Shown here one piece after another: positions 1 through 64,000 of a stretch of DNA of 64,000 bases. The DNA is taken from assembly GCA_017503075.1 (NCBI GenBank), contig JAFVTU010000019.1, positions 92,596-156,595 on the forward strand, read 5' to 3'. Numbering within the stretch: position 1 is the first letter of the stretch; each line of letters opens with the position of its first letter. The notes under the pieces are model-generated. The model was not told the origin of the DNA and searched no databases. It saw nothing but the letters and a program-made list of their open reading frames with translations. Position numbers and translations under genes: made by a program. Source of the stretch: Paludibacteraceae bacterium (lineage in GTDB: Bacteria > Bacteroidota > Bacteroidia > Bacteroidales > Paludibacteraceae).

Positions 1-53
1 ATGCGCTGCGGATTAGCTTGCGCGCGCTCAAGCATTTGCTGTAAAATTTCCAT
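1..53 (-). CDS. N-terminal fragment of phosphate acetyltransferase-like protein
   Basis: Only 17 codons lie in the window, starting at the ATG complementary to 51-53 and running off the left edge. The translation begins MEILQQMLERAQANPQR. This resembles the amino terminus of phosphate acetyltransferase (acetyl-CoA + phosphate to acetyl phosphate), where a short helix rich in Glu/Arg precedes a QRIVLPEG-type strand. A Bacteroidota promoter lies about 60 nt upstream (115-146), which supports the start. The identification rests on very few residues and is tentative. Confidence 0.4.
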   Translation of the reverse strand, partial: MEILQQMLERAQANPQR

Positions 54-114
54 ATCTTTATTTTATATTATTCGATTATACTCAATGTGTAGGCATAACA
101 CCCCAAATAGCCTA

Positions 115-146
115 CAAAGGTACAAAAGAAAAAGCATATTTGCAAC
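115..146 (-). promoter_or_regulatory. Bacteroidota promoter for the pta-like gene
   Basis: On the minus strand a TACCTTTG box (complement of 115-122) is preceded, after 20 nt, by GTTG (complement of 143-146). This fits the -33/-7 pattern TTTG...TAnnTTTG used by the primary sigma factor of Bacteroidota. Confidence 0.6.
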
Positions 147-183
147 AAAAGTACGAAAAAAAGTACTTTTTTCTACGTTTTTC

Positions 184-214
184 TTTGTCATTTCAAAAAA
201 TAGTTGTACCTTTG
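184..214 (+). promoter_or_regulatory. Promoter of the tRNA(CAU) transcript
   Basis: TTTG at 184-187 and TACCTTTG at 207-214 are separated by 19 nt. The only downstream gene on this strand before a terminator is the tRNA at 397, so the primary transcript would carry a leader of about 175 nt. Confidence 0.65.
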
Positions 215-396
215 CAGTCGCATTCTAACAAAGAATGTCATCTTGGTTGTCCTTGCGACAAGCGCATACAATCTGCCAAACGGCAGTAATCACGCAAAAT
301 ATAAACCAAACTTCGTGAGTTTGGTTTAAGAGGAGGAATCGCGGTCGACTAATGCCGCAGAGCGGCAGTCATTGCGACAAGCGCATTCCGACGAAG
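215..396 (+). other. Structured leader upstream of tRNA(CAU)
   Basis: No credible gene lies here. The segment contains several small hairpins: CATTCT/AGAATG near 225-240, CTGCC/GGCAG near 274-287, and a 10-bp stem AAACCAAACT/AGTTTGGTTT near 303-329 without a T tract. A 15-nt direct repeat, ttgcgacaagcgcat, occurs at 253-267 and 372-386; the second copy ends 10 nt before the tRNA. It may be processed off by RNase P, but its length is unusual for a tRNA leader. Confidence 0.4.
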
Positions 397-471
397 GGTC
401 CTGTAGCTCAGTTGGTTAGTAGCACCTGACTCATAATCAGGGGGTCCTTGGTTCAAGCCCAAGCAGGACCA
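397..471 (+). tRNA. tRNA with CAU anticodon (elongator Met, or Ile2)
   Basis: Acceptor strands GGTCCTG (397-403) and CAGGACC (464-470) pair over 7 bp, with A471 as discriminator. The anticodon stem CTGA/TCAG encloses ctCATaa, and the T arm reads CTTGG TTCAAGC CCAAG. CCA is not encoded. The D arm has one more base than usual between GGTTAG and GCAC. A CAU anticodon can mean elongator methionine or lysidine-modified isoleucine, which sequence alone does not settle; the arm sequences look like the tRNA usually annotated as Met in Bacteroidales. Confidence 0.93.
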
Positions 472-477
472 CAAAAA

Positions 478-505
478 ATCATCCAGAAGACTGGATGATT
501 TTTTT
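478..505 (+). terminator. Rho-independent terminator after tRNA(CAU)
   Basis: A 9-bp stem ATCATCCAG/CTGGATGAT with an AAGA loop is followed by a run of six or more T. Confidence 0.85.
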
Positions 506-551
506 ATGTTTTTTTAGAACACATACTTTGGAGAAGTGTATTCTAACGCGG

Positions 552-939
552 TGGAAGTGGCGGGATTCGAACCCGCGTCCAAACAAGGAACCAATATGCT
601 TTCTACACGCTTATCTTGGCCTTCGTTTTCGAGCAACGGCAAGACCCAAGCCACCAACCATTGCCTTATCTGCTAAATCTCATTCTTGTATCGCAGCCTA
701 CAAGAACCAGCCCTGATATTTCCGCACCGCTTGATCCTATCAGCCTCTGGGCATTGGCTTGGAGCGATGTCTCGGTTCAGCACCTTGTGCCGAAACTAGG
801 CGAATCTACTATACTTCGATTACGCAGCGAGAGCTACAGTATTGTTGCCAGTTATAATGGCGAACCCGATTAACGAGCGGTGTTCATACTCGGCGTGCTT
901 ACATACCTGTTCTACCTGCTGTCAAAACCAAACACCCCC
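552..939 (-). ncRNA. ssrA: tmRNA (transfer-messenger RNA)
   Basis: This RNA rescues stalled ribosomes with SmpB: it is charged with alanine and encodes a degradation tag. The minus strand starts GGGGGUG (complement of 933-939) and ends with ACGCGGGUUCGAAUCCCGC, CACUUCC and a discriminator A at 552; the two ends form the tRNA-like acceptor stem. The tag reading frame is the complement of 820-849. It reads GNNTVALAA and then TAA, with resume codon GGC preceded by ATAACT. Tags of related Bacteroidales that I recall (G-E-T/N-N-Y-A-L-A-A) share the ALAA end but differ in the middle. Length is 388 nt, typical for one-piece tmRNA. A consensus promoter lies just upstream. Confidence 0.95.
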
Positions 940-971
940 ATTCTGTAACAATGTGTAGAACAAATTGCGTG

Positions 972-1003
972 CAAAGGTACAACAAAAAATGCACATTTGC
1001 AAA
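972..1003 (-). promoter_or_regulatory. Promoter of tmRNA
   Basis: Minus-strand TTTG (complement of 1000-1003), exactly 20 nt, then TACCTTTG (complement of 972-979). The start would fall near 965, giving a short 5' extension to be trimmed before the mature end at 939. Confidence 0.8.
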
Positions 1004-1042
1004 ATTATCGAACAATATTTTCATAAAACGACGGAAAATATC

Positions 1043-1083
1043 TAAAAAAAATACTCCCTACGCTCAAAATTTGCGAAGGGAGT
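1043..1083 (-). terminator. Terminator of the alpha-glucan operon
   Basis: Minus strand: ACTCCCT (complement of 1077-1083) pairs with AGGGAGT (complement of 1052-1058), followed by a run of T. It lies about 20 nt after the stop of the GH57 gene. Confidence 0.8.
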
Positions 1084-1102
1084 GTTCAATGTTCTACAAC
1101 TA

Positions 1103-2425
1103 TTATTTCTTGGTAGTTTTTTTAGCACAAGATTTCTTTGGAGCTTCTGCTTTGGCAGTTTTCTTTGCCTCTTTTAGTTGTTGCTCGAGCTTTTCAATCT
1201 CCTTCTCCTGGTTTTGAATGGTCTTGAGCAATTCATTCAGCTCCTCGTTCTCAATAGTAGTTGGGTATTGCTCGTCCACACGTTGGAGGAAGTCAGAAAG
1301 CACATTCATATAATTGATGAATGCATCGTATGCCGACTCATAGTGGCTTGCGCCAGCATCGATGTGATTCATATAGTGCAAGTAGTTGACATCTTGCAAT
1401 AGCAGCCAGTCGTGCTTCAATTGTTTGTCTTTGCACAAGTGCACACGCTCAGCCACAGCAAATAATTTTTGCGTGGCTTCATTTTGCAGGTCGTTACCGG
1501 TATAGACACTCAAGTCTTTAGCCTCACCAGCCCATGTGATAGGATATGGAGCAACTATTACATCTTTAGCGGCTAACTTCTTTGCCGCCTCCGATGGAGT
1601 CATGAAGCCAATTCCATATTCCAATGCAAAGTAGGGCAATGCCTTGAGGAAATCAAAGATACCAGTCATCGCATGTTGGCGAATACCGAAAGTGTCAGCT
1701 CCCACCCAAATGTTTACCACTTGCTCATCTTCAGGCAAAGCAGCTAGTTGTTGGGTATATTTCTCTGCGTCCATAGGATAGTTATGCCAATTAGGGTCAG
1801 CAAAATGGAAGGCCAACTCATCGCTTAAGTTACCATTGCGGAGCAACATCTTCATCTTTGGTGCAGAAGCACTACTATACACATAGTTTGGACTCTTCCA
1901 GCTCAGCACATGCTTGGCACCTTCGGTCATCACGGTCTTGTAGCCTTGTTGGTACAAAGAAATCGCGATTTCATCGCTATAAATGAGCTCTGTGTTGCAG
2001 ATGGTAGTGGATACCTGTCCAAAGAGTTCCTTCACCATTGCTTGTTGCAGTTGCAATTGTTCGGCTGCCTCGGTTTCGCTATAGACAGTCGCCAATGATT
2101 GGCTATAAGGAGTAGCCACAAACTCCACACAACCAGTATCAGCTAACTCCTTGAGCAAGTCTATCATCTCTGGAGCAAACTGCTGGAACATCTCCAGCAT
2201 CACACCACTCACACTCAGTGCGCAACGGAAATTCTTCTTCGACAGACGAATCATCTCTTTTATCGTCTGACATAGTGGCATGTAAGAAGTGTTGACAAGC
2301 CAATTAACATGCTCTTCGCTTTGCATGTCATCATAGTAATAATGATCTTGACCAATCTCAAAAAAACGATAACGCTTCATTCTGTAAGGAGCGTGCATCT
2401 GAAAGCAAAAACAAATATTTTTCAT
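1103..2425 (-). CDS. Glycoside hydrolase family 57 (alpha-amylase-like)
   Basis: A 440-residue cytoplasmic enzyme expected to hydrolyse or rearrange alpha-glucan. The N-terminus ICFCFQMHAPYRMKRYRFF has the QxHxPYR pattern of GH57, and CNTELIYSDE (about residues 150) resembles the conserved NTEL segment of the family. After about residue 395 the protein turns into a coiled-coil-like, Lys/Glu/Ala-rich tail ending KKTTKK, which is not part of the catalytic fold. It is the last gene of a minus-strand cluster with a GT4 transferase and a debranching enzyme, a grouping common in Bacteroidales, which supports a role in intracellular glycogen turnover. No signal peptide is visible. Confidence 0.85.
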   Translation of the reverse strand: MKNICFCFQMHAPYRMKRYRFFEIGQDHYYYDDMQSEEHVNWLVNTSYMPLCQTIKEMIRLSKKNFRCALSVSGVMLEMFQQFAPEMIDLLKELADTGCVEFVATPYSQSLATVYSETEAAEQLQLQQAMVKELFGQVSTTICNTELIYSDEIAISLYQQGYKTVMTEGAKHVLSWKSPNYVYSSASAPKMKMLLRNGNLSDELAFHFADPNWHNYPMDAEKYTQQLAALPEDEQVVNIWVGADTFGIRQHAMTGIFDFLKALPYFALEYGIGFMTPSEAAKKLAAKDVIVAPYPITWAGEAKDLSVYTGNDLQNEATQKLFAVAERVHLCKDKQLKHDWLLLQDVNYLHYMNHIDAGASHYESAYDAFINYMNVLSDFLQRVDEQYPTTIENEELNELLKTIQNQEKEIEKLEQQLKEAKKTAKAEAPKKSCAKKTTKK

Positions 2426-2462
2426 GACTTATAGTATTTTCAAATTTATAATTCTTATTTCT

Positions 2463-3722
2463 TTATCCCCAACCTAACACCATATTGTAGATGCGACGCA
2501 CTTTCAGTCCAGCGTCATACCACTTGATGTTGTTTACCTCGTCGCGACCTAACTCGCGCAGCGACTTATACATAGCAGGATACTTCACAATCGCATAGAT
2601 GGCATCTGCCATGGCGTCGATATCCCAATAATCGGTTTTGATTGCATGTGACAGAATCTCTGCGCAACCAGATTGGTGGGAAATGATGGATGGACAACCT
2701 ACTTGCATCGCTTCCAATGGCGAAATACCAAATGGCTCACTTACACTAGGCATGATATATACATCGGAGTCTGCCAGCACCTCTTGTACTTGACGACCGC
2801 GCATGAATCCAGGGAAGTGGAACTTATCCGAGATGCCGCGCTGTGCTACTAGGTCAATCATCTTATTCATCATATCACCGCTACCTGCCATAACGAAGCG
2901 GACTCCGTCTGTCTTCGCCAATACTCGAGCTGCTGCCTCCACAAAATACTCGGGACCTTTCTGCATCGTGATACGACCTAGAAAAGTCACTAACTTGTCT
3001 TTGCGGTCATGTTTCACGAATTCATCGGGGTTAGCTAGTGGCTCTACTGCATTATGTACAGTGCTCACTTTGTCTGGATTTTGACCATATTTCTCAATCA
3101 CCGTGCGACGAGTAAGTTCGCTTACGCACATGATATGATCTGCCTCGTCCATACCCCTGCGCTCAATGGCATATACCGTAGGGTTGACATTACCTCGACT
3201 ACGATCAAAGTCAGTAGCGTGTACGTGAATTACAAGAGGCTTGCCTGATATTTGCTTAGCAAACACACCAGCAGGGTAGGTAAGCCAGTCATGACTGTGG
3301 ATTATATCAAACTGCAATGCGGAAGCCAGCACACTAGCTACCGCTTCGTAGTTGCCTATTTCTTCGAGCAGATTGTCAGGATAACGACCAGAAAAGCCTA
3401 CACAACCAAGATCATCTGTTCCGATGCGTGAATAATCATAGTGAATATTATTACGCAAGTGATAAAATTCTTCAGGCGACATTTTGCCTTCCATGCGTTG
3501 ACGTACATAATCGTAGCCATTTTCTTTCCACACGATAGGTACACTGTTTGCGCCAATGATACGCAAGAATGATTGATCTTCATCGCCCCATGGTTTGGGA
3601 ATTACAAAAGTGATTTCCATATCCTCTTGTTGCGCCATTCCGCGAGTCAATCCATAACTCGCTGTTCCCAATCCACCAAGAATATGAGGTGGGAATTCCC
3701 AACCGAACATCAATGCTTTCAT
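2463..3722 (-). CDS. GT4-family glycosyltransferase (alpha-glucan/glycogen related)
   Basis: A 419-residue GT-B transferase. The N-terminal half carries the glycine-rich HILGGLGTASYGLTRGM acceptor-domain motif, and the C-terminal half carries the donor-binding ExxExxG-like segment SEPFGISPLEAMQVGCP. This arrangement is typical of GT4 enzymes using a nucleotide-activated sugar; the neighbours (debranching enzyme, GH57) suggest ADP- or UDP-glucose and an alpha-glucan acceptor. Its ATG overlaps the TGA of the upstream gene by 4 nt (ATGA), indicating translational coupling. A separate GT3-type glycogen synthase lies at 36707, so this enzyme may have a different role such as primer or chain-length modification. 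Confidence 0.85.
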   Translation of the reverse strand: MKALMFGWEFPPHILGGLGTASYGLTRGMAQQEDMEITFVIPKPWGDEDQSFLRIIGANSVPIVWKENGYDYVRQRMEGKMSPEEFYHLRNNIHYDYSRIGTDDLGCVGFSGRYPDNLLEEIGNYEAVASVLASALQFDIIHSHDWLTYPAGVFAKQISGKPLVIHVHATDFDRSRGNVNPTVYAIERRGMDEADHIMCVSELTRRTVIEKYGQNPDKVSTVHNAVEPLANPDEFVKHDRKDKLVTFLGRITMQKGPEYFVEAAARVLAKTDGVRFVMAGSGDMMNKMIDLVAQRGISDKFHFPGFMRGRQVQEVLADSDVYIMPSVSEPFGISPLEAMQVGCPSIISHQSGCAEILSHAIKTDYWDIDAMADAIYAIVKYPAMYKSLRELGRDEVNNIKWYDAGLKVRRIYNMVLGWG

Positions 3723-5659
3723 TTCGCTTCGTATTGTTTTAAGGTGTTACATACTTCAATTACAGATGCCACGCTAGGAGCATAACTCATACCACCATGT
3801 CCCTTGAATGGTGGGTTACCGTCGTACAATTCATTTAGTGTACCAATACACAATTCACTCATTTCCGCCTCATAACCAGTTAAAAGACGACGAATAAAAC
3901 TCTCTCCCGAATGTTGATATACTTTCAAATATGCTATTGCATAGGCTGCTATTGTCCATGGCCATACAGGACCATTGTGAAAGTTTCTGTCACGCTCCAA
4001 CTGACCGCCAATATACTCTGGACGATAACTCCCGCTCTTTGGCGAGATAGTACGCAAACCCTTAGGCGTGTATAATTCCTTCGTACAGATATCTACCACT
4101 GCTTTGCATTGGCGTCGGTCTAATGGCGAATATGGCAACGATGCGGCGATAATCTGATTAGGACGCACCTCGTTGTTGTGATAGTCGCCATCAACATAGT
4201 CATCTAGATACATCCCATTCCAGAAAGTCTTGATAAAACTGTCCTTCGTAATCTCCGCTTGATATTCCATCAAATCCGCAATCTGTTCCTTGCCAAGTTG
4301 ACGTTGAATGCCAGCCGTAAAGAGCCTTGCATTATACCATAGTGCATTAATCTCCACCACATACCCAGTGCGAGGGGTAATTGGACGACCATCCTCCACC
4401 GCATTCATCCATGTGGCAGGACACTCCTTACCGTTTACCCACAAGAGACCGTTGTTGTGCAAGAATAAGCGAGGATGTTGCTGCCTGCGAATAAATAACA
4501 TGATATCAATAATAAGCTGACCATACAATCGGGTCACCTCCTCAAGCGAAGTATAAGCGGCATATTCTTGTAACGCATGGATAAACCATAGCAATACATC
4601 TGGTTCATCCATTCCCACCAACTTACACGCTTTGCCTTCCATAAAGTTACGAACCTCTTCTACCGCTGTCTTATTCACAATTGCATCCCAATATTCTGGA
4701 CGACCGATTCCCATTGTACATCCGGGCATAGCCAAGAACTCCTCACGAGCCGAAGCGCTGAACCAAGGGTAGCCAGCCAGCAGGTAGCACTTGTCGCCCT
4801 CTCGCTTGTAGAACTGCGAAGCAGCATTCTTCAGACTACCAAACATTGTATCACGAGCACTGCGACGCTTCAACTCCTTATCCCACAATGCTTTCAATGT
4901 CTTAGGATTTACTTCACTAATACCTGCTGCAAAAATCACGCTTTCACCTTTCTTCATTGGCATCTCAAACCATCCTGGCACTAACTGATCCTCCTTATAA
5001 GAAAAGCCCCGCTCCAACTCTTTCATATACTCAATCCCCTTGTACCATGAAGGCGCATGTGTATAATCTACTTTCTTCGAACATTGCATGTACAACTCAG
5101 GGAACGACTCATACATTCTTGCTGCACGACCATTTGCCACTTCACGCATGTCTGAATTGGCAATGTTATTCTCGTGAGTCAATTCATTCGTATTGCGGTA
5201 TGCTAAGAATGGCTTGAGTCGCAGTGTTGTGGGCGAATGTGCTTCTACAAGCGTATAGCGAATCAATACGCGCGGCTCAAAACTTACCAACATACGTTCC
5301 TTGGTCAGGATTACGCCGCCTACACGATAAGTCGTCTTGCTAATAATCTCACAATCAAACTCACGAATGTACTTATGCCCATTCGGCATATAGATATTCT
5401 CACCATATTGATGAATACCTAAGTTAAACTCCGCTCCGTGTTGGATTACTGTCTCGTCCAAACTGCCTAATAGCACATAGTTCCCTGCTGGAAGAGGCGC
5501 ACCCAAAGGCAACACCAACTGACCATGGTACTTGCGCGTATTGCAGTCTACCAGTGTAGTTGAGTTATAAGCTCCCGCACGGTTGGTGCGAATCATCTCC
5601 TTACTCAAACTACGCTCCAAATTGATTAATAATGTCTTGTCAAAATTCAAGTAACTCAT
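3719..5659 (-). CDS. Glycogen debranching enzyme (amylo-alpha-1,6-glucosidase type)
   Basis: A 646-residue protein with the two-part layout of bacterial debranching enzymes. The N-terminal domain has EMIRTNRAGAYNSTTL and NTRKYHGQL, typical of the family. The C-terminal (alpha/alpha)6 barrel domain contains NGKECPATWMNAVEDGRP and DRNFHNGPVWPWTI. It would remove alpha-1,6 branch glucose from limit dextrin in the cytoplasm. It is coupled to the following GT4 gene by an ATGA overlap and separated by 45 nt from the manC-like gene upstream, so one transcript is likely. Confidence 0.88.
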   Translation of the reverse strand: MSYLNFDKTLLINLERSLSKEMIRTNRAGAYNSTTLVDCNTRKYHGQLVLPLGAPLPAGNYVLLGSLDETVIQHGAEFNLGIHQYGENIYMPNGHKYIREFDCEIISKTTYRVGGVILTKERMLVSFEPRVLIRYTLVEAHSPTTLRLKPFLAYRNTNELTHENNIANSDMREVANGRAARMYESFPELYMQCSKKVDYTHAPSWYKGIEYMKELERGFSYKEDQLVPGWFEMPMKKGESVIFAAGISEVNPKTLKALWDKELKRRSARDTMFGSLKNAASQFYKREGDKCYLLAGYPWFSASAREEFLAMPGCTMGIGRPEYWDAIVNKTAVEEVRNFMEGKACKLVGMDEPDVLLWFIHALQEYAAYTSLEEVTRLYGQLIIDIMLFIRRQQHPRLFLHNNGLLWVNGKECPATWMNAVEDGRPITPRTGYVVEINALWYNARLFTAGIQRQLGKEQIADLMEYQAEITKDSFIKTFWNGMYLDDYVDGDYHNNEVRPNQIIAASLPYSPLDRRQCKAVVDICTKELYTPKGLRTISPKSGSYRPEYIGGQLERDRNFHNGPVWPWTIAAYAIAYLKVYQHSGESFIRRLLTGYEAEMSELCIGTLNELYDGNPPFKGHGGMSYAPSVASVIEVCNTLKQYEAK

Positions 5660-5704
5660 ATATCCTTGCCTTTAAACTTTTAATTTACACCTTTCATTTG
5701 TCAC

Positions 5705-6802
5705 TTAGTTGTACTTCCCACCAAATTTCATTTCAGCATCAGCATAAAACTGACGAATTTGTTGTTCATCTCCACGCTTGCATATCAGCAATACACCATT
5801 CGCCTCTGCTACTACACAATCCTCCAAACCCTGTATCACAGCCAAGTGCCCACTAGGCAAAGTCACGATATTTCCGCGACTATCATAGAAGATTGCATCC
5901 GAATGTAGCACCACATTCGCCGATTCATCCTTCTCACTCAGTTCATACAACGATCCCCAAGTTCCCAAATCACTCCATCCAAAATCACTTGGCATCACAT
6001 ACACATTCTGTGCTTTTTCCATCAAACCATAGTCTATTGAAATGCTTGGACAAGTCGGGAACATATCTTGAATAAACGCGTCTTCCTTATCCGTACCCAT
6101 CATATCTTCACCTAAAGCAAACTTCTGAGCCAATTCTGGCATATGCTCATGCAGGGCAGAAATTATCGCGCGCATATTCCATATAAAAATACCCGAATTC
6201 CACAGAAAATCGCCGCTTTCAACAAACTTTCTTGCCACATCCAAACTTGGCTTCTCTGTAAATGCTTTCACCTTACACAATGAATCCGTTGCACTACCAC
6301 TATCCTCCACACTCATCTGTATATACCCATATCCAGTTTCTGGACGAGTTGGCATCATTCCCAGCGTCACCAACGCATCATTCTTCTCTATAAAATTAAA
6401 GCATCTCACAATAACATCTCTGAATTTATCCTCTTGCAATATCAAATGATCGCTCGCTGCCACCACTATATTCGCATGCCGACCTTTAGCCATCGCCTTT
6501 ATTCTTGCCATTGCATATGCTATGCACGGAGCTGTATTTCTGCGAGCCGGCTCACACAACACTTGACTCGCTCGTAAATCAGGGATTTGCTCTAGTACTT
6601 GATCGCGATAAACAACATTAGTAACTATCAAGATGTTTTCAATCGGTACTATCGGACGGAACCTATCAATAGTCATCTGCAACAAACTACGCCCCGTACC
6701 GAAGAAATCCAAAAACTGCTTGGGTTTTTCATTGCGACTAAAAGGCCAAAAACGACTACCTACGCCACCAGCCATAATCACACAATAATTGTTTTCTTTC
6801 AT
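5705..6802 (-). CDS. Mannose-1-phosphate guanylyltransferase
   Basis: Makes GDP-mannose from mannose-1-phosphate and GTP. Visible motifs are the nucleotide-binding GGVGSRFWPFSR and the KPKQFL signature near the N-terminus, FTEKP around residue 190, and the SDFGWSDLGTWGSL segment around residue 270. At 365 residues it is the short form, lacking the phosphomannose isomerase domain of bifunctional ManC. It is the promoter-proximal gene of the minus-strand cluster, with a consensus promoter at 6842-6873. Its position ahead of glucan genes looks like a shared sugar-nucleotide theme rather than a single pathway. Confidence 0.9.
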   Translation of the reverse strand: MKENNYCVIMAGGVGSRFWPFSRNEKPKQFLDFFGTGRSLLQMTIDRFRPIVPIENILIVTNVVYRDQVLEQIPDLRASQVLCEPARRNTAPCIAYAMARIKAMAKGRHANIVVAASDHLILQEDKFRDVIVRCFNFIEKNDALVTLGMMPTRPETGYGYIQMSVEDSGSATDSLCKVKAFTEKPSLDVARKFVESGDFLWNSGIFIWNMRAIISALHEHMPELAQKFALGEDMMGTDKEDAFIQDMFPTCPSISIDYGLMEKAQNVYVMPSDFGWSDLGTWGSLYELSEKDESANVVLHSDAIFYDSRGNIVTLPSGHLAVIQGLEDCVVAEANGVLLICKRGDEQQIRQFYADAEMKFGGKYN

Positions 6803-6841
6803 GATATACTATTTATTCATTTTTTTACATTCAACAGCCTG

Positions 6842-6873
6842 CAAAGATACAACTTTTTTTTCAATCCACCAAC
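6842..6873 (-). promoter_or_regulatory. Promoter of the manC-glucan cluster
   Basis: Minus-strand GTTG (complement of 6870-6873), 20 nt, TATCTTTG (complement of 6842-6849). The start codon follows about 40 nt downstream. Confidence 0.7.
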
Positions 6874-6954
6874 TCTTTTGCCGTTTATTTTCCTCAACAT
6901 GTTGTAAAACATTTTATTCGCCTATCACTACTCCCTTTTTCCACACACCATCCT

Positions 6955-7074
6955 ATACCAACCTATACAACACTACACCATCCTATACAACTCTCCACAA
7001 TCCTATATAATAATTAGTGATTAGTTAGTCATTAGTTAGTTATTAGTTAGTTATTAGTTAGTTATTAATATATC
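6955..7074. repeat. Intergenic low-complexity repeat: CCTATAC tracts and an 11-bp array
   Basis: Two adjoining arrays occupy the gap between the divergent manC and gldD transcripts. The first has CCTATAC-like words recurring at 10- and 20-nt spacing (about 6950-7010). The second is a perfect-to-near-perfect 11-bp tandem array of ATTAGTTAGTT: units at 7020-7030, 7031-7041, 7042-7052, 7053-7063 and a degenerate unit at 7064-7074. No gene is visible here. Confidence 0.85.
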
Positions 7075-7120
7075 TTTAAGCAAGTTTTCAGCAATCATAT
7101 CCCACTTTTCAAATTTTCTC

Positions 7121-7151
7121 TTGCATAATTCACAAAAAAATCGTACCTTTG
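7121..7151 (+). promoter_or_regulatory. Promoter of the gldD operon
   Basis: TACCTTTG at 7144-7151 with a TTG-containing -33 region near 7121. The implied start, near 7157, lies downstream of an upstream in-frame codon at 7149 and so selects the ATG at 7170 as the true gldD start. Confidence 0.7.
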
Positions 7152-7169
7152 CGTGCCGAAATATTTGAT

Positions 7170-7739
7170 ATGAAAAAAACAGCCATCATACTACTCATGA
7201 CATCAGTTCTATTTATGTCATGCCAACGCAGAGCCGTGCCAAAACCAATCGGTTACTTCCGCATTGCCATTCCTGACACAGCATACTCCATGACACAACT
7301 CACCAAATACCCATACTCTTTTCGTTTGTCCAACAATGCATACATTAAGGACACACTCGTTGACGGAGAGAAATTTTGGATTGACATCCAATACCCTACG
7401 CTCAATGCCACCATCCACTGCAGCTACAAACCAATCCAAAACAACTTTCGTACACTTGCAAACGATGCGCATGAGTTTCTCTACAAGCATACGACGGTTG
7501 CATCCGCTATTCCAATACAAGAGTTCGCTAACCCCGACAAACATGTGTGGGGACTCTTTGTTCAATTGCATGGAAACACTGCCACACCTATGCAGTTCGT
7601 TCTAACTGATTCCACCAAACATTTCTTCCGCGGATCCGTATATTGCAACTGCATCCCTAACCAAGACTCGCTTGCTCCAATTTACAATTACCTCAGCAAA
7701 GATGTACGCGTGATTATGGAATCTATGACATGGCAGTAA
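7170..7739 (+). CDS. gldD: Gliding-motility lipoprotein GldD-like
   Basis: A 189-residue lipoprotein. The ATG at 7170 gives the signal MKKTAIILLMTSVLFMSC with a lipobox ending in Cys18. The mature part has the GldD pattern PKPIGYFRIAIP, PYSFRLS, FWIDIQYP and HCSYKPIQNN. GldD is required for gliding and type IX secretion in Flavobacterium. Non-gliding Bacteroidales keep it too, so the sequence supports membership of the family but not actual motility. It is first in a five-gene plus-strand run ending with dus; the next gene starts 1 nt after its stop. Confidence 0.85.
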   Translation: MKKTAIILLMTSVLFMSCQRRAVPKPIGYFRIAIPDTAYSMTQLTKYPYSFRLSNNAYIKDTLVDGEKFWIDIQYPTLNATIHCSYKPIQNNFRTLANDAHEFLYKHTTVASAIPIQEFANPDKHVWGLFVQLHGNTATPMQFVLTDSTKHFFRGSVYCNCIPNQDSLAPIYNYLSKDVRVIMESMTWQ

Positions 7740-7740
7740 C

Positions 7741-8478
7741 ATGAATATTCTATCACACATAATAACACACAAACAACAAGGCTCTCCCTTGCTAGCCGTT
7801 CTTATCGACCCTAACAAGCAAGATGCATACACTTCTATATTACCATTTCTTCACGAGGTAAATCTAATTTTTGTAGGAGGCAGCACTGGCCAATCCATCG
7901 AACCATGCATCGCGTCTATACGACAATACACCCAAGCACCTATCGTTCTTTTTCCCGGAAACATCGCACAATTCTCACCTAACGCAGATGCTTTACTTTT
8001 TCTATCCCTACTCAATGCACATACCGCTGATATGCTCATCACTCCGCACATCCAAATAGCACAACAAGTTATTCAGTCTGGCATCGAATCCATCCCAATG
8101 GGATATATACTTATAGATGGGGAACACAAAAGTTCCGTTGAAATCGTGTCAAATTGCACGCCCATACCTCAACACAACATCGAAAAAATCATCTCCACTG
8201 CACTTGCTGGACAACTACTTGGCAAACAACTCATCTACCTCGAGGCGGGAAGCGGAGCCCAAAAGCCAGTATCCACCGACATCATACATGCCGTACACCA
8301 ACAATTGCATGTACCGCTCATCGTAGGTGGCGGCATACGCACACCTCAAGCAATGATACAAGCATTCGATGCAGGAGCAGATATCGTAGTTATTGGCAAT
8401 CATTTCGAACAATATCCTCAACAATTACCTCTATTCATCCATACACTATCTCATTATGAACACAACCGTGCAAGATGA
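7741..8478 (+). CDS. Geranylgeranylglyceryl phosphate synthase family (PcrB/GGGPS)
   Basis: A 245-residue TIM-barrel prenyltransferase that joins a polyprenyl diphosphate to glycerol-1-phosphate. Motifs: LIDPNK for the metal/diphosphate site, FVGGSTG near residue 45, LEAGSGAQKPV near 170, and VGGGIRTPQ and ADIVVIGNH near the C-terminus forming the phosphate site. Archaea use this step to make ether lipids; Bacteroidota carry a bacterial branch whose physiological product is less certain. Its last 23 nt overlap tadA, implying translational coupling. Confidence 0.85.
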   Translation: MNILSHIITHKQQGSPLLAVLIDPNKQDAYTSILPFLHEVNLIFVGGSTGQSIEPCIASIRQYTQAPIVLFPGNIAQFSPNADALLFLSLLNAHTADMLITPHIQIAQQVIQSGIESIPMGYILIDGEHKSSVEIVSNCTPIPQHNIEKIISTALAGQLLGKQLIYLEAGSGAQKPVSTDIIHAVHQQLHVPLIVGGGIRTPQAMIQAFDAGADIVVIGNHFEQYPQQLPLFIHTLSHYEHNRAR

Positions 8479-8902
8479 TGAACGCTATATGCGTATGGCC
8501 CTAGCAGAAGCCAAATTAGCACTCGCACAAGGCGAAGTGCCTATAGGTTGTGTGATAGTAGCAAATGGACAAATCGTTGGACGAGGACACAACCTCACCG
8601 AAACACTCGATGATGTCACCGCACATGCTGAAATGCAAGCTATCACTGCAGCAGCCAATACACTAGGAGGTAAGTACCTCTCACAATGTACTTTATATGT
8701 CACTGTTGAACCATGCATAATGTGCGCTGGAGCAATAGGCTGGGCACAAATCAAGAAAGTCGTCTTTGGCGCAAACGATGAAAAACGAGGATTTACCATT
8801 TACGCGCCTAAAGCATTGCACCCAAAATGCACGATTTTATCGGGCATTTTAGAAACAGAATGTCGCGAATTAATACAGTCATTTTTTGTCAATAAAAGAT
8901 AA
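8456..8902 (+). CDS. tadA: tRNA adenosine-34 deaminase
   Basis: Converts A34 to inosine in the tRNA-Arg(ACG) anticodon. The zinc-dependent deaminase motifs are clear: HAEMQ near residue 56, with the catalytic Glu, and PCIMCAGA near 86. The chosen ATG at 8456 gives 148 residues, the normal length; a longer reading from 8393 would only add sequence read from inside the upstream gene. It overlaps the GGGPS gene by 23 nt. Confidence 0.93.
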   Translation: MNTTVQDDERYMRMALAEAKLALAQGEVPIGCVIVANGQIVGRGHNLTETLDDVTAHAEMQAITAAANTLGGKYLSQCTLYVTVEPCIMCAGAIGWAQIKKVVFGANDEKRGFTIYAPKALHPKCTILSGILETECRELIQSFFVNKR

Positions 8903-8933
8903 ATCATAATTCCTAATTCAATTTGCATAAATC

Positions 8934-10832
8934 ATGAAAGCTTCCATCCGAACGATTATTCAAATCTCTTCACTTGCCACATTAGCCGCATTGTGCATAT
9001 ACCTATTCCCTCGTTACACCAATCCGTTTAAATACCATTTTGAGATTGGACAACCTTGGGGATATAGTTTGGTCACAGCAGAATACGATTTTCCTATTTA
9101 CAAGCCAGAAGCACAATTGGAAAAGGAATACGCACAAGCCATGTTGGATTATACACCTTGCTATACCCTTGACACACAAGCAATGCAATCCGACTTATAC
9201 ATCGTTCCTATTCAAGAGATGGAACGCATACAACAAACAAATTGTACGCACATCTCTATCATCAGTAACCGTATATCCACCCTCATCGCTATTGATGAAA
9301 TTTATACCCCAAAAACAGCATACCAACTCACAAAGAAAGAGTTAGTACCAAACCTATCCTACGATTCTATCACTTCGTTAAATATTAAAAATAATATTCT
9401 ATCCAATATTTCACTTACTCACGGAGTAGTACAAACTGGCGAAAAAATCATTGACACAGGCGAAATCGTAACCGAGGATAAGTACCAACAACTCATATCA
9501 CTCCGCCGTGCTATGGGAGATAAGAGCATTTCCAAACGCCAAACACACTACTCAATGATTGGTAGTAGTCTTTGCATCGTTTTGCTATTAACGGTTTTCT
9601 TCCTCTATCTCAAAACATACCGACGCAAACTCCTAGATAAACTCCGACACGTATTTTTCTTCACCATATTGATGGGTATCATCATCGCTGTTGCTGCGTT
9701 CGTACTGCGTTATGCTCCCACTGGATTTATATACATTGTTCCATTTACGTGGTGTCCCATTATTGCACGTGTTTTCTATGACTCTAGGACCGCCATTTTC
9801 GTGCATCTGATTACCACTTTCATTGTATCACTTGCCGTACCTGCTCCATATCTCTTTATACTTATTCAATTTATTGTGGGCGTTATTGCCGTCATTAGTT
9901 TGCGCGATATGACACAACGAGCACAACTAGCACAAACTGCTGCTTTTATCCTCATTTCTTATAGTGTCCTTTATACAGCAATTACAATGCTAATGGCTGG
10001 CGATATTAGCGACATCGACTACAGATATTATATTTATTTTGTCATCAATGCTATACTTGTTATTTGCTCTTATGGATTAATATTCCTCTTCGAACGTTGC
10101 TTCGGTCTAATCAGCAATATTACCCTAGTAGAGCTAACTAATGTTAATTCCAACCTCATGCTTGCCTTTGCAGAGAAAGCACCTGGAACCTTCCAACATT
10201 CACTTCAGGTTAGCAACCTTGCTACCGAAGCAGCCAAACGAATCGGAGCCAAAGTACTACTTGTACGAACTGGCGCATTGTACCACGATATAGGAAAAAT
10301 GAGCCATCCGAATCATTTCATCGAAAATCAAACAGATGTCAACCCGTTACAATCAATGACTACATCCGAAGCTGCAAAACAGATTATTAGCCACGTAGAA
10401 GAGGGAGAGCACATCGCACGAAAGCATCATCTTCCCGAAGTCATCGTGCACTTTATTCGTTCACACCATGGCACTTCCGTCACACGATACTTCTATAACA
10501 CTGCAGTGAATGAAGCCATTGCAAACGGAAAAACCATAGCAGATGTACACAAAGAAGATTATACATATCCTGGACCGAAACCTTCTACCAAAGAAGCAGC
10601 TATCTTAATGATGGCGGATGCCATAGAAGCACGATCGCGCACGCTTAACGACCTCACAGAGCAATCAATCTCTGACATGGTTGACCAAATGATTGATACA
10701 CAAGTCGCTGATGGACAATTTTCAGAAACCGTACTATCATTCAAAGATTTAGAGGATATTCGTGATGTCTTCAAGCAAAAACTCATCGAAATTAACCATC
10801 ACCGCATCTCATACCCAACAATCAGTCAATAA
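8934..10832 (+). CDS. 7TM-HD domain phosphohydrolase (PgpH-like)
   Basis: A 632-residue membrane protein. One N-terminal membrane segment is followed by an exposed domain (about residues 30-205), a block of about seven hydrophobic helices (210-400) and a cytoplasmic HD domain. The HD domain shows HSLQVS, then ALYHDIGKM, and a downstream HHGT with further Asp/His ligands. PgpH of Listeria with this build hydrolyses cyclic di-AMP, so second-messenger turnover is likely here, but the substrate is inferred. It lies between tadA and dus in the same run. Confidence 0.88.
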   Translation: MKASIRTIIQISSLATLAALCIYLFPRYTNPFKYHFEIGQPWGYSLVTAEYDFPIYKPEAQLEKEYAQAMLDYTPCYTLDTQAMQSDLYIVPIQEMERIQQTNCTHISIISNRISTLIAIDEIYTPKTAYQLTKKELVPNLSYDSITSLNIKNNILSNISLTHGVVQTGEKIIDTGEIVTEDKYQQLISLRRAMGDKSISKRQTHYSMIGSSLCIVLLLTVFFLYLKTYRRKLLDKLRHVFFFTILMGIIIAVAAFVLRYAPTGFIYIVPFTWCPIIARVFYDSRTAIFVHLITTFIVSLAVPAPYLFILIQFIVGVIAVISLRDMTQRAQLAQTAAFILISYSVLYTAITMLMAGDISDIDYRYYIYFVINAILVICSYGLIFLFERCFGLISNITLVELTNVNSNLMLAFAEKAPGTFQHSLQVSNLATEAAKRIGAKVLLVRTGALYHDIGKMSHPNHFIENQTDVNPLQSMTTSEAAKQIISHVEEGEHIARKHHLPEVIVHFIRSHHGTSVTRYFYNTAVNEAIANGKTIADVHKEDYTYPGPKPSTKEAAILMMADAIEARSRTLNDLTEQSISDMVDQMIDTQVADGQFSETVLSFKDLEDIRDVFKQKLIEINHHRISYPTISQ

Positions 10833-10862
10833 CCTAATACAATTACTACCATACATTACATC

Positions 10863-11828
10863 ATGCCACACAATGCCAAGCTATATCTCGCCCCAATGGA
10901 GGATGTCACCGATCCTGCCTTTCGCCTGCTTTGCAAGCGATTCGGAGCTTCGCGTGTATACACCGAATTTGTCAACGCGGATGCCCTCGTGCGTGATGTG
11001 GCATCTACCACTCGCAAACTACAAATCAGTGACGAAGAACGACCTGTTGCTATCCAAATTTACGGACGCGAACCCGAAAGCATGGCAGACGCAGCGCGTA
11101 TTGTGGAGCAAGCGAAACCCGACTTCATCGATATTAATTTCGGTTGCCCCGTCAAAAAAGTAGCTGGCAAAGGTGCAGGAGCTGGACTCCTAAAAGATAT
11201 TCCCAAGATGCTTGACATTACGCGTGCCGTAGTAAATGCAGTACATACCCCCGTCACTGTCAAAACACGACTTGGTTGGGACGATAACAATCGCATCATT
11301 ACCGACATTGCTGAACCGCTACAAGACTGCGGTATCACCGAACTAGCCATCCATGGCCGTACACGCTCACAAATGTACCGAGGCGATGCAGATTGGTCAC
11401 TCATCCGAGAGGTTAAAAACAACCCTCGAATACATATCCCAATCATCGGTAATGGAGATATCACCACACCTGAGCAGGCCAAACATGCCTTCGATGAATT
11501 CGGGGTAGATGCTATTATGGTAGGACGTGCTACCTTTGGCTGTCCTTGGATTTTCGAAGACATGCAACATTATCTCTCCACTGGAGAATTACTTCCGCCA
11601 CGCTCCATGCGATGGTGCGTGGACATACTCAAGGAACATGTACTCCGTAGCATCGAATGGATTGGAGATGAGCGTAAAGGTATCGTACACAGTCGTCGTC
11701 ATTTTGCCGCTTCGCCTGCTTTCAAATGTTTGTATGACTTCCGACAAACGCGCATCGCACTTCTTAGGGCAGAAACAAAGGCAGAAGTATTCCAAATTAT
11801 GGATGAAATTGTAGAAAAGTGGGGATGA
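10863..11828 (+). CDS. tRNA-dihydrouridine synthase (DusB-like)
   Basis: An FMN enzyme reducing uridines in the tRNA D-loop. The 321-residue sequence opens LAPMEDVTDPAFR, has INFGCPVKKV with the catalytic Cys, AIHGRTRSQMY for tRNA/FMN contacts, and the phosphate-binding IGNGDI and AIMVGRATFGCPW. Length and motifs fit DusB; the exact uridine target cannot be read from sequence. It ends the gldD run, about 30 nt before the tRNA-Cys promoter. Confidence 0.9.
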   Translation: MPHNAKLYLAPMEDVTDPAFRLLCKRFGASRVYTEFVNADALVRDVASTTRKLQISDEERPVAIQIYGREPESMADAARIVEQAKPDFIDINFGCPVKKVAGKGAGAGLLKDIPKMLDITRAVVNAVHTPVTVKTRLGWDDNNRIITDIAEPLQDCGITELAIHGRTRSQMYRGDADWSLIREVKNNPRIHIPIIGNGDITTPEQAKHAFDEFGVDAIMVGRATFGCPWIFEDMQHYLSTGELLPPRSMRWCVDILKEHVLRSIEWIGDERKGIVHSRRHFAASPAFKCLYDFRQTRIALLRAETKAEVFQIMDEIVEKWG

Positions 11829-11860
11829 ATAAGGGATTGTTGTATTTTTTTTGAAAAATA

Positions 11861-11892
11861 TTTGGTCAGTTCAAAAAAAAGCAGTACCTTTG
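11861..11892 (+). promoter_or_regulatory. Promoter of tRNA-Cys (and possibly sufB)
   Basis: TTTG at 11861-11864, 20 nt, TACCTTTG at 11885-11892. No second promoter of this kind is visible between the tRNA and sufB. Confidence 0.8.
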
Positions 11893-11923
11893 CGCCGCAT
11901 TTCGATTTTATGAGTGCAAGTTT

Positions 11924-11994
11924 GGTACCTTGCCCGAGCGGTTAGGGATCGGTCTGCAAAACCGGGGACGGCGGTTCGAATCCGCCAGGTACCT
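11924..11994 (+). tRNA. tRNA-Cys (GCA)
   Basis: Acceptor strands GGTACCT (11924-11930) and AGGTACC (11987-11993), U discriminator at 11994, anticodon loop ctGCAaa flanked by a GGT/ACC-type stem, and T arm GGCGG TTCGAAT CCGCC. The three bases after the discriminator happen to read CCA, so the end may be genomically encoded. Confidence 0.95.
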
Positions 11995-11996
11995 CC

Positions 11997-12028
11997 AAGA
12001 AGCCGCTAACAAAGCGGCTTCTTTGTTT
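11997..12028 (+). terminator. Hairpin after tRNA-Cys, probably a leaky terminator
   Basis: An 11-bp stem AAGAAGCCGCT/AGCGGCTTCTT with an AACAA loop is followed by TTGTTT. The T tract is interrupted. sufB begins 52 nt later without a visible promoter, so partial read-through would be needed for its expression. Confidence 0.6.
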
Positions 12029-12079
12029 AATAACTATCCGGATTTTCCGGAAAGACCGGGTTACCCAGATTTTTACGCA

Positions 12080-13510
12080 ATGAAAGAAATAGAAGAAATA
12101 ACAAGTCAGGAGTACAAATATGGTTTCACCACCGACGTTGAAACCGACATTATTCCCGTGGGATTGAATGAAGATGTCATTCGCCTCATCTCTGCCAAAA
12201 AGAATGAGCCAGATTGGCTGCTTGAGTTCCGCCTTAAAGCCTATCGCAAGTGGCTAACCATGCCACACCCAAATTGGGCACACCTGAATATACCTGAGAT
12301 TGATTTTCAAGCTATTTCTTACTACGCCGCACCTAAGACCCATACTGGGGAAGAAAAGAAAGAGATCGATCCCGAACTCATGAAGACTTTTGACAAGTTG
12401 GGTATTCCTCTTGAAGAGCGCGCTGCTTTGGCGGGCAACATGGCGGTGGATGCAGTCATGGACTCTGTATCGGTCAAAACTACTTTTCGCGAAACACTTG
12501 CAGAAAAAGGTATCATATTCTGCTCCATCTCAGAAGCAGTACAAGAGTATCCTGAGTTAGTCAAGCAATACCTCGGTTCTGTTGTTCCAGCCAACGATAA
12601 TTTCTATGCAGCACTCAATTCGGCTGTTTTCTCTGATGGCTCGTTCGTTTATATTCCTAAAGGTGTTCGATGCCCTATGGAACTCAGTACTTATTTCCGC
12701 ATCAACGCTGGTAATACCGGCCAATTCGAGCGCACGCTCCTTGTGGCTGATGAAGGCGCCTACCTCAGTTACCTAGAGGGTTGCACCGCCCCTATGCGCG
12801 ATGAGAATCAATTACACGCGGCTATCGTGGAGATTGTAGTACACAAAGATGCTGAGGTCAAATACTCCACCGTACAGAACTGGTATCCTGGCGATAAAGA
12901 AGGAAAAGGTGGTATTTACAATTTCGTTACTAAACGTGGTATTACCCACGAGAATGCTCGCCTAAGCTGGACACAAGTAGAAACGGGTTCTGCTATCACG
13001 TGGAAATACCCAAGTTGTATTCTCAAGGGGGATAATTCCAGCGCGGAGTTCTATTCCGTGGCGGTGACCAACAATTATCAACAAGCCGATACAGGAACAA
13101 AGATGATTCATATCGGCAAGAATACACGCTCACGAATAATCAGCAAAGGTATATCTGCTGGACAAAGTCAAAACGCCTACCGTGGATTAGTGCGTGTGAT
13201 GCCTAATGCAGAGAATGTACGTAACTATAGCCAATGCGACAGTCTATTACTTGGCGATAAATGTGGTGCGCATACTTTCCCTACCATGCGCATACAAAAT
13301 CCAACGGCTATCATTGAGCACGAAGCTACTACTAGCAAAATCAGCGAAGACCAACTCTTCTACTGTCAGCAACGCGGTATTGGTGTGGAAGACGCTGTCG
13401 GGTTGATCGTTAATGGATATGCCAAAGAGGTTATGGATAAGTTGCCTATGGAGTTTGCCGTAGAGGCGCAAAAACTCTTGCAGGTTAGTCTAGAAGGTTC
13501 GGTCGGTTAA
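12080..13510 (+). CDS. sufB: Fe-S cluster assembly scaffold SufB
   Basis: SufB works with SufC and SufD to build Fe-S clusters. The ATG at 12080 gives 476 residues with the usual start and the conserved C-terminal region [35 protein letters not shown]-type segment and [11 protein letters not shown]. The open frame extends further upstream, but that part runs through the tRNA-Cys gene and is rejected. In most Bacteroidota sufB is followed by sufC, sufD and sufS; here it is alone, and the next gene is on the opposite strand and overlaps its last 4 nt. Transcription probably depends on read-through from the tRNA-Cys promoter. Confidence 0.93.
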
Positions 13511-13710
13511 TCGAACAAAGTCGGCGAGTCGTTATCAAAACGCTTTAAGATATTCCTCATTAAGGTCTCACGAATCAACCGTGAGCGATTGCTCACTGTA
13601 TATTGTTCGCAATAACGCTCCAATGCACGCATCTCACTGTCATTCAGAAGGATAGACACTCTATTCTTGCGAGGTGCTGATTTGCCATGATATTTCTTAA
13701 CTGATTTCAT
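13507..13710 (-). CDS. Small ribbon-helix-helix-like protein
   Basis: A 67-residue basic protein. The core [19 protein letters not shown] followed by [10 protein letters not shown] has the strand-helix-helix pattern of ribbon-helix-helix DNA-binding proteins such as antitoxin or mobilisation accessory proteins. No toxin-like partner is adjacent: the next gene upstream on this strand is on the far side of a 15-nt gap and encodes a beta-barrel protein. Its stop overlaps the sufB stop tail to tail. Function unknown. Confidence 0.6.
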
Positions 13711-13725
13711 CGCGTTTTTCCTCTA

Positions 13726-14478
13726 TCAAAAGTGAATTGCTAACCTCACTGCTAAGGTAATGAAGTTCACTCCCATATAGTTGGTATAATCTTTTTGCTC
13801 ATTAGTGTCAGGATTTACAATCATCTGTACTACTTCTGTTTTCGCCTGTTGCCAATCTGTGCTTATGCCTAATGCAATACTTGTATCATGATCTATCTTA
13901 TAATGCCATCCCACATTTGCTCCCGCACATATTCCACCTTGCGTCTTGCGATTGGCTGAAAAACTATATCCTACATTTACTCCCACAATTGGAGCATGTT
14001 TCTCACTATTCAAGATTGTTGAGAAAAAAAACTGTAGTGGTATAAAGGAATATGTTTGGTCAGTAAATATCATTGCCTTATATCCGACCTCACCACCTAC
14101 GAACATCTGTTTCTCCTCCAAAAGATTGGCACCAATCTTCAAACTTGCACCTACATTACCACCCCAACCCATATATGGCACATACACCCCTCCTCCTACT
14201 GTTTGGGCACACACAGCTACATGCTTGAACTGATCCTCCGCATCTCTCTTCTCCTGTGCTGGCTCACTCACATGTTCATCTTGTTTAACATCAAGCACCT
14301 CACTCATCGGATATTGATACCGCATGCCATTAGTAGCGCGTATAATCACAACATCTTCGTTTTGCAACACAATGTCACCTTTTACACTTTGACCAGATTG
14401 TAGCACCACCACTTCTGCCATTGATAACGATGAAAACAGAAACAAACAAACAGACAATATGTATTTCTTATGTCTCAA
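13726..14478 (-). CDS. Exported beta-barrel-like outer membrane protein
   Basis: About 250 residues. A signal peptide ILSVCLFLFSSLSMA is followed by a short domain of strand-rich character (LQSGQSVKGDIVLQNEDVV and following), then alternating-hydrophobic, aromatic-rich strands ending in IHF, as expected for a small outer-membrane barrel. The farther upstream ATG at 14514 lies inside the promoter and cannot be the start. TTG at 14478 gives a leader of about 19 nt and is preferred; GTG at 14493 is an alternative. Substrate or function not recognised. Confidence 0.65.
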   Translation of the reverse strand: MRHKKYILSVCLFLFSSLSMAEVVVLQSGQSVKGDIVLQNEDVVIIRATNGMRYQYPMSEVLDVKQDEHVSEPAQEKRDAEDQFKHVAVCAQTVGGGVYVPYMGWGGNVGASLKIGANLLEEKQMFVGGEVGYKAMIFTDQTYSFIPLQFFFSTILNSEKHAPIVGVNVGYSFSANRKTQGGICAGANVGWHYKIDHDTSIALGISTDWQQAKTEVVQMIVNPDTNEQKDYTNYMGVNFITLAVRLAIHF

Positions 14479-14503
14479 AATTTTATGCCACACGTTTGGT
14501 CTG

Positions 14504-14535
14504 CAAAGGTACAAAAAAAAATGTATATGTGCAAG
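14504..14535 (-). promoter_or_regulatory. Promoter of the barrel-protein gene
   Basis: Minus-strand CTTG (complement of 14532-14535), 20 nt, TACCTTTG (complement of 14504-14511). It sits on top of the most upstream in-frame ATG and so rules it out. Confidence 0.75.
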
Positions 14536-14592
14536 AAAAAAGCTTTTTTATTGCTATAGGCTACATTTTTTGCAGTAGCTTCGGGTGAATGT

Positions 14593-14746
14593 TCCTCCTT
14601 ATTTCCCTCTTATATGCCTCTTATCTGCCACCTATCTACATAGGAACTTCATAGGGACTTCATAGGAAGTTCATAGGAACTTCGCCCTGTTTTCACCGAT
14701 AGACAACCCTGATTTCCAGCACCTTTCGCCAACCCTCCACCCACAA
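14593..14746. repeat. 11-bp-periodic intergenic array
   Basis: Cutting the sequence every 11 nt from 14593 gives units that begin with a pyrimidine triplet, usually TTC, TCC or TGC. The best-conserved core is four direct units at 14640-14683: ATAGGAACTTC, ATAGGGACTTC, ATAGGAAGTTC, ATAGGAACTTC. No gene was found in this convergent gap. Confidence 0.85.
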
Positions 14747-14797
14747 AAAAACGCACCTCTTTCAAAGTACGTTTCTCCGTTCATTTTATGCAGGCAT

Positions 14798-15406
14798 CTA
14801 CAATTCCCCTTTCTCCGCTTTATTTTCCTCGTCTAATTCGGACATTTCTTCAATATGACGAATCATCTCATCCAATTCGTTGATTACCTTCTTGTTTTGT
14901 CGGAAGCCGATTATTCCGCCTACCAAGCCACCAATAACCCCACCAGACATCATGCCAATCACCATTGCTGTATCTTTCACTTCTGCGGCATACTCCAAGC
15001 CAAGCCAAGTCATCCAAACAAGTATCATAGGCAGGGCGATGTATTTCCAATTCTTGTACACTTTCTGCAAACGATGAGCTTGTTTGGCTACTCGCAGCAG
15101 GTCGCCATTGGCAATTTCGTTCGAATTCACCCAACTATGAGAGACCCAAGTGGCTGCAATGCAGAACATCATCATAGCGGTAGTTCCAATCAAAAACCAA
15201 GTACTCAGCCCCATTTGGTAGAAAACAAAATTACCAAAAGTAATGACAAACAATCCACATAATCCAGAAATCCAACCATTTTTATTCACTACTTTCATCT
15301 TTTGGCTCAAAACATCCCGAATCAGACGGTCGTTTACCACTTCTTGCTTATTCAACTTCTCTTTCAGCGCAGCCAGTTGCTCGCGCATTTCTTGCAATTC
15401 ATCCAT
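14798..15406 (-). CDS. Membrane protein in sigma-factor operon
   Basis: 202 residues. An N-terminal coiled-coil-like helix (MDELQEMREQLAALKEKLN) precedes two pairs of hydrophobic segments (about 45-90 and 125-175), the last rich in glycine (GGVIGGLVGGIIGF). An acidic tail follows. It begins 27 nt after the ECF sigma gene and is presumably co-transcribed. By position it could be a membrane regulator of that sigma factor, but it does not resemble the usual FecR or zinc anti-sigma folds. Confidence 0.6.
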   Translation of the reverse strand: MDELQEMREQLAALKEKLNKQEVVNDRLIRDVLSQKMKVVNKNGWISGLCGLFVITFGNFVFYQMGLSTWFLIGTTAMMMFCIAATWVSHSWVNSNEIANGDLLRVAKQAHRLQKVYKNWKYIALPMILVWMTWLGLEYAAEVKDTAMVIGMMSGGVIGGLVGGIIGFRQNKKVINELDEMIRHIEEMSELDEENKAEKGEL

Positions 15407-15433
15407 AATATATAATTCGTTAAAGGTTAATGG

Positions 15434-15907
15434 TTACTGTTTCTTCAATTCTTCGCGGATACGAACCAAGCGCACCGACACATTTTTGGCACTGATACCT
15501 ACAATTTCCCCGATTTCATCGTAACTCAGGTTCTCCAACCACAGCATAATAATCGCCCTGTCAAACACGCCCAACCGATGGATTCGCTTGTAGAGCATCT
15601 GTATTTGGTGCATATCTTTGTCGGTTTCATCGAACAAATCAATATTCACATCCAGCTCGATATGCTCTCCGCGCCTTTTCTCTTTTCTGTCCATGGAGAT
15701 GCAGGTGTTCATTGTTACACGATAAATCCATGTCTCAATCTTACTCTCGTTGCGAAATTTCTTAAAGCCCTGCCACAGATGAATCAATGTCTCTTGGAAG
15801 AGATCATCTATCTCATCTTTGTCTTTGGAGAACATATAGCAGATACTGTATATCGTGCTTTTGTGCTCCTTGACGAGGGCTGCAAATTCTTTTTCTTCTT
15901 GTTTCAT
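15434..15907 (-). CDS. ECF-type RNA polymerase sigma factor
   Basis: A 157-residue sigma-70 family protein. Region 2 is seen in YSICYMFSKDKDEIDDLFQETLIHLWQ-like sequence, where the DE(I/A)xDLxQE motif is diagnostic. Region 4 helix-turn-helix is seen in LSYDEIGEIVGISAKNVSVRL. Its -33 box overlaps the promoter of the divergent udk gene. The gene downstream encodes a membrane protein. The controlling signal is not visible. Confidence 0.9.
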   Translation of the reverse strand: MKQEEKEFAALVKEHKSTIYSICYMFSKDKDEIDDLFQETLIHLWQGFKKFRNESKIETWIYRVTMNTCISMDRKEKRRGEHIELDVNIDLFDETDKDMHQIQMLYKRIHRLGVFDRAIIMLWLENLSYDEIGEIVGISAKNVSVRLVRIREELKKQ

Positions 15908-15993
15908 ATCCTATCTGTTTTATGCTTTTGCCCTTTAGACGTAGCACATACATGATTTACTACAATATTCTTTACTTTTTTTCAAATATTTTG

Positions 15994-16025
15994 CAAAGAT
16001 ACGCTAAAATTTGCGTATTTGCAAA
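15994..16025 (-). promoter_or_regulatory. Promoter of the ECF sigma operon
   Basis: Minus-strand TTTG (complement of 16022-16025), 20 nt, TATCTTTG (complement of 15994-16001). Confidence 0.75.
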
Positions 16026-16041
16026 AATTATTGTAACTTTG
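16010..16041 (+). promoter_or_regulatory. Promoter of udk, overlapping the divergent sigma promoter
   Basis: TTTG at 16010-16013, 20 nt, TAACTTTG at 16034-16041. The two promoters share about 16 bp face to face, so polymerase binding at one should block the other. Confidence 0.75.
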
Positions 16042-16068
16042 CACCCGATATTAAACAATGGATTCCCA

Positions 16069-16159
16069 TAGCGAAGCGTCCAATAGGTGGAACGCCGTCC
16101 TATAGCCCGCAGGGCGTCCAATAACCAATATCCAATAACCAATAGCCCAATGGGCGTCC
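16069..16159 (+). repeat. Cluster of four TAG-hairpin-GTCC elements in the udk leader
   Basis: Units at 16069-16081 (GC-GAA-GC), 16084-16100 (GGTG-GAA-CGCC), 16103-16119 (GCCC-GCA-GGGC) and 16143-16159 (GCCC-AAT-GGGC). Each starts TAG and ends GTCC around a 2- to 4-bp stem. They are spaced by runs of CCAATA/ACCAATA that continue to the udk start codon. Confidence 0.85.
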
Positions 16160-16177
16160 AATAACCAACCAATAAAT

Positions 16178-16804
16178 ATGTTTATCATCGGCATTGCGGG
16201 CGGTACCGGCTCAGGAAAAACAACCGTGGTACGCAAACTCATAGAGCGCCTTCCAAAGGGCGAAGTCGTAGTCATCCCACAAGACTCTTATTACAAAGAC
16301 AGCAGCCACGTGCCTGTTGAAGAGCGTCAAAACATTAATTTTGACCACCCTGATGCTTTTGAATGGCCTCTACTTGCCAAACACATTGAGCAGCTCAAGA
16401 ATGGGCAAGCCGTAGAGCAACCCATCTACGACTATATTACCTCTTCACGTTTGCAAGAAACGGTACACGTTGAGCCTAAGGAAATCATTATCGTTGAGGG
16501 CATTATGGCGCTCCGCGACTATCATCTCCGCCAACAAATGGACCTTAAGATTTTCGTTGATGCTGATGCCGATGACCGTCTCATACGCGTAGCGAAGCGC
16601 GATATAGTGGAACGCGGGCGTACAATCGAAGCGGTGATGGAACGCTACCAACGTGTATTGAAACCTATGCACGAGCAGTTTATCGAGACTTGCAAACGCT
16701 ATGCGGATGTGATTATTCCACAAGGTGGACACAACAACGCCGCCATTAATATGCTCGTGAAGTTTATCAAACAAGAGCTCAAAGAAAAAGCCCATAACCA
16801 ATAA
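16178..16804 (+). CDS. udk: Uridine kinase
   Basis: Phosphorylates uridine and cytidine in pyrimidine salvage. The 208 residues show Walker A GGTGSGKTT at residues 8-16, PQDSYYKD near 35, the NFDHPDAFEW substrate motif near 55, and RLIRVAKRDIVERGR near 130. Length is normal. The final codons and stop (KAHNQ) fall within the ACCAATAACC repeat that continues downstream, so the C-terminus seems to be repeat-derived. The 5' leader is packed with hairpin elements. Confidence 0.93.
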   Translation: MFIIGIAGGTGSGKTTVVRKLIERLPKGEVVVIPQDSYYKDSSHVPVEERQNINFDHPDAFEWPLLAKHIEQLKNGQAVEQPIYDYITSSRLQETVHVEPKEIIIVEGIMALRDYHLRQQMDLKIFVDADADDRLIRVAKRDIVERGRTIEAVMERYQRVLKPMHEQFIETCKRYADVIIPQGGHNNAAINMLVKFIKQELKEKAHNQ

Positions 16805-16808
16805 CCAG

Positions 16809-16885
16809 TAGCCCGCAGGGCGTCCAATATCCAATAGCCCAACGGGCGTCTAATAGGCGGAACGCCGTCCAATAGCGAAGCGTCC
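16809..16885 (+). repeat. Cluster of four TAG-hairpin-GTCC elements between udk and chrA
   Basis: Units at 16809-16825 (GCCC-GCA-GGGC), 16835-16850 (GCCC-AAC-GGGC, ending GTCT), 16854-16870 (GGCG-GAA-CGCC) and 16873-16885 (GC-GAA-GC). The last lies 12 nt before the chrA start. Confidence 0.85.
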
Positions 16886-16896
16886 ACTAAATAACC

Positions 16897-17445
16897 ATGC
16901 TCTATCTCCAACTCTTCTGGACATATCTCAAGATTGGTACTTTCACAATAGGTGGAGGGTATGTAATGCTATCCATGATTGAGCGTGAAATTGTGGATCG
17001 CAAAGGTTGGATAGACCGTGAAGAGTTCATGAATATGATTGCTCTAGCACAAGCAGCACCAGGACTTATTGCGGTGAATTCGGCGATTTTCATCGGTTGG
17101 CGCATTGGCGGTTGGCGAGGTGTGATTGCCACCGTGTTAGGAGCAGTACTGCCCTCTTTCCTCATTATTTTAGCGATAGCCATGGTCTTTCAAAATTACA
17201 AAGACCTACCCGCAGTAGAGGCCGTATTCAAGGGCATTCGCCCTGCGGTTGTAGCACTGATTGCCGCTCCGCTCATCCGTATGGCATATAGTGCCAAAAT
17301 AACATGGGCTACCGCCATCATTCCTATTGCAGGTGCCCTACTGATTTGGCTCGGCGGTCTGTCCCCCGTATGGATAATTCTTGTAACTGTAGTAACAACT
17401 CTGTTATACACTTACCTCAAAGAGAGAAAAACCACTAAACAGTAG
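16897..17445 (+). CDS. Chromate transporter family protein, short form, copy 1
   Basis: 182 residues with the CHR-domain opening LFWTYLKIGTFTIGGGYVMLSMIE and the AQAAPGLIAVNSAIFIG motif, then several hydrophobic helices. Half-length CHR proteins usually occur as adjacent pairs that together replace the long ChrA; the second half-length gene starts 29 nt downstream. Chromate export is the activity of characterised members, but the natural substrate in anaerobes is uncertain. Confidence 0.85.
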   Translation: MLYLQLFWTYLKIGTFTIGGGYVMLSMIEREIVDRKGWIDREEFMNMIALAQAAPGLIAVNSAIFIGWRIGGWRGVIATVLGAVLPSFLIILAIAMVFQNYKDLPAVEAVFKGIRPAVVALIAAPLIRMAYSAKITWATAIIPIAGALLIWLGGLSPVWIILVTVVTTLLYTYLKERKTTKQ

Positions 17446-17455
17446 CGAAGCGTCC
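17443..17455 (+). repeat. Single TAG-hairpin-GTCC element
   Basis: TAGCGAAGCGTCC, overlapping the stop codon of the first chrA gene (TAG at 17443-17445). Its flanks, CTAAACAG before and ACTAAACACTAAA after, are the same as those of the element at 50228. Confidence 0.8.
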
Positions 17456-17473
17456 ACTAAACACTAAACAAAT

Positions 17474-18094
17474 ATGATATACCTGCAATTATTTCTCAGT
17501 TTCCTAAAAATTGGACTCTTCGGCTTTGGCGGTGGATTGGCGATTTTCTCGCTTATTCAGCACGAGATTGAAGTGCATGGTTGGATGACGCAAGAGGAGT
17601 TTGTGGACATTTTAGCGATAAGTCAAGTAACCCCTGGGCCAATTGGCATCAATTGTGCAACGTATGTCGGATATACCGCCACAGGAAATATTTGGGGTAG
17701 TTTATTGGCGACAATAGCCATTATAATCCCTAGTCTAATTATCATGCTCAGTATTTGCAAGGTGTATTTTGTCATAAGTACTCGATTTCAACACAACATT
17801 TACTTCAATCGCACCATGCATATGTTGCGACTATCCGTTTTAGGAATGATCGGAGCAGCAGCATTACTATTGATGAAACCTATCAACCAACCATCGGTTA
17901 GTTTCATAGATTGGCGCAGTTGGCTCATTTTTGGCTTAGTATGCCTATTCACCATCCTGCCAATGTTTATCAAACACTCCAATTCTAACGAAAAAAAATG
18001 CACCACTTTTATAAAAAAAATGCTTCACACTATTTCGCATCCTATTCTATTGATTATTCTAGCAGGACTCGCAGGATACTTCGTATATATATGA
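17474..18094 (+). CDS. Chromate transporter family protein, short form, copy 2
   Basis: 206 residues. The start LFLSFLKIGLFGFGGGLAIFSLIQHE and the ISQVTPGPIGINCATYVGY motif match the second partner of paired short CHR proteins. A more basic hydrophilic stretch (KHSNSNEKKC and following) separates the last helix. It follows copy 1 in the same direction, and the two probably form a heterodimer. Confidence 0.85.
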   Translation: MIYLQLFLSFLKIGLFGFGGGLAIFSLIQHEIEVHGWMTQEEFVDILAISQVTPGPIGINCATYVGYTATGNIWGSLLATIAIIIPSLIIMLSICKVYFVISTRFQHNIYFNRTMHMLRLSVLGMIGAAALLLMKPINQPSVSFIDWRSWLIFGLVCLFTILPMFIKHSNSNEKKCTTFIKKMLHTISHPILLIILAGLAGYFVYI

Positions 18095-18152
18095 TCACAT
18101 TATGCGCCACACGCTATGTTTGGCGCATTTTTGCAAAAATTCGGAGTATTTT

Positions 18153-18184
18153 CTTGGTTATTTGCTTTTTTTGTTGTACCTTTG
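18153..18184 (+). promoter_or_regulatory. Promoter of efp
   Basis: CTTG at 18153-18156, 20 nt, TACCTTTG at 18177-18184. The start codon is about 60 nt farther on. Confidence 0.7.
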
Positions 18185-18250
18185 CACTCGATTTTGAAAT
18201 TGGCGTTTTGTGCGCACTTTGAAACATTTATAATAAACTAGTTTATAATT

Positions 18251-18814
18251 ATGATTAACTCTCAAGACGTAAAGAACGGCGTATGTATCCGCATGGACGG
18301 CCGTTTGTATTTTGTAATTGACTTCCTGCACGTTAAGCCAGGAAAAGGTAACACCATTATGCGTGTGAAATTCAAAGATGTAGTTGATGGTCGCGTATTG
18401 GAGCGTCGCTTCAATATCGGCGAGAAATTGGAGGATGTTCGCGTAGAGCGTCGTCCATATCAATACCTCTACAAAGAAGGTGAGGACTATATCTTCATGA
18501 ACCAAGAGACTTTTGAGCAAGTGCCTATCGGTCACGACCTTATCACTGGTGTAGATTTCCTCAAAGAGGGCTTTGTTTGCGACGTTGTATCTGACGCTTC
18601 TACCGACACTATCCTCTTTGCTGAGTTGCCAACCAAAGTAGAGTTGGTGATCTCTTACACCGAGCCAGGTCTCAAAGGCGATACCGCTACCAACACCCTC
18701 AAACCTGCTACTCTCGAGACAGGTGCTGAGATCCGCGTACCTCTCTTCTGCAACGAAGGTGAGACTATCCGCGTAGATACCCGCGATGGTAGCTACTGCG
18801 AGCGCGTTCGCTAA
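18251..18814 (+). CDS. efp: Translation elongation factor P
   Basis: EF-P relieves ribosome stalling at polyproline. The 187-residue protein has the KOW-like N-domain, the conserved loop KPGKGNTIMRVKFKD with the Lys position that is modified in other bacteria, and the C-terminal signature GDTATNTLKPATLETGAEIRVP. Length and domain order are standard. The gene has its own promoter and is followed by a terminator, so it is likely monocistronic. Confidence 0.95.
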   Translation: MINSQDVKNGVCIRMDGRLYFVIDFLHVKPGKGNTIMRVKFKDVVDGRVLERRFNIGEKLEDVRVERRPYQYLYKEGEDYIFMNQETFEQVPIGHDLITGVDFLKEGFVCDVVSDASTDTILFAELPTKVELVISYTEPGLKGDTATNTLKPATLETGAEIRVPLFCNEGETIRVDTRDGSYCERVR

Positions 18815-18889
18815 TCGTATTAGTTTTGGTCTAATGTGGACAACAATACTACACCACACTACACCATTCTAAACAATACTACACAATGC

Positions 18890-18942
18890 AAAAAGTTTCA
18901 AAGGTTTCAAGCATTTAGTACTGAAGCCCTTGAAACTTTTTT
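18890..18942 (+). terminator. Terminator of efp
   Basis: AAAAGTTTCAA (18891-18901) pairs with TTGAAACTTTT (18930-18940), with a T-rich tail. The preceding 18838-18888 contains an ACACTACACCATTCT-type repeat also found near 6970. Confidence 0.7.
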
Positions 18943-18962
18943 CGCCTCTAACCAATAACCCA

Positions 18963-18981
18963 TAGCCCCGACGGGGCGTCC
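18963..18981 (+). repeat. TAG-hairpin-GTCC element in the cca leader
   Basis: A 19-nt unit with a 5-bp stem GCCCC-GAC-GGGGC, embedded in the CCAATA-type flanking repeat, 21 nt before the cca start. Confidence 0.8.
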
Positions 18982-19002
18982 CATATCCAATATCCGAAAA
19001 GA

Positions 19003-20403
19003 ATGCTTGCCTCCCACCCCAAAATAGACCTTCCTATCCTCCACCTCGTAGGTGAGGAAGCTGATCGTCTCGGCTTGGAGTGCTATGTCATTGGCGGTTA
19101 TGTACGTGATATCTTCCTTCATCGCGACAGTACCGACATCGACGTGGTGGTCGTAGGTAGTGGTATTGACCTCGCACAAGCCGTAGCCAAACGCCTCGGC
19201 AAAGGGGCACACCTCAGCGTCTTTAAGACCTATGGTACTGCCCAAGTGAAGCGTGGTAAAATGGAATTGGAGTTTGTCGGGGCACGCCGCGAGAGTTACC
19301 AACACGACTCCCGCAACCCTATTGTAGAAGACGGTACATTGGAGGATGACCAGAACCGTCGTGATTTTACTATCAATGCGATGGCTGTGTGTCTTAATAA
19401 AGACCGCTACGGCGAACTGCTTGATCCCTTCGGCGGCATTGCCGACATGAACGAGTGCACCATCCGCACCCCTCTTGACCCAGATATCACCTATAGCGAT
19501 GACCCGCTGCGTATGATGCGTGCCATCCGTTTTGCTACCCAACTCGGGTTCTATCTGGATAGAGAAACTTTCGATTCCATCGAGAGAAACCGCGAACGAA
19601 TCAAGATCATCACTAAAGAGCGTATCGTAGAAGAACTCAATAAGATCATGCTATCGCGCAAGCCATCTGTGGGGTGGATATTGCTCGACAAGACAGGGCT
19701 CCTGCCGCTGATTTTCCCCGAACTCAGCGCACTTAAAGGTGTAGAGACCAAAGACGGCAAAGGACACAAAGATGTGTTCTTCCATACCCTGCAAGTGTTG
19801 GATAATCTTGCGATGAAATCGGACAATTTGTGGCTTCGTTGGGCTGCATTACTACACGATATAGGCAAACCTAAATCCAAAGCATGGGACGACCATGCGG
19901 GCTGGACCTTCCGCAACCATAACTATCTCGGCGCAAAGATGATTCCGCGTATCTTCAAGACCATGAAGATGCCGCAGAATGAGAAGATGCAGTATGTCAT
20001 CAAGATGGTGGACCTGCATATGCGCCCAATCAATCTCATCGAAGATACAGTCACCGATTCCGCTGTTCGCCGCCTTCTCTTTGAGGCAGGTAACGATATC
20101 GATGACCTCATGCTCCTTTGCGATGCAGATATCACTTCGCGCAACGAAGAGAAAGTGCGTCGCTTCCACAAGAACTACGAACTGGTACGGCAGAAAATGA
20201 TTGAACTCGAGGAGAAAGACCGTATCCGCAATTTCCAACCGCCTGTGCGTGGCGAAGAGATCATGCAACTGCTAAATCTCGAACCTTGTGCCCGTGTGGG
20301 CGAACTCAAAAACGCAATCAAAGATGCCATACTCGACGGCATTATCCCCAACGAGTACGAGGCTGCCAAAGCATATTTAATGAAGATAGCTAACCAAGAG
20401 TAG
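19003..20403 (+). CDS. cca: CCA tRNA nucleotidyltransferase with HD domain
   Basis: Adds or repairs the 3' CCA of tRNAs. The head domain has VIGGYVRD and STDIDVVVVG (the metal-binding DxD), followed by RRDFTINAMA and the neck/body RNA-binding region with DPLRMMRAIRFA. A C-terminal HD domain has LLHDIGKPK around residue 288. Length (466) is normal for the bacterial HD-containing form. The tRNA(CAU) in this window lacks an encoded CCA, so the enzyme is needed for synthesis. nadB follows 2 nt after its stop. Confidence 0.92.
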   Translation: MLASHPKIDLPILHLVGEEADRLGLECYVIGGYVRDIFLHRDSTDIDVVVVGSGIDLAQAVAKRLGKGAHLSVFKTYGTAQVKRGKMELEFVGARRESYQHDSRNPIVEDGTLEDDQNRRDFTINAMAVCLNKDRYGELLDPFGGIADMNECTIRTPLDPDITYSDDPLRMMRAIRFATQLGFYLDRETFDSIERNRERIKIITKERIVEELNKIMLSRKPSVGWILLDKTGLLPLIFPELSALKGVETKDGKGHKDVFFHTLQVLDNLAMKSDNLWLRWAALLHDIGKPKSKAWDDHAGWTFRNHNYLGAKMIPRIFKTMKMPQNEKMQYVIKMVDLHMRPINLIEDTVTDSAVRRLLFEAGNDIDDLMLLCDADITSRNEEKVRRFHKNYELVRQKMIELEEKDRIRNFQPPVRGEEIMQLLNLEPCARVGELKNAIKDAILDGIIPNEYEAAKAYLMKIANQE

Positions 20404-20405
20404 TT

Positions 20406-22004
20406 ATGAAAAAGTATGATTTTCTCATCATCGGTGGCGGTGTAGCGGGCATGAGTTTTGCGCTCAAAGTGGCTCGCACACAGAAGTATCGCATTGCACT
20501 CTGCTGCAAGACGACCCTCGAAGAAACCAACACCAGCCGTGCGCAAGGCGGTATCGCCAGTGTAACCAACATGCTCGTAGATGACTTCGAAAAGCACATC
20601 CACGACACCATGGTAGCAGGCGACTGGCTCAGCGACCCTGCTGCGGTGGAGCAAGTGGTGCGCCAAGCACCTAAGCAGATAGAGGAACTGGTCAATTGGG
20701 GTGTGAACTTCGATAAGCAAGCCGACGGCACGTTTGACCTTCACCGCGAGGGCGGACACTCCGAGTTTCGTATCCTCCACCACGCCGATGACACAGGCGC
20801 GGAGATTCAACGCGGACTCATGGCTGCGGTACGTGCCAACCCATATATTGATGTATTGGAGAATCACTTTGCCGTAGAGATTATCACCCAACACCATTTG
20901 GGTGTACGTGTCACTCGCCGCACACCCGATATTGAGTGCTATGGCGCGTATATCCTCAACCCCGAGACGGGCAAGATTGACACCTACCTTAGTCGTATCA
21001 CGCTGATGGCTACTGGTGGTACGGGAGCAGTGTATGCTACTACCACCAACCCTAATGTGGCGACAGGCGACGGCATCGCAATGGTCTATCGTGCCAAAGG
21101 TCTCGTCAAAGACATGGAGTTTGTGCAATTCCACCCAACTGCCCTCTATAACCCCACAGAGACGCACCCTGCCTACCTCATTACTGAGGCAATGCGTGGT
21201 TACGGAGGTATTCTCCGCCTGCCTAATGGCGAGGAGTTTATGCAGAAATACGATGCACGCCTCTCGCTTGCGCCACGCGATATTGTGGCACGCGCTATCG
21301 ACAACGAGATGAAGATTCATGGTCTTGACCATGTCTGCCTTGATGTTACTCACAAAGACCCCGAAGAGACCAAACACCACTTTCCCAATATCTACGCCAA
21401 GTGCCTCAGCATAGGCATTGATATCACGAAGGAGTATATCCCAGTAGCCCCTTGTGCGCACTATATGTGTGGCGGTATCAAGGTGGACTTAGATGCGCAG
21501 TCCACTATCCGCCGCTTGTATGCGGTGGGTGAGTGCAGTTGCACGGGCTTGCATGGTGGCAATCGCTTGGCTAGTAACTCACTTATCGAGGCAGTTGTCT
21601 ATGCCGATGCAGCAGCCAAACACTCGCTCAGTGTGATTGAAACTTACGATTTCAACGAGAATATCCCCGAATGGAACGACGAAGGAACCATGACCAACGA
21701 GGAGCATGTGCTTATCTCGCAAGACATGCGCGAAGTGGGTCAAGTCATGTCCACGTATGTAGGTATTGTCCGCAGCGATTTGCGCTTGCGCCGTGCTTGG
21801 GAGCGCCTCGACTTGCTCTATGAGGAGACCGAAGACCTCTTCAAACGCGTGAAGGCCACCAAGGACATCTGCGAACTGCGTAATATGATCAATGTGGGTT
21901 ATCTGATTACCCGCCAAGCATTGGAGCGCAAAGAATCTCGCGGCTTGCACTACACCATCGACTATCCCAAAGGCCCCGACACCAACACCAACGAAGTGTG
22001 GTAA
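20406..22004 (+). CDS. nadB: L-aspartate oxidase
   Basis: First step of de novo NAD synthesis: aspartate to iminoaspartate. The 532-residue flavoprotein shows the FAD-binding GGGVAGMSFALKVA at the N-terminus, TSRAQGGIASV, the active-site region HPTALYNP and REALRG-like TEAMRGYGG, and HGGNRLASNSLIEAVVYA near 390. It begins 2 nt after cca, so the two are co-transcribed. nadA and nadC are not in this window. Confidence 0.93.
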   Translation: MKKYDFLIIGGGVAGMSFALKVARTQKYRIALCCKTTLEETNTSRAQGGIASVTNMLVDDFEKHIHDTMVAGDWLSDPAAVEQVVRQAPKQIEELVNWGVNFDKQADGTFDLHREGGHSEFRILHHADDTGAEIQRGLMAAVRANPYIDVLENHFAVEIITQHHLGVRVTRRTPDIECYGAYILNPETGKIDTYLSRITLMATGGTGAVYATTTNPNVATGDGIAMVYRAKGLVKDMEFVQFHPTALYNPTETHPAYLITEAMRGYGGILRLPNGEEFMQKYDARLSLAPRDIVARAIDNEMKIHGLDHVCLDVTHKDPEETKHHFPNIYAKCLSIGIDITKEYIPVAPCAHYMCGGIKVDLDAQSTIRRLYAVGECSCTGLHGGNRLASNSLIEAVVYADAAAKHSLSVIETYDFNENIPEWNDEGTMTNEEHVLISQDMREVGQVMSTYVGIVRSDLRLRRAWERLDLLYEETEDLFKRVKATKDICELRNMINVGYLITRQALERKESRGLHYTIDYPKGPDTNTNEVW

Positions 22005-22049
22005 AGCTCCCGCCTTTACACTTTACACCCTACACTTTACATATACACA

Positions 22050-22076
22050 GAGCACTTCACCCGAAGTGCTCTTTTT
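22050..22076 (+). terminator. Terminator of cca-nadB
   Basis: GAGCACTTC (22050-22058) and GAAGTGCTC (22063-22071) enclose ACCC, followed by five T. Confidence 0.9.
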
Positions 22077-22088
22077 GGTTACCCTCGT

Positions 22089-22118
22089 CTATAGCCTATC
22101 GCCCATAGCCTAATAGGC
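22089..22118 (+). repeat. Dispersed repeat CTATAGCCTATCGCC
   Basis: The 15-mer at 22089-22103 is identical to 25548-25562 inside the NlpC/P60 gene. Its continuation resembles the complement of 47856-47884 inside pepD. Confidence 0.75.
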
Positions 22119-22145
22119 ACAGCTGTCCTATATATAGGCAATAAA

Positions 22146-22376
22146 TAGTTTATCACTCATACTTCATCACTTATCACTCATAGTTCATAGTTTATCACTT
22201 ATTTATCCGCTACTCCTCCGCTATCAACTACGGTATATATACGGTTGATATACGGTACATACACGGTAGATAAACGGTATATTAGTATATGCACACCGTA
22301 GGAACATCGTATTTATCATATATTTACACTAATTTTACAAAATTATACAAAATTATACAAATACACCTCTAAATAT
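22146..22376. repeat. 11-bp-periodic intergenic array (about 21 units)
   Basis: From 22146 on, cutting every 11 nt aligns recurring words. The clearest run is 22223-22277, five units ending in ACGG: ATCAACTACGG, TATATATACGG, TTGATATACGG, TACATACACGG, TAGATAAACGG. Upstream units share TTATCAC/TTCAT words, and downstream ones share TTTACA/TACAAA words. The rest of the gap 22005-22430 holds the nadB terminator and the promoter of the next gene; no coding sequence was found. Confidence 0.85.
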
Positions 22377-22407
22377 TTGTTGATATCATATATTTTTCGT
22401 ACCTTTG
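22376..22407 (+). promoter_or_regulatory. Promoter of the 22431 gene
   Basis: TTTG at 22376-22379, 20 nt, TACCTTTG at 22400-22407. Start codon 24 nt downstream. Confidence 0.8.
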
Positions 22408-22430
22408 CACCATCTTAATTCAAAATTACC

Positions 22431-22775
22431 ATGGCACGCACTACTCTCTCACATCCTTTCGACTCCATGTCTGGCAAACTCGCTTCCACAGACAAGATTG
22501 TCATGCGCACTCGCAATGGCCGTACTCACGCTTATGCTATCAAGCACCCGTATAAAGGTCCCGTTGCTCCCGAACGCCAACGCACTATCACAGCCTTTGC
22601 AGATGCCGTCAACCAAACCACAGTCATCTTGAATACTCCCGAACTTCGTACCGAATGGGAAGAGAAATTCGCTGCCTACCGCAAGAAAGCCGACCGATAC
22701 CCTAACTCATATCCAAAACCATACACCACCCTCCGCGGCTTCATTATCGGCTCCCTTATTCACTCTACTAAATAG
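22431..22775 (+). CDS. Conserved-looking small hypothetical protein
   Basis: 114 residues, soluble, basic (Arg/Lys-rich), without signal or membrane segment. The sequence includes MRTRNGRTHAYAIKHPYKG and TEWEEKFAAYRKKADRYP; no family recognised with certainty. It has its own promoter and an ordinary codon pattern like the genes to its left, unlike the AT-rich gene to its right. Function unknown. Confidence 0.6.
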   Translation: MARTTLSHPFDSMSGKLASTDKIVMRTRNGRTHAYAIKHPYKGPVAPERQRTITAFADAVNQTTVILNTPELRTEWEEKFAAYRKKADRYPNSYPKPYTTLRGFIIGSLIHSTK

Positions 22776-22788
22776 AAAAACTATTCTA

Positions 22789-22820
22789 TTTGCAAATCTC
22801 ACCAAAAAATTGTACCTTTG
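22789..22820 (+). promoter_or_regulatory. Promoter of the modular GIY-YIG gene
   Basis: TTTG at 22789-22792, 20 nt, TACCTTTG at 22813-22820. It places the start at ATG 22842 rather than at the in-frame codon 22818, which lies inside the promoter. Confidence 0.8.
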
Positions 22821-22841
22821 CGGATTAAAATAAATAATCTA

Positions 22842-24920
22842 ATGACTACAGATGAATTCATACTAAAAGCAAAACAAGTGCATGGGGATAGGTATGACTA
22901 CTCTAAAGCAGAATATATAGGCTATAAAGATGATATTTGTATAATATGTCCAGAGCACGGTGCATTCTGGCAGAAAGCAAAAAATCATTTATCTGGCTAC
23001 GGATGTTCTATATGTTCAGGTAGAAAGAAAATGAGGACTATTGATTTTGTAAATAGAGCAAATTTAGTGCATCAAAATAAGTATGATTATTCTAAGACAG
23101 TATATAAAGGAAATAAAGAAAAAATATGTATTATATGTCCAGAGCACGGTGAATTTTTTCAAAGAGCTAACAATCATTTAAGGGGAATTGGCTGTCCTCA
23201 ATGTGGTATAATTAAGAGTAGTTCTAAACAAAAAATCTGGACAAAAGAAAAATGCTATGAGGCTGCACTTAAATATACTGATTTAGGTACTTTCTCTAAA
23301 GAATGTCAGGTGGCGTATGTAATTGCTCATCGAAATGGATGGATTATAGACTACACTTGGTTAAATCGAAAAAAACTTCCCAACGGATATTTAACAAAAG
23401 AACTCGTGATGAGCGAAGCTAGAAAATATAGTAGTTCGCACGATTTTATGGAAGGAAACCGTCAAGCTTATAATGCTGCTCGTCGTAGAGGTTGGATTAA
23501 AGAGTGCATTTGGTTTAAAAAACCAAGAAATGCTAAAAAATGGGATTATAATACTTGTTACGAAGAAGCATTAAAATTCACTTCTAAAATAGAATTTCGG
23601 AAGAATGCAACTACAGCTTACTGCGTAGCTAGAAATCATGGTTGGCTTATAGAATATAAGTGGCTTAAAAACTATGATGAACTTTATGATCATGACGAAT
23701 GTTTTGTCGAAGCTCAGAAATACTTATATTACAATGATTTCCGTGCAAATTCGCATCCATATTATATGGTTGCTAGAAAACGAGGTTGGTTAAGAGAATT
23801 TACATGGTTAATCAAAGAATATGCAGAACCACATAATAAGAAATGGAATTACGATACTTGCTACGAAGAAGCAAAAAAATATGCAACGAAAGGAGCTTTT
23901 GGGAAAGGAGCAAGTGGAGCATATGATGTTGCAAGAAGAAATGGTTGGTTGTCGGATTACACATGGTTTCCTGATTTCTCATCATCAGATGCCAAAGTTG
24001 ATAGCGTTTATTGTTATTATTTCAAAGAACAGAACGCAGTATATGTCGGAAGGACATTAATGTATCGTCAACATATTAGAGATGTAGAACACAATAATTA
24101 CGAAACAGATACGGTGTATAAGTTTGCACACCTAAATAACTGTACTATACCACAAATGCGTATTATTGAAGAATATTTAACAATACAACAAGGTAGAGAG
24201 CGAGAGGATTATTGGAGAAAACAATTTGAGACAGAAGGACGCACAATTCTCAACAAAGCAGCTACTGGCGGCAGAAGTAGTTCTATTGGAGCATTAGCTA
24301 GAGGGAAGTGGACTTTTGAGAAAGCATACAAAATAGCAAAAGCTTTTCAGACAGTTAATGATTTGTGTGAGGAATATGGATATCTTTATAAAATAGCAAA
24401 AGCAAAAGGATGGTTGGAAAAATTTGATTGGTTTAGAGGTAAAGAAATAAGGGTGGAGAAACAAACAAAATGGACTGAAGAGGTTTGTAGGAAGGAGGCT
24501 CTTAAATATAATTCACGAAAGGATTTCCGTAAATATTGTAAGGGAGGATACGACAAAGCAAAAGAAATGGGATGGCTGCAAAACTATACTTGGCTTACTT
24601 ACAATAAACTACATTCAGAATGGGATTATAATAGTTGCAAAGAAGAGGCATCAAAATATCCTAACCGCAATACGTTTGGAAAATATGCCTATGGAGCTTA
24701 TACCAGCTCAAGAAAGAATGGCTGGTTAGATGATTTTTATCCCATACCATTACGCAGATATTTTGATTACGACACTTGCAAAAGAATGGTGTCGAAATAT
24801 CAATCACTTAACGATCTATTAATTAATGATAGAAGTTTATATGAGTCAATTCGTAAAAAAGGGTGGTTAGATAATTTCTTTCCAAAAGATAAAACTACTA
24901 AAGAGAATAAAAATAAATAA
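22842..24920 (+). CDS. GIY-YIG nuclease flanked by arrays of about 45-residue repeats
   Basis: 692 residues in three parts. (1) Residues 1-131: two copies of a DUF723-like unit, each with VH..(K/R)YDYSK, CPEHG and a closing CxxC, suggesting a zinc site. (2) About nine modules of 45-50 residues with the pattern W-x5-C-x2-EA-x-KY...F...AY..AR..GW..(D/E)YTW; five lie at about 132-383 and four at about 489-692. (3) Between them a GIY-YIG domain: VYCYYF (389-394) and AVYVG (399-403), Arg409, Glu443/444, and ILNKA with Asn471. GIY-YIG domains cut DNA in homing and repair enzymes, and the modules are probably DNA-binding. The gene is clearly AT-richer than its neighbours, a sign of transfer. Confidence 0.75.
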   Translation: MTTDEFILKAKQVHGDRYDYSKAEYIGYKDDICIICPEHGAFWQKAKNHLSGYGCSICSGRKKMRTIDFVNRANLVHQNKYDYSKTVYKGNKEKICIICPEHGEFFQRANNHLRGIGCPQCGIIKSSSKQKIWTKEKCYEAALKYTDLGTFSKECQVAYVIAHRNGWIIDYTWLNRKKLPNGYLTKELVMSEARKYSSSHDFMEGNRQAYNAARRRGWIKECIWFKKPRNAKKWDYNTCYEEALKFTSKIEFRKNATTAYCVARNHGWLIEYKWLKNYDELYDHDECFVEAQKYLYYNDFRANSHPYYMVARKRGWLREFTWLIKEYAEPHNKKWNYDTCYEEAKKYATKGAFGKGASGAYDVARRNGWLSDYTWFPDFSSSDAKVDSVYCYYFKEQNAVYVGRTLMYRQHIRDVEHNNYETDTVYKFAHLNNCTIPQMRIIEEYLTIQQGREREDYWRKQFETEGRTILNKAATGGRSSSIGALARGKWTFEKAYKIAKAFQTVNDLCEEYGYLYKIAKAKGWLEKFDWFRGKEIRVEKQTKWTEEVCRKEALKYNSRKDFRKYCKGGYDKAKEMGWLQNYTWLTYNKLHSEWDYNSCKEEASKYPNRNTFGKYAYGAYTSSRKNGWLDDFYPIPLRRYFDYDTCKRMVSKYQSLNDLLINDRSLYESIRKKGWLDNFFPKDKTTKENKNK

Positions 24921-24924
24921 TAGT

Positions 24925-25263
24925 ATGGAATATCTGTCAATTATAATGGCTATAATTAGCTTAGTTGCAAGTCTAGTTACCTTGTTCGCAGTGTGGGGAA
25001 ATATTTCAAATTATATTTATAATCTCAAAAACTTTAAGGACGGAGGAGTAAGAATTACCCACTATTCGGGAGAGTATAAAATATATAGTGGATTCCGTAA
25101 AAACCTCCTGTATAAATCTTCTGACAATATGGATGATTACATATGTTATAGGGGAGATGGGAGAATTGAGCAACATGAAAAAATAAAACGTTTTAGTGAG
25201 TGGTCAATAGCTCATAAGTTTCATGACATCCGAGTACCTAATTATCCTATTCGTTTATTGTAA
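24925..25263 (+). CDS. Small membrane-anchored protein of unknown function
   Basis: 112 residues: one N-terminal membrane helix (about 1-28, IIMAIISLVASLVTLFAVWG) and a soluble, tyrosine- and charge-rich remainder. It starts 4 nt after the nuclease gene, shares its AT-rich composition and probably its transcript, so it likely travelled with it. No family recognised. Confidence 0.6.
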   Translation: MEYLSIIMAIISLVASLVTLFAVWGNISNYIYNLKNFKDGGVRITHYSGEYKIYSGFRKNLLYKSSDNMDDYICYRGDGRIEQHEKIKRFSEWSIAHKFHDIRVPNYPIRLL

Positions 25264-25311
25264 AATAGACTACTAAATTTCCCTAAACATTGGATAAGTG
25301 CAAAAAAATAT

Positions 25312-25319
25312 TACCTTTG
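25312..25319 (+). promoter_or_regulatory. -7 box of the NlpC/P60 gene promoter
   Basis: TACCTTTG at 25312-25319; the -33 region is a poor match (TTGG at 25290). It separates this gene from the AT-rich pair upstream. Confidence 0.55.
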
Positions 25320-25359
25320 CAGTACAAAACAAAATAGATAATAAAAACAAATATAATAT

Positions 25360-26205
25360 ATGTTTGCCATCAATCATTGCACAGTCACTCCTGTGCGCCA
25401 AGAGCCATCCGAAGGTAGCGAGCAATTGACCCAATTGCTCTTTGGCGAAGTATGCGAAGTCCTAGATCGTCTCCCCCGCTGGACCAAGATCCGTAGTACA
25501 CTAGACGGACAAGAAGGCTGGGTGGATTTTAAGATGCTCTCTCCTGCCTATAGCCTATCGCCTATAACCGATAGCCTACCAACCACTGTAGTGTCTGTCC
25601 CAATGGCAATTGCGACAGATATGGAGACGGGCGATGAGCTAATGCTCACCCTCGGTACACGCTTACCCAACTATGCTCACGGCACTTTCGAAGTCCTCGG
25701 CAAACAATATCTGATAGACCCAAACTGCGTTTCTGGTTTAGAGGACGCCCTACGGGCTACAGGACGCTCGCAGGACGAGCTACAGGACGCGCCATTGGCG
25801 CTACAGGCGAGAGGCGAGGAGATATGCGCCATTGCGCAAACATTATTGAATGCCCCCTACCTCTGGGGCGGCAAAAATGCAATGGGTATGGACTGCTCAG
25901 GCTTTACGCAAGTCGTGTATGCGACTCAAGGTATCAACCTTCTTCGCAATGCTCGAGAACAAATGACACAAGGCAAACTCGTTCCATCTTTAGCAGAAGC
26001 ACAACCAGGTGACTTGGCATTCTTCGACCATGCAGACCGTGATCCTAAGGCGACCAATATCTCGCATGTAGGATTGCTACTCGACAACAAAACAATCATC
26101 CACTGCTCAGGTTGCGTGCATATCGACGCCATCGATGAGCAGGGTATTCACCTGCATGATGGCGAACTAACCCACCACTTGGTACAAATCAAACGCTACC
26201 TATAA
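25360..26205 (+). CDS. SH3-domain NlpC/P60 peptidoglycan hydrolase with repeat-derived linkers
   Basis: 281 residues. SH3b-like N-terminus (residues 1-60, with EGWVDFKML), a second SH3-like part (about 75-127), and a C-terminal NlpC/P60 domain with the catalytic Cys in YLWGGKNAMGMDCSGFTQ (about residue 175) and the His in ISHVGLLL. It would cleave stem-peptide bonds of the dipeptidyl-peptidase VI type. No signal peptide is visible, so recycling of peptides in the cytoplasm or leaderless export is possible. Two linkers are encoded by DNA repeats also found between genes: 25548-25580 (residues about 63-73) and three tandem hairpin elements at 25743-25803 (residues about 128-148). Confidence 0.85.
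   Translation: MFAINHCTVTPVRQEPSEGSEQLTQLLFGEVCEVLDRLPRWTKIRSTLDGQEGWVDFKMLSPAYSLSPITDSLPTTVVSVPMAIATDMETGDELMLTLGTRLPNYAHGTFEVLGKQYLIDPNCVSGLEDALRATGRSQDELQDAPLALQARGEEICAIAQTLLNAPYLWGGKNAMGMDCSGFTQVVYATQGINLLRNAREQMTQGKLVPSLAEAQPGDLAFFDHADRDPKATNISHVGLLLDNKTIIHCSGCVHIDAIDEQGIHLHDGELTHHLVQIKRYL
25743..25803 (-). repeat. Three tandem TAG-hairpin-GTCC elements inside the NlpC/P60 reading frame
   Basis: Read on the minus strand: 25785-25803 (stem GCGCC/GGCGC), 25762-25782 (GCTCG/CGAGC) and 25743-25759 (GCCC/GGGC). Each begins TAG and ends GTCC, joined by TG. Together with spacers they are in frame with the host gene and add an Ala/Arg/Asp/Gln/Leu-rich linker. Confidence 0.85.
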
Positions 26206-26216
26206 ATCTTTTGGCT

Positions 26217-26831
26217 ATGCGCAGAGCTATCTGCATACTCATATTATCTCTGATAACCATCTATGCATGGAGCAATAATCATCAAAAATCCACGATTCCA
26301 TCGCAAGATATGCAGTTCATAGAGCAGGTAGAACTACAGGTAAAAGATAATGATACATTCTATCTCGCGCATATGCACAATATATATGTGTACCCTAAAC
26401 TTACATTCAGCAACAAACAGCAAGAGCGGTTCTATTGGAAGACGGTTCGTGATGTAAAAAAGACTTTACCATTTGCTAAGTTACTGACGAAGGAGATGGT
26501 ATTTGCTGATCAACAGTTGGCTAAGATAGCCGATCAGAAAAAACGCAAACAGTGGTGGAAGAAGTACGAAAAATATCTATTCAAGAAATACGAAAAAGAC
26601 TTCCGCAAGATGACTGCCTCACAAGGGCAAATGCTCATGAAGCTCATGGATCGCGAAAGTGACCGTACTAGTTATGAGATCATCAAGCACTATCGAGGCA
26701 AAGCCAGTGCTAATTTTTGGCAATTTATTGCTAAACTCTTTAAAAATGATCTAAAAGAAGGGTATGATGCAGAAGATAAGGATCGCATCGTGGAGCGAGT
26801 GATCAACCTTGTTGAAGCGGGACAATTATAA
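26217..26831 (+). CDS. DUF4294-family exported protein
   Basis: 204 residues. Signal peptide RAICILILSLITIYAWS, then a mostly helical, Lys/Trp-rich domain containing YVYPKLTFSNKQQERFYWKTVRDVKKTLPFAK-type sequence, which resembles the Bacteroidota-specific DUF4294 family. ATG at 26217 is preferred to the TTG at 26211. It follows the NlpC/P60 gene by 11 nt and ends in a bidirectional terminator, so these two form one unit, hinting at a cell-envelope role. Confidence 0.75.
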   Translation: MRRAICILILSLITIYAWSNNHQKSTIPSQDMQFIEQVELQVKDNDTFYLAHMHNIYVYPKLTFSNKQQERFYWKTVRDVKKTLPFAKLLTKEMVFADQQLAKIADQKKRKQWWKKYEKYLFKKYEKDFRKMTASQGQMLMKLMDRESDRTSYEIIKHYRGKASANFWQFIAKLFKNDLKEGYDAEDKDRIVERVINLVEAGQL

Positions 26832-26858
26832 AAGGAGTGATACGTGTATCACTCCTTT
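26831..26858. terminator. Bidirectional terminator between convergent genes
   Basis: AAAGGAGTGATAC (26831-26843) and GTATCACTCCTTT (26846-26858) form a 13-bp stem with A and T runs on its two sides. It serves DUF4294 on plus and rfbB on minus. Confidence 0.85.
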
Positions 26859-26883
26859 CTGCATAGCAAATATTGAACAGGAA

Positions 26884-28014
26884 TTATCTTCCTTTATACA
26901 TATCCTCGTAGTACTTCTCGTACTCGCCTGATGTGATGTTATCCATCCAATTTTGGTGATCAAGGTACCAACGAACGGTCTTCTCAATACCCTCTTCGAA
27001 CTGCAAAGATGGTTCCCAACCGAGTTCGGCTTGCAGTTTGCGTGAGTCTATAGCATAGCGCATATCGTGTCCTGCGCGGTCGGTGACATAGGTGATGAGG
27101 TTCATATCTTCGCCATCCTCGCGACCCAAAAGTCGATCTACAGTATTGATTACCACCTTGATAATATCGATATTCTTCCACTCGTTGAAGCCGCCGATGT
27201 TATAGGTTTCAGCCACTGTGCCTTTGTGGAAAATGAGGTCAATTGCGCGTGCGTGGTCCTCTACATAGAGCCAGTCGCGCACATTCTCACCCTTACCATA
27301 GACAGGCAATGGTTTGCGATGGCGGATATTATTGATAAACAATGGGATAAGTTTCTCAGGGAACTGGTATGGACCATAGTTGTTTGAGCAGTTAGTCACG
27401 ATGGTTGGCATGCCATAGGTATCATGAAAAGCACGGACAAAGTGATCGCTACTAGCCTTAGAAGCAGAGTAGGGACTATGAGGGTTGTACTTGGTAGTCT
27501 CTACAAAGAAATCTTCACCATATGCCTCGTGGTGCTCTGACGAAGCTTGTGTGGAGAATGGCGGCTCAATGCCTTCTGGATGGGTCATCTCTAATGCACC
27601 ATATACCTCATCGGTAGAGATGTGGTAGAAACGTTTGCCCTCGTACTTCTCAGGTTGTGCTTCCCAGTAGAGTTTAGCTGCTTGCAAGAGCGACAAGGTG
27701 CCCATCACGTTGGTGCGTGCAAAGGTAAATGGATCTTTGATTGAGCGATCTACGTGGCTTTCTGCTGCCAGATGGATAATCCCCGTCACTTGCTCCTCTT
27801 GCATGAGGGCATACATGGTATCAAAATCGCAGATGTCGGCTTTTAAAAAGCGATAGTTAGGCTTATTCTCAATGTCTTTGAGGTTAGCCAAATTGCCCGC
27901 ATAGGTGAGTTTATCCACATTAATAATGCGATAATTTGGGTACTTATTGACAAAAAGTCGTACTACATGGCTGCCGATGAATCCTGCGCCACCTGTGATG
28001 ATAATTGATTTCAT
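26884..28014 (-). CDS. rfbB: dTDP-glucose 4,6-dehydratase
   Basis: Converts dTDP-glucose to dTDP-4-keto-6-deoxyglucose for surface sugars. The 376-residue Rossmann enzyme has NAD-binding GGAGFIGSH at residues 7-15, HLAAESHVDRSI, the STDEVYG catalytic segment, and the YSASKASSD active-site Tyr-Lys pair. Its start overlaps the birA stop (ATGA). The other dTDP-rhamnose genes are absent here, so this copy is separated from its pathway. Confidence 0.93.
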   Translation of the reverse strand: MKSIIITGGAGFIGSHVVRLFVNKYPNYRIINVDKLTYAGNLANLKDIENKPNYRFLKADICDFDTMYALMQEEQVTGIIHLAAESHVDRSIKDPFTFARTNVMGTLSLLQAAKLYWEAQPEKYEGKRFYHISTDEVYGALEMTHPEGIEPPFSTQASSEHHEAYGEDFFVETTKYNPHSPYSASKASSDHFVRAFHDTYGMPTIVTNCSNNYGPYQFPEKLIPLFINNIRHRKPLPVYGKGENVRDWLYVEDHARAIDLIFHKGTVAETYNIGGFNEWKNIDIIKVVINTVDRLLGREDGEDMNLITYVTDRAGHDMRYAIDSRKLQAELGWEPSLQFEEGIEKTVRWYLDHQNWMDNITSGEYEKYYEDMYKGR

Positions 28015-28763
28015 AGTACAAATCGTATTTGTTTGAAATGATATATTTTTTCTTCGTTATTTTCCTTTCGTAGCATCAATTCTCCCTGCTCCGTAATCCC
28101 GATTAATTGGGCCAAGAATGCACCTTTTATGTCTCGTTGAGCTATTTGCGTTGGCTCTAAACTTACTTCTCTCTCTACATATTTATGCCAACCATCGCGA
28201 CGATATAGATGTCGCAGATAAGCCGCCTTTATTTCCTCTGTAGCTAGCAATTCCCATGATTTCATCGAATCTACCCACCCATTCATCAGCATATCTACAT
28301 TGTACTCTTCGCCCGCAATCTCCTTCATTGATATAGGATTTGGAGCATTGCTCAACCACTTCGTTTGATTCACATTCACACCTATCCCTACGATACTATA
28401 CCCTACATATGTCCCCGATAAACTATTCTCTATCAAAATACCCGCAAGCTTTTTATCTCCAAAATAAATATCATTGGGCCATTTGATAGTCAGTCTATCT
28501 TCTGGCAGATACTTTGCCAATGCATCCCATAGTGCCACCGCTACTAGCATAGATAATCGCCATTGCTGAGCAGCATATATTCCCTCGTATTTTAGCAGGG
28601 CAGAAAATAGTAAGTTTTTTCCTGCTTCGCTTTCCCAACTATTGCCTGCTTGTCCTCTTCCTGCTGTCTGATAGTCCGTTCGGATGGTGTAGAAATGGGG
28701 CAACGCATCACTATATTGCTCGCGTAGCAAAGTGGAGGTACTATATGTTTGCTTGATATACAT
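28011..28763 (-). CDS. birA: Biotin--[acetyl-CoA-carboxylase] ligase
   Basis: Attaches biotin to carboxyl-carrier proteins. About 250 residues without an N-terminal helix-turn-helix, so a ligase only and not a repressor. Motifs: QTAGRGQAGNSWES (the biotinyl-AMP loop GRGxxxxxW), TIKWPNDIYFGDKKLAGILIE and IGVGIGVNVN-like IVGIGVNVNQ. ATG at 28763 is chosen; the longer frame from 28781 uses a TTG and overlaps dacB even more. It overlaps dacB by 23 nt and rfbB by 4 nt. Confidence 0.92.
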   Translation of the reverse strand: MYIKQTYSTSTLLREQYSDALPHFYTIRTDYQTAGRGQAGNSWESEAGKNLLFSALLKYEGIYAAQQWRLSMLVAVALWDALAKYLPEDRLTIKWPNDIYFGDKKLAGILIENSLSGTYVGYSIVGIGVNVNQTKWLSNAPNPISMKEIAGEEYNVDMLMNGWVDSMKSWELLATEEIKAAYLRHLYRRDGWHKYVEREVSLEPTQIAQRDIKGAFLAQLIGITEQGELMLRKENNEEKIYHFKQIRFVL

Positions 28764-30120
28764 CCAAAAGATATTGCTCAATCACTCGTTGAATCTTACG
28801 CGTTTTGCAGTTGGCACTATTCACCATCACGGCAAATACCCATACCCTTCCATCAGGTAAAAAGAGATAACCAGCATAGTTCTTAGTACCACCTATTGTA
28901 CCGCTCTTGGCACATACTTTACCATGCAGGGGGGTATCACGTAAGAAAGAACTAAGCGTACCACTCTCGCCACTGCATGGCAATGATGCAAGAAATACAT
29001 CCTTGTTCTTCGAACCATACATATAGCGCAGAAGTTGCACAAACATAGCGGGTGAGATAGCATCTTGTGGTGCTAATCCACAGCCATCCAATAGCTTACC
29101 GCTTCGAAAACTGACTCCGCGGTTGCGCCAATAATCTCGTACAAAGTCAGAAGCATTATGGATAGTACATGGTAATGTATATTTTGATCCAAAGATACGG
29201 AATAGCATCTCAGCATAGAGATTATCAGACTCATGATTAGTGTGTCGAATCAACTCTGCCATCGGTTCACTCTTATGCGAAAACAATACAGTTCTCGGTG
29301 TTTTATTCCGCGGGGTTTCTGACAAATATGTTGCCTCACCATCTACCTGTATACCACTAGATTGTAAGACCTTCAGAAAATCGCGTGCCAAGATTAGTGG
29401 TGGATTTGGTAGATCGCCTTTGACACCGAATGTCTGACGATTGGATGGAACACTACCTACCAAATATCGACGGTTGCTATAAGGGACACCATGCACAAAT
29501 GCACCATCATAAGATATATGAGTACAACGAATATGGTTCTCAAACTCAATTTCAGGAACTTCAGGAGTAGTATGTAGCACCGTAGCTATACTACCTACAG
29601 CACCACTCTTAAGTACAATATTCATAGTATTGTCAAGATATGACAACGCAAATATGCCTGGTGCATAATAGTTACCCGCATCCTCCCATAACCAAGCGGG
29701 ATTAAGGGCATCGCCATCAAAATAACTAGCATCTCCTACCACATCACCCGTTATCTTCTTGATGCCTGCCTGTCTCAGTTCTCTAGCCCATTTATAGAGA
29801 AATGAATGACTGCCTACATATCTAGAACCAAAGGTCGGATCTCCACGACCTTCAATATAAAGATTTCCATGTAGTATACCCTCACTCACATAGCCATCAT
29901 AGGTAATGGGAGTTTCTATACAATAGTCCCCACCCCACAACTCCAGAGCTGTTGCTGTAGTCAGCAATTTCATCGTAGATGCAGGTGGTATAACGGAATT
30001 CGCACGATATGCATCTATCGTATCACCAGTGTGGTAATCACAAATTAGCACACCCATATTGGCATCCTTAGTGTCTGGATGTACAGTAAGTATTGATAGA
30101 ATCAGCAATAATTTAAACAT
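28741..30120 (-). CDS. dacB: D-alanyl-D-alanine carboxypeptidase/endopeptidase (PBP4 family)
   Basis: Trims peptidoglycan cross-links or pentapeptides in the periplasm. The ATG at 30120 gives signal peptide FKLLLILSILTVHP. Penicillin-binding motifs are in order: SxxK in PPASTMKLL (about residue 50), SxN in HESDNLYAE (about 290), and KSGT in CAKSGTIGGTKNYAG (about 400), with the long insert between the first two that marks PBP4. The promoter -7 box ends only 6 nt before the ATG, so the mRNA should be leaderless or nearly so. Confidence 0.92.
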   Translation of the reverse strand: MFKLLLILSILTVHPDTKDANMGVLICDYHTGDTIDAYRANSVIPPASTMKLLTTATALELWGGDYCIETPITYDGYVSEGILHGNLYIEGRGDPTFGSRYVGSHSFLYKWARELRQAGIKKITGDVVGDASYFDGDALNPAWLWEDAGNYYAPGIFALSYLDNTMNIVLKSGAVGSIATVLHTTPEVPEIEFENHIRCTHISYDGAFVHGVPYSNRRYLVGSVPSNRQTFGVKGDLPNPPLILARDFLKVLQSSGIQVDGEATYLSETPRNKTPRTVLFSHKSEPMAELIRHTNHESDNLYAEMLFRIFGSKYTLPCTIHNASDFVRDYWRNRGVSFRSGKLLDGCGLAPQDAISPAMFVQLLRYMYGSKNKDVFLASLPCSGESGTLSSFLRDTPLHGKVCAKSGTIGGTKNYAGYLFLPDGRVWVFAVMVNSANCKTRKIQRVIEQYLLDVYQANI

Positions 30121-30125
30121 GGGCA

Positions 30126-30157
30126 CAAAGGTACAAAAATATTTGCATATACGCAAA
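30126..30157 (-). promoter_or_regulatory. Promoter of dacB-birA-rfbB
   Basis: Minus-strand TTTG (complement of 30154-30157), 20 nt, TACCTTTG (complement of 30126-30133). Start codon at 30120. Confidence 0.8.
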
Positions 30158-30192
30158 TATTTAGCAAAAATCTACTTTTTCCATTTTACACT

Positions 30193-31014
30193 TCAAACAT
30201 TGAGTGAAAACATAATAGGTCGATTATCATCCTCATGACCATATGGAGCACCCCATACTACAGGATAATCATATTGATCTAGATAATATTGCAATGTTTC
30301 ACGAAGCGTACATCCCATTTTAGGATCGTCATCACAATCTGTAAACTGTCCCACGATGACACCAGATAAACGGGACAACACTCCACTTAGACGAAGATTA
30401 TTCATCATCCGATCGATATGATAATGCCTCTCACATATATCCTCAATCAATAGCACTGGTGGTTCTACACAGTTATCAATAATAGCATTGAGCGAATATG
30501 GAGTCCCTTGCAAGCCATATAATACACTCAAATTGCCACCTATTATCTTCCTTTCGCAGAAGACACTTTCACATGCTTTCCCTTCAAGCGCTTCTCGCAG
30601 AAGAATGAGTGTGGGCGCATCATCGGGCAATGTAGCTAAAGCTTTGCACATTGGTGCATGTAGGGAGGGTACACCATGAAAACTCAACAATGCGTGCAGG
30701 GCAGTGATATCCGAAAATCCCACCACCAATGGCCACTGCGATATAGGACGATCTGGGAGCACTATCTGATCTATGATTTGCTGCAAACCATAGCCTCCCC
30801 GCGAACATAAAATAATATCCACAGAGCAGTCTGCAAAGGCTTCATTAAGATCCGCCAAACGATCAGCTGGAGTTCCTGCAAAGCGACCGTAGGCATCCAA
30901 CGCATGCGCTCCCACTGATACATGAAAACCCCATGTTTGGAGTCTCCGCTGAGCCAATGCGACATATTCTGGATCTATTACTCCAGAGGGTGAAAGAATT
31001 CGAATGTGCTTCAT
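30193..31014 (-). CDS. S66 family LD-carboxypeptidase
   Basis: 273 residues, cytoplasmic type (no signal). S66 enzymes cut the terminal D-Ala from murein tetrapeptides during recycling. Visible: SPSGVIDPEY at the N-terminus, CSRGGYGLQQ, the nucleophile Ser in VVGFSDITALH, the Glu in VLLIEDICERHY and the His in GAPYGHEDD, i.e. the full Ser-Glu-His triad. The only in-frame start, at 31014, lies within about 5 nt of the predicted -7 box (31019-31026), again implying a leaderless mRNA. Confidence 0.9.
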   Translation of the reverse strand: MKHIRILSPSGVIDPEYVALAQRRLQTWGFHVSVGAHALDAYGRFAGTPADRLADLNEAFADCSVDIILCSRGGYGLQQIIDQIVLPDRPISQWPLVVGFSDITALHALLSFHGVPSLHAPMCKALATLPDDAPTLILLREALEGKACESVFCERKIIGGNLSVLYGLQGTPYSLNAIIDNCVEPPVLLIEDICERHYHIDRMMNNLRLSGVLSRLSGVIVGQFTDCDDDPKMGCTLRETLQYYLDQYDYPVVWGAPYGHEDDNRPIMFSLNV

Positions 31015-31018
31015 GCTG

Positions 31019-31049
31019 CAAAATTACTATTTTTTTTTCATATGTCAAA
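31019..31049 (-). promoter_or_regulatory. Promoter of the S66 carboxypeptidase gene
   Basis: Minus-strand TTTG (complement of 31046-31049), 19 nt, TAATTTTG (complement of 31019-31026). Confidence 0.6.
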
Positions 31050-31058
31050 AAAATTTAC

Positions 31059-31066
31059 TACCTTTG
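31059..31066 (+). promoter_or_regulatory. -7 box of the TPR/PD40 gene
   Basis: TACCTTTG at 31059-31066; the ATG at 31076 follows within 10 nt, so the leader is at most a few nucleotides. It overlaps the divergent S66 promoter region. Confidence 0.65.
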
Positions 31067-31075
31067 CACCGAATT

Positions 31076-32428
31076 ATGCGTAAGATTCTATTTTTTATAC
31101 TATGTTTAGTCTACACGACCACTCTACTGGGCCAAACACCTAGTAGTGCAGACAAGTTATTCAAAGCGGGCAAATATACCGAAGCACAACAGGCATACAA
31201 AGCACTAATCAAGAACTATCCTAGCAATGCATTATTCCTTTATAGATACGCGCGCTGCGCACAGGAACTAGGAGATGACATCACTGCGATCAAATACTTT
31301 GACAAGTCGGGCGATAGATACCACCTCAAGCATCTCTACATTGGTGATAGCTACTTGCGCCTATGGGATGCCGACAATGCATTAGATTCCTATCGAACAT
31401 ATCAGCAGAAAGAACCCGGTGAACGACAAACATATGTTCAGAAGCAAATCGCTCGCGCCGAACTTCTGCAGCGCTATTTGCACCGTGTTGAGCGCCTACA
31501 GGTAATCGATTCCGTGGAAGTATCATTGGACAGCATGCTTCAGGTAGTCCAATTATCAGCAGAGGCAGGACAACTTACTTTAAGTGCCACACAAAGCATC
31601 ATCTACACCAACCAGCGCAACGATCGCAAGTTTCTAGCAATAAAGAGCAAATCAAAGAGAATCTTAGTATCTAGCCATCGATTACTTGATAGTTGGAGCC
31701 CATACGACACACTACCTCATAACATCAATTTCGCAAAAGATCATTGTTCGCCTTATCTACTCAGTGACGGCGTAACACTCTATTTTGCAGCCCAAGACCA
31801 GGATGGTATTGGAGGGTTAGATATATATGTGTCACGCTACAATACTGCTACAGAGAGTTATACTACACCCGAAAATATCGGTTTTCCATACAACTCGCCG
31901 GCCAATGAATATATGTTCGTGGTAGATGAAACGCGACAAATCGCTTACCTTGCCACAGATCGATTTACCCAAAAAGGACGAGTACATGTATTTTCATTGG
32001 CTATTCCAGAGCAGAAGCAATATTGGCGAAACATACCTCAAGAATCATTGGTGGAGTATGCACAATTGAGCAAATTTGACCAATTTGATGCTGACAGCAC
32101 AATTACCCCTATCACAGAGAAAAACACCGATAAAATCGACGATTTCTGCTTTATTATCAACGATTCCATCGTATATAATTCTCTAGAGGACTTCCAGGAA
32201 ACTACAGCACGAGAAAAATACAACGACTGGAAACTAATAGAGCAACAATATCAAACCGAGCAACACCAACTGCATCTCTTACGAGAGGAATATGCAACTG
32301 CCGATGATGACAGAAAAAAAGAATTGACCCCAATCATTCTTCGTTTAGAGAACAATCAAAGCCAATTGTTCAAGCAAAGTCAAATACTGCTACAAGCAAT
32401 TAGATTAATAGAAATGAGCGCCTACTAG
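31076..32428 (+). CDS. Exported TPR and PD40 (WD40-like) protein
   Basis: 450 residues. Signal peptide RKILFFILCLVYTTTLLGQ; TPR-like helices at about 25-130 (ADKLFKAGKYTEAQQAYKALI and following); PD40 propeller-type repeats in the middle (DHCSPYLLSDGVTLYFAAQDQDGIGGLDIYVS-like sequence, where each blade has the LYFA..GGxDIY pattern); and a C-terminal coiled coil. It resembles PorE/SprE-associated envelope proteins but lacks an OmpA domain. Role not assigned; T9SS or cell-envelope function is a guess from architecture. Confidence 0.75.
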   Translation: MRKILFFILCLVYTTTLLGQTPSSADKLFKAGKYTEAQQAYKALIKNYPSNALFLYRYARCAQELGDDITAIKYFDKSGDRYHLKHLYIGDSYLRLWDADNALDSYRTYQQKEPGERQTYVQKQIARAELLQRYLHRVERLQVIDSVEVSLDSMLQVVQLSAEAGQLTLSATQSIIYTNQRNDRKFLAIKSKSKRILVSSHRLLDSWSPYDTLPHNINFAKDHCSPYLLSDGVTLYFAAQDQDGIGGLDIYVSRYNTATESYTTPENIGFPYNSPANEYMFVVDETRQIAYLATDRFTQKGRVHVFSLAIPEQKQYWRNIPQESLVEYAQLSKFDQFDADSTITPITEKNTDKIDDFCFIINDSIVYNSLEDFQETTAREKYNDWKLIEQQYQTEQHQLHLLREEYATADDDRKKELTPIILRLENNQSQLFKQSQILLQAIRLIEMSAY

Positions 32429-32442
32429 GGCGCTCATTCTTT
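32414..32442 (+). terminator. Terminator overlapping the stop codon of the TPR/PD40 gene
   Basis: ATGAGCGCC (32414-32422) pairs with GGCGCTCAT (32429-32437) and the loop contains the TAG stop (32426-32428); a T-rich run follows. Terminating ribosomes would cover this stem. Confidence 0.75.
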
Positions 32443-32462
32443 ACTATATCTTAAATCGTTGT

Positions 32463-33404
32463 TTAGAGCACGTTAATCTCTTTCAAGATAGCAGTAGTCT
32501 TAGCTACAGCCTCTTCGCTTGCTGCGAACAATGCTTTCTCTGCTTCGTTAAGTTCGATTTCAACGATCTTCTCAATACCGTTCTTACCGATGATACATGG
32601 CACACCAATGGTGATATCGTTGTAGCCATACTCACCCTCAAGGTAAGCTGAGCAAGGGATCATCTTCTTTTGGTCGTTGATTACGCTATCAGCTACTGCT
32701 GCAGCCGCTGCACCTGGAGCCATCCATGCGCTAGTACCTAGCAAACCAGTCAAGGTTGCACCACCTACCATGGTTGCTTTAGCTACTTCGTCCAACTCCT
32801 CTGCGCTCATCATGTCGCTGACTGGCATACCTTTGTAGGTTGCATAGCGAGTCATAGGGATCATAGTGGTATCACCGTGACCACCAATTACGAACCCCTC
32901 TACCTCGTTAGCATTGCATCCCAACTTTTGGCTCAAGAAATATTTGAAACGGCTGCTATCCAAAGCACCACCCATACCAATCACGCGGTTGCGTGGCAAA
33001 CCAAGTGCCTTGTAGGTCAAGTATGCCATAGTATCCATTGGGTTAGAAACCACTACCAAGATAGCATTTGGTGAATAAGTAAGGATTTGGTTAGCAACAC
33101 TCTTCACGATACCTGCGTTTACACCAATCAACTCCTCACGAGTCATACCTGGTTTACGTGGGAGACCAGAAGTAATAACTACTACGTCTGAACCAGCAGT
33201 TGCGCTATAATCATTGGTTACACCTTTCACTACGGTGTCAAAGCCCAATAATTGAGCAGTTTGCATAATGTCCATAGCTTTGCCTTCTGCAACGCCCTCT
33301 TTAATGTCGATCAATACGACTTCGCTGGCTACTTTCTTTACTGCCAACACATTCGCGCATGTAGCACCTACGTTACCTGCGCCTACAACGGTTACTTTTG
33401 ACAT
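32463..33404 (-). CDS. mdh: Malate dehydrogenase (lactate-dehydrogenase-like type)
   Basis: Interconverts malate and oxaloacetate. The ATG at 33404 gives 313 residues beginning MSKVTVVGAGNVGATCA, the NAD-binding loop. TSGLPRKPGMTREEL (substrate Arg residues on the mobile loop), VVSNPMDTM, and GGHGDTTMIPM with the catalytic His identify an LDH-like MDH, the form common in Bacteroidota. The reading frame continues upstream into the promoter, which excludes the longer start. Confidence 0.95.
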   Translation of the reverse strand: MSKVTVVGAGNVGATCANVLAVKKVASEVVLIDIKEGVAEGKAMDIMQTAQLLGFDTVVKGVTNDYSATAGSDVVVITSGLPRKPGMTREELIGVNAGIVKSVANQILTYSPNAILVVVSNPMDTMAYLTYKALGLPRNRVIGMGGALDSSRFKYFLSQKLGCNANEVEGFVIGGHGDTTMIPMTRYATYKGMPVSDMMSAEELDEVAKATMVGGATLTGLLGTSAWMAPGAAAAAVADSVINDQKKMIPCSAYLEGEYGYNDITIGVPCIIGKNGIEKIVEIELNEAEKALFAASEEAVAKTTAILKEINVL

Positions 33405-33455
33405 AATTTCTAAATTTATATTTAATGTTTTACAATATCTTTCTATTTTCGGCTG

Positions 33456-33487
33456 CAAAAGTAGTATTTTTTTTTGACATATGCAAC
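33456..33487 (-). promoter_or_regulatory. Promoter of mdh
   Basis: Minus-strand GTTG (complement of 33484-33487), 20 nt, TACTTTTG (complement of 33456-33463). Confidence 0.7.
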
Positions 33488-33517
33488 ACTTCTGCTATAA
33501 AACACAAAAACTTCTCC

Positions 33518-34063
33518 CTACGCCTGATCCACACCAGCAGCCACCTCACGATACGTGTGCAAGCTCAGATTATCGCTCACTATTTTTATCGAACAGAGAT
33601 TCTCAAACCCCATGGCTGCTATATAAGCCAACTCCATATCAAATACACAATCTCTATAATTAGATTGCAACACAAAATCCGTATTGCTATAGCACACTGA
33701 CTCTATTACTTCTTCCGCCTTCTGCATACATTCTGCAGGCAACACTTGCAAAAGCAACTCTGGTTCTGGATAACTCACGCATGGGTGATTCAGGCGAACC
33801 TCCGTCACGCAAACTGCACTGCCGATCCCATAATTGGCACTTCCTGCATAACCTATATTAATCAGTTTCGCATCTCGTGGCACATCACGCAAACTATGCA
33901 TCACATTGATTGCACCTACACCCGTCACGATGATGTCCCATACGGTGCCATCGGCCATATACCACTGGTTATCACGCATCTCACCGCACAAATGCTGTGC
34001 AATCAACTTCTGCTCGCCTATAAAATCGCCCGCCTCAGCTATTACTATAAAGTGATTATTCAT
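33518..34063 (-). CDS. Nucleoside phosphorylase-fold protein (short)
   Basis: 181 residues, shorter than the usual 225-240 of MTA/SAH nucleosidases. It keeps the fold signature: VTGVGAINVMHSL near residue 47, NIGYAGS near 67, DMELAYIAAM near 145 (the Glu that contacts ribose) and IKIVSDN near 160 (the purine-contacting Asp). These features support nucleoside or nucleotide base cleavage, possibly futalosine- or MTA-like, but the substrate cannot be read. ATG at 34063 is set by the promoter at 34085-34116. Confidence 0.7.
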   Translation of the reverse strand: MNNHFIVIAEAGDFIGEQKLIAQHLCGEMRDNQWYMADGTVWDIIVTGVGAINVMHSLRDVPRDAKLINIGYAGSANYGIGSAVCVTEVRLNHPCVSYPEPELLLQVLPAECMQKAEEVIESVCYSNTDFVLQSNYRDCVFDMELAYIAAMGFENLCSIKIVSDNLSLHTYREVAAGVDQA

Positions 34064-34084
34064 ACCATATTCTCTTATAAAGCG

Positions 34085-34116
34085 CAAAGGTACTACTTTT
34101 TTCTCAGTCTTGCAAG
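34085..34116 (-). promoter_or_regulatory. Promoter of the nucleoside phosphorylase-like gene
   Basis: Minus-strand CTTG (complement of 34113-34116), 20 nt, TACCTTTG (complement of 34085-34092). Confidence 0.7.
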
Positions 34117-34150
34117 TTTTTGCACGATTTTAGCATTTTATACGAATATT

Positions 34151-34182
34151 CTTGCATATATGCATTTTTTTTACTACTTTTG
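34151..34182 (+). promoter_or_regulatory. Promoter of the 34208-38203 operon
   Basis: CTTG at 34151-34154, 20 nt, TACTTTTG at 34175-34182. Confidence 0.7.
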
Positions 34183-34207
34183 CAGGCTGAAAATCATTAT
34201 TACTATT

Positions 34208-34759
34208 ATGATATACAAAATAACATTTTCTTGCGACGATGCAGATGATTTTCGTCGCGTTTTTGAAGCCGATAGCGAAGCTACTTTTCTAGAATTACAC
34301 CAAGCCATCCTGAAGAGCGCAGGCTATCCTGATGATCAAATGACATCGTTCTTCATGTGTAACAGCCATTGGGAAAAAGAGCAAGAAGTAACACTAATGG
34401 AAATGGGCAGTAGCTTTGAGTACGACAACATGGTCATGGAATCTACTCGACTCAGCGACTTGATGGAGGAACGTGGCCAACGATTGATCTATATCTTCGA
34501 CCCTATGTACGAACGCTATTTCTTTGGCAGTTTGACCGATATTATGCCTGGTTATTGCGACGGCATCACATGCGTAGAGTCTCGCGGAGCAGCTCCTAAA
34601 CAGTTGCAAACCGAGGATGCTGCCGAAGCGGCTCGAGCAAAAGATGCCAAAGATTGGGGACTAGACGATGACCTTTTTGGCGATAGCCAATTCGACATCG
34701 ATGACCTTGATGCTGAAGGATTCCAAGATTTGAGCTTTGACGACGGCTCAATGTTCTAA
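34208..34759 (+). CDS. pRiA4b ORF-3-like protein
   Basis: 183 residues. The N-terminal 120 residues (ITFSCDDADDFRRVFEADSEATFLELH, then YPDDQMTSFFMCNSHWEK and RLIYIFDPMYERYFFGSL) match the fold of plasmid pRiA4b ORF-3-like proteins, in Bacteroidales usually a house-keeping gene just before miaA rather than a mobile gene. The C-terminus is very acidic (DDDLFGDSQFDIDDLDAEGF). Its stop shares one base with the miaA start (TAATG). Molecular function unknown. Confidence 0.7.
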   Translation: MIYKITFSCDDADDFRRVFEADSEATFLELHQAILKSAGYPDDQMTSFFMCNSHWEKEQEVTLMEMGSSFEYDNMVMESTRLSDLMEERGQRLIYIFDPMYERYFFGSLTDIMPGYCDGITCVESRGAAPKQLQTEDAAEAARAKDAKDWGLDDDLFGDSQFDIDDLDAEGFQDLSFDDGSMF

Positions 34760-35646
34760 TGCCAACATTAGTTGTCATATTGGGACCTACTGGAGTGGGC
34801 AAAACCGAACTCAGCCTCCGTTTGGCAGAAGAGTATGGATGCCCTATTGTCAGCGCTGATTCACGCCAAATATACCGCGACTTACCTATTGGCACCGCAG
34901 CGCCCACTGCCGAAGAGTTAGCTAGAGTCAAACACTACTTTATCGGTTGCAAAGCACTCACCGAAACCTACAATGCTGGACAATATGCTCGCGATTGCAA
35001 GCGGCTGCTAAATGACTTGTTTCTGCAACACGAGCGGGTCATCATGGTAGGAGGAAGTATGATGTATATTGATGCGGTCTGCAAGGGCTTAGACGATATT
35101 CCCGATGTACCCGAAACCATTCGACGAGAGCTGCAGTGTCAATATGCAGAGCATGGATTAACATGGCTGCAACAAGAAGTGCAGCAGATTGATCCCGTAT
35201 ATTGGGCGGAAGTGGATCAGCAGAACCCCCAACGACTAATGCACTGCGTAGAAGTGACTCGCGTGAGCGGAAAACCCTACTCCTCCTTCCGTAAAAATAG
35301 CACACTTACTGCGGCCGAGCGAGGTTTTGAGGTGGAGTACCGAATGGTAGAACGACCACGGGAAGAATTGTACCAACGCATCAACCTACGCGTACATCAG
35401 ATGGTGCAAGCAGGATTGCTCGACGAGGCCAAGCGCGCATTCCAACTTTTGCAGATACCACTCACATCACGAGATCTGAATACAAAAGAGTTACTTCCTA
35501 ATAGCATCAATACTGTAGGTTACAAAGAGTTGCTTCCTTACTTTAGAGGAGAATACAGCCTAGATAGGGCCATAGAGCTCATACAACAAAATAGCCGACA
35601 CTACGCCAAACGACAAATGACTTGGTGGCGACGTGATCCAAAATAA
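34759..35646 (+). CDS. miaA: tRNA dimethylallyltransferase
   Basis: Adds the isopentenyl group to A37 of tRNAs reading U-starting codons. The 295-residue protein has P-loop GPTGVGKTELS at residues 8-18, SADSRQIYRDLPIGTAAPT, VGGSMMYIDAVCKGLDDIP, and the C-terminal TVGYKELLPYFRGE. Translationally coupled to the preceding gene through a TAATG overlap, and the next gene begins 7 nt after its stop. Confidence 0.93.
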   Translation: MPTLVVILGPTGVGKTELSLRLAEEYGCPIVSADSRQIYRDLPIGTAAPTAEELARVKHYFIGCKALTETYNAGQYARDCKRLLNDLFLQHERVIMVGGSMMYIDAVCKGLDDIPDVPETIRRELQCQYAEHGLTWLQQEVQQIDPVYWAEVDQQNPQRLMHCVEVTRVSGKPYSSFRKNSTLTAAERGFEVEYRMVERPREELYQRINLRVHQMVQAGLLDEAKRAFQLLQIPLTSRDLNTKELLPNSINTVGYKELLPYFRGEYSLDRAIELIQQNSRHYAKRQMTWWRRDPK

Positions 35647-35653
35647 CAAGAGA

Positions 35654-36700
35654 ATGAAAAAGATTATTATCATAGCATTTGCACTTGCGATGATCGTAGG
35701 ATGCAAAAAGGTGGATGTCAAGTTCGATTACTCACCTGCCGAACCTCGTGCAGGACAGACCGTCTCATTCACTAACCGTAGTAGCGCGGGAGAAAGCTGG
35801 TTATGGACCTTTGGTGACAACGCTACCAGCCTGCTCAAGAGTCCTAATAAAGTTTACAAGAAACCAGGCGAATATGTAGTGACTTTGATGGTGGATAGCG
35901 CTAAGTATCTCACACACAGCAAGGTGATTATAGTGTATGACACTGTGCCTACATTTGTTTCTTCATCCGATTCTATCTTGCATTATCAGGATGTCACTTT
36001 CACTGCCAATGTGTACAACCCCTTCAATCATGAGTTAATCTACGATTGGGTTTTACCCGACGATTGCAAGATAGTAGCTGGTTCACGCACTAGCAGAAGT
36101 GTTGCTGTATATTTCACCACAGTAGGTAAGAAGAGTGTCAAACTGAATCTTACACAAAAGGACACTCCATATGCTATCGAAAAGGTGTTTGATGTCCATC
36201 TCACATTGGCTCCTTCCATCGTCATGCGTACAACCGAACATACCGTCTTGCGTCAGCGTATGATCAACGATCGATTTGAGTATCCTAGTTCGGCCACTGC
36301 TGAAGATGTACGAATCATCGAACTCACCAACGACACCGCTGTCACCTTCAATGGTCAAACTTTCTACGCCAGCCTAATGGCAAACACCGTTACTGGGTTT
36401 GTTGGCTTAACTATCAACCATATACAGATTGATGCCATGGCACAAAAATGGTATATCACCACACCTAATGGACTATTTGTAGCTAATATGGACGGCAGTT
36501 ATCTAGAAAGTATTGACCCTGATGCTACAGGAGCCATCTTCGTGGATACATACCGCAATCGTATCTATTGGGCTAGCAACAAGGGGGTATATGGCATGCC
36601 TTTGGTTAAGAGTAAAAACAATCGCTTCACTACCACTCCCCTACAATACAACGATCTTACTAATGTTGACCGAATCGTAGTCAACGAAAAATTACAATAA
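35654..36700 (+). CDS. PKD-domain lipoprotein
   Basis: 348 residues. Lipoprotein signal KKIIIIAFALAMIVGC with Cys at about residue 17, then a PKD domain (AEPRAGQTVSFTNRSS, SWLWTFGDNATS..., EYVVTLMV) at about 25-95, a second Ig-like region, and a C-terminal part with the pattern of beta-propeller strands (QKWYITTPNGLFVANMDGS, NRIYWASNKGVYGM). Expected at the cell envelope, possibly surface exposed. No specific partner; it sits between miaA and glycogen synthase in one operon, a placement that looks incidental. Confidence 0.8.
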   Translation: MKKIIIIAFALAMIVGCKKVDVKFDYSPAEPRAGQTVSFTNRSSAGESWLWTFGDNATSLLKSPNKVYKKPGEYVVTLMVDSAKYLTHSKVIIVYDTVPTFVSSSDSILHYQDVTFTANVYNPFNHELIYDWVLPDDCKIVAGSRTSRSVAVYFTTVGKKSVKLNLTQKDTPYAIEKVFDVHLTLAPSIVMRTTEHTVLRQRMINDRFEYPSSATAEDVRIIELTNDTAVTFNGQTFYASLMANTVTGFVGLTINHIQIDAMAQKWYITTPNGLFVANMDGSYLESIDPDATGAIFVDTYRNRIYWASNKGVYGMPLVKSKNNRFTTTPLQYNDLTNVDRIVVNEKLQ

Positions 36701-36706
36701 TCACAC

Positions 36707-38203
36707 ATGCAACCTCAGTACATTTTCGAAACTAGTTGGGAGGTATGCAATCGTGTAGGCGGCATCTATGCCGTACTTTCTACACGCGCTGCTTCCATGC
36801 AAAAAGAACATAAAGACAAAGTCATCTTCTTTGGTCCCGACTTCGGCGACCATTCCAATCTCACTTTCAAGGAGAGCAAGACCGTCCTCAAAGGTTGGCG
36901 CCCTAAAGGTGTACGCGTAGGTCGTTGGCAAGTGCCAGGCAACCCTATTGCAGTGCTCCTCAAGTGGGATGAACTGTGGGCGGAGAAAGACCAAATCTTC
37001 GGTCATATGTGGGAGAAGTATGGCGTGCAGAGCCATGCTGCCTACGGCGATTATGATGAGAGTTGCCTCTTTGCTTATGCTGTCGGACAAGTAGCAGAAA
37101 GTTTGTATCTCCATTTGGATATGCCTACTACCGTGATGCATTGCAACGAATGGCAAACGGCATTCACTATCCTTTACTTGCGCGAGCATTGCCCTGCTAT
37201 CGGTACGCTCTTCACGACCCATGCTACCAGCATTGGTCGCAGTATCGCAGGCAATGGCAAGCCGCTATACGATTGCTTTGATGGCTTCCATGGCGATCAG
37301 ATTGCTCAGGAGCTGAATATGGTCAGCAAGCACTCTGCCGAGAAGAAAGCAGCGCACTATGCCGACTGCTTCACTACTGTGAGCAACATCACTGCTCGCG
37401 AGTGCAAACAACTGCTTGATAAGCCAGTGGATATTGTTACTCCTAATGGCTTTGAGCAGGGGTTTGTGCCACAAGGCAAGGACTTTGAGGCAGCACGTAA
37501 ACGTGCACGCAATACCTTAATATCCCTCGCACGCGCAAAAGGCATAGATGCACAAGGCACCGATATGCTGATTGGTACAGCTGGTCGCTTCGAATGGAAG
37601 AACAAAGGCATCGATGTCTTTTTGGAGGCGATGAGAAAATTAGGCGAAGCCCCTGCCTCTACACATTACACCTTACACCCTACACCATCACAAAAGCAAG
37701 TCATCGCTTTCGTGATGATCCCCTACCTCGATCGCCAAGACTTTACCGTCGGTAATGTGCATGTAGTCTTTGTGCCCACTTACCTCAACGGCAACGATGG
37801 CGTACTCAACTTACCCTACTACGACTTGCTCATCGGGCTAGACTTGACCGTCTTCCCTAGCTACTACGAGCCATGGGGTTATACCCCACTCGAAAGTATG
37901 GCTTTCCATGTGCCTACTATCACCACCAGTTTGAGTGGATATGGTGTATGGTGCGAGGAGCAGGGTTGCACCACCATTGACAAGGGTGTAGCAGTCATTT
38001 ATCGCAACGATAGCAATACCGATGATGTGATTCAACATATTGTCCATACGATTGAGTATTACCTCTCGCTCACTCCACGCAAGGTAGCCGCTGCCCGCAA
38101 GGCAGCAGTAGAGTTGGCATTGCAAGCCGAGTGGCAACACTTCTTCCCATATTACCGCCCAGCCTACGCTATCGCCCTTAAGAAAGCCGCCGCTCGTCAG
38201 TAA
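36707..38203 (+). CDS. Glycogen synthase (GT3-like), with a repeat-derived insert
   Basis: 498 residues. It begins QYIFETSWEVCNRVGGIYAVLSTRA, the acceptor-side motif of the GT3-like glycogen synthases of Bacteroidota, and carries SKHSAEKKAAHYADCFTTVS and the donor-side FPSYYEPWGYTPLESMAFHVPT. It elongates alpha-1,4-glucan from a nucleotide-glucose donor. Between a conserved FEWKNKGIDVFLEAM segment and QVIAFVMIP, residues about 318-328 (ASTHYTLHPTPSQ) are encoded by 37660-37692, a copy of the intergenic TTACACCCTACACC repeat. The rest of the glucan genes are 30 kb away. Confidence 0.88.
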   Translation: MQPQYIFETSWEVCNRVGGIYAVLSTRAASMQKEHKDKVIFFGPDFGDHSNLTFKESKTVLKGWRPKGVRVGRWQVPGNPIAVLLKWDELWAEKDQIFGHMWEKYGVQSHAAYGDYDESCLFAYAVGQVAESLYLHLDMPTTVMHCNEWQTAFTILYLREHCPAIGTLFTTHATSIGRSIAGNGKPLYDCFDGFHGDQIAQELNMVSKHSAEKKAAHYADCFTTVSNITARECKQLLDKPVDIVTPNGFEQGFVPQGKDFEAARKRARNTLISLARAKGIDAQGTDMLIGTAGRFEWKNKGIDVFLEAMRKLGEAPASTHYTLHPTPSQKQVIAFVMIPYLDRQDFTVGNVHVVFVPTYLNGNDGVLNLPYYDLLIGLDLTVFPSYYEPWGYTPLESMAFHVPTITTSLSGYGVWCEEQGCTTIDKGVAVIYRNDSNTDDVIQHIVHTIEYYLSLTPRKVAAARKAAVELALQAEWQHFFPYYRPAYAIALKKAAARQ

Positions 38204-38221
38204 AGTATGGCAAATATATAG

Positions 38222-38252
38222 AAAAGGGAGCACTAATCTGTGCTCCCTTCTT
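38222..38252 (+). terminator. Terminator of the miaA-glycogen synthase operon
   Basis: GGGAGCAC (38226-38233) and GTGCTCCC (38240-38247) enclose TAATCT; a pyrimidine-rich tail follows. Confidence 0.8.
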
Positions 38253-38257
38253 CCCCT

Positions 38258-38449
38258 CGCCTTTACACCCTACACTCTACACCATCTAACCTATTACGGG
38301 TTCATGACGGGTTCATACTATACCTTCACTACATATACTATGAGATTACTATAAGATTAGTATATGATAATTATGTGATTCCCACCCCTTGCTTATCCTA
38401 TAGCAATACCGTTACCACTCCGATACCACTTAGAATGTTCACCGATCTT
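38258..38449. repeat. TTTACACCCTACAC repeat and 11-bp-periodic array
   Basis: 38258-38287 repeats the CCTTTACACCCTACAC words seen at 22013, 37665 and (complement) 46305. From 38296 to 38449 the sequence parses into fourteen 11-nt units, for example ACGGGTTCATG, ACGGGTTCATA, then ATGAGATTACT, ATAAGATTAGT, ATATGATAATT, ATGTGATTCCC. Confidence 0.8.
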
Positions 38450-38944
38450 TCTCCGAAAATATAGCGTGGGTATTTGGGGTAAAATAGGGTATTTAGGGAC
38501 ATTTCTCATTTACCCTATATACCCTAAAAAAACCTAAATACTGTCTTTGTTTTTTCTTCTCCACACAAATAACAAATCCATATAACCGATTCTTTTTCAT
38601 TCGATTATGCTGATTTATCTTATCACCTAATAACCTTATCACCTCCATCCTACGGACTTTCTACAAACGCTTTCTCAGCCCTCCTCAAAAGTCCGCAGAA
38701 ACTTATCACTCATCACTTATAGTTCATAGTTAGTTTAACCCTTTCTCCCTAAAAATCAATGCTCCCTTCTTAATTACGCAGAGTGGCATTTTCGTTTAAT
38801 TTCTCGTTTGTGATTTTTTGAAAAAGTTTCTTCGCACGAAGATTGTGCCGAAAGTTGCTACAACTGTGTTCTATTTGCACATCAAAAAATCAGAGTAATT
38901 TATCTCAAAAATACGCTATTTTTTTATGATTAGTGTTTATTTAG
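38450..38944. other. Gene-free stretch with a telomere-like inverted repeat
   Basis: TAGGGTATTTAGGG (38485-38498) pairs with CCCTATATACCCTA (38513-38526), 13 of 14 bases complementary, loop 14 nt; no T tract, so not a typical terminator. 38650-38745 contains further TTATCACTCATCAC-type words shared with 22150-22200. The remainder to 38944 is AT-rich and shows no gene or clear promoter. Confidence 0.6.
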
Positions 38945-39323
38945 TTATTTTTTTTTTGATGGGTATCTTTCAGGGAAAAAGTGTTCGTGTAATGAGTAAA
39001 GATGAACAGTTGCGTAGTTGTTAGATACTTTTATAGAAACATATCCTCTAGCATTGGCTATATCGCAATCTCCTGTAGTATATACATCTATGCATGTATC
39101 TTTGTTAATCAAGGATAGATGATTGTAAGACACATCGTCAAAGCGAATTTTGGTAACAAGCGAGTCAGCGTGGTTGTCGTATATACCACATAATCCATCT
39201 TTATAGACGATACTATATTGTTCATCTTCGGTTGGCTCTATGCGGTCGAAGGGCCTTATTGGTGCAGGAGGCGGCAAATAGGGCGATAGTCGTTAATGTG
39301 ATAAAAAAGCAAAGGTGTTTCAT
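38945..39323 (-). pseudogene. Frameshifted lipoprotein, paralogue of 39874-40194
   Basis: Starting at the ATG at 39323, the minus strand encodes a good lipoprotein signal (MKHLCFFITLTTIALFAASC) followed by TNK. The frame then shifts: one surplus G in AAGGCCC moves the reading off, and the natural continuation PFDRIEPTEDEQYSIVYKDG lies in another frame. That continuation aligns with PFSRLEPTEIERYSIAYSIG of the intact paralogue, so a single-base insertion broke the gene. Confidence 0.8.
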
Positions 39324-39344
39324 ACTGATTAGGGTTCCTTGAAT

Positions 39345-39845
39345 TTACGAATGAATATGAAATGGTTGTTTCCATTCCCCGTTGCGGTGGATGAGTGATC
39401 TAAGCCAGATATCATCTTCCATACCATATCCATCGCAATCTCCACAATCACCTCGTTTGATACAGTACATTAATTCTACATCATTTGTACGAACGGAGCA
39501 ATGAAAAATCACATCTTCTTGCTCTGTACAGATTTTTTCGAGAGATCCTATTTGTGGTAATTGTTCCCATTCTTTTTGGTATGGGAAATGCCATTCTAAT
39601 CCGCGGACTTCATTTTTATCCCCTTCTTCCCATGTACTTAATACAATTTGAAGAGCCATTTCAAAAGGACAATCTTTAGGGATAACGAATGCTATTGCTT
39701 CTTCATATGCAAAAGATGCCCACCCCCTTCTAATATCCAATTCTACATATATCTCTCTTAATTTTTCAATAGACATCTCGCCTTTGCAAAATAGGCGAAT
39801 ATCATTGGCAGCTGCTAGCCAATAAGAGTCATTTTTCGTTTGCAT
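39345..39845 (-). CDS. Uncharacterised protein A1 of a duplicated gene pair
   Basis: 166 residues from ATG 39845 (MQTKNDSYW...), soluble, without a signal. Landmarks: FPYQKEWEQLPQIGSLEKIC near the middle and a Cys/Gly/Asp-rich segment CIKRGDCGDCDGYGMEDD near the C-terminus. The copy at 40221-40727 has the same landmarks, proving duplication of the pair. No family recognised; the cluster (small cytosolic protein followed by a small lipoprotein) is reminiscent of accessory or immunity-type genes but nothing proves this. Confidence 0.65.
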   Translation of the reverse strand: MQTKNDSYWLAAANDIRLFCKGEMSIEKLREIYVELDIRRGWASFAYEEAIAFVIPKDCPFEMALQIVLSTWEEGDKNEVRGLEWHFPYQKEWEQLPQIGSLEKICTEQEDVIFHCSVRTNDVELMYCIKRGDCGDCDGYGMEDDIWLRSLIHRNGEWKQPFHIHS

Positions 39846-39873
39846 AGTTTGATTGTTTTTGGTGGTTAACACA

Positions 39874-40194
39874 TTATTTTTGGGGAAATATGATTTCCAT
39901 TGTTTCGTTGGTAGAATGTTCGATAGCCAGCATACCGATGCAGCTATCCAATTCGCATCGCCATATGCTAATCTCTAATCCGTCTTCTATGGTAGTGCGG
40001 TTGTAGCGTAGCGCATCGTATTTGATGGCGGTAATGAGACTATCTGCATTGTTGTCGTACAGACCGCATTTGCCAATACTATATGCGATGCTGTAGCGCT
40101 CAATCTCGGTTGGTTCTAAACGGGAGAAAGGTTTGCGGGTGCAAGCAGTAAAAACGATGGTGATTACTATCAAAATATAAAATACTGGTTTCAT
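39874..40194 (-). CDS. Small lipoprotein B2 of a duplicated gene pair
   Basis: 106 residues from ATG 40194. Signal KPVFYILIVITIVFTAC with lipobox Cys, then RKPFSRLEPTEIERYSIAY, KCGLYDNNADSLITAIKYD and a short strand-rich tail. It is the intact counterpart of the frameshifted gene at 38945-39323. It follows the broken A2 copy by 26 nt. Function unknown. Confidence 0.65.
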   Translation of the reverse strand: MKPVFYILIVITIVFTACTRKPFSRLEPTEIERYSIAYSIGKCGLYDNNADSLITAIKYDALRYNRTTIEDGLEISIWRCELDSCIGMLAIEHSTNETMEIIFPQK

Positions 40195-40220
40195 AAGTAT
40201 TTCATTTTCTGTATTAGGAT

Positions 40221-40727
40221 TTACTTTTCTATCTGGAAGGGGCGTACCCACTCTCCTTTTTTATTAATTCTGGCAAGAAGCCAAGTATCATCTTCCATAC
40301 CATATCCGTCGCTATCGCCACAGTCTCCTTGCTTAATACAATATCTAAGTACGATCTCATCCTCATAGACGGAACAGCGGAAATTTACATCTCTTTGTTC
40401 GGCACAGATTTTTTCTAATGATCCTATTTGTGGTAGTTGTTCCCACTCTTTTTGGTAGGGGAATATCCACCCGCCAATGTCTGCAAAATTTTGGTCTTTC
40501 GGTTCATGATCCGTACTAAATGCTAATTCTAACGCTTTGTGGAATGGACATTCTCTGGGAATTACAATACACATAACCTCTTCGTAATTATGTCAACCAA
40601 TATATCCTTTTCTAATATCTAATTCTGGATATTTGTTTTTCATCTCTTCTAAAGAGATTACACCTTTTCGAAAAAAGCGTATATCGTCAGCCAATGCTGA
40701 CCAATAAGAATCGTTTTTTGTGTTCAT
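40221..40727 (-). pseudogene. Nonsense-mutated copy A2 of the duplicated gene
   Basis: From ATG 40727 the frame reads MNTKNDSYWSALADDIRFF and on to LDIRKGYIG, then TGA (complement of 40593-40595), then continues in the same frame with HNYEEVMCIVIPRECPF and FPYQKEWEQLPQIGSLEKIC to a normal end. The intact paralogue reads through the same place with SFAYEEAIAFVIP. One in-frame stop therefore interrupts the gene at about residue 44 of 168. Re-initiation at an internal codon could give a truncated product. Confidence 0.8.
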
Positions 40728-40753
40728 GTTTTTTTACTATCATTATTGCTCAC

Positions 40754-41245
40754 TTAATAATATTCTCCTGTTAATTGCTGCAGTTCGACTTGCATTTGTA
40801 CGGACGATCCATCTCTCCTATGCATTTGTTCGTATTTTTGGCGTTGATCTCCTTTGACAATTTCCCAAAAACTATATTCCATTACATTATAGCCATAATA
40901 CATTGAAGGACTGGCATATACTAATCTCAAATCATAATGTTTATCCACATAATATGAATCTGAACCTCCATTAGTGTATATACGGTTTCCATACTGATCT
41001 ACTCCGTTAAACTTATAACTAATGTCAATGGTATTAACAGAACCATATTGTTGCGTTGTAACAACAAGCTTGTTCTCATAAATTTTGACATAATAACTAC
41101 GAGTCATACCACTATTAAGTGGTCGATTTTGATCCGTCACACCATATCCTGTTTCGGTGAAGATACCTCCGTACAATGGTTTAGGTTCCTGTCTATTAGG
41201 ATAGATAAATAGCAAGAACAATAAAATAGAAAAAAATGTTTTCAT
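40754..41245 (-). CDS. Small exported protein of unknown function
   Basis: 163 residues. Signal KTFFSILLFLLFIYP without a lipobox, followed by a Tyr/Asn/Gly-rich, strand-predicted domain (GGIFTETGYGVTDQNRPLN, YYVKIYENKLVVTTQQYG). AT-rich like its neighbours. It starts 39 nt after the next upstream gene. No recognised family. Confidence 0.6.
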   Translation of the reverse strand: MKTFFSILLFLLFIYPNRQEPKPLYGGIFTETGYGVTDQNRPLNSGMTRSYYVKIYENKLVVTTQQYGSVNTIDISYKFNGVDQYGNRIYTNGGSDSYYVDKHYDLRLVYASPSMYYGYNVMEYSFWEIVKGDQRQKYEQMHRRDGSSVQMQVELQQLTGEYY

Positions 41246-41284
41246 ACAATAAAATATTAATTGGGTTATACATTATTTGCACAA

Positions 41285-41812
41285 TCAACTTTGATTTGCA
41301 TATTCTTCAACAAGTTGAGTTGTAATAGCTTTCAGCATCGGTATATAGCTCTTATGAATATACACCAGAGGTCCTCTATTGTTGCATATATAACAATATC
41401 CATCTCGCTTTAATTCATAACTATGAAAGCGATAACTAGGATATGGTCCTATCACGACCCCCGTACCTATCCACATTTTTTTTATGCTATCATACCCCGC
41501 TTCTATTGCTCTATCTAACAACCAATTCTCATCTATCTTGATTGCGAGATCTATCCGTAGATGATGATATTTCAACATTGAATACGCCCAAATTTTTTCT
41601 ACATCTGCATTTATAAGATTAAATGCCATGGTTTTGAGTTTTGCTGTGTGTTTTTTCTCGGTTTTGAGTGATTTAAGAACTAACATATAGGCATCATGAA
41701 AATTTTTTGTTGCCACATATCTGTCATAGTTCTGACAAATTTCAAAAAATCTATCTTTTTTTTCGTTGGAATTGTAAGGCGTTTTTCCACCTTGTGCAAA
41801 ATCATTCATCAT
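41285..41812 (-). CDS. Hypothetical soluble protein
   Basis: 175 residues, Lys/Tyr-rich, mostly helical in appearance, with a C-terminal CYICNNRGP element. No signal peptide. It begins 55 nt after the tatC stop in the same direction and could be the last gene of the peptide operon, but the gap, the low GC content and lack of a family assignment leave that open. Confidence 0.55.
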   Translation of the reverse strand: MMNDFAQGGKTPYNSNEKKDRFFEICQNYDRYVATKNFHDAYMLVLKSLKTEKKHTAKLKTMAFNLINADVEKIWAYSMLKYHHLRIDLAIKIDENWLLDRAIEAGYDSIKKMWIGTGVVIGPYPSYRFHSYELKRDGYCYICNNRGPLVYIHKSYIPMLKAITTQLVEEYANQS

Positions 41813-41867
41813 ATTTTTTATTATAGATTAAACTTCTTTTTAACACATGATAATAAGTTATTTATTG

Positions 41868-42677
41868 CTATAGAGAATATAGACTATTTCCTTTCGTATG
41901 CGCCACAATATGAATACTCAGTTCGTAGAGCAGGTATAACGGTACTGTTACCAGCAACAATGTGAAAATATCCGCTGTTGGCGTAATGACTGCTGACAAG
42001 ATGGCTAATACTACTATTGCATGTTTGCGGTATTGTACCAATAGCGGTTTGTCTATCAATCCCAATTTTGCCAAGAAATAAGCAATGATAGGTATCTCAA
42101 ATAATATACCCATAAGCAATGATAACACCAATAGTGTTGATATATACGACTTTAGTGCAATTTGATTAATAACCATCTCTTGTACTTGATAGGTACTCAA
42201 GAAACGGAATGCGAAAGGGAATATTACAAAGTAATTTAGCAATACACCCAATGCGAACAATAATACTCCAAAGAATATCAACAGTATTGAATAGCGTTTT
42301 TCTTGTGTGTATAGCGCAGGTGCAATAAAGCCATAAAGTTGGATGATGAGATATGGGAATGCTACTAACACACCCATAATGACTGCCACTTGCAAGTGCG
42401 TAGTGAATTGCGATGCTAATTCGATATTGATAAACTCAATAGCGAAATCTTCTGGGCATAGTGCAGGCATAGACAATCGCTCTGCTACCCAACACAATCC
42501 GCGATAGAGAATAAAGTCGGATTTGGATGGAGCAAAGAGTATGCTGAAGAGTGCGTCCTTAAAGCAGAACGCAGCAATAGCGCATACTAACCACACAGCC
42601 AAGCAACGGAAAACAACCTTTCGGAACACTTCCACATGTTCCCAAAAGGTCATTTTCTCTTCGTTATTATTTTCCAT
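41868..42677 (-). CDS. tatC: Twin-arginine translocase subunit TatC
   Basis: 269 residues with six hydrophobic segments. The N-terminus [16 protein letters not shown] corresponds to the conserved HL.ELR region that binds the RR signal, and [14 protein letters not shown] to the first cytoplasmic loop. TatC is the receptor for twin-arginine substrates. It overlaps tatA by 11 nt and ends a run that begins with a peptide precursor bearing a twin-arginine signal, so it most likely serves that substrate. Confidence 0.93.
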
Positions 42678-42891
42678 CTTGGCTTGGTTGCTGTTCGGTA
42701 GGTTGTTGCGATGGTTGGTCTTCAGAAGGGCGTTTTACTTCCTCTTCCATCTCGTTCATTCCTTGTTTGAAGGATTTAACGCCTTTGCCCAAACCTTTCA
42801 TTAGCTCAGGTATCTTCTTGCCTCCAAATAGCAATAGCACAATGAGAACAATAAAAATAATCTCAGGTGCTCCAATCATGAGTAGTGTCAT
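42667..42891 (-). CDS. tatA: Twin-arginine translocase subunit TatA
   Basis: 74 residues: an N-terminal membrane helix ([23 protein letters not shown], with the FGxKKIPEL hinge diagnostic of TatA), an amphipathic helix ([18 protein letters not shown]) and a Gln/Pro/Glu-rich soluble tail. TatA forms the pore recruited by TatC. It starts 6 nt after the small modification-system gene, in the same operon. Confidence 0.93.
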
Positions 42892-42897
42892 AGTTGT

Positions 42898-43191
42898 TTA
42901 CTTATTGCAATTACATTCGTTGTTGCAGTTTAGATAAATCTCACAAGTGTCAAAATTGATTTCCCAATTTCCGCCTTCGCAAGATTCCCAATTGTATTTA
43001 GCTGCCATATCGTCCCACCATTGTTGGAACTTGCTGCCTGTTTCGCCCATGTCTTTGACTAGCTTTTCATACAATTCTGCGTTATCAGCAGTAAGAATTT
43101 TTGCCAGTTCGGTCAAACCGTTACGACGCTCAAATAGCGTTTGAATGGTGTTCTTTTCTTCAACAGTTACCTGTCCTACAAGTTTTTTCAT
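42898..43191 (-). CDS. CXXX-repeat peptide modification system small protein
   Basis: 97 residues, soluble. An N-terminal helical part (VEEKNTIQTLFERRNGLTELAKIL) and a short C-terminus carrying CEGG, CEIYLNCNNECNCNK with five cysteines. As I recall the TIGR families of CXXX-repeat loci, a small 'modification system protein' of this size accompanies the two maturases; the resemblance fits but was not tested. It could act as a precursor-binding partner or sulfur/metal carrier. Starts 1 nt after the maturase stop. Confidence 0.7.
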   Translation of the reverse strand: MKKLVGQVTVEEKNTIQTLFERRNGLTELAKILTADNAELYEKLVKDMGETGSKFQQWWDDMAAKYNWESCEGGNWEINFDTCEIYLNCNNECNCNK

Positions 43192-43192
43192 C

Positions 43193-44146
43193 TCAGAATT
43201 CCTCCTTTACTTCAAATGGATCTAAATATGTGATTTCTTTTATCTCGTTAGTGACTTGATACCCCGCCTCTTTTAATTGTAATTGCAAATCGCGTGCAGC
43301 ATTGCGCTCAAGATGTGAAATGATACATTGTTGGCGTGATGGGGTGTTGTTGTCCCATGTGAGTTTTTGATTGAGCCAAATACAGCGATTGCAATGGTAT
43401 GCATCACAAATGCGACAAAGTGGCGCATGGTCAAGTTGCAAGAGTTGTTTGTTTGGAATGTCAAGCCCTCTCTCTAAATCTCCTACACTACGCGAAGCAT
43501 CTTTAGTTTTGTGATTCATGCGATTGCTAATGCCCATCTGCTCATCATAATAGAATGCGGGGCAGAGGTAGAACTTTCCATTAGGTGCAAGCGTAATATT
43601 GCCAATACCTGCTTCACAATTGTGCATCTCGGTCAATTGCAAACGGTCTGTCAAGATGTTGAGTTGTGGGTTCTTTGCCTGCTTGTATAGATTGAGTAAA
43701 ACGGCATTGAGTGTTGCTAACGCTTTTTTGTAATTCTCAATCTGTCCTTCAGTAAATGACTCAATATCCGTCAAGCAGATATTAAGGCGAATCGTCTGTG
43801 GCAAGAGTGCTGCAATATCGTATTGCTTCGTGATAAATTCGGCAATAGTCAGGCGCAATACGAGATTGTCAGTATCTGCTGTGGTTGGCACGTAATCAAG
43901 CACTTGAACCTCGCGTCCAATTTTCACATGGTCAATTGTCTCAATGAGTTCGTTGTATTCCGCTGGGAGTTCGTAGTTAGGATATACAAACTGAATCATC
44001 AAGTTTTGCTGCATACCAAAGAGGATTGCTTTACGCAAGGTTTCCAATGGCATTAAGTTGCATTCCGTAAGCGGATTATTGGCATGGCAGTAAGCCACGC
44101 TGGTGTCATCCAATAGGATAACCAAATATTGCATATATGGTTTCAT
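43193..44146 (-). CDS. CXXX-repeat peptide maturase, SPASM-like without radical-SAM core motif
   Basis: 317 residues. The N-terminal two thirds is shaped like a radical-SAM barrel (alternating strands and helices) but contains no CxxxCxxC, so it cannot bind the SAM-cleaving cluster. The C-terminal third has a cysteine array of the SPASM type: NCEAGIGNITLAPNGKFYLCP, then LCRICDAYHCNRC and QQCIISHLERNA. This suggests an accessory protein holding one or more Fe-S clusters that partners the true radical SAM enzyme encoded 3 nt upstream. Confidence 0.75.
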   Translation of the reverse strand: MKPYMQYLVILLDDTSVAYCHANNPLTECNLMPLETLRKAILFGMQQNLMIQFVYPNYELPAEYNELIETIDHVKIGREVQVLDYVPTTADTDNLVLRLTIAEFITKQYDIAALLPQTIRLNICLTDIESFTEGQIENYKKALATLNAVLLNLYKQAKNPQLNILTDRLQLTEMHNCEAGIGNITLAPNGKFYLCPAFYYDEQMGISNRMNHKTKDASRSVGDLERGLDIPNKQLLQLDHAPLCRICDAYHCNRCIWLNQKLTWDNNTPSRQQCIISHLERNAARDLQLQLKEAGYQVTNEIKEITYLDPFEVKEEF

Positions 44147-44149
44147 GGC

Positions 44150-45376
44150 TTAGCAGATAATGTCGTTAGACTGTTTTTTGTTTTGTTCAAACTCCTCGCG
44201 TTTGCCTTCTAATTCAAGTTTGCGGTAAAGCTTGTTCCAATAATAGTTGTTGGCACGCACACGCGCTTTGTGCATTTTGCAAATAGCGGTTGCACGCTCA
44301 AAGACGGTATGCGTTTTTGCTGCATCATAGTTCTCGCCTTGGCACCAAGCACATCCCTCTGCTACTTCACAATCTACGCACTCAGGTAATGATTGGGTAC
44401 AACGATCAAGTGTAAGGAATGGGCGGAGTTTGTTGTTATCAATGCCATCGTGGATATTTCCGATAATCCATGCCTCTTTATCGCGCAGTGAGTATTGCGC
44501 GAAACGGGTGCAAGGATAGAAATTTCCTGCTGCATCAATAGATAGCATCTTGCCTGCACCACACCAGTTTTGATTTTGATACTTGCAATCCATAGGTTTA
44601 CCCATGTTCTCTGTAAAGAATGAGCAAGCATAGTCCTTGTAGAGTTCTTTATCAATAATTGCATCTGCAAGTTGCATTAGTTGTTCTTCGAAACGAATAT
44701 CGTCGCCTTCTGTCCATACATCTTCAAAAACACAGTTGATATTGACTACATGAATCCCCAAATCGTATAAGTGTAATACCGACTCACAAATATAGGGAAT
44801 ATCAGCCGAGGAAATAGTTACTTTTGTACCATCTCCAGGGAACTGTTTTTGCCATAATGGGATATTGCGTACAACATCATCATAGGAACCGCGTTCAGGA
44901 CCATCGCCTTTCCAAATACGATTTAGGTCATGCTTACGACGGGTACCGTCAATAGTAATACCAATACTAAGATGTTCGTGATTTTTTCTTATAAAATTTT
45001 GCACTTTTTCACTATCATAATTTATTCCATTAGTTGAAAAGGCAAATCGATAAGAATTGAACCAATGGTGATTGCGACGGAAAAGTTCTTGTTTGATATA
45101 GTCACATATCTTGTCTATCAAATCGATTTCAAGGAATGGTTCTCCGCCTATAAAATCCCATGCAACCGATTGATGTGAGAAATTAGGATTATCTTTTTGA
45201 TCCAGAATGTAATCTATCGCCTTCTTTGCTATTTCAAAGGACATACGTTCCTTTTCGTTCTTGCCTACCAAGTAACAATACTTGCATGCAAGTTGACAAT
45301 CTTTGGTAACAATAAAAGTTATGAACTTAGCCCGTCCTTCTTGCCATGATTTGTTTTGATTCTTAATTTGTAGCAT
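44150..45376 (-). CDS. Radical SAM/SPASM peptide maturase (CXXX-repeat target family)
   Basis: 408 residues from ATG 45376. CQLACKYCYL gives the SAM-binding cluster cysteines 27, 31 and 34, followed by GGEPFLEIDLI and the barrel. The SPASM domain is full: CKYQNQNWCGAGKMLSIDAAG and FYPCTRFAQ, then CTQSLPECVDCEVAEGCAWC and CKMHKA. Such enzymes install thioether or other crosslinks on peptide precursors in the cytoplasm. The adjacent Cys-rich precursor is the obvious substrate. A hairpin separates it from the precursor gene. The longer upstream start (45397) falls in this hairpin and is not favoured. Confidence 0.9.
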   Translation of the reverse strand: MLQIKNQNKSWQEGRAKFITFIVTKDCQLACKYCYLVGKNEKERMSFEIAKKAIDYILDQKDNPNFSHQSVAWDFIGGEPFLEIDLIDKICDYIKQELFRRNHHWFNSYRFAFSTNGINYDSEKVQNFIRKNHEHLSIGITIDGTRRKHDLNRIWKGDGPERGSYDDVVRNIPLWQKQFPGDGTKVTISSADIPYICESVLHLYDLGIHVVNINCVFEDVWTEGDDIRFEEQLMQLADAIIDKELYKDYACSFFTENMGKPMDCKYQNQNWCGAGKMLSIDAAGNFYPCTRFAQYSLRDKEAWIIGNIHDGIDNNKLRPFLTLDRCTQSLPECVDCEVAEGCAWCQGENYDAAKTHTVFERATAICKMHKARVRANNYYWNKLYRKLELEGKREEFEQNKKQSNDIIC

Positions 45377-45394
45377 AGTAACTAAAATGCAAAG

Positions 45395-45428
45395 CAAGAG
45401 GAAAGTGTTAAGTCAACACTCCCTCTTG
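45395..45428 (-). terminator. Attenuator-like hairpin between precursor and maturase
   Basis: Minus strand: CAAGAGG (complement of 45422-45428) pairs with CCTCTTG (complement of 45395-45401), extended inside by AGTGTT/AACACT. The T run after it is weak. It could cut read-through so the precursor is made in excess, or protect the precursor mRNA 3' end. Confidence 0.65.
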
Positions 45429-45440
45429 TAGATTTGGGTT

Positions 45441-45785
45441 TTAAACGGTATAAGATGTTCCAGAGCAACTACCAGAACAACTGCCAGAGCAATATCCTGT
45501 GCACCCACCGCAAGCGTATTTACATCCATCACAAGAACCACTATAGTTCATACTAGAACTTCCTTTGCAATTTAAAGCGCAACTAGAGCCACAACTTCTA
45601 TGACACCCTCCACGACATCCATTTGTACAATCATTTTGGCAACCTGAACAATAAGCAGCACCTGCTTTTACAAATGGGATAGAGCTCATCACCATCGCAC
45701 CAACCACAGGCAATGCAGCTTTTGCGGCTTTTTTGAAGAACTCTCTACGCGATTGAAGTTCTTCGTTTTGTTTTTTGTTTGACAT
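45441..45785 (-). CDS. Tat-exported cysteine-rich CXXX-repeat peptide precursor
   Basis: 114 residues. Residues 1-43 are a twin-arginine signal: SRREFFKKA (12-20) with the RR pair at 13-14, a hydrophobic stretch ALPVVGAMVMSSIPFV and an AGA-type cleavage site near 43. The rest holds 15 cysteines. Block one has Cys46 and Cys49-53-57-61-65-69-73, spaced exactly by four. A Ser/Asn/Tyr linker (74-84) follows. Block two has Cys85-88-92-95-99-103-107. Residues between cysteines are mostly Gly, Ser, Asn and Arg. The signal suggests folding and modification before export. It is the first gene after the structured RNA and leads the maturase-tat operon. Confidence 0.85.
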   Translation of the reverse strand: MSNKKQNEELQSRREFFKKAAKAALPVVGAMVMSSIPFVKAGAAYCSGCQNDCTNGCRGGCHRSCGSSCALNCKGSSSMNYSGSCDGCKYACGGCTGYCSGSCSGSCSGTSYTV

Positions 45786-45854
45786 AAAACTTAAGTTTTT
45801 GTTTGCATAGGAACTCCCTGCTATGCAGATTGTTATTTAGGTAAATAGACATAC

Positions 45855-46240
45855 AAAAAAAGCGTGGAGTCCGACTGTTGTCGTTCCACCCTTAGAGGCT
45901 GTCGCATTGCCCACCATGTTAGACCGACAACGCGAAGCCCACGCCGAATATAAATATTCTCCGTGCCACATAGTTAAGGTACGCTTGTGCGCATACGTAT
46001 ATACGCAAAAGATGTACCAACACCAACAGGCACAAGAAGGATAATCTATATCCCGTAGGACATCTACCGTTGCTAAGTCCTGAACATGGTTGAAACTGCG
46101 ACATTTCTAAGGGTCAGAACAGAGCGTCAATAAACGCCTTTTAAATATGTCTTGAAAGCCGCGACTGGGGTGTTTGGTCAAATAATTTGGCTTTCCGAGA
46201 GGGGACATATCCCACCCTCTAAACCCCGACGTTGGACTTT
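45855..46240 (-). ncRNA. Large structured RNA, about 390 nt, upstream of the RiPP operon
   Basis: Bounded by a consensus promoter (46247-46278) and a terminator (GCGTGG/CCACGC plus seven T, complement of 45855-45867 with 45939-45944). A three-part long-range helix joins 46083-46114 to 45888-45920: ACCCTTAGA/TCTAAGGGT, TGTCGCA/TGCGACA and CCATGTT/AACATGG. A second helix, GTTGTCG/CGACAAC (45925-45931 with 45877-45883), encloses the 3' strand of the first, so the two form a pseudoknot or exclude each other. More local stems exist (GAAAGCC/GGCTTTC; CTTGTGC/GCACAAG). No protein-coding frame is convincing. It lacks RNase P, SRP and tmRNA signatures. Either a stand-alone RNA or a regulatory leader of the precursor gene 70 nt downstream. 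Confidence 0.7.
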
Positions 46241-46246
46241 CGGGTG

Positions 46247-46278
46247 CAAAGGTACACTTTTTTTTCGAGATGTGCAAA
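46247..46278 (-). promoter_or_regulatory. Promoter of the structured RNA
   Basis: Minus-strand TTTG (complement of 46275-46278), 20 nt, TACCTTTG (complement of 46247-46254): a perfect match. No other clear promoter is visible before the precursor gene. Confidence 0.85.
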
Positions 46279-46929
46279 TAAATTTGCTAATGGCAGCGAT
46301 TTTCTAGTGTAGGGTGTAGAGTGTAAAGGCGGGGATTTACTCGCGGGGTAATCTGCGAGCACTAGACAAGTGGCGGGTAGATAGTTGCACTAGGAGTACT
46401 AGCCGTACTGGATACCCGAATAACATTCGGAAGAATAAACATAAATAAAGCATAGCGTGCTCTGAGCACGAAGTGCACAATAAGAAGTCAACCTTTTTAG
46501 GAAAGTAGGTTGCTCTATCAGGAAAGTAAATATTAATAAATAGCACTTTTTGTGATTTGGAGTTTTTAGGTCGTTCCTTGGTTCTTCTTTGGTTCTTATC
46601 TCACATTCGTTCGAACGATTATTACGTCTTTGGTTTGTCCTTGGTTATTAGCACGGGAGTACCAAGGACGGTATTAGGACAGGAAATCTTAACAAAAGGT
46701 ACTTTTGCAAATATTCATACATTTGGCGATTGTGCCTACCCTGTACGGCACAATCCTATAGCCGTACGGCTGCGTGACCGCAAGGGTCGCGCCATTCTAT
46801 GTATTGCGCTATTTCCTCACTATGGGGATAGCTCGGGTGCAATACTCGAAGTGCCATTCAAGGCACTTCTTCACCTTGATCTTTTACAGCATAAAGACAG
46901 CGAAGGTAGAGGGGAAAGGAATCTTAAGA
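46279..46929. other. Gene-free 650-nt region with repeats and hairpins
   Basis: 46305-46334 is the complement of the CCTTTACACTCTACACCCTAC repeat. 46340-46480 holds successive hairpins (CTCGC/GCGAG, CCGAAT/ATTCGG, GTGCTC/GAGCAC). 46573-46682 parses into 11-nt units (GTTCCTTGGTT, CTTCTTTGGTT, and so on). 46755-46795 has further small hairpins (GCCGTACGGC; GACC/GGTC). Open frames crossing this area have no family resemblance, promoter or ribosome-binding context and were not called. Confidence 0.5.
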
Positions 46930-46969
46930 AAACGCCTTTTTGCATTCGAGCAAAAAGGCGTTTATTTTA
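46930..46969 (-). terminator. Terminator of the pepD transcript
   Basis: A 14-bp stem AAACGCCTTTTTGC/GCAAAAAGGCGTTT (46930-46943 with 46950-46963). It is symmetric and may act in both directions. Confidence 0.8.
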
Positions 46970-46995
46970 GTGAATGCTGCGCTACTGTTTAGAGT

Positions 46996-48453
46996 TTACA
47001 GCGTTTCGAGGACTCGTTGGAGCCATTGCCAACATTTGCCCGTGGAACTGATGCTCAGGCGCTCTTGTGGTGAGTGAACACCAAACATTTGGGGTCCGAT
47101 AGACACCATATCCAAATATGGATACTTCTCCAAGAACAAACCGCACTCTAAGCCCGCATGGATAGCCAATACCTTTGGCTCTGCAGCAAACAAGTCTTGG
47201 TATGCTTTCTTCGTCACTTCCAATAATGGCGATTGTGGGTTTGGAGCCCAACCTGGATAGCCGTCGCCATGCGTCACCTCATCGCAAGCCAATGCCAAAG
47301 CACATTCTACCATCTGCTTCAGGTCGTGCTTCTTGCTCTCAATAGAAGAACGTTGGCTGGTATTCACTTCGATATATGCGCCCTTATCATCCTCGCGCAT
47401 CTTCACGCTGGCGAGGTTGGTGCTGGTCTCTACCAATCCAGGCATGGTCTTCGACATAGCCGTCATACCATGAGGGCAAGCGTAGAGCGCTTGGATAAGT
47501 ACCTTGGCTTTGTCCGCAGGAATAAACAAGGCTGGCATATCGGTGGTCTCAAGCGTCATAAAGAAGTCCTTCTCTATATCGCCGATCTCCGATTCAATAG
47601 TAGCGATATAGTGATTTAGCATCACGCGGATATCCTCTTTATACGACATAGGGATAGCAATCACCGCCTCTGCTTCGCGAGCGATGGCATTACGCAAGTT
47701 ACCGCCGTTGATAGTAGCGAGTTGCATATCAGTTGCTTGCATCACTTGATAGAGGAAGCGCACGAGAATCTTATTGGCATTGCCACGACCTTTGTTGATG
47801 TCATCGCCCGAGTGACCGCCCATGAGTCCACCGACTTTGAGGTGGATGGCGAGGTGGCTATTAGGCGATAAGGCGATAGGCGAGTAGTGCATTTTGGCGA
47901 GGGTGTCAATACCGCCTGCACAGCCGATGAAGACTTGTCCGTCGTCCTCAGAGTCGAGGTTGATGAGTTGTTTGCCATTGAGGCAACCGTCTTGCAGACG
48001 GAAAGCGCCCGTGAGACCTGTCTCCTCGTCCACAGTGAAGAGGCACTCCAATACAGGGTGCTTCAATGTGTCAGAGGTGATAGCCGCCAACATGAGCGCC
48101 ATACCGATGCCGTTGTCAGCGCCAAGGGTAGTGCCCTGAGCTTTGATAAAATCGCCATCAATATAGGTGTGGATAGGGTCATTGTCGAAATCGTGTACGG
48201 TGTCGTTGTTCTTCTCGCATACCATATCCATATGCGCTTGGAGGATAACGCCCGGTTTGTCTTCGTAGCCAGCAGTAGCAGGCTTGCGCATGATGATGTT
48301 GCCTGCTTCATCCACAGTGTGTTCTAGGTTATGCTTTACGGCAAAGGCATTGAGCCATTCGATAATCTTGCCTTCGCGCTTCGATGGGCGAGGCACTTGG
48401 GTAATCTCGTGGAAGATAGAGAAAACTTCTTTTGGTTGTAATTCGTTGATCAT
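46996..48453 (-). CDS. pepD: Aminoacyl-histidine dipeptidase (M20C)
   Basis: A zinc dipeptidase of 485 residues cleaving Xaa-His and other dipeptides. Metal and catalytic motifs: LQAHMDMVCEK near residue 75, GADNGIGMA near 115, FTVDEETGLTGA near 145 and GGHSGDDINKGRGNA near 210. Residues about 190-200 (YSPIALSPNSHLA) are encoded by 47856-47884, which closely resembles the complement of the dispersed CCTATCGCC repeat at 22095-22118; this looks like another in-frame repeat insertion just before the conserved GLMGGHSGDD segment. Confidence 0.92.
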   Translation of the reverse strand: MINELQPKEVFSIFHEITQVPRPSKREGKIIEWLNAFAVKHNLEHTVDEAGNIIMRKPATAGYEDKPGVILQAHMDMVCEKNNDTVHDFDNDPIHTYIDGDFIKAQGTTLGADNGIGMALMLAAITSDTLKHPVLECLFTVDEETGLTGAFRLQDGCLNGKQLINLDSEDDGQVFIGCAGGIDTLAKMHYSPIALSPNSHLAIHLKVGGLMGGHSGDDINKGRGNANKILVRFLYQVMQATDMQLATINGGNLRNAIAREAEAVIAIPMSYKEDIRVMLNHYIATIESEIGDIEKDFFMTLETTDMPALFIPADKAKVLIQALYACPHGMTAMSKTMPGLVETSTNLASVKMREDDKGAYIEVNTSQRSSIESKKHDLKQMVECALALACDEVTHGDGYPGWAPNPQSPLLEVTKKAYQDLFAAEPKVLAIHAGLECGLFLEKYPYLDMVSIGPQMFGVHSPQERLSISSTGKCWQWLQRVLETL

Positions 48454-48568
48454 TTGTTTTAGATTGAGTAAAGAGCCAGGAACCAGGAGCCAAGATATAT
48501 CAGTAACGACTGACTAGACGATAGTAATAAGTCTTTATTCCTTGTCCCTTATTCTTGATTCTGATTAA

Positions 48569-50200
48569 TTATTCATGAGCCACATACTCGTGGATGGTTT
48601 GCAAGTACTCTGCAGGGTATGGTACGCGGTTAGGACCTTCTGGTTCGCCGTAAGGATTACGCAGGAACTGACCGTCTTTTTCTTTGCGTTGTTGACCGTC
48701 AAGATACTTGACAAACAAGTATATACCCAACTCTTTCCATGCATCGGTGGACTCTTGCGCTTGCGTACAGGAATATTTGGTTAGCCATGCTGCTTTGTCC
48801 GCAGGGTTCAGTTCAGCCACTGCCTTATCTATCACTTCTACTTGCGCATTGAACTTGTCTTCCCATGCCGATTGCACTTTCTGGATGTCAGGGAGCATCG
48901 CTGAATATTTACTATATGCCCAGTTAGCTACGATATTGTAGGTCCACCATGCCGAGGTAGGTGAGTAGGTATAGAGGTCGCCATTGCCCTCTTGGAAGCA
49001 CTCTGGCACAGCGGTGATGGAGCTATACATAGGCACGTAGAGCGATGTAGCCGCATCGTCCACACCAAACCAGAAAATACCACCTGCGTTAGCTCCTTCG
49101 TAGCCACGCATCTGTGCTACAAAGGACCATGCCGTTTGTTGGGTAGCGATAGGACGCTCAAACCAATATTGTACGGAGTCGTATTGGAAGCCCAATGAAC
49201 CATAGCGCAGTTTGCTATGCCATGGACCTGCATCTGGACCTTGGGTAATATCCAATGGCGTACCCTCGTATTGATCACGCATGCTGTTCTTCAACTCTTG
49301 TGCACTTACCTTGTGATTAGGTTTGATATACAATGGCATACGCTCACCAGCGTACTTACCGCCAGTTTCCACGAAAGTCTTGCCCGATGCAAAGTCAAAA
49401 TACTTATCCATATCATCGGAGAACTTACGGAAGAATGACCATACGCGCGCCTCACAAACGAACAGGCCAGAGAAATCGTATGGGGCATATGCTTCTTGGA
49501 AATTGAAGTCCTTGTCCTTGCCCTCGAAGTAGCCCTGTTTGCGTGCAAAAGATACGACATCTTCGCTCCACATCCAATTGTCTTTGTCCTTGAAGTTGAT
49601 GGTGGTAACACGTGCTTGGTTGGCATGCGCAGCGATACAATCATCAGGAATACGGGTGGCTACCCATACGGCACCTTTTTCTTCTTTGCCTTTGCCGATG
49701 AGTTCCATCAGCCATACCTCGTTAGGGTCGGCGATAGAGAAAGTCTCACCGCTGCTGGCATAGCCATACTCTGCCACCAAATCAGTCATACATTTAATTG
49801 CTTCGCGAGCCGTCTTGCAACGCTCAAGAGCGATGTAAATCAGTGAACCATAGTCAATACCTTCGCCACTCTCCAATTCTTGACGTCCACCCCAAGTGGT
49901 CTCGCCAATAGCGAGCTGGTGCTCGTTCATATTGCCTACCACGTTGTAGGTATGTGGCACTTGTGGGATGGTGCAAAGGGGTTTACCTGTATCCCAGTCT
50001 TTCACTTCGCGCACAGCCCCTTCGGGGTGGTCGGCTGCGGGAACAAAGTGCAGAAAACCATAGAGGGCATAACTATCGGCAGCATACGAAATCATCGTAC
50101 TGCCGTCCACAGAGGCATCTTTGCCTACTAAGAAATTGGTGCAGGCCAGACCTGCCACCCATGCACTACAGAGTGCGAGTATCAAATAAATCTTTTTCAT
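48569..50200 (-). CDS. C69-family dipeptidase
   Basis: 543 residues. N-terminal signal KKIYLILALCSAWVAGLA is followed directly by Cys20-Thr, the N-terminal-nucleophile cysteine exposed after processing in C69 peptidases (C-T-N-F-L-V-G). Further family features are DGSTMISYAADS and NEHQLAIGETTWGGR. Broad dipeptidase activity on short peptides in the envelope is expected. It precedes pepD on the same strand, so the two dipeptidases may cooperate. Confidence 0.9.
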   Translation of the reverse strand: MKKIYLILALCSAWVAGLACTNFLVGKDASVDGSTMISYAADSYALYGFLHFVPAADHPEGAVREVKDWDTGKPLCTIPQVPHTYNVVGNMNEHQLAIGETTWGGRQELESGEGIDYGSLIYIALERCKTAREAIKCMTDLVAEYGYASSGETFSIADPNEVWLMELIGKGKEEKGAVWVATRIPDDCIAAHANQARVTTINFKDKDNWMWSEDVVSFARKQGYFEGKDKDFNFQEAYAPYDFSGLFVCEARVWSFFRKFSDDMDKYFDFASGKTFVETGGKYAGERMPLYIKPNHKVSAQELKNSMRDQYEGTPLDITQGPDAGPWHSKLRYGSLGFQYDSVQYWFERPIATQQTAWSFVAQMRGYEGANAGGIFWFGVDDAATSLYVPMYSSITAVPECFQEGNGDLYTYSPTSAWWTYNIVANWAYSKYSAMLPDIQKVQSAWEDKFNAQVEVIDKAVAELNPADKAAWLTKYSCTQAQESTDAWKELGIYLFVKYLDGQQRKEKDGQFLRNPYGEPEGPNRVPYPAEYLQTIHEYVAHE

Positions 50201-50227
50201 ATATTCTTGCCTTTAAACTCTAAACAG

Positions 50228-50246
50228 TAGCGACTTTGTCGCGTCC
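50228..50246 (+). repeat. TAG-hairpin-GTCC element downstream of the nucleotidase gene
   Basis: Stem GCGAC/GTCGC with loop TTT; flanks CTAAACAG and ACTAAACACTAAA are shared with the element at 17443. Confidence 0.85.
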
Positions 50247-50254
50247 ACTAAACA

Positions 50255-50998
50255 CTAAATTCCCATCCTCCCATCTACCTTTGCTTGTACGGTTTTTACT
50301 TGCTTGATATACTCTATGTATAAGTCGCGGATTTTCTGCTCTGAGTTCCAATATTTGATGTAGTTTTTCAGTGGCAGCATACCATCGTTGCCTTGACTGA
50401 GATAATCGCTAGTGGCAACAGTGTATGTCTTATCTACTTCCAGGGGTTTGCCACTGATGGTGACTAGGGCTTCTTGTTGCATTACTCTGTCGCCAATAGC
50501 TTTGATTTGCATACCTGCTATGCCTTGTCCGCCACTGTAGGCAAAGATCTCGCAGAGTTGTTGCAGATCGCTACCTTTTAGGGTGAGCACCACCAACATA
50601 TTGTCGAAAGGCATGAGTTCGAATACGTGTCGGAAAGTGATATCTCCTGCTGGCCATTCGCATCGCATACCTCCTATATTCACCACAGCCACATCCACTG
50701 GCTCTGGAGACAATTGTCGTGCCATAGCCAATAGCGCATCGCTCGCCCAGTTGAGCATAGTGCATTCAGGTTGGTGCACTTCGAGTGCTACAGGGGCATA
50801 GCCAATAGGAACTTCTAACTTGGCTTCCAGATCTGCCTTAATAGGAGATAAAGCAGAGAGATAAGCTGTATCTTGAATAAGATCCAAGGTACTATCAATC
50901 ACAACTACTGTACTCGTTTTCTCAACGACTTTCATAGGGCGATGACAACTTGCCATCAGGACAAGTAGCATGCAAATATATGTTGCTCTTTTCATCAT
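50255..50998 (-). CDS. Lipoprotein with 5'-nucleotidase C-terminal domain only
   Basis: 247 residues. Lipoprotein signal RATYICMLLVLMASC; the body is the substrate-binding domain of UshA-type 5'-nucleotidases: LNWASDALLAMAR, VAVVNIGGMRCEWPAGDITFRHVFELMPFDN and YTVATSDYLSQGNDGM. The metallophosphatase half is not encoded next to it, although Bacteroidales often carry the two halves as adjacent genes. Alone it may bind nucleotides without hydrolysing them, or pair with a distant catalytic subunit. Either of two adjacent Met codons could be the start. Confidence 0.82.
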   Translation of the reverse strand: MMKRATYICMLLVLMASCHRPMKVVEKTSTVVVIDSTLDLIQDTAYLSALSPIKADLEAKLEVPIGYAPVALEVHQPECTMLNWASDALLAMARQLSPEPVDVAVVNIGGMRCEWPAGDITFRHVFELMPFDNMLVVLTLKGSDLQQLCEIFAYSGGQGIAGMQIKAIGDRVMQQEALVTISGKPLEVDKTYTVATSDYLSQGNDGMLPLKNYIKYWNSEQKIRDLYIEYIKQVKTVQAKVDGRMGI

Positions 50999-51014
50999 AA
51001 ATATGTTTTCGATG

Positions 51015-51046
51015 CAAAGATAGTGATTTTTTTTGAAATATACAAC
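51015..51046 (-). promoter_or_regulatory. Promoter of the nucleotidase-like lipoprotein
   Basis: Minus-strand GTTG (complement of 51043-51046), 20 nt, TATCTTTG (complement of 51015-51022). Confidence 0.7.
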
Positions 51047-51064
51047 AATTAGCCCATATTACAC

Positions 51065-51095
51065 AAAAAATCGCACCCATAGGGATGCGATTTTT
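51065..51095 (-). terminator. Terminator of the ribosomal protein cluster
   Basis: Stem ATCGCATCCC/GGGTGCGAT (complement of 51082-51091 with 51070-51078) followed by a run of T, 20 nt after rplQ. Confidence 0.85.
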
Positions 51096-51116
51096 CAAAT
51101 TTATGCTTCGCTATGA

Positions 51117-51605
51117 TTACTCAGCAGTCTCAGCAGCAGGAGCCTCTACTGGAGCTTCTACAGGAGCCTCAGCCTTAGGAGCAGCCTTTTTACCAGCACG
51201 ACGTGTGGTCTTCTTAGCCGCAGCCTTAGGAGTCTTGAGCATGTTCTCGTTGTAATCAACGAGCTCGATGATACACATCTCAGCAGCATCACCAAGACGG
51301 AAACCAGTGCGGAGGATACGTGTGTAACCACCTGGACGGTTAGCAATCTTCTCAGCTACATTTTGGAAGAGCTCAGTAACTACCTCTTTTTGTTTGAGTT
51401 TAGCGAAGACGAGACGACGGTTAGCCGTAGAGTCTTCTTTAGCATGGGTAAGGAGTGGCTCTACATACATACGGAGCGCTTTTGCCTTAGCCAATGTGGT
51501 CTTAATACGCTTGTGCATAATGAGCGAGCAAGCCATATTTGAAAGCATTGCATGACGGTGCGCAGCTTTACGACCAAGATGATTAAATTTCTTATTGTGT
51601 CTCAT
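51117..51605 (-). CDS. rplQ: 50S ribosomal protein L17
   Basis: 162 residues. The first 115 are canonical ([60 protein letters not shown]). The last about 45 form an Ala/Lys/Pro/Glu tail ending APAAETAE, longer than in E. coli. Last gene of the cluster, immediately before the terminator and next to rpoA as in most bacteria. Confidence 0.97.
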
Positions 51606-51624
51606 TTTTGTTTTACTTTTTTAA

Positions 51625-52617
51625 TTAATCATTAAGTTTGTATCTGCTAATATCCATACCGAATGCTAAGCCGTTTTTCTCGAGCAGTTCGTCGAGTTCG
51701 GTAAGGGATTTCTTACCAAAGTTACGGAACTTAAGCAAATCAGAACGATGATATTTCACAAGTTCGCCAAGTGTATCAACCTCAGCAGCTTTCAAGCAGT
51801 TGAGTGCACGAACAGAGAGATCCATATCCACGAGTCGTTGGTTGAGCAACTGACGCATTTTGAGATGCTCCTCATTGATGGTATTGTTAACTGGCTTGCT
51901 GTGATCTTCAATCTCAATGCGTTCTTCAGAGAAGAGCATGAAATGGTAGATCAATAGTTTTGCAGCTTCTGTAAGTGCATTTTGTGGAGTGATCGAACCG
52001 TCAGTAGAGATCTCAAGTGTGAGTTTCTCATAGTCGGTACGTTGCTCTACACGATAAGGGTCAATACTATATTTGACATTGCGAATAGGAGTATAGATGC
52101 TATCGATAGCAAGTACACCTATTGCATCATTAGGTTGACGATTTTCGTCAGCAGACACGTAACCGCGGCCTTTATTGATATTAATTTCAATCTCGAAATC
52201 AGCAGACTCATCCATTTCTGCGAGCAACAACTCTGGGTTGAGCACATCGAATGATTGGAGGTAGCTATTGAGTTCTCCTGCTAGAAGGACGTTGTTACCC
52301 TTTACATGCATACGGATAGTTTCCTCAGTAGCGTCAACACCATCCTTGCGGATGAAACGTACTTGTTTGAGATTGAGAATAAGGTTGGTTACGTCGGTAA
52401 TAACACCAGGGATAGTAGCAAATTCATGATCAATACCATTGATCTTAATAGAGCAGATAGCAAAGCCTTCGAGTGAACCGATAAGGACACGACGAATCGC
52501 ATTACCAACTGTGATACCATAACCCGGTTCAAGCGGACGGAACTCAAAAACTCCGTGATCTTTGCTTGAATCCAACATGATCACCTTTTCAGGTTTAATA
52601 AAATCTAATATTGCCAT
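51625..52617 (-). CDS. rpoA: RNA polymerase alpha subunit
   Basis: 330 residues. N-terminal assembly domain with [28 protein letters not shown], then a linker and the C-terminal domain ([38 protein letters not shown]) that contacts UP elements and activators. Complete at both ends; position between rpsD and rplQ is standard. Confidence 0.98.
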
Positions 52618-52628
52618 GAATTTAATTA

Positions 52629-53234
52629 TTATTTAGAGTACAACTCGACGATTAATTGCTCCTTGATGTTCTCAGGGATATCCTCACGTTGTGGGATATT
52701 GAGGTATTTACCTGCTTTCTCAGCTTCGTTCCACTCGAGCCAGCTATATTTGCTGTGGTTGAAACCATCCAAAGAAGCAGCGATTACCTCAAGCGATTTA
52801 GCTTTCTCACGAACAGCTACGACTTGACCTGGTTTTACTTCGTATGAAGGGATGTTTACCACTTTGCCATCTACAGTGATGTGGCGGTGGCTAACCAATT
52901 GACGAGCAGCAGCACGTGTAGGAGCGATACCAAGACGGTAAACGATGTTATCCAAACGAGACTCCAAGAGTTGGAGAAGGATCTCACCAGTAATACCTTT
53001 GATACGTGAAGCCTTAGCAAAAAGGAGACGGAATTGACGCTCAAGTACACCATAGGTGTATTTAGCTTTTTGCTTTTCAGCGAGCTGAGTACCATACTCA
53101 GACATTTTTTTGCGACGGTTTACACCGTGTTGTCCTGGAGCGTAGTTACGTTTGTCAAGCACTTTGTCTGGGCCGAAGATAGCCTCTCCGAAACGACGTG
53201 CGATACGTGATTTTGGTCCAATATATCTTGCCAT
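52629..53234 (-). CDS. rpsD: 30S ribosomal protein S4
   Basis: 201 residues, one of the primary 16S-binding proteins. Shows the S4 RNA-binding domain [30 protein letters not shown] at about 90-120 and the N-terminal [12 protein letters not shown]. No zinc-binding cysteines, so the C-minus form. Confidence 0.97.
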
Positions 53235-53261
53235 TTTCTTACGTTTTTAATAGTTAAACAA

Positions 53262-53651
53262 TTATACACGACGACGTTTAGGAGGACGGCAACCATTGTG
53301 AGGCATAGGAGTAACGTCAACGATTTCGGTTACTGCGATACCAGCGTTAGCGCACGCACGGATAGCGCTCTCACGGCCTTGTCCAGGACCTTTAACATAC
53401 GCTTTTACTTTGCGCAAACCGAGGTCGAAAGCGACCTTTGCGCAATCCTCAGCAGCAGTTTGAGCTGCATATGGAGTATTCTTTTTAGAGCCACGGAAGC
53501 CCATTTTACCAGCAGATGACCAAGAGATAACTTGACCTTCGCCGTTAGCGATTGTAACAATCACATTGTTGAAAGAAGACATTACGTGAAGTTGACCAAC
53601 ACCGTCAATCTTTACAACGCGCTTCTTAGCTGCAACAGTTTTCTTTGCCAT
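53262..53651 (-). CDS. rpsK: 30S ribosomal protein S11
   Basis: 129 residues with [36 protein letters not shown]-type core and the C-terminal [18 protein letters not shown] that lines the platform near the mRNA exit. Sits between rpsM and rpsD. Confidence 0.98.
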
Positions 53652-53675
53652 AATTGATAGATATTACAGGGTTGA

Positions 53676-54056
53676 TTACTTAGTTGCCTTCTTCTTGTTA
53701 GCAACAGTTTTCTTTTTACCTTTACGCGTACGAGCGTTGTTTTTGGTAGATTGACCACGCAATGGAAGACCAATACGGTGACGCACACCACGGTAGCAAC
53801 CAATATCCATCAATCGCTTGATGTTAAGTTGTGTTTCTGAACGGAGATCACCTTCTACTTTGTATTTAGCACCGATAATCTCACGAATTTTAGCTGCTTG
53901 GTCATCCGTCCAATCTTGTACCTTGATGCTTGGGTCAACGCCTGCCTCTGCCAAGATCTTCTTTGCGCTTGAACGACCTATTCCGTAGATGTAAGTCAAA
54001 CCGACTTCGCCACACTTGTTTTGTGGTAAATCTACACCGACAATTCTTATAGCCAT
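53676..54056 (-). CDS. rpsM: 30S ribosomal protein S13
   Basis: 126 residues. [33 protein letters not shown] at the N-terminus, and the basic C-terminal tail [17 protein letters not shown] reaching toward the P-site tRNA. Directly downstream of rpmJ as in other Bacteroidales. Confidence 0.98.
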
Positions 54057-54106
54057 AATTAATTACTTAAGGATATTGTTTTTAAATGTTTACCTCTATG
54101 AAATGC

Positions 54107-54223
54107 TTATCCTTGACGCATTTTCATTTTTGGTTCTTTTTTGTTAATTACATACAAGCGACCTTTGCGGCGTACGATTTTGCAATCCGCATTGCGCTTT
54201 TTTACAGATGCTCTAACTTTCAT
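54107..54223 (-). CDS. rpmJ: 50S ribosomal protein L36
   Basis: A 38-residue gene starting at the ATG complementary to 54221-54223, between infA and rpsM. The product begins [20 protein letters not shown] and ends EPKMKMRQG. It keeps the RRKGRLYV core but only one of the zinc-binding cysteines of the C-plus type, so it is the zinc-independent form. Confidence 0.95.
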
Positions 54224-54246
54224 TTTAATAGAGTTTTAGAGTTTTG

Positions 54247-54465
54247 TTATTTATAACGGAACGAAATACGTCCTTTAGTGAGGTCATATGGACTCATCTC
54301 CACTTTCACACGGTCACCAGGAAGAATCTTGATGTAATGCTGACGCATCTTACCAGAGATGTGAGCGATGATGACATGACCACTTTCTAATTGTACACGG
54401 AACATCGCGTTGGACAACGCCTCGGTTACGGTTCCATCTACTTCAATTGCATCTTGTTTTGCCAT
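54247..54465 (-). CDS. infA: Translation initiation factor IF-1
   Basis: 72 residues forming one S1/OB domain: [57 protein letters not shown]. Occludes the A site during initiation. Located between map and rpmJ. Confidence 0.98.
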
Positions 54466-54481
54466 AATACTTTGGTTGATA

Positions 54482-55267
54482 TTAAATAAAACGATCTCCT
54501 AATACTTGTTGAATATAGTCGAATGTGGACAATATGTCTGCCTTGCCGTTGCGCACGCATACGCTGTGTTCGTAATGAGCCGCAGGTTTGCGGTCGGCAG
54601 TACGCGCTGTCCATCCATCAGTTTCGATGATGACATTGCGTCGTCCAAGACAAATCATTGGTTCGATGGCCAGTGTCATACCCGATTTGAGTACAATACC
54701 ATTGCCACGACGTCCATAGTTGCATACCTCAGGTTCCTCGTGCATATCACGCCCGATGCCATGTCCAACAAATTCGCGAACCACAGAATAACCTGCTTTC
54801 TCGCAATGATTTTGTATGGCAGCACCAATATCGCCAAGACGGCGTCCTGTGACTGCTTGTTCGATGCCGAGATAAAGCGCCTGTTTGGTTGTGCGCATCA
54901 ATTGCAACACCTCTGGAGCCACTTCGCCCACAGGGAAAGTGTATGCTGAGTCAGCGCAAAAGCCATTGAGTTGAACCACTGTATCCACCGACACGATATC
55001 GCCGTCCTTGAGTATCACCTTATCGGAAGGAATACCATGAACAACTTGCTCGTTGACCGATGTGCACAAGGTGGCAGGATAGCCCTCGTATCCGAGGCAA
55101 GAAGGAACACCTCCGTTATCGCAGATAAACTCATAAGCCACTTTGTCCAGTTCCGCAGTAGTAACCCCTGGTCGGATGACTTTGGCTACTTCAGCCAAAG
55201 TCCTTCCGAGCAGGTCATTACTGCGACGCATCAGCTCGACTTCTTCATCAGTCTTTAGGTATATCAT
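54482..55267 (-). CDS. map: Methionine aminopeptidase, type I
   Basis: Removes the initiator methionine. 261 residues, type Ia (no N-terminal extension or insert). Metal ligands appear in [24 protein letters not shown] (two Asp), [13 protein letters not shown] (His), LAIEPMI (Glu) and HYEHSVCV (Glu side). Encoded between secY and infA. Confidence 0.97.
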
Positions 55268-55272
55268 TCTTC

Positions 55273-56613
55273 TTAATAAGCCATAGCGGAGCGACCCTTG
55301 ATGCGCATACCTGACTCATAGAAGCCATCGTAGTGACGCTCGAGGAGTTTGCTCTCGATTTGTTGTAGCGTATCCAAGACAACACCTACCATGATGAGCA
55401 ATGATGTACCACCGAAGAATTGCGCGAAGCCCATGCTCACACCAGCAAGGCGAGCAAAAGCAGGCAAAATAGCGATGATAGCCAAGAGGCACGAGCCAGG
55501 CAATGTCAAGCGTGTCATGATAGAGTCGATATACTCAGCAGTCTTCTTACCTGGTTTAACGCCAGGGATGAAGCCGTTGTTGAGCTTAAGGTTTTCAGCC
55601 ATTTGTACAGGGTTGATGATAATCGCGGTGTAGAAATAGGTGAAAACGATGATCAAGATTGCAAATACAGCATTGTACCAGAAGCCATCGTTATCCATGA
55701 AAGCACGAGTGAAAGCGCTAGCGCTCTCTGAAGTAGAGAATCCAGCAAGTGCGATAGGAATAAACATGATAGCTTGTGCGAAGATAATAGGCATCACATT
55801 CGCAGCATTCACCTTAAGAGGGATATACTGGCGCACGCCACCATATTGCTTGTTACCCACCATGCGTTTAGCATATTGTACAGGGATACGGCGTGTACCT
55901 TGTACGAGGAGGATAGCGAAAGCAAACACGAACAAGAGGAGAATGATCTCAAGGATGAAGACCATCAAACCACCACCTTCGTTCAAGCGTGAAGAGAACT
56001 CTTGGATGATAGCGGCAGGGAAACGAGCGATGATACCGATGAGAATGATAAAGGAAATACCATTACCAATACCACGGTCGGTAATACGCTCACCCAACCA
56101 CATCACGAACATAGAGCCCGCGCAGAGGAGGATAGTAGATGAGATGGTGAACCAGTTGAAACCTACAGAGATGGCTTGACCCGCTTGTGCCATTTGCACA
56201 GAGAGGTTAACCAAGTAGCTAGGACCTTGGAAAAGGAGGATAGCCACTGTGAGGTAACGAGTGATTTGGTTCATCTTTTGGCGACCAGACTCACCCTCTT
56301 TTTGCATCTTTTGGAAGTAAGGCACTGCGATAGTGAGCAGTTGGATTACGATAGATGCAGAGATGTAAGGCATGATACCCAATGCAAAAATAGAAGCATT
56401 GGAGAAGGCGCCACCTGAGAACATATCCAAGAGTGCCATCAGACCTCCCGCTGTTTGCGCTTGCAAAGCGGTGAGGGCTGTTGGGTCTATACCAGGAAGT
56501 ACTACGAAAGAACCGAAGCGATAGATGAGTACAAATAGAAGTGTTACTCCCAATCGGCTACGGAGATCTTCGATCTTCCAGATATTTTGGATTGTTTGAA
56601 TAAACTTACGCAT
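55273..56613 (-). CDS. secY: Preprotein translocase channel SecY
   Basis: 446 residues with ten hydrophobic segments. Plug and lateral-gate features are recognisable: GIDPTALTALQAQTAGGLMALLDMFSGGAFSNASIFALGIMPYISASI near the N-terminus, and cytoplasmic loops with GERITDRGIGNGIS and RRIPVQYAKRM. The Sec channel for membrane and secreted proteins. Six nucleotides separate it from the neighbours on each side. Confidence 0.97.
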   Translation of the reverse strand: MRKFIQTIQNIWKIEDLRSRLGVTLLFVLIYRFGSFVVLPGIDPTALTALQAQTAGGLMALLDMFSGGAFSNASIFALGIMPYISASIVIQLLTIAVPYFQKMQKEGESGRQKMNQITRYLTVAILLFQGPSYLVNLSVQMAQAGQAISVGFNWFTISSTILLCAGSMFVMWLGERITDRGIGNGISFIILIGIIARFPAAIIQEFSSRLNEGGGLMVFILEIILLLFVFAFAILLVQGTRRIPVQYAKRMVGNKQYGGVRQYIPLKVNAANVMPIIFAQAIMFIPIALAGFSTSESASAFTRAFMDNDGFWYNAVFAILIIVFTYFYTAIIINPVQMAENLKLNNGFIPGVKPGKKTAEYIDSIMTRLTLPGSCLLAIIAILPAFARLAGVSMGFAQFFGGTSLLIMVGVVLDTLQQIESKLLERHYDGFYESGMRIKGRSAMAY

Positions 56614-56618
56614 ACTAA

Positions 56619-57065
56619 TTAGATTTTGTTGATAGTACCACCAGCAGCTGTGATAGCAGCTTCAGCAGATTTACTGAAAGCGTTAGCTTCTACTGTCAAT
56701 TTTGCAGTAAGGGTACCGTTTCCAAGAATCTTCACCAATTGAGTTTTGTTGATGAAGCCAGCCTCGTGGAGTTCGATCAAACCGATCTTCTCGAGGTTCT
56801 TAGCTTCAGCAAGCGCTTGGAGAGTAGAAAGGTTGATAGCTTTGTACTCTACGCGATTGATGTTTTGGAAACCAAACTTAGGCAAGCGGCGTTGCATAGG
56901 CATCTGACCACCCTCGAAACCGATTTTCTTAGAGTAACCAGAACGTGACTTAGCACCCTTGTGACCACGAGTAGAGGTACCACCGAGTCCTGAACCAGGA
57001 CCACGACCGATACGCTTAGCGGTCTTTACTGAACCAGCAGCTGGCGTTAAATTATTTAATTCCAT
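56619..57065 (-). CDS. rplO: 50S ribosomal protein L15
   Basis: 148 residues from ATG 57065 (MELNNLTPAAGS). Contains the glycine-rich GRGPGSGLGGTSTRGHKGAKSRSGY segment and KKIGFEGGQMPMQRRLPKFGF. An upstream in-frame codon at 57092 is part of the gap after rpmD and is not favoured. Confidence 0.97.
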   Translation of the reverse strand: MELNNLTPAAGSVKTAKRIGRGPGSGLGGTSTRGHKGAKSRSGYSKKIGFEGGQMPMQRRLPKFGFQNINRVEYKAINLSTLQALAEAKNLEKIGLIELHEAGFINKTQLVKILGNGTLTAKLTVEANAFSKSAEAAITAAGGTINKI

Positions 57066-57084
57066 AATGCTACGATTTTTACAA

Positions 57085-57261
57085 TTAATCAATTACTTTT
57101 ACCAAGTGTTTTACTTTGTTAACCATACCGAGGATAGCAGGAGTTGCCTCATGCTCAACTACGGCATTCATCTTGCGAAGACCAAGCGCCAACATAGTAT
57201 CTTTTTGCACTTGTGGGCAGCCGATTGTGCTGCGTACTTTTTGAACTTTGATTGTTGCCAT
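57085..57261 (-). CDS. rpmD: 50S ribosomal protein L30
   Basis: 58 residues from ATG 57261 (MATIKVQKVRSTIGCPQ). LGLRKMNAVVEHE is the family signature. A Met three codons earlier is possible, but the MATIK start is the usual one. Confidence 0.95.
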   Translation of the reverse strand: MATIKVQKVRSTIGCPQVQKDTMLALGLRKMNAVVEHEATPAILGMVNKVKHLVKVID

Positions 57262-57276
57262 GATTTTCACAAATTA

Positions 57277-57783
57277 TTAACCGTTAAACACTGTTGATAA
57301 GCTCACGCCACGGTTTTGAGCTACAGTACGAGCATCGCGCATTTCGCCGAGAGCTGCGATAGTAGCCTTAACGAGGTTGTGAGGGTTAGAAGAACCTTTA
57401 GATTTAGCCAAGATGTCAGTTACACCAGCAGACTCCAATACGGCACGCATAGCACCACCGGCTTTTACTCCGGTACCGTGAGATGCAGGTTGGAGATAAA
57501 CGCGAGCGCCACCGAACTTAGCGTATTGCTCGTGAGGTACAGTACCCTTGAGTACTGGTACTTGGATAAGATTCTTCTTTGCAGATTCTGTAGCCTTAGA
57601 AATAGCTGCGGTAACTTCGCCAGCCTTACCAAGACCCCAACCTACGATACCAGCCTCATTTCCTACAACAACGATGGCTGCAAATGTGAAAGTACGTCCA
57701 CCTTTCGTAACTTTAGTTACGCGGTTGACAGCAACAAGGCGCTCCTTGAGCTCCAAGTCTTGTGTTGATTTTACTCGATTCAT
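57277..57783 (-). CDS. rpsE: 30S ribosomal protein S5
   Basis: 168 residues. The double-stranded-RNA-binding domain has [31 protein letters not shown], and the C-terminal domain has [39 protein letters not shown]. Important for decoding fidelity; located between rplR and rpmD. Confidence 0.98.
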
Positions 57784-57798
57784 AACAGTCTCTTTGTT

Positions 57799-58143
57799 TT
57801 AGAATTTGAGACCTGCCTCGCGGGCAGCGTCTGCCAATGATTTAACTCGACCGTGATAGAGGTAGCCATTGCGATCAAATACTACAGCCTCTACGCCAGC
57901 AGCTTTAGCAGCTTCAGCGATGAGCTTGCCTACTTGAGCAGCCTTCTCAGTTTTGGTCATTTTATCTTTAATAGCGAGCGAAGATGCAGCTGCAAGTGTT
58001 TTACCTTGCAAATCGTCGATAACTTGCGCGTAGATTTGGCTGTTGCTACGGAATACTGTCAGACGAGGACGCTCAGCTGTACCCGAAACACGTGTACGGA
58101 TAGATGCTTTAATTTTAAGTCTTCTTGCAATTTTCTGATTCAT
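57799..58143 (-). CDS. rplR: 50S ribosomal protein L18
   Basis: 114 residues, the 5S rRNA-binding protein. [28 protein letters not shown] at the N-terminus and [21 protein letters not shown] at the C-terminus match the family. Confidence 0.97.
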
Positions 58144-58160
58144 AACTTATTCCTTTCTAA

Positions 58161-58724
58161 TTATTTACCAGCCGATTTACCAGCTTTACGACGAATAACT
58201 TCACCTTGGAACTTAATACCTTTACCCTTATATGGCTCTGGTTTGCGGAAAGAGCGAATCTTAGCGCATACTTGGCCGATAAGTTGCTTGTCAGCAGACT
58301 CAAGGATAACGAGAGGGTTTTGGTTACGCTCTGACTTGGTCTCTACCTTAACCTCCTTAGGGAGTTGGAGATAGATTGGGTGGGTATAACCGAGTGCAAA
58401 GTTGAGAGTATTTTGCATAGCTGCAGCCATCTCAACACGGTAACCTACACCGACGAGTTCGAGCACTTTCTTATAACCCTCGCTTACACCTACAACCATA
58501 TTGTTGATGAGCGCGCGATAAAGACCGTGCATAGCGCGGTTTTGCTTCTCATCGTTTGGACGAGTTACGGTGAGTACACCATCCTCCACGGTTACAGTGA
58601 TGTTAGGGTTAACTTGTTGTTGAAGTTCACCTTTAGGACCCTTAACGGTCACGAGGTTCTCAGGGCTAACTGTTACAGTTACACCTGCAGGAATAGCGAT
58701 AGGCAATTTACCAATTCTTGACAT
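58161..58724 (-). CDS. rplF: 50S ribosomal protein L6
   Basis: 187 residues, two repeated alpha/beta domains. SRIGKLPIAIPAGVTVTV opens the first; PEPYKGKGIKFQGEVIRRKAGKSAGK closes the second and is the family signature near the factor-binding centre. Confidence 0.98.
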   Translation of the reverse strand: MSRIGKLPIAIPAGVTVTVSPENLVTVKGPKGELQQQVNPNITVTVEDGVLTVTRPNDEKQNRAMHGLYRALINNMVVGVSEGYKKVLELVGVGYRVEMAAAMQNTLNFALGYTHPIYLQLPKEVKVETKSERNQNPLVILESADKQLIGQVCAKIRSFRKPEPYKGKGIKFQGEVIRRKAGKSAGK

Positions 58725-58740
58725 AGCAGTTCCTCCTTAA

Positions 58741-59136
58741 TTAATAGATGTAACAAATAACCTCACCACCGAGCTTCATACCAAGAGCCTCTTTGTTGGT
58801 CATCACACCCTTAGATGTAGAAAGGATTGCGATACCGAGACCATTGAGCACGCGTGGCATCTCGCGATAGCCAACGTACTGACGAAGACCTGGGGTTGAT
58901 ACACGTTTCAAACTCTTGATGGCGTTAACCTTGTTAACTGGATCATACTTCAAGGCAATCTTGATAGTGCCTTGAGGGCCATCCTCCACGAACTTGTAAG
59001 AAAGGATATAGCCCTTCTCGAACAAGATGCGTGTGATCTCTTTCTTCAGATTCGAAGCAGGTACCTCTACTACGCGGTGACCAGCTTTGATTGCATTTCT
59101 GAGTCGAGTCAGATAATCTGCGATTGGATCTGTCAT
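58741..59136 (-). CDS. rpsH: 30S ribosomal protein S8
   Basis: 131 residues. DPIADYLTRLRNAIKAGHRVVEVPASNLKKEI and GLGIAILSTSKGVMTNKEALGMKLGGEVICYIY identify it. In E. coli S8 represses its own operon by binding mRNA; here the roughly 100-nt gap just upstream (59137-59239) holds two hairpins, a plausible place for such control. Confidence 0.98.
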   Translation of the reverse strand: MTDPIADYLTRLRNAIKAGHRVVEVPASNLKKEITRILFEKGYILSYKFVEDGPQGTIKIALKYDPVNKVNAIKSLKRVSTPGLRQYVGYREMPRVLNGLGIAILSTSKGVMTNKEALGMKLGGEVICYIY

Positions 59137-59239
59137 AATGTTTTGTTAAATTAATCCCGCCTTTCGGGACAATATTTAATAAATTAATTTTATTTATTCC
59201 CCAGAGGCACTTATGTCCTCTGGGCGAATTTCAGTTTTT
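59137..59239 (-). promoter_or_regulatory. Hairpin-containing gap between rpsN and rpsH
   Basis: The longest gap in the ribosomal cluster. Minus strand: stem CCCAGAGG/CCTCTGGG (complement of 59217-59224 with 59200-59207) and a second stem TCCCG/CGGGA (complement of 59165-59169 with 59155-59159), 30 nt before the rpsH start. No strong T tract follows either, so a binding site or processing site is more likely than a terminator. Confidence 0.5.
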
Positions 59240-59509
59240 TTACCAGCTTGCTTTCTTCACTCCTGGGATGAGTCCTGCAGAGGCCATCTCACGGAATTGA
59301 ATACGACTCAAGCCGAATGCACGCATATAACCTTTTGGACGACCAGTGATTTTGCAGCGGTTGTGCAAACGAACTGGGCTAGCGTTCTTAGGCAATGCTT
59401 GGAGACCTTCGTAGTCACCATCCTTGAGGAGTTGAGCGCGTTTTGCTGCGTATTTAGCTACGAGTTTTGCGCGTTTTACCTCGCGGGCTTTCATTGATTC
59501 TTTTGCCAT
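59240..59509 (-). CDS. rpsN: 30S ribosomal protein S14
   Basis: 89 residues. [33 protein letters not shown] is the conserved C-terminal part. It lacks the CxxC...CxxC of the short zinc form, so it is the zinc-independent version. It starts 7 nt after rplE. Confidence 0.97.
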
Positions 59510-59516
59510 AGTCTAA

Positions 59517-60059
59517 TTACTTTTTGAATGGTAATCCAAACTCACGCAACAATGCGAAACCTTCCTCATCGGTGTTTGCGGTGGTTACGAAAGTGATGTT
59601 CATACCGAGTAGTTTGGTAATGTTATCAATGTTGATTTCAGGGAAGATGATTTGCTCTTGGATACCAAGTGTATAGTTTCCATGGCCATCCATCTTGTTG
59701 TGGATACCCTTGAAGTCACGGATACGAGGCAAAGCCACGCGAACGAGGCGCTCCAAGAACTCGTACATACGCTCACCACGGAGAGTTACGCGCACGCCGA
59801 TAGGCATTTTCTTACGAACCTTGAAACCTGCGATATCCTTTTTGGAGAGAGTAGCAACGGCTTTCTGACCAGTGATGAGTGTCATCTCTTGTTGAGCTAC
59901 ATCGATGAGCTTCTTGTCAGCCACAGCATCTCCAAGACCTTGGTTGAGAACGATCTTCTCGAGTTTAGGGCACTGCATTACTGTAGTGTAGTTAAACTCC
60001 TTCATCAGAGCTGGCACAATGCGCTCTAGATAATCTTGTTTTAAACTTGCTGTATTCAT
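59517..60059 (-). CDS. rplE: 50S ribosomal protein L5
   Basis: 180 residues binding 5S r[26 protein letters not shown] and the family signature [26 protein letters not shown] are clear; ends [12 protein letters not shown]. Two nucleotides separate it from rplX. Confidence 0.98.
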
Positions 60060-60061
60060 TG

Positions 60062-60370
60062 TTAGATCTCCTTACCAGATTTTTTACTTACGCGGACAAG
60101 CTTACCATCCTTCAATACGCGACCTACGCGTACTGGTTTTCCGTCCTCAACTGGGTTGAGGTTAGAGATATGGATAGGAGCCTCCTGTTTAACAATACCT
60201 CCTTGAGGATTTTTTGCATTAGGTTTGGTACTCTTAGATACCATATTAACACCTTCTACGATAGCACGTTGTTTCTCTACGAGCACCTCCAACACACGGC
60301 CGGTTTTGCCCTTAGAAGCACCTGCGTTCACGTATACGGTATCACCTTTCTTAATATGTAATTTTGCCAT
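60062..60370 (-). CDS. rplX: 50S ribosomal protein L24
   Basis: 102 residues with an N-terminal KOW motif ([23 protein letters not shown]) and [31 protein letters not shown]. An assembly initiator of the large subunit. Confidence 0.97.
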
Positions 60371-60389
60371 ATTTGTAGAATTTAGATGA

Positions 60390-60755
60390 TTAGAGCACTT
60401 CAGGTGCTAGAGAAATAATTTTCATGTTCGTTTGACGCAACTCGCGAGCCACAGGGCCAAAGATACGTGAACCACGGATCTCACCTGCGTTGTTTACGAG
60501 TACGCATGCGTTGTCATCAAAGCGGATGTAGCTACCATCTGGGCGGCGAACCTCTTTCTTAACGCGTACTACGATAGCACGTGTTACAGTACCGTCCTTG
60601 ATATCAGAAGAAGGAATTACACCTTTTACTGCTACTACGATGGTGTCACCCAAACTGGCGTAACGCTTTTTGGTTCCGCCAAGAACGCGGATGCACAATG
60701 CCTCTTTAGCACCTGAGTTGTCCGCAACTACCAGTCTTGATTCTTGTTGTACCAT
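60390..60755 (-). CDS. rplN: 50S ribosomal protein L14
   Basis: 121 residues. [26 protein letters not shown] at the start, and the signature [25 protein letters not shown]. Starts 1 nt after rpsQ ends. Confidence 0.98.
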
Positions 60756-60756
60756 A

Positions 60757-61014
60757 TTACTTAGCCCTTTCTACAATTTGAGTTAAACGCCAACGAACAG
60801 TCTTGCTCAATGGACGAGTCTCCATGATGCGTACTGTATCACCGATACCGCACTCATTGTTCTCGTCGTGAGCATGGAACTTGCGAGTTTTATTGACAAA
60901 CTTGCCATAAATAGGGTGTTTCTCTTTCCAGTGAACAGCAACTACGATAGTCTTGTCCATCTTGTTGGAAACGACAATACCCTGACGCTCTTTTCTTAGA
61001 TTTCTTGTTTCCAT
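60757..61014 (-). CDS. rpsQ: 30S ribosomal protein S17
   Basis: 85 residues, OB-fold. [21 protein letters not shown] and [22 protein letters not shown] are characteristic. Confidence 0.97.
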
Positions 61015-61027
61015 GTCAATTCGTTTT

Positions 61028-61222
61028 TTACTTTGTTAATTCTCTTTGACGAAGTTCGGTTGCAAGGCGAGCAATAGTCTTACGAGCCACCTTAATCTGC
61101 AACGGATTGTCAAGCGGAGAAATGCTGTGATTCAATTTCATACGAACGAGTGCCTCTTTCTCAGCAGCCAAACGCTCTTGGATCTCAGCAGTTGTTAATT
61201 CTTTAATTTCAGCTGTTTTCAT
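61028..61222 (-). CDS. rpmC: 50S ribosomal protein L29
   Basis: 64 residues, two-helix hairpin near the exit tunnel. [23 protein letters not shown] and the closing [20 protein letters not shown] fit the family. Confidence 0.96.
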
Positions 61223-61230
61223 AATCCTAA

Positions 61231-61662
61231 TTATACATTTTGGGTTGGGTCGTAATCACGTCTTACGACAAATTTGGTTGTAATAGGAAGTTTTTGAGCT
61301 GCCAGGCGGAGTGCCTCTTTAGCTACCTCGTATGATACGCCGTCAATCTCGAAGATGATGCGTCCTGGAGCCAATGGAACTACGAATCCTTCTGGAGCAC
61401 CTTTACCTTTACCCATACGAACATCCAATGGTTTTTTGGTAATTGGTTTATCAGGGAAAACGCGGATCCATACTTGTCCTTGACGTTGCATATAGCGAGT
61501 TACTGCGATACGGGCTGCCTCGATTTGACGACCTGTCAACCAGATGGTACCAAGTGACTTGATACCGAATGAGCCAAATGCGAGCTCAGTACCACGCTGT
61601 GCATTGCCTTTGATGCGGCCTTTTTGGCAGCGGCGGAATTTAGTTTTCTTTGGTTGTAACAT
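61231..61662 (-). CDS. rplP: 50S ribosomal protein L16
   Basis: 143 residues. [74 protein letters not shown]. It contacts the A-site tRNA elbow. Confidence 0.98.
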
Positions 61663-61692
61663 AACTGTTTTAATCTACAAATCGGTTAAACA

Positions 61693-62424
61693 TTATTGTT
61701 TTTTGTTTCTGCGGAAACCACCACGACGGTCATCACGACGGCGATCGCCACCACGACCATTCTCTTGCTTTTGTGTGAAGTTAGGAGCAAGGTCTTTCTT
61801 GCCATAAACCTCACCACGGCAGATCCAAACCTTTACACCGATCATACCCACCTTGGTGAGAGCACCTGCGTGGCAATAGTCGATGTCAGCACGGAGAGTG
61901 TGCAATGGGGTACGACCCTCTTTGTACATCTCGCTACGTGCCATTTCAGCACCGTTAAGACGACCACTGAGTTGGATTTTGATACCCTCAGCGCCCATAC
62001 GCATGGTAGAAGCGATAGCCATCTTCACAGCACGGCGGTATGCGATCTTACCCTCGAGTTGGCGAGCGATCTTGTTAGCCACGATAGTAGCATCAAGTTC
62101 AGGACGCTTAACCTCGAAGATGTTGATTTGCACATCTTGCTTGGTGATTTTCTTCAACTCCTCTTTCAATTTGTCAACCTCTTGTCCACCTTTACCGATA
62201 ATAAAACCAGGGCGAGCGGTGCACACAGTTACAGTTACAAGTTTCAGAGTACGCTCGATTACGATACGAGAAATACTAGCCTCAGCCAAACGGGCATTCA
62301 GGTACTTGCGGATTTTAGTATCCTCAAGAATTGTATCTCCGTAGTTCTTGCCGCCAAACCAGTTGGAATCCCAACCACGTACAATACCTAGGCGGTTACT
62401 AATTGGATTAATTTTCTGTCCCAT
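61693..62424 (-). CDS. rpsC: 30S ribosomal protein S3
   Basis: 243 residues. The KH domain is visible in [24 protein letters not shown] (the GKGG loop), and the C-terminal domain in [30 protein letters not shown]. An Arg/Gly/Asp-rich tail follows ([21 protein letters not shown] region), longer than in E. coli. Confidence 0.97.
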
Positions 62425-62432
62425 TTTGTTAA

Positions 62433-62840
62433 TTACTTAGCTTCGTTAGTATTCTTAGTATCTACAAAAATAGTAACATGGTTAGAGCGTTTGCGGATAC
62501 GATAACCGCGACCTTGAGGAGCGGTCAACAGACGCTTGAGCATCATACCGCCATCTACCATGATATTACTTACATACAGAGTCTCTTGGTCTGCTTTCTT
62601 ACCGGTCTTAACTTCCCAGTTAGCGATAGCAGATTTCAAAAGTTTCTCGAGGGCACGCGATGCCTCTTTGGTAGAGAAATGCAACGCACCCAGTGCACGG
62701 TTCACTTCCATTCCACGAATCATATCGGCAACAAGGCGCATTTTGCGTGGAGATGTAGGAACGTTATTAAGCTTTGCAAAGTATTGGCTCTTGCGAGCTT
62801 CCTTCATTGCTTCAGCTGCATTATGTTTTCTAGCACCCAT
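62433..62840 (-). CDS. rplV: 50S ribosomal protein L22
   Basis: 135 residues. [23 protein letters not shown] and the tunnel-lining hairpin [27 protein letters not shown] are diagnostic. Confidence 0.97.
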
Positions 62841-62883
62841 TTTGAATTCTAAAATTTAATTGTTGTTTGATTTGATTCTTGGA

Positions 62884-63147
62884 TTAACGGTTACCCGAGT
62901 GACCACGGAATGTGCGGGTTGGAGCGAACTCGCCCAACTTGTGACCCACCATATTCTCGGTTACATACACAGGGATGAACTTGTTTCCATTATGAACTGC
63001 AATAGTATGACCTACGAAATCAGGAGAAATCATAGATGCACGGCTCCAAGTCTTGACAACATCTTTCTTGCCAGACTCATTCATAGCCAACACCTTCTTC
63101 TCCAACTTAACGTTGATAAATGGTCCTTTTTTCAATGAACGACTCAT
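62884..63147 (-). CDS. rpsS: 30S ribosomal protein S19
   Basis: 87 residues. [69 protein letters not shown]-type sequence, the S19 signature. Between rplB and rplV. Confidence 0.98.
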
Positions 63148-63168
63148 AATTTCTCTTAATTTAATAGG

Positions 63169-63993
63169 TTATTTTTTTCTTCTTTCAATAATGTATTGAT
63201 TGCTCAAGTTCTTTGGAGCACGTGTCTTGTAGCCCTTAGCTAACAAGCCCTTGCGTGAACGTGGGTGTCCACCAGATGCGCGGCCTTCACCACCACCCAT
63301 TGGGTGATCTACTGGGTTCATTGCCACACCACGGTTGCGTGGACGACGGCCTAACCAACGGCTACGACCTGCCTTACCACTCTTCTCCAATGCGTGATCG
63401 CTATTGCCAACCACACCAACAGTTGCTTTACATGCTGCAAGCACCTTGCGCAATTCGCCTGAAGGCAACTTGATGATTGCATACTTATCCTCGCGAGAAG
63501 ACAATTGTGCAAACACACCAGCCGAACGAACCATGCATGCACCTTGACCTGGACGGAGCTCAATGTTGTGAATGAGCGTACCAAGAGGCATGTTAGCCAT
63601 TGGGAGAGCATTTCCTACTTCAGGAGCCACATCTGGACCTGAGATTACTGTTTGACCTACTTGCAAGCCATTAGGTGCAAGAATGTAACGTTTTTCGCCA
63701 TCAGCATAGAACAAGAGTGCGATACGAGCACTACGGTTTGGATCGTACTCAATAGTTTTTACTACTGCTGGTACACCATCTTTGTTACGTTTGAAGTCAA
63801 TTACGCGATATTTCTGCTTGTGTCCACCACCAATATAACGCATGGTCATCTTACCTTGATGGTTACGACCACCTGTCTTGGTTTTACCGAACACAAGAGA
63901 TTTCTCTGGTGCACTTGCGGTAATTGTATCAAATGCGCCAATAACTTTGTGTCTTTGCCCCGGTGTAGAGGGTTTTAATTTACGTACAGCCAT
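63169..63993 (-). CDS. rplB: 50S ribosomal protein L2
   Basis: 274 residues, complete within 7 nt of the window edge. [29 protein letters not shown] near the N-terminus and [22 protein letters not shown] near the C-terminus, with the conserved His close to the peptidyl-transferase centre. The cluster presumably continues with rplW, rplD and rplC beyond the window. Confidence 0.98.
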
Positions 63994-64000
63994 TTTTAGA

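Follow-up and report, generated by a model that had tools for sequence, protein, structure and literature searches.

A CXXX-repeat RiPP cassette in a Paludibacteraceae bacterium with a twin-arginine precursor leader and a candidate dedicated TatAC

Genes and features of the cassette

The window, a stretch of 64,000 nucleotides from a Paludibacteraceae bacterium (contig JAFVTU010000019.1), contains a six-gene RiPP/Tat cassette on the minus strand at 45785-41868. The genes encode a precursor, a maturase, a TIGR04119 protein, a TIGR04116 protein, TatA and TatC, and their number and order are those given in an earlier note on this DNA. The gaps from the precursor to tatC are 64, 3, 1, 6 and -11 nt. 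The earlier note described gaps of 1-6 nt followed by an overlap, which is correct for the last five genes and not for the precursor-maturase gap, which is 64 nt long and holds a hairpin.

The precursor (45441..45785, minus strand) is 114 aa long, and consists of a leader with the motif SRREFFKKA followed by a core of 15 cysteines, the spacing of which is mostly CXXX. The leader doubles as a Tat signal, SRREFFKKAAKAALPVVGA. Read by eye, this signal includes SRREFFKK, a moderately hydrophobic stretch after it and an AxA motif; the same reading makes AxA-type cleavage near VKAGAA/YC likely. The match to TIGR04117 has an E-value of 1.8e-9 and 37.6 bits, below the cut-off of 50; the CXXX repeat itself is plain. 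A 76-nt stretch at the precursor-maturase gap has a folding energy of -19.8 kcal/mol (z -3.68), and one of 200 shuffles is equally stable. The stem-loop at 45395..45428 (minus strand) is terminator-like by consensus, although sites of this kind are no more frequent than chance predicts (2 against 3.4 expected); it is possibly an attenuator or a processing site. Rfam and tRNA scans gave no matches inside the operon.

The maturase (44150..45376, minus strand, 408 aa) starts with the ATG at 45376, there is a TTG upstream at 45397. It matches TIGR04115 with 613.6 bits (cut-off 350). The cysteines of its CX3CX2C motif (C26, C30 and C33) and those of the auxiliary clusters (C271, C288, C332, C335, C341, C344 and C365) are present in 25 of 25 aligned sequences, which identifies it as a radical SAM/SPASM enzyme. 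It also matches the PapB model (E 1.9e-56, 191.7 bits, under the PapB cut-off of 340) and the solved structure 5wgg (E 4.5e-25), which we take to be CteB. Its sole PADLOC matches are to viperin (E 2.2e-9 and 1.6e-5); these were taken as fold similarity and a viperin identity was rejected.

The TIGR04119 partner (43193..44146, minus strand, 317 aa) scores 207.6 bits against a curated cut-off of 150. Its C-terminal half is SPASM-like, with seven invariant cysteines and without CX3CX2C, and a search of solved structures found only 5wgg (E 0.0026). The small modification-system protein TIGR04116 (42898..43191, minus strand, 97 aa; 100.3 bits, cut-off 50) is strongly conserved, and the same kind of search found no convincing relative (best E 0.29). 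The last two genes are tatA (42667..42891, minus strand; TIGR01411, 67.7 bits, cut-off 53.9) and tatC (41868..42677, minus strand; TIGR00945, 152.8 bits, cut-off 132.7). Of the polar or aromatic columns listed as conserved in at least 90% of other TatCs, the window TatC keeps 29 of 29; scores and columns are those expected of a functional TatAC.

Conservation of the cassette and of the leader

The system is not rare, a maturase relative is encoded in 355 stretches among the 84,980 species genomes searched. None is encoded in 46 pattern-matching stretches of viral contigs. The order radical SAM enzyme, TIGR04119, TIGR04116, tatA, tatC is whole in 54 of 62 relatives, these being the loci with at least 5.2 kb downstream, so that the adjacency of tatAC to CXXX precursors, which the earlier note proposed looking for in other genomes, is conserved. 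Seven of the 62 lack tat genes and one has tatA alone; in these eight, tatC is found elsewhere in the genome. The flanks change: of the 78 neighbourhoods compared, any one gene family outside the cassette occurs in 13 at most (ORFs of at least 70 aa; L104 and L106, whose maturase ORF was not kept, were dropped). Since the order recurs and no outside family does so to a comparable extent, the linkage is no chance or local accident. The TIGR04119 partner is present in 79 of 80 loci, and the radical SAM enzyme in every locus by construction.

Of 152 repeat ORFs, 142 have a twin-arginine motif ahead of the repeats. The motif is found in at least one repeat ORF at 77 of 80 loci, and the remaining three loci are cut by a contig start. 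The signal is thus general in homologues, where the earlier note had named its absence as one of two results that would speak against a dedicated Tat route. TIGR04117 matches all of 16 aligned precursors and TIGR04114 matches seven (E up to 0.01). Two or more repeat ORFs, which are divergent, occur at 42 of 80 loci, a raw count that includes a few fragments. A repeat ORF contains up to 62 cysteines, and 2342 neighbouring pairs of cysteines are spaced by four; after the 2939 cysteines of the 152 ORFs, the residue at +4 is Cys in 80% and Asp or Glu in 1.5%. About 29 of the 142 RR precursors look lipid-anchored (34 were listed, of which some five were judged false on inspection).

An LP motif is conserved in the leader and is also present in some non-Tat leaders; the stretch RREFFKKAAKAALP aligns gaplessly with SRELLHRVSRKTLP from a non-Tat leader. 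The divergent CXXX clusters with non-RR precursors (L295, L300-L302 and L306) have no tatAC in the stretch examined. Nor do L298, L299 and L304, which have RR precursors. Together with the clusters lacking a local tatC, these three suggest that other TatCs can probably serve.

TatC lineages and the use of Tat

In a tree of 145 TatC sequences the labels cluster and other change four times, compared with a mean of 48 in shuffled labels, and none of 500 shuffles is as low. SH-aLRT support was calculated for 86 of the 145 sequences. The cluster TatCs stand apart from other TatCs in two clades; a single branch separates clade A from all remaining sequences (support 97) and another does the same for clade B (support 99), with the outlier L097 left ungrouped and L148 counted with B. 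The window TatC falls in clade B. At one column, 98% of clade A sequences have Gln and 99% of other TatCs have Glu. TatC lineage therefore tracks cassette membership with one outlier, L097, as expected of a dedicated translocase. Maturase and TatC distances are correlated across 65 loci (Mantel r 0.35, none of 999 permutations as high); this modest value makes it probable that exchange of tatC has sometimes occurred.

At least two TatC matches are found in 31 of 49 cassette genomes; among these the second TatC of G518 and of G529 is probably from a second cassette, and that of G503 is a fragment. The genome of Xylanibacter rarus strain 109 (L111), a cultured carrier, contains two full TatC matches plus a fragment. 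One of the 49, G505, has no TatC match, its locus (L127) is cut at a contig end. Among 178 genomes of the genus, tatC is present in 22 of 23 cassette carriers versus 71 of 155 others, a comparison for which the Fisher test ignores kinship. Cassette and tatC are adjacent in 19 of the 23, and the adjacency is broken in G554, G572, G658 and G598, the match in the last being near a contig start. Every tatC match adjoins a cassette in 10 of the 23, and the two tatCs of G433 each sit next to one of its two cassettes.

The window tatC is the sole tatC match in the source genome. Candidate substrates were sought there with RRxF[hydrophobic]K, for which all 16 places were read, and with a looser motif, for which 32 [S/T/R]RR places, precursor included, were read among the 100 of 144 places listed. 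Both patterns require Phe at +3. Among the places read only the precursor has a credible Tat signal. A 38-aa ORF, L283, contains the one motif place outside the precursor that passes a hydropathy filter; it was rejected because a longer ORF on the same strand, which presumably resembles ispE, encloses it in another frame. Since the filter also fails to pick up the precursor, L283 was judged by eye. TIGR01409 (TAT_signal) has no match in the source genome at E up to 10 and matches in 12 of 14 control genomes; this model misses the precursor too and was not used as evidence, the motif patterns being used instead. The earlier note had set against its own proposal a genome with only this tatAC, serving many substrates in an adjacency that is not conserved. 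The tatC is indeed the only one, many substrates were not seen and the adjacency is conserved, and with the RR motif in homologues and no second credible signal among the places read, the dedicated-Tat interpretation is supported.

Known systems and interpretation

The NCBIfam models of the CXXX-repeat system cover maturases (TIGR04115, TIGR04116 and TIGR04119) and targets (TIGR04117 and TIGR04114), and the three window enzymes exceed their cut-offs. Curators may have noticed a Tat signal, to judge from the short name tSAM_targ_Cxxx. The RiPP families are already annotated; the window adds a linked, cluster-specific TatAC, and no description of this private coupling was found in the open-access literature searched.

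The PapB/PapA ranthipeptides and 5wgg have a radical SAM/SPASM enzyme and Cys register in common with the window. According to PMC9413430, the characterised enzyme families nearest the maturase make thioethers and PapA repeats are Cys-X3-Asp/Glu. The acceptor here must differ from that of PapA, given the rarity of Asp and Glu at +4, and a PapB-type ranthipeptide was rejected on this position. Plasmid pAPRE01 of Anaerococcus prevotii (L295) encodes a radical SAM enzyme that is 46% identical and fused with a TIGR04119 part. Unlike the window precursor, the small Cys-repeat ORF before its radical SAM gene has no RR; ABC transporter genes are nearby and there is no tatAC within 13.4 kb. The known substrates of the Bacillus TatC isoforms TatCd and TatCy are enzymes, whereas the candidate substrate here is a RiPP precursor and tatAC lies inside a biosynthetic cassette. 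According to PMC3827258, the extra TatC of Bacillus is thought to serve specialised secretion, a role similar to the candidate role of the window TatC, and Tat is described as exporting folded proteins.

The gene order, Tat-type signals, adjacency, TatC clades, single tatC and one credible signal among the places read are direct readings of the DNA; we infer the crosslinks from the enzyme family alone. We consider it probable that this is a self-contained RiPP cassette in which the leader is a Tat signal, modification is cytoplasmic and the folded product is exported by its own TatAC. The leader would be read first by the maturase, through the LP motif. Acting with TIGR04119 and TIGR04116, the radical SAM/SPASM enzyme would form sulfur-based crosslinks at the four-residue spacing of the cysteines, and the precursor would not leave the cytoplasm before this is done. 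The dedicated TatAC would then read the leader and move the folded, crosslinked peptide over the inner membrane. The product would end up in the periplasm or the outer envelope, released or anchored there by signal peptidase I or, for precursors with a lipobox, by lipoprotein processing. An ABC transporter, the usual exporter of RiPPs, would be dispensable. An envelope peptide for contact, metal or redox is our most likely guess at the role of the product. We would give an even chance to a fuller reading in which leader and Tat signal are one element, the cassette carries its own translocase, Tat export is tied to crosslinking and perhaps serves as its proofreader, the cluster TatC belongs to a lineage specialised for its substrate, with Gln replacing Glu in clade A at a near-universal position, and the Tat motif arose within an older maturase-recognition leader.

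An alternative that we consider unlikely is that the precursor, folding or binding metal in the cytoplasm, is a routine substrate of Tat, and that the tatAC beside it is general, unspecialised and linked by chance. The single tatC of the source genome, the eight clusters lacking a local one and the intact conserved columns of the window copy would suit such a general Tat; the two cluster-specific clades, the Gln of clade A, the second TatC of many cassette genomes and the want of another credible signal among the places read in the source genome argue against it. The abundance of cysteines and their spacing would also suit metal-binding repeats, with Fe-S or other thiolate clusters loaded on uncrosslinked cysteines in the cytoplasm and only a minor radical SAM change; Tat carries cofactor-loaded proteins, and loading inside the cell would be the reason for its use. 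We regard this as less likely again, as each peptide is accompanied by two Cys-rich Fe-S-type proteins, and the nearest characterised families, by the PapB match and PMC9413430, form thioethers. Least likely is a diffusible bacteriocin for which TatAC is one secretion step. It would fit the multiple, divergent repeat ORFs of many loci and the varying surroundings of the cassette; against it, the 78 neighbourhoods have no recurrent gene for immunity, a protease or an outer-membrane exporter, and a part of the RR precursors look lipid-anchored.

On our preferred reading of a cassette with its own translocase, a gut Bacteroidales bacterium apparently carries a small portable gene set for a cysteine-rich modified peptide together with an exporter of folded proteins. 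If this is true, the Tat folding check could be studied in a natural system with a single substrate, the crosslinked and uncrosslinked precursor being a ready-made folded and unfolded pair, and the export machinery for crosslinked peptides would be usable in Gram-negative hosts. The cassette may also account for part of the second tatC genes in gut Bacteroidales.

The operon and Tat functions in its genome

The operon occupies 45785 to 41868 of the minus strand and comprises, in this order, the precursor, the radical SAM/SPASM enzyme (the maturase), TIGR04119, TIGR04116, tatA and tatC, with gaps of 64, 3, 1, 6 and -11 nt. All of its proteins except the precursor exceed the curated NCBIfam cut-off, and the TatC, TatA and Radical_SAM assignments were also found with Pfam. 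The closest named relative of the maturase (88% identity) is encoded by a MAG of Paludibacteraceae obtained from the caecum of roe deer, which makes this family the probable origin of the window. A stem-loop occupies the gap between precursor and maturase; among 18 relatives tried, without shuffles, the equivalent gap has stable-looking stems at loci L054, L057, L058, L067, L071 and L086 and weak ones at L055 and L064.

Two other features of the window are recorded here. A two-gene unit is duplicated in tandem at 38945-40727 (minus strand), with shared KEWEQLPQIGSLEKIC and GLYDN-ADSL stretches, and the larger gene in one copy is broken into ORFs 40593-40727 and 40221-40574. Short repeats abound in a 700-aa ORF at 22818-24920 (plus strand), possibly endonuclease-like, which also contains a pair of CPEHG...GC..C ribbons.

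The cluster tatC is the sole TatC match in its genome, an assembly of 30 contigs totalling 2,058,187 bases (completeness 99.55%, contamination 5.49%). The pattern RRxF[hydrophobic]K occurs at 16 places there, against 24 for a backwards control, and when these were read in frame only the precursor had it near a start and ahead of a hydrophobic stretch. A looser twin-arginine (RR) pattern matched 144 places (178 for its control); its reading skipped places with Cys, Trp or a stop ahead of RR. Among the 100 listed of these 144, 32 encode [S/T/R]RR, the precursor included, and no credible Tat signal was seen at the other 31. The nearest look-alike (L283) was rejected, being a 38-aa ORF embedded out of frame in a longer same-strand gene.

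Conservation of the cassette and co-occurrence with TatC

Across a collection of 84,980 species, 355 stretches encode a relative of the maturase, and the best 80 loci were analysed. TIGR04119, TIGR04116, tatA and tatC follow in that order in 54 of the 62 loci with at least 5.2 kb past the maturase; the tat genes are absent from seven of the 62 and tatA stands alone in one. The whole order is also visible in 11 of the 18 loci with less downstream sequence. TatC was sought in 49 genomes reached via 50 of the 80 loci; several of these genomes also belong to the genus sample, where they have different handles. TatC was found in 48, including all eight that lack tatC beside a complete cluster; no match was found in G505, whose locus (L127) is cut at a contig end. 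At least two TatC matches occur in 31 of the 49, some being fragments or part of a second cassette.

The cassette maturase is present in 23 of 178 genomes sampled from the genus, and TatC in 93 (one below the cut-off). TatC accompanies the maturase in 22/23 cassette genomes versus 71/155 others (Fisher p 2.4e-6, a test that ignores kinship). A tatC lies within 5 kb of the cassette in 19 of these 23, the exceptions being G554, G572, G658 and G598 (the last of these close to a contig start), and in ten every tatC match adjoins a cassette. In the family sample of 200 genomes, TatC is found in 16/16 cassette genomes versus 120/184 others. Seven of 295 genomes in the order sample exceed the maturase cut-off (TatC in 246), as do six of 395 in the phylum sample, counting the window's own genome.

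No family outside the cassette recurs at more than 13 loci in 78 of the 80 neighbourhoods (ORFs of at least 70 aa; L104 and L106 left out). Two reach 13, an ORF antisense to the cassette and a small helix-turn-helix protein. The latter lies about 2-9 kb away on either side (for example at L102 and L108) and is a possible regulator.

Precursors, leaders and maturation enzymes

ORFs with at least five CxxxC near maturases number 152 and are spread over all 80 loci. The motif xRRx[FLIMV][FLIMVY] precedes the repeats in 142 of them, and an RR precursor is present at 77 of the 80 loci. Among the ten exceptions, L082, L093 and L097 are cut by a contig start, L056 is a false match, L060 and L064 are fragments, and L122 has an RR that the script overlooked; L094, L109 and L111 lack RR as read. 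In 134 leaders, Phe is found at +3 and at +4 (98% each), Leu at +12 (92%) and Pro at +13 (94%). This conservation exceeds the needs of a plain Tat signal, and since the leaders are related, part of it reflects common descent. A TLP stretch is also present in the non-Tat leaders of the divergent loci L300-L302. The leader of L302 aligns without gaps to that of the window over SRELLHRVSRKTLP, a weak BLASTP match (E 1e-4) of a single pair.

About 29 RR precursors carry a lipobox-like Cys. In three, acidic residues come directly after the lipid Cys (L070 GCSKDED, L113 NCSKEDD, L117 SCSKDDE), a stretch that resembles the signal by which Bacteroidota lipoproteins are exported to the surface.

The maturase resembles the ranthipeptide maturase PapB and the solved enzyme 5wgg (CteB). 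PapB (PMC9413430) and CteB (PMC10352776) make thioethers; the PapB acceptor rule, Asp or Glu four after Cys, does not hold for the repeat ORFs studied here. TIGR04119 is probably a degenerate partner: its C-terminal part is similar to the SPASM region of the maturase (hhalign probability 42, E 2.6e-4), with seven Cys conserved in 57/57 sequences, but CX3CX2C is missing. Modification of the peptide would precede export, and the Tat route may be used because the product would be rigid.

In the open-access papers searched, the TIGR model numbers and 'CXXX repeat peptide' are not mentioned. To judge by titles, the twelve of these papers that mention both RiPPs and twin-arginine include no natural Tat-exported RiPP, and PMC5686179 concerns engineered phage display of lanthipeptides. 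The main text of a Bacteroidales RiPP survey (PMC10352776) lacks 'CXXX', 'twin' and 'Tat', and PMC7470986 lacks 'CXXX' and 'twin-arginine'.

TatC lineages and divergent CXXX systems

When 145 TatCs were placed on a tree and labelled cluster or other, the labels required four changes against a shuffled mean of 48, and 0/500 shuffles were as low. A second tree (86 of the 145) groups cluster TatCs into clades A (25 rows, SH-aLRT 97) and B (17 rows, SH-aLRT 99); the window TatC falls in B, and L097 is an outlier. L148, a copy at a contig start in G303, carried the label other in the first tree, whereas the second tree treats it as part of B; the cassette contig of G303 also stops early. At window position E194, which by motif should correspond to E. 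coli E170, 98% of clade A have Gln; Glu is found there in every member of B and in 99% of the other TatCs. The substitution is a possible change of specificity.

The complete cassette (repeat ORF, maturase, TIGR04119, TIGR04116, tatA and tatC) is also present on a human faecal scaffold deposited, unverified, as 'Bacteriophage sp.' (L296; MT837480.1, 1-6791), which represents either carried-over bacterial DNA or a mobile copy of the cassette. The conjugative plasmid pAPRE01 of Anaerococcus prevotii (L295/L297, NC_013164.1) encodes a CXXX maturase fused to its partner, adjoining a class III lanthipeptide cluster and more radical SAM genes.

The divergent loci L303, L305 and L307 have both RR precursors and tatAC. 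RR precursors with a lipobox-like Cys are found at L298, L299 and L304, with no tatAC within the 10-12 kb read. The small Cys-repeat ORFs of L300-L302, L306 and L295 lack RR, and no tatAC occurs in the stretches read there; tatC lies elsewhere in the genomes of L304 (G259) and L306 (G037). Since divergent loci occur both with and without RR precursors and tatAC, Tat coupling is a variant within CXXX systems.
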